22,958 nucleotides of DNA from a virus. Positions within the stretch are counted from its first letter, which is position 1; each line of letters starts with the position of its first letter. A program made the translations under genes and the position numbers. The notes beneath the pieces are model-generated. The model made no database searches and was not told the DNA's origin. It saw nothing but the letters and a program-made list of their open reading frames with translations. The DNA is taken from the IMG/VR virus record IMGVR_UViG_3300005347_000015, positions 1-22,958 of that record. The stretch is one strand, 5' to 3'. Positions 1-22,958 of the stretch are shown one piece after another.

Positions 1-81
1 TCGGGCGCGACCGGGCCTACTGGTGCAACAGGTGCCACTGGGCCGACCGGGTCCGCGCCGCGCCCCTCCGACAAGAAGTAA
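1..81 (+). CDS. C-terminal end of a collagen-like protein (partial)
   Basis: The window opens inside a reading frame that runs to a TAA at 79-81. The 26 visible residues are mostly Gly-X-Y triplets rich in Ala, Thr and Pro (GATGPTGATGATGPTG), followed by a short basic tail ending SDKK. Such triplets form collagen-like triple helices and are common in phage fibres and other virion surface proteins. The rest of the gene lies upstream, so the protein's function cannot be named. It sits directly before a small gene and the portal gene, a place usually held by the large terminase or a small accessory protein. The reading frame is clear; the collagen-like call rests on about six triplets. Confidence 0.6.
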   Translation, partial: SGATGPTGATGATGPTGSAPRPSDKK

Positions 82-91
82 AGGTGCGCCA

Positions 92-292
92 ATGGGCATG
101 TCCATGGACGAGACCCAGCGTCTGGAGGCGCTGGAGACGCAGGTCAACGAGCTGTTGGTTGCGCACGGGGCCTTGCGCAAGCGTGTCGATGAGCACCTCG
201 ACGGGGTGGATGTCGCCGAGGATGCTCCCCCGAAGGGGGGCGCGGGCACCCGGCGCGTCCCGCGCCTGCAGGGTGAGGACAGCAGCGCCTGA
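92..292 (+). CDS. Small coiled-coil protein upstream of portal
   Basis: A 66-residue protein I do not recognise. Residues 5-35 (MDETQRLEALETQVNELLVA and on) form an amphipathic helix with leucines and hydrophobics at heptad spacing, so a short coiled coil is likely. The C-terminal half is charged and Pro/Gly-rich and probably disordered. The frame is open further upstream, but the ATG at 92 is preferred because AAGGTG lies five bases before it and because an earlier start would overlap the end of the collagen-like gene. Two more ATGs follow at 98 and 104. The stop overlaps the portal start (TGATG), so the two are probably translationally coupled. A structural or assembly role is inferred from position only. 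Confidence 0.6.
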   Translation: MGMSMDETQRLEALETQVNELLVAHGALRKRVDEHLDGVDVAEDAPPKGGAGTRRVPRLQGEDSSA

Positions 293-2436
293 TGGCCTAC
301 GATTCGTATCGGTCGGAGCGGGACTCCGACCGGACGTATTCGCTGCGGGCCTGCCTCGCGGGCGAGCTGGCGGCTGCGGTCGGCGGGGACGGCAGCTCGC
401 TGTCGACCGACCGCTCCAAGGCGATGCAGTATTACGCCGGCGACGGGTTTGCCGGCGACGACGAGACCTCGGGCCGCAGTCTCGTTGTGATGAAGACTGT
501 GATGGAAAACATCGAGTGGGTGATTCCGGCCCTCCTGCGCATTTTTACCGCAAGCGACAAGTTGGCGATCATCGAGCCGCTGCGCGAGCAGGACAGCGAG
601 GCGGCGGTGCAGGCGACCGAGTACGTCAACTACATCATGATGACCGAAAACCCCGGTTTCATGATCCTGCACGACTGGTTTAAAGATGCGTTGCTATGCA
701 AGTTAGGATGGGTAAAACGCTACTGGGACGCGAGTAAGAAGACCGAGATACGCGACTACACCGGGCTCCTGGAGGAGCAGTACCAGGCGCTATTGGCCGA
801 TCCCGATGTCGAGGTGATCAATGAGACGAGCCGGACGCTCGACGGGGTCGATATTTCCTTTGAGCAGCCGGTCCCGGCGGCGGTGAAGGTCTACGACTGC
901 AAATTGCGCCACACGTTGGATTACGGCCGGATTCGCATCGAGAATGTGCCGCCCGAGGAAGTGCTGTTTTCCCGCCGCGCAAAGCGAGGCGTCTTACCGT
1001 TTGTGTGCCATCGCACCGAGCGGACGGTGTCGGACCTGATCGAGGCCGGGTACGACGCGGACACGCTGGAAGAGGCGCCGGCCGGGACGGCTACCTCCGG
1101 CGAGCGGCTCGAGCGGTACGCGCTCTCCGACAGCCCCGAGGGCGGCGAGCGTAGCGATTTTCCGATGCGCACCCTCCTCGTGGAGGAATCCTACCTGCGC
1201 TACGACCGGAACGGCGACGGGGTGGCGGAGCTCCTCAAGGTCACATCAGTCGCCGATGGCGGCCTCATCTTGACCAAGGGGGGTGTCGAGGACATCGAGG
1301 AGGTCGACGAGGTCCCGCTGGTCAGCATTTGTCCGGTGCCGACCCCGCACCGGCTGGTTGGCCTCAGCTTGGCCGATTTGGTGATGGACCTGCAGTACTA
1401 CAAATCGGTCCTGATCCGGCAGATGCTCGACAATCTGTACCTCTCTAACATGCCGGAGATCATCGTCGGGGCGGACGGCATCACCGACGAGACCTACGAC
1501 GATTTATTGAACCGGCGCCCCGGCGGGGTGATCCGGGCGCGCAATGCCGCGGCGATAGTCCCGCACACCGTGCCGTTTGTCGCCGGCCACGCGTTTCCGA
1601 TGATCGAGTACCTCGACCAGACCGCGGAAATTCGCACTGGGGTTGCAAGACATAACCAAGGACTCAATCCTGACGATCTAAATAAAACCGCTACGGGAGT
1701 GAATCTCATCCAGCAGGCGGCGGCGCAGCGGGTCGAGCTGATAGCGCGGATTTTCGCCGAGGGCGTGCGCGACTTGGTTTCCGGGGTGTTGGACCTGATC
1801 CGCCGCCATCAACAGCAGGCGCGGATTATCAAGGTGACCGGCGACTGGATCAGGATGGACCCGCGCGAGTGGCGCCACTCTATGAGCGCGACGGTCAGCG
1901 TCGGGCTGGGGACCGGCAACCGCGACCAGATCCTGCAGCACCTGATGATGATTTTGCAGATCCAGCAGGGGATGGTACAGCACCAGGGCGGGGTGCAAGG
2001 CCCGCTGGTATATGCCCACAATATCTACGACACGGTCGAGCGCATCACCGCCAATGCCGGCTTTAAGGAGAGCTTTTTTACCGACCCATCCGCCCCGCCG
2101 CCGCAGGGCGCCCAGCCGCAACAGCCAAAGCCCGACCCCGCGATGATGCAGGCGCAGGCCAAGATGCAGTCCGAGATGGCGATGGGCCAGGCCAAGATGG
2201 AGGCGGTCATGCGCAAGAGCGAAGTCGACGCGATGATCGCCCAAATCAAGGCGCAGGCGCAGCTTCAGTTGGAGCAGGAAAAGGCGCGCAACGACATCGT
2301 GGTCTCTCAGATGCGCGAAAGTGCCAAAGCCCAGCGCGAGGCGATGGAGATCCAGATGCGCGCCGCCTCGGGCGCCTACACGGTGGGCGACACGCAGCCC
2401 AAGCCGAACGGCAATGGTAACGGCGGCGCTTACTGA
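292..2436 (+). CDS. Portal protein (P22-type podovirus portal family)
   Basis: A 714-residue protein with the length and layout of P22-type portals, the dodecameric ring at one vertex of the head through which DNA is packaged and ejected. Residues about 210-245 carry the segment typical of the family: IENVPPEEVLFSRRA, then a His-Arg-Thr stretch leading to SDLIEAGYD. A charged DRNGDGVAELLKV turn follows near residue 305. Residues 605-705 are a long Gln/Met/Ala-rich helix with many charged residues, which fits the C-terminal barrel of P22-like portals. The start overlaps the stop of the upstream small gene and the end overlaps the next start (TGATG). Scaffold and capsid genes follow, as expected. 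The family call is from recognition of these motifs, not from a search. Confidence 0.9.
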   Translation: MAYDSYRSERDSDRTYSLRACLAGELAAAVGGDGSSLSTDRSKAMQYYAGDGFAGDDETSGRSLVVMKTVMENIEWVIPALLRIFTASDKLAIIEPLREQDSEAAVQATEYVNYIMMTENPGFMILHDWFKDALLCKLGWVKRYWDASKKTEIRDYTGLLEEQYQALLADPDVEVINETSRTLDGVDISFEQPVPAAVKVYDCKLRHTLDYGRIRIENVPPEEVLFSRRAKRGVLPFVCHRTERTVSDLIEAGYDADTLEEAPAGTATSGERLERYALSDSPEGGERSDFPMRTLLVEESYLRYDRNGDGVAELLKVTSVADGGLILTKGGVEDIEEVDEVPLVSICPVPTPHRLVGLSLADLVMDLQYYKSVLIRQMLDNLYLSNMPEIIVGADGITDETYDDLLNRRPGGVIRARNAAAIVPHTVPFVAGHAFPMIEYLDQTAEIRTGVARHNQGLNPDDLNKTATGVNLIQQAAAQRVELIARIFAEGVRDLVSGVLDLIRRHQQQARIIKVTGDWIRMDPREWRHSMSATVSVGLGTGNRDQILQHLMMILQIQQGMVQHQGGVQGPLVYAHNIYDTVERITANAGFKESFFTDPSAPPPQGAQPQQPKPDPAMMQAQAKMQSEMAMGQAKMEAVMRKSEVDAMIAQIKAQAQLQLEQEKARNDIVVSQMRESAKAQREAMEIQMRAASGAYTVGDTQPKPNGNGNGGAY

Positions 2437-2681
2437 TGTCTGAAGGCGCGCCCACCGACGTCAACGTCCTCGGCGAGGAGGCGGCGCGGCTGTTGGAGTC
2501 GCCGGTGCTGGAGCTGGCGTACCAGAGGGTCGCCGACAAGCTACTGAATACGTTCAAAGATTCCGCGCCATCTCAGGTTGCCGAGCGCGAGGAAGCCTAC
2601 CGGCTCTACTGGGCATTGCAGGCCGTGCGCGGCGAACTGCTCGCGCTTGTCGGTGCCTGGAAGCTGAAACAGCGTACATAA
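2436..2681 (+). CDS. Small helical protein between portal and scaffold
   Basis: An 81-residue, almost wholly alpha-helical protein. Its middle has a conserved-looking pattern (LLNTFKDSAPSQVAEREEAY, followed by RLYWALQAVRGELLALV) that I associate with small proteins lying between the portal and scaffold genes of podoviruses. Members of that group have no firmly assigned function that I know of. The start overlaps the portal stop (TGATG), and the stop is followed 12 bases later by the scaffold start. A role in head assembly or packaging is an inference from position. Confidence 0.75.
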   Translation: MSEGAPTDVNVLGEEAARLLESPVLELAYQRVADKLLNTFKDSAPSQVAEREEAYRLYWALQAVRGELLALVGAWKLKQRT

Positions 2682-2693
2682 AAGGGTTTTTCT

Positions 2694-3707
2694 ATGTCGG
2701 ACACACCGCTGCCGAACGGTTCGGCCGGCGAGGGCGCGGTTGCGCCATCACCGCCTCCGGCGGCAATACACGACGAGTCTTCGGCAATGGAGGCCCTTCA
2801 GGGCCTCTTGTCGGAGGACTCACCGCAAACACCGCCCCCCGCCCCCGAGGGCGGGGGCGATGAACCCCCGGCGGAAGCCGGGGCAGATGACGAGGGCGAA
2901 GTCGACGGCCAGGCGGAAGCAGAAGAGGCTCCACCGCCAGCTTTTGACCCGCCCGCGTCATGGTCTGCCGAGGATGCCGCAGTATTCCAAACGCTCCCAC
3001 CCGATGCCCAGGCGATCCTCGCCCGGCGGGAGAGCGAGAGGGATCGCGACTATCACAGCAAGACCCAAGAGATCGCGGCCGAAAGGCAGGCGATCGGACA
3101 AGCGCAGGACACCTACGCGCGCTCTCTCGAGCAGCTCGTGGCCCTGGCGGTCCCGGAACTCGAGCAGTTTCGTGCCCTGGACTGGCAGCGCCTCAGCGTC
3201 GAGCAACCCGCGGAGTACGTCCGCCTTTCTGCCTATCGCGATGCGCTAAGGCAGCGGGTCGACACCCTCCAAGGCGAGCATGCCAGGGTCTCGCAACAGC
3301 GCCAAATGCTGGAGGCGAGACAGCGGGCCGACATCATCGCGCAGCAGAAGGAGGTCCTCATCCAGAGGGTCCCCGAGTTCCGCGATCCGCAGAAGGCCCA
3401 GCAACTGACGCGCGATCTGACGACCAACTTGGCCCAGCACTACGGGGTCACCGCGGAAGAGGTCGCTTCCCTGATCGACGCCCGCCAAGTGGCGATCGCG
3501 CTCGATGCGGTGAAGTGGCGCCAGCACGTCTCGGCGAGAGCGGCCGCCGAGGCCAAGCAAAAGGCGGCGCCGGCCCCGACGATGCAGTCGGCGGGGACCC
3601 CGGCACAAGCCGACAACCGTGGTCGCCGGATGCAAAACAAGATGTCCGCGCTGAAGGAGAGCGGCAGCGTGCGCGACGCTGCTTCGCTGATCAAGGAGTT
3701 GTTGTAG
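2694..3707 (+). CDS. Capsid scaffold protein
   Basis: A 337-residue protein between portal and major capsid genes, the usual place of the scaffold that shapes the procapsid and later leaves it. Residues 1-85 are acidic and rich in Pro, Ala and Glu. Residues 86-115 read PASWSAEDAAVFQTLPPDAQ and run into charged helix, a pattern common in podovirus scaffolds. Residues 110-220 are a long Gln/Glu/Arg/Ala-rich helix likely to form a coiled coil. The C-terminus (residues 305-337) is basic then helical, as in scaffolds whose basic C-terminal helix binds the coat protein. AAAAGGG at about 2680-2686 serves as ribosome site. No protease motif is evident. Confidence 0.8.
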   Translation: MSDTPLPNGSAGEGAVAPSPPPAAIHDESSAMEALQGLLSEDSPQTPPPAPEGGGDEPPAEAGADDEGEVDGQAEAEEAPPPAFDPPASWSAEDAAVFQTLPPDAQAILARRESERDRDYHSKTQEIAAERQAIGQAQDTYARSLEQLVALAVPELEQFRALDWQRLSVEQPAEYVRLSAYRDALRQRVDTLQGEHARVSQQRQMLEARQRADIIAQQKEVLIQRVPEFRDPQKAQQLTRDLTTNLAQHYGVTAEEVASLIDARQVAIALDAVKWRQHVSARAAAEAKQKAAPAPTMQSAGTPAQADNRGRRMQNKMSALKESGSVRDAASLIKELL

Positions 3708-3727
3708 CGCGCCGCCCCCAACCCAAA

Positions 3728-3771
3728 GCCGCCCTCGAGGGGCAGGCGGCCTCGCGAGCGCTGTGAAGCGC
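3728..3771 (+). other. Two small hairpins between scaffold and capsid genes
   Basis: The 92-base gap between scaffold and capsid start holds two inverted repeats: GCCGCC (3728-3733) with GGCGGC (3745-3750) around an 11-base loop, and GCGCT (3758-3762) with AGCGC (3767-3771) around GTGA. Neither has a T-run behind it, so factor-independent termination is unlikely. Hairpins before a capsid gene can mark RNA processing or stabilise the highly expressed downstream message; that role is an inference here. Confidence 0.4.
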
Positions 3772-3799
3772 CCGCATCCCTCAGATGGAGCCTCTTATC

Positions 3800-4744
3800 A
3801 TGGCTATTGTACCAAATACCGTCACCACCTTCGCCGGCGCCCCCGGTATTCAGGGGTTAAGAGAAGATTTGACGGATGTTGTATATAATTTATCGCCTAC
3901 TGAGACACCCTTTATGACCAATATCGACCGGGGGAAGGCGACCCAGGTCTTACATGAATGGCAAACTCACGCACTTAGATCACCCGCAGTCAACGCAAAG
4001 ATACAAGGCGACGACGCGGCGTTCAGCGCGGGCACGGTAACCGTCCGTCTCGGCAATCGCACACAGATCTCGGGTGAGACGGCGGTTGTGTCGCGCACGG
4101 CGCGGGTGGTCGACAAGGCCGGCCGCTCCGACGAGATGAGTTTTCAGGTCGCTACCAAGATAAAGGAGGTTAAGCGCGATATCGAAGCCGGGTTGCTTGC
4201 CAACCAGGCACGGGTGACCGGCACGACAACAATCGCGCCGCAGTTGGCGGCCGTCTTGGCCTGGATCAAGACCAACACTAGCTTTACGGGGACTAACCCG
4301 ACCGGCGACGGCAGCAATGCTAGGACTGACGGGACGACGCGGGCCTTTACCGAGCCGTTCTTGAAGACCGTGCTGCAGTCGATCTACTCCAACTCGTCGG
4401 AGGAACCCGACGTGTTGATGGTGCCGCCGGCGCAAAAGGTTGTTGCTTCCGCGTTTCCCGGTAATGCGCAGAAGACGACGGAAGTGACAAATAAGAAGCT
4501 CGTCACCGCGATCGACATTTATGTCGGCGACTTCTCGACCGTGACCATCATTCCGAACAGGTGGATGCGGGCCCGCGACGCGCTGGTATTACGCTACGAT
4601 TTGTGGGCGCTGTGCTGGCTGACACCGATGAAGACCGAGGAATTGGCGAAAACCGGCGACGCGGACAAGCGCCAGGTGATCTGCGAGTACACGCTGGAAG
4701 CGCGTAACGAAGTCGGCAACGGCGGCATCTTCGACCTGACGTAA
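3800..4744 (+). CDS. Major capsid protein (SU10/DUF5309 type)
   Basis: A 314-residue protein resembling the DUF5309/SU10 major capsid family, which has the HK97 fold and forms the head shell. Characteristic stretches are the N-terminal MAIVPNTVTTFAG, the NLSPTETPFMTNI segment near residue 35, HEWQTHAL near 55, and an Arg-rich NRTQISGE segment near 95. The helical KIKEVKRDIEAGLLANQ lies near 135 and the C-terminal part has KTEELAKTGDA with EYTLEARNE. An in-frame ATG at 3785 would add five residues, but GGAG at 3787-3790 lies nine bases before the ATG at 3800 and nothing similar precedes 3785, so 3800 is chosen. The gene follows the scaffold, as expected. Confidence 0.88.
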   Translation: MAIVPNTVTTFAGAPGIQGLREDLTDVVYNLSPTETPFMTNIDRGKATQVLHEWQTHALRSPAVNAKIQGDDAAFSAGTVTVRLGNRTQISGETAVVSRTARVVDKAGRSDEMSFQVATKIKEVKRDIEAGLLANQARVTGTTTIAPQLAAVLAWIKTNTSFTGTNPTGDGSNARTDGTTRAFTEPFLKTVLQSIYSNSSEEPDVLMVPPAQKVVASAFPGNAQKTTEVTNKKLVTAIDIYVGDFSTVTIIPNRWMRARDALVLRYDLWALCWLTPMKTEELAKTGDADKRQVICEYTLEARNEVGNGGIFDLT

Positions 4745-4758
4745 GGAAGGTCGGAGGC

Positions 4759-4821
4759 GGGGGTCGTTCGTGCGTAGCCGCTGTGGCCTGACCCCCCGGG
4801 CACACCTCCCCTGCCCGGGGG
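4759..4821 (+). terminator. Competing hairpins after the capsid gene; terminator or attenuator
   Basis: The 83-base gap after the capsid gene holds a perfect 10-bp hairpin, CCCCCGGGCA (4793-4802) with TGCCCGGGGG (4812-4821), followed by TTATTC. The stem is very GC-rich and ends in a weak T-rich tail, so it could terminate or pause the late transcript. Upstream GGGGGTC (4759-4765) can pair with GACCCCC (4790-4796), using four of the same Cs. The two stems are therefore mutually exclusive, as in an attenuator. The 3' arm also contains the only ribosome-site-like sequence (GGGGG) before the ATG at 4828. Pairings are seen directly; function is inferred. Confidence 0.55.
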
Positions 4822-4827
4822 TTATTC

Positions 4828-5169
4828 ATGGATCGTGCGATGGGCCAGAAACTTTTGTTCGACTATGACTCGTTTACCGGCGCGTATGAGATGTACGAAT
4901 ACGACGAGGACAGCGATCAAACGCTGATCACGCGCACCGGGCCGGATCTGCAGCCGCAGCTCGATGCGATTGCCGAACTGCACAATCACGACGAAAACAA
5001 GCACCCGGTGTTCGGCTACCGCGTGGCATCTATTTCGACCGAGTTGGTCCACCATTGGATGGTGACAAAAGGCGTCAACGCGATGGACCCGCGGCACTGG
5101 CCGGAGGTGAAAAAGCTCCTTAACGACATCGAGTACCAGAAGCTGCGCCCGCACCGCTGGAGGTTGTAG
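4828..5169 (+). CDS. Conserved phage protein of unknown function downstream of capsid
   Basis: A 113-residue acidic protein. Its layout matches a group of small phage proteins I recall next to podovirus capsid genes: an opening KLLFDYDSFTGAYE, a middle ending in IAELHNHDEN, then YRVASIS, and a closing part with HWPEVKKLLNDIEYQKLR. No function is established for that group as far as I know. Two starts are possible: ATG 4828, with GGGGG six bases upstream inside the hairpin arm, or ATG 4840 (MGQKLLFDYD), which fits the usual family start better but has only a weak GGA upstream. Translation may depend on whether the hairpin is folded. No signal peptide or membrane segment. Confidence 0.75.
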   Translation: MDRAMGQKLLFDYDSFTGAYEMYEYDEDSDQTLITRTGPDLQPQLDAIAELHNHDENKHPVFGYRVASISTELVHHWMVTKGVNAMDPRHWPEVKKLLNDIEYQKLRPHRWRL

Positions 5170-5201
5170 CCGCATGGCGATAACCAGCTGGCGGACCAAA
5201 C

Positions 5202-5229
5202 TTGCATACCCGCTGTTTCATCTTATAAT
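5202..5229 (+). promoter_or_regulatory. Putative sigma-70 promoter for the HNH gene
   Basis: A perfect -10 hexamer TATAAT (5224-5229) lies 16 bases after TTGCAT (5202-5207), which keeps the TTG of the -35 consensus. Transcription would begin near 5236. It stands in the 122-base gap before the HNH gene and nowhere near the phage's other starts, so it probably serves that gene alone. AT-rich consensus elements are scarce in this GC-rich window, which strengthens the call. Activity is inferred. Confidence 0.5.
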
Positions 5230-5241
5230 TGAGCGGCGTGA

Positions 5242-5261
5242 CCGGGTGTTGTCGCACCCGG
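5242..5261 (+). other. Hairpin in the leader of the HNH gene
   Basis: CCGGGTG (5242-5248) and CACCCGG (5255-5261) form a perfect 7-bp stem with a TTGTCG loop. It starts just after the predicted transcription start from the 5202-5229 promoter and ends about 20 bases before the AAGGAG ribosome site. It lacks a T-run. It may cap and stabilise the HNH transcript, or mark the edge of the inserted segment. Confidence 0.4.
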
Positions 5262-5291
5262 CCAAGCCTAACCCCAGGCAAGGAGTGAGCC

Positions 5292-5933
5292 ATGCCAGAG
5301 GCTGCCGATACTTTACCCCGCAGCGTAGCCGAAGCCAGGAAGATCGGATCAAGCCGGTATTTTACCGGGAAGCCGTGCGTTCACGGGCACGTCGCGCCGC
5401 GAGCAACGTCGAGTATGCAATGTTGCGGCTGCATAACGGAAAGGTACGCCGCCCTCTATGCGCGGCGCAAAGACGAGCAAAACCGCAGAAATCGGGAGCG
5501 ATACGCAAACGACCCCGAATATAGAGCTAAGATACTGCGCGTTCAAAGTTATAAAGAAACTCGGCTGAAAGTCAACCTAAGAAGAAAGCAGAGATACCAC
5601 GCCGATCCGGTGTATCGAGAGAAAATGCTGGCCTTGAGACGCGTCAAGGTGGCGACTCCTGAAGTCCGGAGGAAATTAAAAAGCACGATGTTGAAGGTAC
5701 TTTATGGTATCACGCTAAATGAATATAATCACATCCTCGCCCGTCAAAACGGCGTGTGTGCAATATGCGGCAACCCACCGACGAGACATCTGGACGTTGA
5801 TCATTGCCACAAAACTGGCAGGGTCCGTGGTCTACTGTGCAATAACTGCAATAGGGGCCTCAGCCTGTTTTCTGACGAAGCTGCCATGGTGTTGAAGGCA
5901 TTTCACTACTTGGAAAGTAACGATGTCTATTAG
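5292..5933 (+). CDS. HNH endonuclease, endonuclease VII-like, probable homing enzyme
   Basis: A 213-residue DNA endonuclease of the recombination endonuclease VII type. The C-terminal domain (residues 150-190) has the family signature: zinc-binding C156/C159 and C183/C186 around LDVDHCHKTGRVRGLLCNNC, with D170-H171 as the catalytic start and N187 near the end. An N-terminal zinc-knuckle-like motif has C29, H31, H33, C44 and C47. Between them, basic repeats of the type RYANDPEYRAK and RYHADPVYREK are typical of DNA-contacting linkers in phage HNH enzymes. AAGGAG at 5280-5285 precedes the ATG. The gene is visibly AT-richer than its neighbours and separates capsid from adaptor genes, which suggests a freestanding homing gene that arrived by transfer. 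Its end overlaps the adaptor start by 11 bases. Confidence 0.88.
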   Translation: MPEAADTLPRSVAEARKIGSSRYFTGKPCVHGHVAPRATSSMQCCGCITERYAALYARRKDEQNRRNRERYANDPEYRAKILRVQSYKETRLKVNLRRKQRYHADPVYREKMLALRRVKVATPEVRRKLKSTMLKVLYGITLNEYNHILARQNGVCAICGNPPTRHLDVDHCHKTGRVRGLLCNNCNRGLSLFSDEAAMVLKAFHYLESNDVY

Positions 5934-6627
5934 TTCATACAACAACCTCATTATCAGTCTTCTACATTGGTTGGGGCAGCCCAACGACCCGCTGGTGACC
6001 CCGCATGTGGCGGATTGCATCCGGCTGTTCGAAGCCGAAGCGGATCGCCGGTTGCGCACGCGCTGGCGCGAGACTGATGCGGTTTTGTCGCCGCTCACGA
6101 TCACGCCGCTGATCGCGGGGGCCGAGGTGATCGACCCGGTCGTGGCCCTGCCGGACGATTTTAAGTCGCTGCGCTCGATCCGGCTGCGCGGCATCGGTTC
6201 AAGCTCGCTTGAACCTGCACCCACGGTCAATCTGACGTACTTGCCGCCCGACCAGCTCACCGCGAGCGAGGCGTGGTACTACACGATCGAGGGCCTCAAC
6301 CTGCGGTTTGCATCAGCGCTCGCCGACACCGACGAGATCCTGATTACCTACCAGCAAGGGCTGACCCCTCTCGCGCCGAATGTGATGTCCAACTGGCTCC
6401 TGCGCGAGCACCCCGACGCGTACCTGTTCGGCGCGCTGGCCGAGCTCGAGGCTTTTGTCGCCAACGACGAGCGGGTGGCCGGTGCGCTGGCGCGGCGCGA
6501 GGCGATTTTCGCCTCAATCCTGGATGAGGACCGGCGTAGTCGGGTCGGCGGCGGCAAGTTGGTGATCCGGCCCGATATCGCCTTTCCACTCGGCCGCCGG
6601 GTGCGCTCCCCAACCCCGGTGTGGTGA
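5923..6627 (+). CDS. Head-tail adaptor protein (SU10-adaptor type)
   Basis: A 234-residue protein with the pattern of the adaptor that forms a ring below the portal in SU10-like podoviruses. Seen in order: an N-terminal helix ending in HWLGQPNDPL, a helix with FEAEADRRLRTRWRE near residue 40, VVALPDDFKSLRSIRLRG at 74-90, a PDQL segment then a tyrosine-rich WYYTIEG strand at about 105-125, ILITYQQGLTPL at about 140, and NWLLREHPDAYLFGALAELE at 157-176. This order (LPxDF, yYti, Y-kxxPL, NWLL, YLxgaL) is what I associate with the family. The ATG lies inside the end of the HNH gene, so that gene's insertion may have replaced the original upstream sequence. GGAAAG is the ribosome site. Confidence 0.82.
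   Translation: MSISSYNNLIISLLHWLGQPNDPLVTPHVADCIRLFEAEADRRLRTRWRETDAVLSPLTITPLIAGAEVIDPVVALPDDFKSLRSIRLRGIGSSSLEPAPTVNLTYLPPDQLTASEAWYYTIEGLNLRFASALADTDEILITYQQGLTPLAPNVMSNWLLREHPDAYLFGALAELEAFVANDERVAGALARREAIFASILDEDRRSRVGGGKLVIRPDIAFPLGRRVRSPTPVW
6196..6215. repeat. 20-base interrupted palindrome inside the adaptor gene
   Basis: GGTTCAAGC and GCTTGAACC are perfect reverse complements separated by TC. The sequence encodes part of GSSSLEP, so it must also satisfy the protein. A dyad of this length is unusual within coding sequence and would suit a dimeric DNA-binding protein or enzyme site. No function is shown. Confidence 0.45.
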
Positions 6628-7223
6628 TGGCAGACTCGATACTCGACTACCTGCGCGACGCGCTGAAAGGCCCCAAGGATTCCGCGCCGCCGCTCTCGAG
6701 CGCAGCGATGACGGCCGCGTTGTCGGGCGAGGACCCCAACGCCCAAGCGGCGTTTTTGGGCAGTTACATCAAGGACGCGCTGTCTCAGAGCCAAGCAAGG
6801 CTTGGCCCGATGCGGGTGGCTCAGCGCGGCCTCCCGGCTGACGCTGAAAACGCGCTTGCCCGCGACAGCGCGGCGTACAGCGCGGATTGGTGGAAAGCGC
6901 TGCGGCAAACCTATGGCGGCAGTAATCCGCCCGATCAACTGCTGCCCGATATAGGGCACTTCGCTCCCCGCAAACGGGACGATATGGGGGCAGCGGTTTG
7001 GCCTCACGCGGAGTCTGCGTGGCCGCCGCAATACCCGGTATCGCCGTTCACCAAGCCGTTCTCCAGCAAGCGTGGCTGGCAGAGCAATCCTTACGACAAC
7101 CCGCCGATCAGCGATGCCCCAGCGGGCAGTGGTTACGAGCCGTTCGCCGATCCCAACGCCGACCTGATCGACCGCTACCGCTGGCTCTGGAGCCCCCCTG
7201 CCTCCGCTAGGGGCGGAGGCTGA
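6627..7223 (+). CDS. Unknown protein between adaptor and nozzle genes
   Basis: A 198-residue protein I do not recognise. The first 80 residues are helical and Ala-rich; the rest is rich in Pro, Trp, Tyr and Asp (for example WPPQYPVSPF) and is probably extended or disordered, ending RYRWLWSPP followed by a small glycine tail. A GTG at 6621 is in frame, but ATG 6627 gives the TGATG overlap used at many junctions here. The stop is also in a TGATG overlap with the next gene. Position between two neck proteins suggests a virion or assembly role; this is inference only. Confidence 0.65.
   Translation: MADSILDYLRDALKGPKDSAPPLSSAAMTAALSGEDPNAQAAFLGSYIKDALSQSQARLGPMRVAQRGLPADAENALARDSAAYSADWWKALRQTYGGSNPPDQLLPDIGHFAPRKRDDMGAAVWPHAESAWPPQYPVSPFTKPFSSKRGWQSNPYDNPPISDAPAGSGYEPFADPNADLIDRYRWLWSPPASARGGG
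7200..7220 (+). promoter_or_regulatory. Hairpin covering the ribosome site of the nozzle gene
   Basis: GCCTCCGC (7200-7207) and GCGGAGGC (7213-7220) form a perfect 8-bp stem with a TAGGG loop. The 3' arm contains GGAGG (7215-7219), the only ribosome site before ATG 7223, and the arm ends next to the stop codon TGA at 7221-7223. A ribosome finishing the upstream gene would open the stem, so the hairpin should make the nozzle gene depend on upstream translation. The pairing is directly visible; the coupling is inferred. Confidence 0.5.
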
Positions 7224-8707
7224 TGGCGCGCTCGGCCCGCACGCTCACGATGGTGCCGTTCGGCGAGTGGACCCCCGACCTGCCGGCGGTCGGCAACCAG
7301 GGCTTGGTTATGGCGAGGAACGTGATCGCCGTGACCGAGGGCTCGTACACCGGGATGCCGAGCCTGGTGCCGTTTCAGGACGCGCTGCCCAGCCAAGTCA
7401 GCGGGCAGTATTCGCTAACGGACGTGTCCGGGGCCGCCACCGAGTGGGTCGGCGACACCAACAAATTGTGGGTCAAGGAGACCAGCTCTGCGAGCTGGAT
7501 CGATGCCACCAAGACCGGCGCCACCTACAACCCGGCCGCCGGCGCGGGCCACTGGACGGCGACCGCCTTTGGCAAGCGCATCATCTTCGCCAACGGTTGG
7601 GACCCGGTGCAGACCTACCTGCACGGCACCGACAGCCGGTTCTCCGACCTGGCGGCGTCCGCGCCGCGTGGCCGCTACGTCGCGGTGATCCGCGACTTTG
7701 TGTTTTTGGCCAATATGGCGGCGGACGGTCTGCCGCAGCGGGTGCAGTGGAGCGCGGTCGGCAATCCGCTGTCCTGGCCGACGCCGGGCACCGACGCGGC
7801 GGTACAGGTGCAGAGCGACTCATCCGACCTCGAGCAGACCGATCTCGGGCCGATCCAGGGCGTTTTCGGGGCCGGGTTCGGCGGATCGGACGGCGCGATC
7901 TTCGCGTCCTGGGGCATTTATCGGATTTCCTACGTCGGCTCGCCGGTCATCTTCGAATTCATCCCAAGCTCCGGCGCTCCCGGGACCTTGTCGCCTAAAG
8001 CGGTTGCGGTGGCGCCGATTTCGACGCAGCGCGGTTCTGGTTTTTTTGCGCTCTATCTCTCAACCGATGGTTTTTACGCCTACGACGGTAGCTCTGCCAG
8101 CGCGATCGGCGCGCAGAAATTCGACCGGATGTTCTATTTGACCGTCGACGAGAGCGCGATCCATGACGTGCAGGCGGTGGTCGACCCGCAGCGCAGGTTG
8201 GCGATGTGGGCCTATCGCACGTCAGGCTTCACCGGCCGCTACAACCGCCTCTTGACGTACAACTGGGAATTGGGTCGCGCCACCGTGGTCGATCTGACCG
8301 AAACCCCAATCGAGTGGGTCAGCGACCGCGACAGCGGCGACCGGATTTTTCGCGTGGTCGCGTTCGCTAGCAACCATCAAATGCACAGCTTCAGCGGCCC
8401 CGTGATGGATTGCGAAATCGTGACCGGCGACCGGCAACTCTTCGCGGGTCGCAAGGCGCTGGTGACCAGCACCCGGCCGATTGTCGATGGCGACGCCAAC
8501 CAAGTCACAATCACGCTCTCGACGCGGGACGTGCCGACAGACGAGGTTGTCTGGGACGCGGAGATCCCGGTCGACATCCTGGGCAACTGCCCGCAGCGCT
8601 CGGCCGGTCGCTACGTCCGATTCCGCCTGCGCCGCCCGGCTGGAACGGTGTACCGCCACATGCAAGGCATCGAGGTCGCCGCAACAGCAGCCGGCCGGCG
8701 AAGGTGA
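7223..8707 (+). CDS. Tail nozzle/hub-like protein (beta-rich)
   Basis: A 494-residue beta-rich protein in the position of the podovirus tail nozzle or P22 gp10-like stabilisation protein, which closes the tail tip and retains DNA. Its start, PFGEWTPDLPAVGNQGL, and GSYTGMPSLVPF resemble openings of such proteins. Residues 150-205 have RGRYVAVIRDFVFLANM then RVQWSAVGNPLSWP, a motif I recall from this group, where repeated strands form a propeller-like body. Repeated aromatic strands (GIYRISYVGSP, LYLSTDGFYAYDG) continue to the end. The reading is TGATG-coupled to the gene before; the stop is within a GTGA overlap with the next. The beta-propeller fold and precise role are inferred from family resemblance and gene order. 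Confidence 0.72.
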   Translation: MARSARTLTMVPFGEWTPDLPAVGNQGLVMARNVIAVTEGSYTGMPSLVPFQDALPSQVSGQYSLTDVSGAATEWVGDTNKLWVKETSSASWIDATKTGATYNPAAGAGHWTATAFGKRIIFANGWDPVQTYLHGTDSRFSDLAASAPRGRYVAVIRDFVFLANMAADGLPQRVQWSAVGNPLSWPTPGTDAAVQVQSDSSDLEQTDLGPIQGVFGAGFGGSDGAIFASWGIYRISYVGSPVIFEFIPSSGAPGTLSPKAVAVAPISTQRGSGFFALYLSTDGFYAYDGSSASAIGAQKFDRMFYLTVDESAIHDVQAVVDPQRRLAMWAYRTSGFTGRYNRLLTYNWELGRATVVDLTETPIEWVSDRDSGDRIFRVVAFASNHQMHSFSGPVMDCEIVTGDRQLFAGRKALVTSTRPIVDGDANQVTITLSTRDVPTDEVVWDAEIPVDILGNCPQRSAGRYVRFRLRRPAGTVYRHMQGIEVAATAAGRRR

Positions 8708-9021
8708 ACTCGTACATCCCGCCGGCGCCGACCCAGATGGCGCCGGGCCAGGAGCGGTTGTGGCTGCGGATGATCGCCGAGAAGCTCAACCACCTGTTGC
8801 GCCGGGCCAACGTGGCCCAGGTCACCCTGACCGCCAACGCCGCCACGACCCCGATATATAATGAATCGATCTCGCCCTACGCGTCCTTACACCTCACGCC
8901 GACCAGCGCAACCGCTGCGGCTGCGACAGGTCTATGGGTCGAGCTCGGACAGGGCACCGCCACCATCCACCACAACCCCGACCCCGCCACCGACCGGCGT
9001 TTCAGCCTGCTCGTTGCCTGA
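8704..9021 (+). CDS. Small beta-rich phage tail protein
   Basis: A 105-residue protein starting at GTG 8704, whose bases overlap the stop of the nozzle gene (GTGA). The open frame extends far upstream, but that part is only a shadow of the nozzle gene. An N-terminal helix (ERLWLRMIAEKLNHLLRRAN) is followed by a beta domain: VTLTANAATTPIYNESISPY, then LHLTPTSATAAAATGLWVEL, then ATIHHNPDPATDRRFSLLV. This TTTt / S-x-i-x-l-x-P-t / A / TitH / DR-F pattern is familiar from small proteins of podovirus tail regions that lack a known function. A virion role is likely. Confidence 0.75.
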   Translation: MNSYIPPAPTQMAPGQERLWLRMIAEKLNHLLRRANVAQVTLTANAATTPIYNESISPYASLHLTPTSATAAAATGLWVELGQGTATIHHNPDPATDRRFSLLVA

Positions 9022-9448
9022 GCCCGGTGGACCCTCGTCCACCGTCGTCATCCGCCGGCCCGATCCCGACGAATTGACCAGGCGGTGGCACGAGATCGCG
9101 CCGATCCTCAGCGCGGCCTGCGAGCGCAGCCGCTGCTACGAGCCGGTCGATGTCTTAATGCTAGTGCTCGCGGCGGACATGCTGCTGTGGATCATAGAGA
9201 TCAACGACGAATTGGTCGCGGTCGTCGTGTGCAAGGCGCAGCAGTACCCGCGCCGCAAGGTCCTCGAGATGAAATTCGCCGCCGGCACCCGCATGCGCGA
9301 GTGGCTATCGCCTGCAACGCGGCATTTCGAGGCACTCGGGCGCGAGCTCAATTGCGATGCGATCAGCTCGACCGGGCGGCGCGGCTGGGCCAAAGCCTGT
9401 GACGCCGCCGAGGTCGACAGCGTCTGCGTGCGAGATTTAAGGGATTAA
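9014..9448 (+). CDS. GNAT-fold-like phage protein
   Basis: A protein of about 144 residues with the look of the GNAT-like proteins found in phage tail and core gene clusters. The helix RRWHEIAPILSAACERS is followed by a membrane-like but probably buried VDVLMLVLAADMLLWIIEIN, strand LVAVVVCKAQQYPRRKVLEM, FAAGTRMREWL, a helix, and LNCDAISSTGRRGWAKAC, the usual closing gR-GW motif. Whether it acetylates anything is unknown. The start is uncertain: the best candidate is TTG 9014, which overlaps the preceding gene by 8 bases; TTG 9074 is an alternative. The ATG at 8861 would make 150 more bases of overlap and encode shadow-like low-complexity sequence, so it is rejected. Confidence 0.7.
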   Translation: MPEPGGPSSTVVIRRPDPDELTRRWHEIAPILSAACERSRCYEPVDVLMLVLAADMLLWIIEINDELVAVVVCKAQQYPRRKVLEMKFAAGTRMREWLSPATRHFEALGRELNCDAISSTGRRGWAKACDAAEVDSVCVRDLRD

Positions 9449-9452
9449 CCCG

Positions 9453-11249
9453 ATGTCATCCGGTCCCACGAAAGTCGGCACCAACACCACAACGTCCACG
9501 AGCACCCCATACAACGCCGATTATCTGACGCGGCTCTGGGACAAAGCGGAGACCCAATACGGCCAGGGCTCCACCAACTACGAGGACCCCAATCTAACCG
9601 CCGCCTACGGCAATTACCTCGGGAGCGGGTCGAACCTCGCCCAGACGACGGCGCCAGTGAGCTACGGCGCGTGGAACAACGCGGTGTCAGGCGGGCTCGG
9701 GGTCACCAACAGCCCCGTGTACTGGGACCTGTGGAACATGGGCAAGGGGCAGACCCCGACCCAGTTGAATATGACCGGCTACTCGAGCGGCCTGTCGGAC
9801 ATCGCCGACCGCTCCCAATCCACCGCCGAGGGCTACGCCTCGAACCTCTCCGACATCGCCTCGCGCGCCCCCGGGGTCGGCCAGAAATACGCCGATCAGA
9901 CGAGCGATTACGGCGCTGGCGCGGTAGACGCCGGCAACCGCTACGGCTCGTATTTGACCGGCGCCGCCGGCGACGCGGTCAACGCCGGCAATCAGTACGG
10001 CTCGTATCTGAGAGATGCCGCCGGCAACGTAATCGGGGCCGGCAACCAGTACGGCAGCTATCTGACCGACTACGCGCGCGAGGCGGCCGACACCGGCAAT
10101 CGCTACGGTTCCTATTTGACCGGCCTCGGCAACCGCACGCTGGGCAGCACCGATGCCTATCAAAACACGCTCAGGGATACGGCGTCGGGCGCGTATCTCA
10201 ACGCCAACCCGTACCTCAACGACACGTTCCGCACCGCGGCGGGTCAGGTGGCGCGGACCTACCAAACCGCAACCGCACCGCAGACCGACAGCAGGTTTGA
10301 GGGGGCACAGGGCCGCTACGGCTCGGGCGCGCTCGCCAACGCCAGAAGCCAAAACGAGCAGAACCTGGGCTCGACCTTGAGCGGGTTGGCGAGCGATATC
10401 TACGGCGGGAATTACGCCCGCGAGCGGGCCGCGCAGAATGCGGCGGCGCAGGCCGGCGGTCAGCTCAGCCTCGCGGAAAGCGACGCCGCGCGGCAGGCGT
10501 ACCGCGACGCTGCCACGGCTGGGCTCGGGGGTTACACCACCGGCATCTCTGGCCTCTCGAATGCCTCGCAAGCAGCCCTCACCGGCTACGGGACCGGGAT
10601 CACCGGATTGAGCGACGCCTCGCGCTCCGCGCTGACCGGCTACGGGACCGGGATCACGGGGCTGAGCGATGCCTCGCGCGCGACGCTGGCGGGTTACGGC
10701 CAGGGGAGCACGAGTGCGGCCGACGCTGGCAAACTGGCACTCTCCGGTCTGGAGGGGGCGCGGCTCGGCTATACCGGCGCCGCCAATACCGCCAATACCG
10801 GGTACAACACCGCGAGCGACGCGTACCGCAACGCCGGCGCGGTCGACACCGCCAATCTCAACGCGCAGTACAGCGGCCTCAATTCGTTGCAGTCCGGGTA
10901 CGACAGCGGCAACCGCAATCTGCTCTACGGGCTCGGCCAGACCGGGGAGATCAATAAGGCGCAGGTCGCCCCCTACGACACCGCGTACAAAGGCGCGTAT
11001 GGGCTCGACACGGCCGGGCAGGAGACGGCCGACGTAGGGTGGAAAGACCTGAACAGCCTGTCCGGCATCCTGGGTAAAGCGATCCAGGGCGACACGAGCA
11101 CGTCGCAACCGATCTACGGCAAGAGCTGGACCGATCGATTGTTGGGGCTCGGCGGCACGCTCGGCGGCGCGGCGTTGGGCGGGCCGATTGGGGCTTCGGT
11201 CGGCTCGTCCTTGGGCAACTCGCTTTCCGGTTCTGGGTCGAGCAAATAG
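9453..11249 (+). CDS. Repeat-rich internal virion protein, probable DNA-ejection protein
   Basis: A 598-residue protein very rich in Gly, Ala, Ser, Tyr and Asn. Residues 109-270 are nine back-to-back 18-residue units, each with Tyr at position 2 (examples: RYGSYLTGAAGDAVNAGN, QYGSYLRDAAGNVIGAGN). Residues 360-449 hold five or more further 18-residue units (GYGTGITGLSDASRSALT). Between them, GRYGSGALANARSQ and DIYGGNYARERAAQ are motifs I recall from large virion proteins of podoviruses. Residues 550-590 form a Gly-zipper hydrophobic stretch (LGLGGTLGGAALGGPIGASV), suited to membrane insertion. AAGGGA lies eight bases before the ATG. With the next two genes it resembles the trio of ejected internal proteins in T7 and P22; that parallel is inference from order and composition. 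Confidence 0.72.
   Translation: MSSGPTKVGTNTTTSTSTPYNADYLTRLWDKAETQYGQGSTNYEDPNLTAAYGNYLGSGSNLAQTTAPVSYGAWNNAVSGGLGVTNSPVYWDLWNMGKGQTPTQLNMTGYSSGLSDIADRSQSTAEGYASNLSDIASRAPGVGQKYADQTSDYGAGAVDAGNRYGSYLTGAAGDAVNAGNQYGSYLRDAAGNVIGAGNQYGSYLTDYAREAADTGNRYGSYLTGLGNRTLGSTDAYQNTLRDTASGAYLNANPYLNDTFRTAAGQVARTYQTATAPQTDSRFEGAQGRYGSGALANARSQNEQNLGSTLSGLASDIYGGNYARERAAQNAAAQAGGQLSLAESDAARQAYRDAATAGLGGYTTGISGLSNASQAALTGYGTGITGLSDASRSALTGYGTGITGLSDASRATLAGYGQGSTSAADAGKLALSGLEGARLGYTGAANTANTGYNTASDAYRNAGAVDTANLNAQYSGLNSLQSGYDSGNRNLLYGLGQTGEINKAQVAPYDTAYKGAYGLDTAGQETADVGWKDLNSLSGILGKAIQGDTSTSQPIYGKSWTDRLLGLGGTLGGAALGGPIGASVGSSLGNSLSGSGSSK
9777..10262 (+). repeat. Array of nine 54-base coding repeats (18 residues each)
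   Basis: Nine consecutive units of 18 codons without any insertion or deletion. Every unit has Tyr at position 2, preceded by Gly, Lys, Arg, Gln, Ala or Pro. Units 4-7 share YGSYL at positions 2-6, and units 3-6 end in GN at positions 17-18. At 100 degrees per residue, 18 residues equal five full turns of an alpha-helix, so the tyrosines would line up on one face. DNA identity between units is moderate, so the array is old or under codon drift. Confidence 0.85.
10530..10799 (+). repeat. Second array of 54-base coding repeats in the same gene
   Basis: Four clear units of 18 codons start at 10530, 10584, 10638 and 10692 with Gly-Tyr at positions 1-2; units two and three differ at only three residues (GYGTGITGLSDASR common to both). 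A fifth, diverged unit runs to 10799 and a sixth may follow. The close match of units two and three points to recent duplication. Confidence 0.85.
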
Positions 11250-11258
11250 GAGGGCGGG

Positions 11259-13877
11259 ATGGCAGCAAGTATCGGCTCCAACATCCGCGCCGGGCTCAAC
11301 CCCGACGACCCGTATTTTTATAATGTAGGCCAGCAATACCTCTTGCCCGGGATCACCGAGCAGGGTCCGGTCCGTGAGCTTCTGCCCGGGATCAAAGACC
11401 TGGGACCCGTCAGCGCTGCCCCCGGCATCCTTGCGCAACCGGCCGCTCCGCCTGCATCTGGCGGCATCCGCGGTCTCTTGTCCTCCTTATTCGGCGGCGG
11501 CGATGTCGGGGCGCTGTACGGCGACGCGCTGACACCGCAACAAGTGGCGGCGGCGAATGGGCGGCGCTTCCTCGGCGGGCTGCAGGCCGCGTTTGCCGGG
11601 CCGAGCTACTCCCTGGACCCAGGCAAGATACGGAGCGGATTCGACACGTTCGTCGCCGGGCTGACCGGCGGGCAGGGCGCGGTCGACGAAGCAGCGGCGC
11701 AAGCGCTGAAGGGCTCGGAGTTCGGGCTGAAACGGCGCCATGTCGGCGTGGAGGAGCGCGAGGTCGGGGCCAAGGAAAAAGAGGTCAGCGTCAAGGAACA
11801 GGAGGCGCGCGACAAGGCCGCGCTCGACGCGAAGTTCTGGAAGTGGATGTTCGGCCAGAACCCGGGGGCGATGCCCGGGCTGTTGCCCAGTGTGGGCGGG
11901 GACGGTGGCGCACCGGGGGGCGGCAGCGGGACGAGTGCGCCGCCGGGGGGCGGGGCCGGAAGACTCGGCTTTGGCGATTTGCGCCAGCTCGCCGTCAACG
12001 CTGGGTTCAAAGGCGAGGGAGCCGACCAAATAGCCGCCATCTCGCTCGCCGAAAGCGGCGGCGATCCCTACGCACACGGCGACAAGCGCCTCGGCGGTTC
12101 CTACGGAGTGACCCAGATCCACCGCCCGGCGCACGGCGACAAGGCGCTGGAAGCGTATGGCAATCCAGCGCGGGCAATGGAGCTTGCCTACAATATCAGC
12201 AAGGGCGGGACCGACTTCAGCCCGTGGACGATGTACAAAAATGGCGGCTATCGCCAGTTCCTGCCCGCCGGAGGCAGCGGCGGCAGCACCGAGCCGCCGC
12301 AACCCGCGCCTGGCGCCGGCGGGGATGCGGCACCCCGCGGTGTGTTGCCGCCGGTGCAAATGACACCTCAGAGCCCGACCGCGCCGGTCGCCGGCGACAC
12401 CAGGGCGGATTTGGAGCGCAAGGACCGGCTGCGGCAGCAAGATCCCTACTTGGGGCTGGGTCCATCGGGGACGGGTTCGATGCCGCCGCCCGCTCCAGCC
12501 GCGGGGATACTGACCCCGCCAGGTGCTCCGCCGCCGGCACCCGCTGCTCCGCCGCCGATCGGAGCGCAGCCGCCACAAACCTTGCCACCCGCGCCCGGCC
12601 CCGGCCCCGCGGGCGGGATCGACCCAGCAACCCGGCAAGCGATCGGGATGCAGTACATCGGCGGCCGGCTCGGCATCCCCGGGCTCGGCGGGATCATGAC
12701 CGGCTCGCCGGCGTATCAGGGGCAAATCGCAGCAGAGAAAAAGCGGGTGGATCTGCAGTTCCTCCCGCAAGAGGAGGCAATCAGAAACCTGTCGAAGTAT
12801 CTCAGCCCCGAGGCCAATGTCGAATTGCAGCGCGCCCTTGCGACGGTCAAGTCGCAAGCTGAGTATCCCCAACAAATCGGCCTCGCCAACCAGAACGCCA
12901 TCAACACGCAGGAAACCAACCGGCTGCAGCAGGAACGCGCGGCGCAGACCGAACTGACGACACTGCCGGTCGAATACCCCGATGGGCGGCGCCAGGAGAT
13001 CACGGTTACCCGCGCGCAAGCCGCTGCCGTTCGCAACGGCACGCTGCCGCTCTCTGCCTTGCTCCCTGGGGCGCCCGGTCCTGCGGCGGGTCCAGGTCCG
13101 CTTGGCCCGACCCCTCAAGCAGCGCCGCCCGCAGGGCAGAGTTTACCCCCAGCGGAGGCAGGGGCGGGGCCGGCGCCGGCGCCAAATGCACAAGGCGCTC
13201 CCGGAGCGCCGCTCATCGGCAAGACGGTCCCGACAGAATTCGAGACCCAACTCACGGCGCCAGCGGCCAAGGCATTCCAGGCGCGGTCCGACGCGGCCCA
13301 AAAGACCGCCACCTCACTGGATGCCACCCGCGAGGCAAAGCGGCTCGTGGATAGCGGCATCTATACCGGCAAGCTCGCCGATCTGAAATTCCAGCTCGCG
13401 AAGCTGTTTGGCACCGAGGGCGGCAATGCTCGGGATACGGTGGCGCGCACCGAACAGTACCTGATATCGCGAGCCGCTACCGTGCGGGACATGATCGGCG
13501 TGCTCGGTTCCGCCAACGCCGTCAGTAACCTCGACCTCGAATTTACCCGCGAAGCGGCCGGCGGCACCAAGACCCTCGATGAGCCGACGATCCGCCGCAT
13601 CCTGCTGCTTGAGGAGAGGTACGGGCGCAAGGCGATCGAGCGCTTCAACCGCGATGCCGCCAAAGTGGAAGCCAGAACCAACCTGCCATATCCGCTGCAG
13701 ATCGAAATGCCGCCGTACATCCACAGACCGGAAGAGGTCAACGCCGACGTGCTGCCGCCCGCATCGGAAGGGCGCACGCCCGGCACTGCGGCGCCAGCGG
13801 CAGGCACCGTGCAGGACGGGTATCAATTCCTCGGCGGCGATCCCGCCAACCCGAAAAGCTGGCGGAAGGTGCAGTAG
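11259..13877 (+). CDS. Large internal virion protein with lysozyme-like transglycosylase domain
   Basis: An 872-residue multidomain protein. Residues 25-55 repeat LPGI-x-E/D-x-GPV. Residues 163-190 hold three seven-residue charged repeats (VGVEERE, VGAKEKE, VSVKEQE), a likely coiled coil. Residues 240-345 are a lysozyme-like (SLT-type) domain: IAAISLAESGGDP with E265 as probable catalytic acid, GGSYGVTQIH, then NPARAMELAYNIS and WTMYKNGGYRQF. It should cut peptidoglycan strands during DNA entry. Pro-rich linkers fill 345-455 and 600-670; helices occupy 485-570 and 675-830, including VLGSANAVSNLDLEFTREA. An AGGAGG-like ribosome site (11247-11252) precedes the ATG. Comparable to T7 gp16, which also carries such a domain; orthology is not claimed. 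Confidence 0.8.
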   Translation: MAASIGSNIRAGLNPDDPYFYNVGQQYLLPGITEQGPVRELLPGIKDLGPVSAAPGILAQPAAPPASGGIRGLLSSLFGGGDVGALYGDALTPQQVAAANGRRFLGGLQAAFAGPSYSLDPGKIRSGFDTFVAGLTGGQGAVDEAAAQALKGSEFGLKRRHVGVEEREVGAKEKEVSVKEQEARDKAALDAKFWKWMFGQNPGAMPGLLPSVGGDGGAPGGGSGTSAPPGGGAGRLGFGDLRQLAVNAGFKGEGADQIAAISLAESGGDPYAHGDKRLGGSYGVTQIHRPAHGDKALEAYGNPARAMELAYNISKGGTDFSPWTMYKNGGYRQFLPAGGSGGSTEPPQPAPGAGGDAAPRGVLPPVQMTPQSPTAPVAGDTRADLERKDRLRQQDPYLGLGPSGTGSMPPPAPAAGILTPPGAPPPAPAAPPPIGAQPPQTLPPAPGPGPAGGIDPATRQAIGMQYIGGRLGIPGLGGIMTGSPAYQGQIAAEKKRVDLQFLPQEEAIRNLSKYLSPEANVELQRALATVKSQAEYPQQIGLANQNAINTQETNRLQQERAAQTELTTLPVEYPDGRRQEITVTRAQAAAVRNGTLPLSALLPGAPGPAAGPGPLGPTPQAAPPAGQSLPPAEAGAGPAPAPNAQGAPGAPLIGKTVPTEFETQLTAPAAKAFQARSDAAQKTATSLDATREAKRLVDSGIYTGKLADLKFQLAKLFGTEGGNARDTVARTEQYLISRAATVRDMIGVLGSANAVSNLDLEFTREAAGGTKTLDEPTIRRILLLEERYGRKAIERFNRDAAKVEARTNLPYPLQIEMPPYIHRPEEVNADVLPPASEGRTPGTAAPAAGTVQDGYQFLGGDPANPKSWRKVQ

Positions 13878-15440
13878 ATGCCCGGCCCGTGGGAGCAATA
13901 CCAGCAGCAGCAGCCCGCAACCCTGGCACCGTGGGAGCAATACCAGCAGCCGCAACCGGCCCAGGCCCCAGCGCCGCTCCGACCTGAGGCGTACTCCCCC
14001 CGCACCGACCCGCTCTTCCAAGCCGGCCAGTTTGCCGCGACCTACGGTCCGCGCGCGGTGGCCGGCGTGGTCGATGCCATCGCCGATCCTATGGCAGGGC
14101 TGCGGCGCTTTGTCGGCACCGGCATTATGAACGATCCGCGCATTGCAGGGGTCGACGCCCAAAATCCAGGCCCCGGCACGCGAGCGGTCGATTGGCTGTT
14201 CAAAACCACCGGCATGCCGGAGTACCAGCCGCAAGGCGCGGGCGGGCGTGTCGGCGCAGCCGGGGTACAGGGCGTCGCGGCAGGCGCCCCGTTCGGGCCA
14301 GTCGGCTCGGCGATCGGCGGCGCGGCCGGGACAGTCGGGCAGACCGTAAAAGAGGTCGGCGACCGCTACTTCCCCGAGCGCAGCGACCAGGCCGCCGAGG
14401 TGGCGAGCTTGGCGCCGGGGGTGCTGGCGGCTGGCCGCAATGCGTTCCGCCGGCAACCGGCACCCAGTGCGCGGGAGCTGACGGGGGCGGGCGGTGCGGG
14501 ATACGACGCGCTGCGCCGCTCCGGCCTCGAGTATGAATCGGCGCCGACCGCGAACTGGGCCGGTCGGGAGCGGCAGGCTCTCCACATGGACGGGCTGCCG
14601 GAGGAGCTGGCGGGGACGACGCACCGGCTGTTGGGCCAGATTGAAAACCCGCCGACCACCCCGGGCACGACCGTCACCCACACCTTCGGCCAACTTCACG
14701 CGCTGCGCACCGCGCTAGGGAAGGTTGCTACCCAGACCGCGGACGGGCGGCCGACCCAAGACGCTCTTGCCGCCTCTCGTGTCATTCCCCGGCTCGACGC
14801 CTACATGGAAAACCCGGGGGCAATGTCGCTCGCCGCCGGGACGCCGGCAGAAGCCGCCGCCGCGGGTCAGCAGCTCCGCGACGCAAACGCCAATTACAGT
14901 GCAGGCTTGCGCTCGAATACCCTGACCGGCGGGCTGGCGCGCGGCGATCAAGGCATTCTGCCGCAAGCCGAGGGCGCCGCAGCCGCCGCCAATTCAGGCG
15001 CCAATCTGGACAATGCAATCCGTCAACGCGCCCGCTCGCTGGTCAACAACGAAGCCAGGCTGCGCCCGTACACCGATCAGGAAATCGACGCGCTGCGGAC
15101 CATCGAGCGCGGCACTTTTGCCCGCAATACGGCTCGCAACGTTGGCAACCTGCTCGGCGGTGGGCGTGGGTTGGGAGGGTTGATTGCCGGCGGGGTCGGC
15201 GCGGGTGTTGGTTCGTCATTTGGCCCTGTCGGTGCCGCGGTGGGCTCCGCGGCCCTCCCGGCTACCGGCATGTTGTTAAAAGGGCTCGAGAACCGGCTGA
15301 CCCGACGCGGCGTCCTCAACCTCGATGAACAGACCCGGGCGCGCTCGCCGCTCTACGAACAGCAGCTACAGAATATTCCGCCCTTGGAGCGCCAGGCGCA
15401 GATCGCCCGCGGCCTCTTGCCCGCCATCCTGGGCTACTGA
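13878..15440 (+). CDS. Internal virion protein with Gly-zipper segments, probable ejection protein
   Basis: A 520-residue protein following the transglycosylase gene with no gap (TAG then ATG; AAGGTG seven bases upstream). The N-terminus has two PWEQYQQ motifs 14 residues apart in a Gln/Pro-rich tail; such PWE-x-Y/F motifs recur at the start of phage ejection proteins and may be docking sites. Residues 125-160 (GRVGAAGVQGVAAGAPFGPV and on) and residues 423-470 (LGGLIAGGVGAGVGSSFGPV and on) are Gly-zipper hydrophobic stretches able to enter a membrane. The middle is helical, Ala-rich and without a recognised enzyme motif. It ends hydrophobic (LLPAILGY). A role in forming a channel for DNA across the envelope is plausible but inferred from composition and position. 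Confidence 0.7.
   Translation: MPGPWEQYQQQQPATLAPWEQYQQPQPAQAPAPLRPEAYSPRTDPLFQAGQFAATYGPRAVAGVVDAIADPMAGLRRFVGTGIMNDPRIAGVDAQNPGPGTRAVDWLFKTTGMPEYQPQGAGGRVGAAGVQGVAAGAPFGPVGSAIGGAAGTVGQTVKEVGDRYFPERSDQAAEVASLAPGVLAAGRNAFRRQPAPSARELTGAGGAGYDALRRSGLEYESAPTANWAGRERQALHMDGLPEELAGTTHRLLGQIENPPTTPGTTVTHTFGQLHALRTALGKVATQTADGRPTQDALAASRVIPRLDAYMENPGAMSLAAGTPAEAAAAGQQLRDANANYSAGLRSNTLTGGLARGDQGILPQAEGAAAAANSGANLDNAIRQRARSLVNNEARLRPYTDQEIDALRTIERGTFARNTARNVGNLLGGGRGLGGLIAGGVGAGVGSSFGPVGAAVGSAALPATGMLLKGLENRLTRRGVLNLDEQTRARSPLYEQQLQNIPPLERQAQIARGLLPAILGY
13887..13950 (+). repeat. Exact 22-base direct repeat encoding the PWEQYQQ motif
   Basis: CCGTGGGAGCAATACCAGCA plus GC occurs at 13887-13908 and again at 13929-13950, a spacing of 42 bases. 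It encodes PWEQYQQ twice near the N-terminus of the 520-residue protein. Exact identity at the DNA level suggests a recent duplication or gene conversion. Confidence 0.85.
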
Positions 15441-15454
15441 CGCAGGAGGAAAAA

Positions 15455-15856
15455 ATGTTGCAGATGTCTGACGCGGTGAGAAATGCTCGTTTAGACTCGA
15501 TTGAAACGACAATGGGCACCGCTCCGGTTCTGACTGTCCGCGTCGGCGCCCCGCCAGCCAATTGCGCGGCTGCCAACACCGCGGGCGCAGTGCTGGCAAC
15601 CATCAACTTGCCCAGCGACTGGATGAACGCGGCCTCGGCCGGCACAAAAACGATGGCGGGGAGCTGGCAGGACTCATCTGCTGATGCGGGGGGCACAGCC
15701 GGCCATTTCCGCATCCACCAAGGCGCGACCTGCCACCTTCAGGGGACGATCACGGCCACGGGGGGCGGCGGGGACATGTCGGTCGACTCAACTGCCCTAA
15801 CCGCCGGGCAGTATTTCACCGTGACGGCATTCACCTTGACGGAAGCCAATGGATGA
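15455..15856 (+). CDS. Small beta-rich virion protein of unknown function
   Basis: A 133-residue protein with an N-terminal helix (MLQMSDAVRNARLDSIETTM) and a beta-rich body. It contains VLTVRVGAPPANCAAANTAG, then LATINLPSDW, a run of small residues, TAGHFRIHQGATCHLQGTI, TATGGGGDMSVDST and YFTVTAFTLTEANG. This order (i-rtG-xPa, LaTl, GTAgwFRv, GtvtatGGGGDl-l-st, G-t-ti-s-T-t-p) is familiar from a common small phage protein in tail gene clusters; I know of no proven role. A very strong ribosome site, AGGAGGAAAAA, lies right before the ATG, so the protein may be made in quantity. Its last 60 bases are overlapped on the other strand by the second HNH gene. Confidence 0.78.
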   Translation: MLQMSDAVRNARLDSIETTMGTAPVLTVRVGAPPANCAAANTAGAVLATINLPSDWMNAASAGTKTMAGSWQDSSADAGGTAGHFRIHQGATCHLQGTITATGGGGDMSVDSTALTAGQYFTVTAFTLTEANG

Positions 15857-16561
15857 TACCGCGACAATCCCGTCCTCGGGCCGCATCCGGTTATGTTTGC
15901 GGGAGTTCTCGGATAGGCTGAGATATCCTAGATTCCAGGGTACGTGGAGGCCGCTGACAGCGTAGCCCTCCACCGTCTTGCCGCGCAGCGGCACAATGTG
16001 ATCGACGGCCATTCCTGCGGGGCGGGCAAGATAGATCCGGTTTATTTCGTGCATGTCCACCCATGACGGCGTGCGTTGCTCTTTCTCAAATATACGCCTG
16101 AGAAATATCGCTCTCGCTTTCCCCGGATTGGCTGCCCGCCACGCATATGAATATCCGTTTGCTCGTTCTGGGTTTGCGTCGTGATCTCGTCGCCTTCTCT
16201 CCCGCTTCAGGGCGCGCGATTTTTCGATATTCTTTGCGTAATTGCGGTTGCTTCTCGCGCGCTCTTTCTCTGGATTCTCGATGCGACGGCGGCGTTGTCT
16301 CTCTCGCTCCTTCTCGATGTTCTCGGCGTATCTGATGCGGTCTCGTCGGCGTGCTTCTTCTGGATTGTCTGCATACCGCTTGCGGGTTCTTATGCGTTCC
16401 TTTTCTAGATAGTCCTCATGCTTGCGTTGCTCCTCAGGAGATCGGCCTTCAGCAAGAAGTTTCTCGCGCTGTTTTGCGCGCAATTTGCGCTGCCTCTCGC
16501 GGTTGTAGGCGCGCAGTTTTTCTAGCTTTTTGCCCGCCGGGGGCATATCTGGATCAGCCAT
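15797..16561 (-). CDS. HNH endonuclease on the reverse strand, probable homing enzyme
   Basis: A 254-residue HNH enzyme and the only convincing - strand gene. The C-terminal domain holds AVDHIVPLRGK with D187-H188, then VSGLHVPWNLGYL with N210, then SENSRKHNR with N219 and H223-N224, the H-N-N/H signature of phage HNH enzymes. Residues 15-165 are extremely basic and built of repeats such as RKRYADNPEEARR, IENPEKERARSNRNY and ANPGKARAIF, likely DNA-contacting. Read on its own strand, AGGAG stands six bases before the ATG. It is AT-richer than its neighbours, lies between two virion genes, and is unrelated in its catalytic motif to the HNH enzyme at 5292. The last 17 or so residues overlap the 3' end of the 15455 gene and may be read-through beyond the original gene. 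Confidence 0.85.
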   Translation of the reverse strand: MADPDMPPAGKKLEKLRAYNRERQRKLRAKQREKLLAEGRSPEEQRKHEDYLEKERIRTRKRYADNPEEARRRDRIRYAENIEKERERQRRRRIENPEKERARSNRNYAKNIEKSRALKRERRRRDHDANPERANGYSYAWRAANPGKARAIFLRRIFEKEQRTPSWVDMHEINRIYLARPAGMAVDHIVPLRGKTVEGYAVSGLHVPWNLGYLSLSENSRKHNRMRPEDGIVAVSSIGFRQGECRHGEILPGG

Positions 16562-16688
16562 CGTTCGCTCCTGAACAGCGGATGGTGGTTAGGGCTGGGC
16601 TGGTGGTTACGACACCAACCCGGCCCGCATCTTACCTGAAACCTCCTCCGGAGGCCATGCTTATGTGCCGACGACAGCGGAGACATTG
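16562..16688. other. Intergenic region between reverse HNH gene and first fibre
   Basis: This 127-base gap separates divergent genes. On the reverse strand it carries the HNH ribosome site AGGAG (complement of 16568-16572). On the forward strand a CCTCCGGAGG palindrome (16645-16654) ends in GGAGG, which is eight bases before an ATG at 16663. That ATG opens an eight-codon frame ending in TGA at 16687-16689, overlapping the fibre ATG. A GTG at 16665 is in frame with the fibre. I see no convincing promoter in either direction. Confidence 0.45.
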
Positions 16689-18608
16689 ATGGCTTACTTC
16701 CGGATTTCGGAACTTCCTGACGCTGCAGCTCCTGTTGCAGCGACTTCACTTATTGAGATATCGTCCCCGGACAACACTACAGTATCCGGGTATGACAGCC
16801 ATAAAATCACAATCACAAATCTGTTCACTGACATTTCCCTAGGCGGCAACATATTTGTCCCGACCTATCCGCCGGGCACGAATAACGGCCTCGTGGCCTC
16901 AACGCAATATGTCGACCGGGCGGTCAATAATACGATAAGTTATGTCGACGGCAACTTCCTCAAGTTGACCGGCGGGACTTTGAGCGGGGATCTGCACGCT
17001 CCGAAGGTCTATGTCACGGCGGAGTATTGGTTTCAGGATCGCGGCGGGTCGGAGCAGTGGGCGCTCTATACTCAGGGCGGCATAATGCGGCTCTGGCAGG
17101 GCGACGACAGGCTGACGCTGACGAACGGCGGCTATTTGACGGCGAAAGACTTTCGCAGCGAGGGCAATGTCTATGCGCCGGCCGGATATGGCTATTTCGA
17201 GACGCACGTACAGACCAATGGCTATGGCGCTTTCGGCACGTTTGTCGAAGCCTGGGGCGACATCAAGACCCATCAGAGCTTCTACACATACTCCTCGGGC
17301 GACGCCGGGGGGTCAACCGATTGGGGGTTTTTCTCCGGCAGGCGCTGGCGGTTTAAGCAAGCCGGGGGCGACGATGCGGCGGCCGGGAGTATCGATTATC
17401 GCGGGTACGATGCCGGCGCCCTGAGCATCGTCGGTGCCGGCGGTAGCGCGCGCAACGTGAAGATCTACGATAACCTGTTCGTCACTGGTGCGATCGACGT
17501 TACCGGCACGGCTTGGCTCCACGGTGCGATCGACGTTACCGGCACGACGTTCCTGAATGACGTCTATGTAAGGTCGGGCCATTTTCTACAACTCAATAAT
17601 GCGTCGGGTAGCAGTAATCTGCGGCTGTACGACGATAGCAACTCGCACATCGAGAGCACCACGAAGCTGTGGTTGAACTTCAACGGTAACGCCGTCGCTA
17701 CGCGGGGCAGGTTCCAGTTCCAAGACCCAGGCGGGATCACAGATCTTATTGTGTACAACGACAGCAACTCGCATATCGAGAGCGGGACGAAGCTGTGGAT
17801 CAACACGGGCGGGCAGCCAACAGAATTTGGCGGGCAAGTCACTATTGTCGAGAACGAGCCGCTCTTGCTTTACGCCCCCAACGGCCAAAATGCGCGAATT
17901 TTGGCAACGGTAGGCGGCACCCGCACTTGGAGTTTTGGTTGTAGATCCGACGGCAACTGGGGCGTCGGCGACGAAAGCGCCGGAGCGCTGCGGTTTTATA
18001 TCGATACGGCCGGTACTGCTGTTTTCAATGGCCGGATGGCTATCTACTCCGGTATCGGCTCGTCCACCACAACCTTCCCGCTGACGATCGAGGCAGCGAA
18101 TGACGGAACCTCCGCCTTTGTCCACATGAATGTCATTGGAGTGCGACGATGGGCGAGCGGCGTGGCGCAAAGCGCGCAATATCTTATTGTTGACTACACG
18201 GCCGGCGCCAACCGCCTGATGATCGATGCGAGTGGGTCGTGCTTCAACGGGTCGGGATCGTGGTTTTCCCTGAGTGACGCTTCCTTGAAGGAAAACATTA
18301 AACCGTATTCGCGGGGGCTTGAAGCAATCACACAACTCAACTGCGTGCAGTTCCAGTATTCGGCGGGAACGCCATTCGCAACTGAGAATGATCCCTCACC
18401 GCTTCAATACGGTTTGGTTGCTGATCAAGTTTTCCCTCATATCCCTGAGGTATGCGGGGAAACCGATGTCGACGTCAAAGGGGAAAACAGGACCGTCGGG
18501 ACGCTGCGGCCAGGGGATTTAGTGTACGTCTTGATAAATGCAATCAAGACCCTGGACCAACGGCTCTCAGCCGTCGAGGCCGGAGAGCCGGCCGCGAAGC
18601 CCGATTAG
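16689..18608 (+). CDS. Tail fibre 1 with C-terminal S74 self-cleaving chaperone domain
   Basis: A 639-residue fibre. The N-terminal 45 residues (MAYFRISELPDAAAP, then ATSLIEISSP and SGYDSHKITI) resemble those of the second fibre and should be the virion anchor. This supports ATG 16689 over the in-frame GTG 16665. The middle is beta-rich with repeats: GAIDVTGT twice, and LYDDSNSHIES/VYNDSNSHIES followed by TKLW. Residues 529-639 are a peptidase S74 domain, an intramolecular chaperone that trimerises the fibre and then cuts itself off: SDASLKENI with the S529/K534 dyad at the known five-residue spacing, then a GLEAITQL helix and YGLVADQVFPHIPEV. Cleavage is expected just before S529. GCGGAGA lies five bases upstream of the start. 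Confidence 0.85.
   Translation: MAYFRISELPDAAAPVAATSLIEISSPDNTTVSGYDSHKITITNLFTDISLGGNIFVPTYPPGTNNGLVASTQYVDRAVNNTISYVDGNFLKLTGGTLSGDLHAPKVYVTAEYWFQDRGGSEQWALYTQGGIMRLWQGDDRLTLTNGGYLTAKDFRSEGNVYAPAGYGYFETHVQTNGYGAFGTFVEAWGDIKTHQSFYTYSSGDAGGSTDWGFFSGRRWRFKQAGGDDAAAGSIDYRGYDAGALSIVGAGGSARNVKIYDNLFVTGAIDVTGTAWLHGAIDVTGTTFLNDVYVRSGHFLQLNNASGSSNLRLYDDSNSHIESTTKLWLNFNGNAVATRGRFQFQDPGGITDLIVYNDSNSHIESGTKLWINTGGQPTEFGGQVTIVENEPLLLYAPNGQNARILATVGGTRTWSFGCRSDGNWGVGDESAGALRFYIDTAGTAVFNGRMAIYSGIGSSTTTFPLTIEAANDGTSAFVHMNVIGVRRWASGVAQSAQYLIVDYTAGANRLMIDASGSCFNGSGSWFSLSDASLKENIKPYSRGLEAITQLNCVQFQYSAGTPFATENDPSPLQYGLVADQVFPHIPEVCGETDVDVKGENRTVGTLRPGDLVYVLINAIKTLDQRLSAVEAGEPAAKPD
17487..17546 (+). repeat. Exact 24-base direct repeat in fibre 1
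   Basis: The 24 bases beginning GGTGCGATCGACGTTACCGG occur at 17487-17510 and 17523-17546, a period of 36 bases, and encode GAIDVTGT twice. Each unit probably adds one beta-turn to the fibre shaft. The exact match suggests recent slippage or unequal recombination. Confidence 0.85.
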
Positions 18609-18630
18609 TACGGATTTGAGGTAAGCAACG

Positions 18631-18834
18631 ATGCAAGAACCAATCGACGCCGCAACGCCGATTAGCGTGACCCTGACGGCGCTTGAATGGAATCAGGTGC
18701 TGTCGGTCGTGCAAGAGGGTCCGTACCGGGTCGTGGCTCCGTTGATCGGTAAGATCAGCGAGCAGGCGCAGGCAGGGGCGGGCCTGGCTCCTGCTCGCAG
18801 CAACGGCGCAGAAACAGGGCCAAGTCACTCGTAG
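18631..18834 (+). CDS. Small conserved phage protein
   Basis: A 67-residue protein with GAGGTAA upstream as ribosome site. Residues 11-45 (ISVTLTALEWNQVLSVVQEG, then PYRVVAPLIGKISEQ) match a pattern I recall in short phage and prophage proteins: a strand, EWN-x-VL, a proline-aromatic turn and an APLI helix. Function unknown. The C-terminal 20 residues are low complexity. It is the first of three small genes between the two fibres, where fibre adaptors or assembly helpers are often found. Confidence 0.68.
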   Translation: MQEPIDAATPISVTLTALEWNQVLSVVQEGPYRVVAPLIGKISEQAQAGAGLAPARSNGAETGPSHS

Positions 18835-18846
18835 CGGAGCGGGCGG

Positions 18847-19347
18847 ATGGCAACGGCTGACTACCGGGTCATCCAGGACGATCAGGACCGGGTCACACAA
18901 CACGACGACGAGCGCGTTACCGAGGAGTGGATCGAGGCTAGTGCCAGCCTTGAGGTCACGCTGCAGCCTGCGACCCTGGTTGCAACGGGCCGCACCGGGC
19001 ACAGCGCTATCCTCGAGGGCGTCTATTACCGCGTCACAGAGCGCAGTCCGTCCTCGTTGCACCCGGCGCCGGGCGGGGATGTCCTGGACCCAGCCCCAGG
19101 GGGCGAACTCTTCCGGCGCACCACCGAGCAGAGCTCGAGCCGCGTCCCGGGCGAAATCGATCACCGGATACTGCAGCACCAACTCCTCGGCACGCTGCGC
19201 CTGGTGGCAGAGGCGACAGTGCGCACCCACGTCGCCGAACGGCATTTCCTGTGGGCGAGCCGGGCGCGCATCGAGTGCCTCGCGGCCCGCTCCCGCATCC
19301 AGCTCCGCGCCAGGAGCGATTTCCGAAAGACCCGCGCCAATGGCTGA
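18847..19347 (+). CDS. Unknown protein with RVT repeats, between the fibres
   Basis: A 166-residue protein I cannot assign. The N-terminus has a short repeated motif (YRVIQDDQ, DRVTQHDDE, RVTEE), with a further YYRVTERSP near residue 60. An Ala/Leu/Thr-rich EVTLQPATLVATGRT segment between resembles repeats seen in some phage structural proteins. Residues 70-110 are Pro/Gly/Ser-rich and residues 110-166 are helical and strongly basic. CGGAG (18835-18839) lies seven bases before the ATG. Long open frames on the other strand and in the +2 frame overlap it; the ribosome site, the tight fit between neighbours and the repeats favour this frame. The final part is the least certain. Confidence 0.6.
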   Translation: MATADYRVIQDDQDRVTQHDDERVTEEWIEASASLEVTLQPATLVATGRTGHSAILEGVYYRVTERSPSSLHPAPGGDVLDPAPGGELFRRTTEQSSSRVPGEIDHRILQHQLLGTLRLVAEATVRTHVAERHFLWASRARIECLAARSRIQLRARSDFRKTRANG

Positions 19348-19750
19348 ACAGGGGCAAGACTTCATAGGTTGGGCAGGCGATGACATCGACATCTACATCG
19401 TCCTGACCGGCTACGACGGCTTGCCGCTCGACCTCACCGATTGCGTGGTGAGTTGGGGATTGGGATCGGTCACCTCCGCGCCGGCGACGCTCCTGAAGAC
19501 TAGCGCGGTGCCGACCCAGATCGAGATGCTGGACACCATTCACGGCCAGATCTGCGTCCACCTCGACCCCCCCGATACGGAGGCCCTCGCCGGCCCCTAT
19601 CGGCACGAGTTGCAGATTGTCGATGCTTTCGGGTCGATCGAGACCGTGATGACCGGCCACATCACGATTTTCAAAGCGTCGATCAAGCCGGGGGGCGCGA
19701 CGGCACGCGCACCGCTGCGCGTGGTGGGCGACGACTGGGCGGCAGGGTGA
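19340..19750 (+). CDS. Small beta-sandwich phage tail protein (BppU N-terminal-like)
   Basis: A 136-residue protein with an Ig/beta-sandwich pattern: GDDIDIYIVLTGYDGLPLDL, TDCVVSWGLG, TLLKTSAVPTQIEML, HGQICVHLDPPDTEALAGPY, RHELQIVDAFGS and VMTGHITIFKA. The run G-D, DG-p-DLt, K-t, G-v-l-DT-L-G-Y-HE, D-G and G-iti is typical of small proteins in phage tail modules, some similar to the N-terminal domain of the baseplate protein BppU. The open frame extends back to 18941, but that stretch is a shadow of the preceding gene; ATG 19340 overlaps its stop by eight bases. It lies directly before the second fibre and may help attach it; that is inference. Confidence 0.75.
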   Translation: MAEQGQDFIGWAGDDIDIYIVLTGYDGLPLDLTDCVVSWGLGSVTSAPATLLKTSAVPTQIEMLDTIHGQICVHLDPPDTEALAGPYRHELQIVDAFGSIETVMTGHITIFKASIKPGGATARAPLRVVGDDWAAG

Positions 19751-19760
19751 AGAGGTAGGC

Positions 19761-22601
19761 ATGGCGCGCATCCGCATTTCCGATATGACGGCAGGGACGC
19801 TGCCGATCGCCAGCTCGTCGCTGATCGAGGCGTCCGTCGTCAACGGCACGGCGCCGAGCGGCTACGATACCCGTCGCTACACGATCGCCGAGGTGCTGTC
19901 GCAGTCGGTCAACCAAACGATCACGATCTCAGGCGATGTCACTGGGAGTGGCACGACCGCAATCACGGCGACAGTGACGCGCCTTCAGGGCCAGGCGGTG
20001 TCTGCAACGCCGCCCACAGGGACACAAGTCCTCCAGTGGAATGGATCGGCGTGGACGCCCACGACGCTCTCCGCTGGCGGCGGCGGCCTCAGTGGCATGA
20101 CCGCGGGTCAGATACCGATCGCGGCCACGGCCTCGACTGTCACCAGCAGCGGTAATTTGTCGGGCGATGTCACGACAAGCAACTCGTTGGCAACGACGAT
20201 TGTGGCAGACGCGGTGACGACTGCAAAGATCGCCGCCGGCAATGTCACCTATCCAAAAATTCAAAATGTCGCGGGATCTCGCCTCCTGGGCAATCCCACT
20301 GGCAGCGCCGCAGCGCCTGCCGAGATTACGCTCGGGACGGGGCTGAGCTTCACTGGCTCGACCCTCAATGCCGCGGGCGGCGCTGGAGATCCGTACTTCG
20401 GCAATGTTGTCCTGCTGTGCCATTTTGACGGCGCTAACGGAGAGAATACTCACCCTGACAGCTCGTCGTTTCATCGCACCGTTACCGGCACGACCGGCTA
20501 TGTATTAACTACGTCCGAATTTAAGTTCGGTAATGCGTCGTTACAGTGCCCGAACTCCACCGGCTCTGCCGGTACCCCCGATAACGCTGCCTGGGATTTT
20601 GGCGCCGGCGAGTTCACGGTCGAATTGTGGGTGCGGCGCACCAGCACCGGGACTGACGCGCTTATCGGGCAATTCTCGAATCCGGCCAATGTCGGTTGGA
20701 GCATCAGGTCTGACACCACGACCAACAGTTTACAGTTTTTATATAGCACAGACGGCACTACGTTCTCGACTGTCAGTGCTACTTACACGCTGCCTCTTAA
20801 TACTTGGGTACACGTCGCCGCCGATCGCGATGCCCTCAATGTATTGCGACTTTATGCCGATGGCGTCGTCATCGCATCGGCTACAGCCGCAGTAACATTT
20901 TGGAACACGACGGTGTTGCTGATGATCGGTTCCGACAGCACCGCGCGACCTTTTGGCGGTCAGATCGACGAAGTTCGCATAACCAAAGGCGTGGCCCGCT
21001 ACGCCGGCGCGTTTACGCCGCCGACCGCAGCGTTCCCTGATTTCTTAGGGGCCGGGACAATCACTGGAGTGACTGCCGGGACAGGTCTTACCGGCGGCGG
21101 CAAGACAGGCATCGTCACGCTCAATCTGGCGCCTATTACGGCAGCGCGGCTCCTCGGCAATCCGACCGGGTCGGCGGCGGCCCCGAGCGAGATCACGCTG
21201 GGGACGGGGCTGAGCTTCACTGGCACGACGCTCAATGCGACAGGCGGAGGCACAACCCCGACCGTAACGACCAAAACAGCCAACTACACGGTCCAGGCGT
21301 CTGATCTGGGCAACACCCTGATCTTAGGTGGCACCAATCCCGCGCTAACCTTGCCAGCCGGTATCTTCACGCCCGGCAAGACGCTTACCCTGCTGGTTAC
21401 GGCTACATTTGCTTGGTCGATTACTAACTCGACCGGTCTGACGATCGTTGGCCATAATACATCGACTATGCCAACTGGTACATCCGCCACTCTTGTCGCC
21501 AATGCAGACGGTACAACGCTCAATTTTATCCCCGGTATGCAGGCTCCATCGGCTTCGTCGCTTGGAGGGGTAAATTCAATAAGTGCTACTACAAACAGGT
21601 TTCTTACCGCACTTAGTGGGCAAGGTGTTTTTGCGACAGCTCAGCCCGCCTTCTCCGGCATCACCGGCACCGCAACAATCGCGCAGGGCGGCACCGGGCA
21701 AACGACGGCAGCGGCGGCATTGACCGCGCTGGGGGGACTACCTCTCGCGGGCGGCACGCTGACCGGCGCCCTCACGATTGCGCCGCCGAGCGGATGGAGT
21801 ACTTTTGCGCTTAATAAGACCGCTGGCAGCAACGCAAACAATCTTGTTGGGTCTGTTGCCTCGTTGGGCCGCTGGGACATTTTGCTCGGGGACAACACTG
21901 CCGAGAGTGGTGGCGGAACGAACAGCGGCAGTGACTTTTCGATTAGCCGGTACACCGACGCCGGTACGTGGAACGGCAACGTGCTGGCGATCAACCGCGC
22001 CACCGGCAATGCCACGTTCAGCGGCACCATCACCGCTACGGCTATAACGCGCCCGGCAGGCACCGACAATTTTAATATATCGACGGCCGCGGGCGGCAAC
22101 CTCAACCAGATCGGGCTGCTGGCCGCGACGACCTACACTAACGGTGCCCTTACAGTGTACGGCGCCCAGCAGAACTACGCTGGCATCGTCGTAGGCAACC
22201 CGACTGGCGGCAACAAGGGCGCGGACACCCTCAACGCGTTCGCCGTCTATGCCAACAACGTCCTCTTAACATCCGACGCCCGGCACAAGGAGGACGTGGA
22301 ACCGCTGCCGGAGGGCTGCCTGGAGCTGGTGCGGGCGATCGAGCCGAAACGGTTCAAGTTCCGCAAACCGGAGCCTCCGACCGCACCGGAGGGAATGCCG
22401 AAGCCGCCACCCATACCGTTTGAGCCGCGCACGCAGTGGGGGTTCCTGGCGCAGGATTTTGCAAAGGTCATGGACACGGCGGTGGTCACCGACAAGGAAG
22501 GCAACCATGCGCTGGGGGTCAGTGACCTGATCGCGACCCTTTGGTCCGCGGTTCGGGAGCTATCGAACGAGGTCGCCGAGTTGAAGGGGAAGCGGCGGTG
22601 A
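19761..22601 (+). CDS. Tail fibre 2 with LamG domain and C-terminal S74 chaperone domain
   Basis: A 946-residue fibre. Its first 40 residues (MARIRISDMTAGTLPIASSS, then IEASVV and SGYDTRRYTI) resemble fibre 1 and should anchor it. Residues 209-428 form a LamG/concanavalin-like domain (LLCHFDGANG, FGNASLQCP, FTVELWVRRT, WVHVAADRD, FGGQIDEVRITKGVARYAGA), probably sugar-binding. It is bounded by two copies of a 34-residue segment starting RLLGNPTGS. Then come shaft repeats such as GTATIAQGGTGQTTAAAALT, typical of phage fibres. Residues 838-946 are an S74 domain: TSDARHKEDV with S838/K843 at the right spacing but His where Leu is usual, then WGFLAQDFAKV. A coiled coil closes the protein. GAGG precedes the ATG; the stop overlaps the next gene (GTGA). 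Confidence 0.88.
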   Translation: MARIRISDMTAGTLPIASSSLIEASVVNGTAPSGYDTRRYTIAEVLSQSVNQTITISGDVTGSGTTAITATVTRLQGQAVSATPPTGTQVLQWNGSAWTPTTLSAGGGGLSGMTAGQIPIAATASTVTSSGNLSGDVTTSNSLATTIVADAVTTAKIAAGNVTYPKIQNVAGSRLLGNPTGSAAAPAEITLGTGLSFTGSTLNAAGGAGDPYFGNVVLLCHFDGANGENTHPDSSSFHRTVTGTTGYVLTTSEFKFGNASLQCPNSTGSAGTPDNAAWDFGAGEFTVELWVRRTSTGTDALIGQFSNPANVGWSIRSDTTTNSLQFLYSTDGTTFSTVSATYTLPLNTWVHVAADRDALNVLRLYADGVVIASATAAVTFWNTTVLLMIGSDSTARPFGGQIDEVRITKGVARYAGAFTPPTAAFPDFLGAGTITGVTAGTGLTGGGKTGIVTLNLAPITAARLLGNPTGSAAAPSEITLGTGLSFTGTTLNATGGGTTPTVTTKTANYTVQASDLGNTLILGGTNPALTLPAGIFTPGKTLTLLVTATFAWSITNSTGLTIVGHNTSTMPTGTSATLVANADGTTLNFIPGMQAPSASSLGGVNSISATTNRFLTALSGQGVFATAQPAFSGITGTATIAQGGTGQTTAAAALTALGGLPLAGGTLTGALTIAPPSGWSTFALNKTAGSNANNLVGSVASLGRWDILLGDNTAESGGGTNSGSDFSISRYTDAGTWNGNVLAINRATGNATFSGTITATAITRPAGTDNFNISTAAGGNLNQIGLLAATTYTNGALTVYGAQQNYAGIVVGNPTGGNKGADTLNAFAVYANNVLLTSDARHKEDVEPLPEGCLELVRAIEPKRFKFRKPEPPTAPEGMPKPPPIPFEPRTQWGFLAQDFAKVMDTAVVTDKEGNHALGVSDLIATLWSAVRELSNEVAELKGKRR
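20280..20381 (+). repeat. Direct repeat copy 1 flanking the LamG module
   Basis: Encodes residues 174-207 of fibre 2, starting RLLGNPTGSAAAP. It matches the copy at 21147 at all but four of 34 residues, including an exact 24-base run at 20334-20357 that corresponds to 21201-21224. It lies immediately before the LamG-like domain. Confidence 0.85.
21147..21248 (+). repeat. Direct repeat copy 2 flanking the LamG module
   Basis: Encodes residues 463-496 of fibre 2 and repeats the segment at 20280 with an offset of 867 bases. It follows the LamG domain after a short Gly/Thr-rich linker (GVTAGTGLTGGGKTGIVTL). Together the copies frame the LamG domain as a removable module. Confidence 0.85.
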
Positions 22602-22840
22602 GTCTCATGCTCATCGCGGGGATGTTCCTGGTGATACTGCACAGGGCTGATGGCGGAGAGGTTGCTGTGTCGTCTTCGCATATCACCTCTATGCACTCGC
22701 GGGCGCCGGCCACCGGGCAAAACAAATTGGTCACTGGGGAAGCGCGCTGCATCGTCTGGCTCGCCGATGGGAAACAATTGTCGGTGCTGGAGTCGTGCGA
22801 TGTCGTCCAAAAACTAATGAACGAGGCGGCGAACAAATGA
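22598..22840 (+). CDS. Small FlbD-like protein
   Basis: An 80-residue protein starting at GTG 22598, which overlaps the fibre stop (GTGA), with AAGGGGA seven bases upstream. ATG 22607 in frame is a possible alternative. The open frame begins further back, but that part shadows the fibre gene. A hydrophobic N-terminus (LMLIAGMFLVILHRADGGEV) leads into a small beta fold: VAVSSSHITSMHS, CIVWLADGKQLSVLESCDVV. The pattern DG-x-V-v, I-s, G, cIv-l-DGk-xsV-EscdeV-kl is like FlbD-type small proteins and short proteins I recall in rhizobial genomes and their phages. Function unknown. The stop overlaps the next start (ATGA). Confidence 0.65.
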   Translation: MSLMLIAGMFLVILHRADGGEVAVSSSHITSMHSRAPATGQNKLVTGEARCIVWLADGKQLSVLESCDVVQKLMNEAANK

Positions 22841-22958
22841 ACGAAGATATGACCGATCACGAGCAACAGATCCGCCAGCGCGCCCACCGGCTGTGGGAGG
22901 AGGCCGGCTGCCCGGAGGGCCGCGACGAGGAGTTCTGGCACGCTGCCGAGCGGGCGAT
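22837..22958 (+). CDS. DUF2934-like protein (partial, runs off the window)
   Basis: The first 40 codons of a gene starting at ATG 22837 in an ATGA overlap with the gene before. It contains IRQRAHRLWEEAGCPEGRDE followed by EFWHAAER. The pattern I-R-x-RA-x-x-LWE-x-AG-x-PEGRDE-x-xW-x-AE is the DUF2934 signature. DUF2934 proteins are short, of unknown function, and frequent in alphaproteobacteria, above all rhizobia. A copy in a phage late operon hints at that host group. The 3' end is not in the window. Confidence 0.82.
   Translation, partial: MNEDMTDHEQQIRQRAHRLWEEAGCPEGRDEEFWHAAERA

Follow-up and report, generated by a model that had tools for sequence, protein, structure and literature searches.

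The window analysed here, a 22,958-bp stretch that makes up one IMG/VR viral record and may not be a whole genome, carries an open reading frame of 598 aa (positions 9453–11249, + strand; hereafter P0001) in which tyrosines recur every 18 residues. The locus raises the question of what kind of phage protein contains such a repeat, and what its strict spacing could do. A preliminary description had reported nine in-phase, tyrosine-led repeats and had proposed a single alpha-helical rod of about 160 residues with the tyrosines on one face, in a putative ejected protein outside any named repeat family. The frame was found to hold two repeat arrays, a conserved family core and a C-terminal tail.

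Two arrays of 18-residue units

Tyrosines occupy residues 110, 128, 146, 164, 182, 200, 218, 236 and 254 of P0001, each 18 residues from the next, and are encoded by TAC at eight of the nine positions and by TAT at residue 236. When in-phase tyrosine runs of any period from 5 to 40 were counted, the run of nine at period 18 exceeded the longest found in 20,000 composition shuffles (seven, reached twice). Identity autocorrelation was likewise strongest at period 18, followed by 36 and 54, with z values for period 18 of 10.5 over the whole protein and 13.9 over residues 100–270; this period did not come first in any of 15 further proteins of the window that were scored.

The spacing described earlier was thus borne out, whereas the picture of nine equivalent repeats was not. 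Array 1 consists of seven tyrosine-led units (residues 110–235; 9780–10157, +), delimited by the tyrosine positions, autocorrelation and Tandem Repeats Finder (TRF), and a weak eighth unit (residues 236–253) runs into the family core. The ninth "unit" starts at Tyr 254 and corresponds to the core's invariant NPY motif, so that the run of nine tyrosines is made up of eight array units plus the core. Strong likeness was confined to units 164–235 and reached at most 12 identical residues of 18; neighbouring units shared 12/18 (164/182), 8/18 (110/128) and 2/18 (218/236). The best-kept part comprises YGSYL-type units (Tyr 164–221; 9936–10154, +), where the nucleotide identity of neighbouring units was at most 76%, and TRF reported a 54-bp array at 9920–10122 with 70% matches. 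A second IMG/VR contig (L001) matched the window at 100% identity over 6,725 bp, up to position 10177 within array 1; most of this array is therefore unlikely to be an assembly artefact, with the qualification that L001 may or may not be an independent sample. A search with the unit sequences of array 1 returned this identical contig only, and no copy-number variants of the arrays of P0001 itself.

Array 2, absent from the preliminary description, lies beyond the conserved core and comprises four units of the YGTGITGLSDASRSALTG type (residues 361–432; 10533–10748, +), with tyrosines at 361, 379, 397 and 415. It was recognized from these tyrosines, from autocorrelation (z 9.3 for period 18 over residues 340–490) and from TRF (84% matches). 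The best alignment of array 1 with array 2 was in register, but a fraction of 0.11–0.12 of column-permuted controls equalled it, and a search with the unit sequences of array 2 found no relatives. Relative to the core residue Tyr 321, array 2 is out of 18-phase, with no phase-0 aromatics; the next aromatics instead lie 29 and 40 residues beyond it, after which they recur every 18 residues. Read as steps of 18+11, 11, 18, 18 and 18, this progression keeps the same helix face.

Separately, a 583-aa open frame runs antisense to the repeat gene (9687–11438, −), probably as a side effect of codon bias.

Family membership and gene neighbourhood

Relatives of P0001 were sought in IMG/VR through the conserved core (approximately residues 240–335), which yielded 47 loci in one search and at least 371 relatives in a wider one, from which the 80 best were retained. 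Their typical length was 250–330 aa, and a family profile was built from 54 of them. P0001 scored 99.1 bits against this profile, a value reached by none of 500 local shuffles. The core itself (approximately residues 236–345; 10158–10487, +) is marked by the motifs YLNANPYL (containing Tyr 254), GRYGSGA and DIYGGNYARER (containing Tyr 321), and residues 231–439 alone scored 105.2 bits. The Gly/Ala-rich, hydrophobic C-terminal tail (residues 520–598; 11010–11246, +) added a separate match of 18.7 bits to the end of the profile, where the end of SU10 gp22 aligns with the same element. The family profile also found SU10 gp22 (40.0 bits) and gp21 (12.1 bits), scores to be read beside large composition-bias values of 59.6 and 64.7 bits, respectively, but equalled by none of 500 local and 500 full shuffles in either case.

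Both SU10 proteins matched PHROG 4287, "DNA ejection protein" (E = 9.5e-118 for gp21 and 3.5e-109 for gp22), as did relatives in several sets (6/6 in one that included gp21 and gp22, and 5/8 and 2/3 in others). P0001 gave no direct match to the PHROG 4287 profile up to E 10, and its membership therefore rests on the intermediate relatives; by way of their profile, P0001 groups at the sequence level with SU10 gp21/gp22 (PHROG 4287). This grouping agrees with the ejected protein proposed earlier. According to two published reports, SU10 gp20–24 are present in virions and missing from a genome release intermediate (PMC9509320), and mass spectrometry detected both gp21 (53.4% coverage) and gp22 (49.1%; PMC4281155).

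Other searches with P0001 were empty within their scope. Pfam and NCBIfam gave no match and no known repeat family, and PHROGs gave nothing up to E 10 other than one chance-level match (E 5.1); Pfam likewise revealed no known repeat family in the relatives. No relatives were found among annotated phages with P0001 as the query (tblastn and blastn), nor among solved structures by sequence up to E 1. Among prokaryote genome contigs, 54 matched the core pattern and none was confirmed by core alignment.

As a side observation, a Peptidase_S74 intramolecular chaperone domain was seen at the end of some family members; tail fibres commonly carry this domain, but an ejection protein would not be expected to. 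Pfam placed it at residues 221–268 of L050 (E 2.2e-7), 255–305 of L023 (E 1.8e-4) and 368–418 of L081 (E 4.1e-4, below the curated cut-off).

The gene neighbourhood is SU10-like in its portal, capsid and adaptor genes, and a scaffold gene is also present. Upstream of P0001 lies a gene for a virion structural protein (phrog_3287; 7223–8707, +), which occupies the same gene-order slot in related phages. The next gene downstream (11259–13877, +) encodes an 872-aa protein with a lysozyme-like SLT_3 domain (PF18896, E 1.7e-14), a probable peptidoglycan-cutting ejection protein. Caulobacter phage Kuura shares the order structural protein, small gene, family protein and transglycosylase; its gene 019 is the family protein (PHROG 4287 match), and the gene after it bears a transglycosylase annotation. 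In SU10, by contrast, the transglycosylase gp20 precedes gp21, so that the order in the window is reversed. SU10 further differs in having two paralogues, gp21 and gp22, which are shorter than P0001 (350 and 322 aa) and have no period 18 (z 0.6 and 1.2, respectively). The P0001 gene nevertheless stands among structural and ejection genes and adjoins a transglycosylase gene, as does the SU10 gp21/gp22 pair, and this placement speaks for membership in that family.

Three further genes of the window are worth recording. The second gene downstream (13878–15440, +) encodes a 520-aa protein whose best autocorrelation period is 11 (z 3.4), with 22 (z 2.7) and 18 (z 2.6) also within the top four; these are helix-compatible strides as in P0001, and the product is perhaps another ejection protein. 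Between the capsid and adaptor genes lies an endonuclease VII-like gene (5292–5933, +; PF02945, E 1.4e-22), possibly a homing endonuclease insertion. A probable tail fibre of 946 aa (19761–22601, +) combines a concanavalin-like domain, DUF5907 repeats and a C-terminal S74 chaperone.

Period 18 in long relatives

The C-terminal side of the core was examined for periodicity in 75 non-redundant relatives. Forty-five were scored; the other 30 were dropped because the core or NYxxER was missed by the pattern or the C side was too short, and one of these, L065, was read by hand. Period 18 ranked first in 6 of the 13 evaluated relatives of at least 400 aa (L011, L017, L005, L013, L040 and L051) and in none of the 32 shorter ones. 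One of the 13, L016, has a listed length of 655 aa that includes upstream reading; it is likely to be 304 aa and does not truly belong among the long relatives. L065 takes ten consecutive 18-residue steps from its core Tyr 322.

Aromatic residues were then counted by offset over the 144 residues after the core tyrosine in 14 long proteins, namely 12 of the 13 (without L016), L065 and P0001. At offset 0 (mod 18), 27 aromatics were found against 6.96 expected by shuffling (p 0.0001, an optimistic value because the long relatives are partly akin to each other), and P0001 contributed none of them. The next commonest offsets were 4 (20 aromatics) and 11 (16), and on an alpha-helix offsets 0, 4 and 11 share one face, spanning no more than 40 degrees. 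Taken singly, six relatives chosen by eye after their units had been seen gave p values from 0.00005 to 0.16. Among the short relatives without arrays (L007, L016, L020, L035, L036, L045 and others), several have an aromatic at +22 from the core tyrosine; this is two times 11, again the same helix face.

The long relatives L011, L065, L002, L013, L017 and L051 thus resemble P0001 in having C-side units of 18 residues with an aromatic lead and helical character. They differ in that their period is counted from the core tyrosine, whereas array 2 of P0001 comes after strides of 29 and 11, and in that their units are YNxGxDRxxQ-like, whereas those of P0001 are YGSYLT or YGTGIT. A unit sequence common to the window arrays and those of the relatives was considered and rejected as a general claim, with 1 of 16 register comparisons below 0.05 (array 2 with L008, 0.007 by column-permuted controls). 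Since the relatives do not share unit sequences, the arrays may have arisen independently under one spacing rule.

Gaps between related proteins gave a picture that is suggestive only, because the three pairs were hand-picked from a longer list and because in that list gaps near the C-terminus measured 12–19 residues and most gaps fell in the N-terminal region of one clade. Between L002 and L065 (56% identity), the stretch after the core differs in length by 54 residues (41+13), equal to three units, and lesser gaps of 4, 7, 2, 1 and 4 follow; on the N-terminal side of the core the difference is 34+21 = 55, not 54. An 11-residue gap lies just after the core between L008 and L095, and a gap of 11 also separates L102 and L122.

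Predicted structure and helix stripe

AlphaFold2 was run on P0001 with 26 sequences in the alignment and gave a model with a mean pLDDT of 57.8 and a pTM of 0.29, in which 271 of the 598 residues were under 50. Both arrays are predicted to be helical in this model. Array 1 was modelled as helices 112–138, 143–170, 175–195, 201–227 and 234–244, with pLDDT blocks of approximately 47–76, followed by a core helix at 253–283. A single long helix was predicted from the core into array 2 (residues 292–402; 10326–10658, +), its pLDDT falling from 96 to approximately 50–60. The monomer prediction that had been suggested as a check therefore supports helices, with no beta strands and at modest confidence, but divides array 1 into five pieces and does not support one continuous rod of about 160 residues. 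The model of the relative L018 (54 sequences) was all helical, with a mean pLDDT of 71.7 and helices at 107–137, 145–189 and 195–262.

Because a sequence of period 18 can peak only at multiples of 20 degrees, the bare hydrophobic-moment test was replaced by column permutation. By this test, the moment of array 1 at 100 degrees gave p values of 0.0012, 0.0014 and 0.038 on three scales, in keeping with the one-faced helix envisaged in the preliminary description. The values for array 2 were 0.028–0.065 and those for L011 0.037–0.15, and the stripe was not significant in L065, L051 and L005.

Fold searches against the PDB returned generic helical matches only (best Z 6.7 and 8.0), and Foldseek found no match in the PDB at E 0.001 or better. 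In BFVD, the full P0001 model likewise had no match at E 0.001 or better, and the L018 model had 17 matches with no named ejection protein among them.

A probable helical ejection protein and alternative explanations

We consider it probable, with room for doubt, that P0001 serves a short-tailed phage as a member of the SU10 gp21/gp22 family of ejection (pilot) proteins, with helical arrays that extend the family core. Such a protein would be carried in the head, would exit by way of the portal and tail during infection and, together with the neighbouring transglycosylase protein, would extend the path of the DNA across the host envelope. Both arrays would be alpha-helical expansions flanking the core. 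The unit may measure 18 residues because these make five turns, each unit thereby keeping a hydrophobic/aromatic stripe on one face, and a constant face would let the helices pack on neighbouring subunits along a longer wall, or on the core, with the register unchanged. What the analysis itself establishes is the profile-based membership in the family, the period, the stripe, array 2 and the prediction of helices. The ejection role is suggested by homology with SU10, and from the same reading we infer presence in the virion, oligomeric packing and an effect of array length.

The arrays could plausibly belong to the DNA conduit. How they might pack into the wall of a tube may be imagined after the known ejectosomes of T7 (gp14/gp15) and DEV (gp73/gp72), which are built from helical ejection proteins of short-tailed phages, one of them membrane-inserting (PMC8954989, PMC10925440). 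P0001 showed no sequence or fold match to these proteins, and the T7 gp14/gp15, P22 and DEV ejection proteins were absent among the fold matches listed; a relation may still exist.

The arrays could instead be a flexible, structurally disordered low-complexity linker that grew by 54-bp DNA duplication and whose phase is not under selection. A composition of 16% Gly, 10% Ser and 7% Asn would suit a linker, as would the low pLDDT over much of P0001 and the lack of arrays in the short relatives and in SU10 gp21/gp22, but the helix-periodic hydrophobicity of the unit exceeds column permutation, both arrays are predicted to be helical, and long relatives with differing unit sequences keep the same period; we regard this explanation as unlikely. 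A beta-solenoid with one 18-residue unit per coil is hardly credible and was disfavoured already. Left-handed beta-helices have 18 residues per coil, so that the unit length fits, but the P0001 model has no strand, and the moment of array 1 has its maximum at 100 degrees, with low values at 160–180.

In a further reading, the number of units would act as a ruler and fix how long the trans-envelope tube is, in analogy to tape measure repeats in long-tailed phages. Published work on tape measure proteins describes Trp/Phe repeats with aromatic markers every 11 residues and quotes a mixed pattern, possibly 11-11-18 (PMC3271669), and P0001 shares such regular, helix-compatible aromatic spacing in its period of 18 and in the 29- and 11-residue steps that lead to array 2. 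The 54-residue difference between L002 and L065 would also fit a ruler. Against it, arrays are missing from most short relatives and from SU10 gp21/gp22, and P0001 has no match to a tape measure family in Pfam or PHROGs. We think a ruler very improbable. Tape measure proteins belong to long-tailed phages and act in setting tail length. The precedent has a second consequence, namely that an aromatic spacing of 18 is itself less novel than the preliminary description implied, even with Pfam, NCBIfam and PHROGs all empty for a named repeat family.

Returning to the helical ejection protein, the SU10 cryo-EM study is reported to have left the ejection proteins unresolved (PMC9509320), and a literature search by title and the start of abstracts, with few subscription papers, found no description of 18-residue repeats in ejection proteins among the papers listed. 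The phase-locked stride of 18 and 11 predicts long, straight helices with one aromatic face that can be extended by whole strides, and the natural length variants form a test set for this prediction. In its boldest form, which we rate as a long shot, the trans-envelope tube would be adjustable in length, the core helix gaining or losing whole strides (18 residues for five turns, 11 for three) while its aromatic stripe keeps its orientation, and a short-tailed phage would thereby fit its conduit to the host envelope by the arithmetic of a tape measure. If array length does follow tube length, the length of the conduit would be a measurable trait encoded in the sequence.
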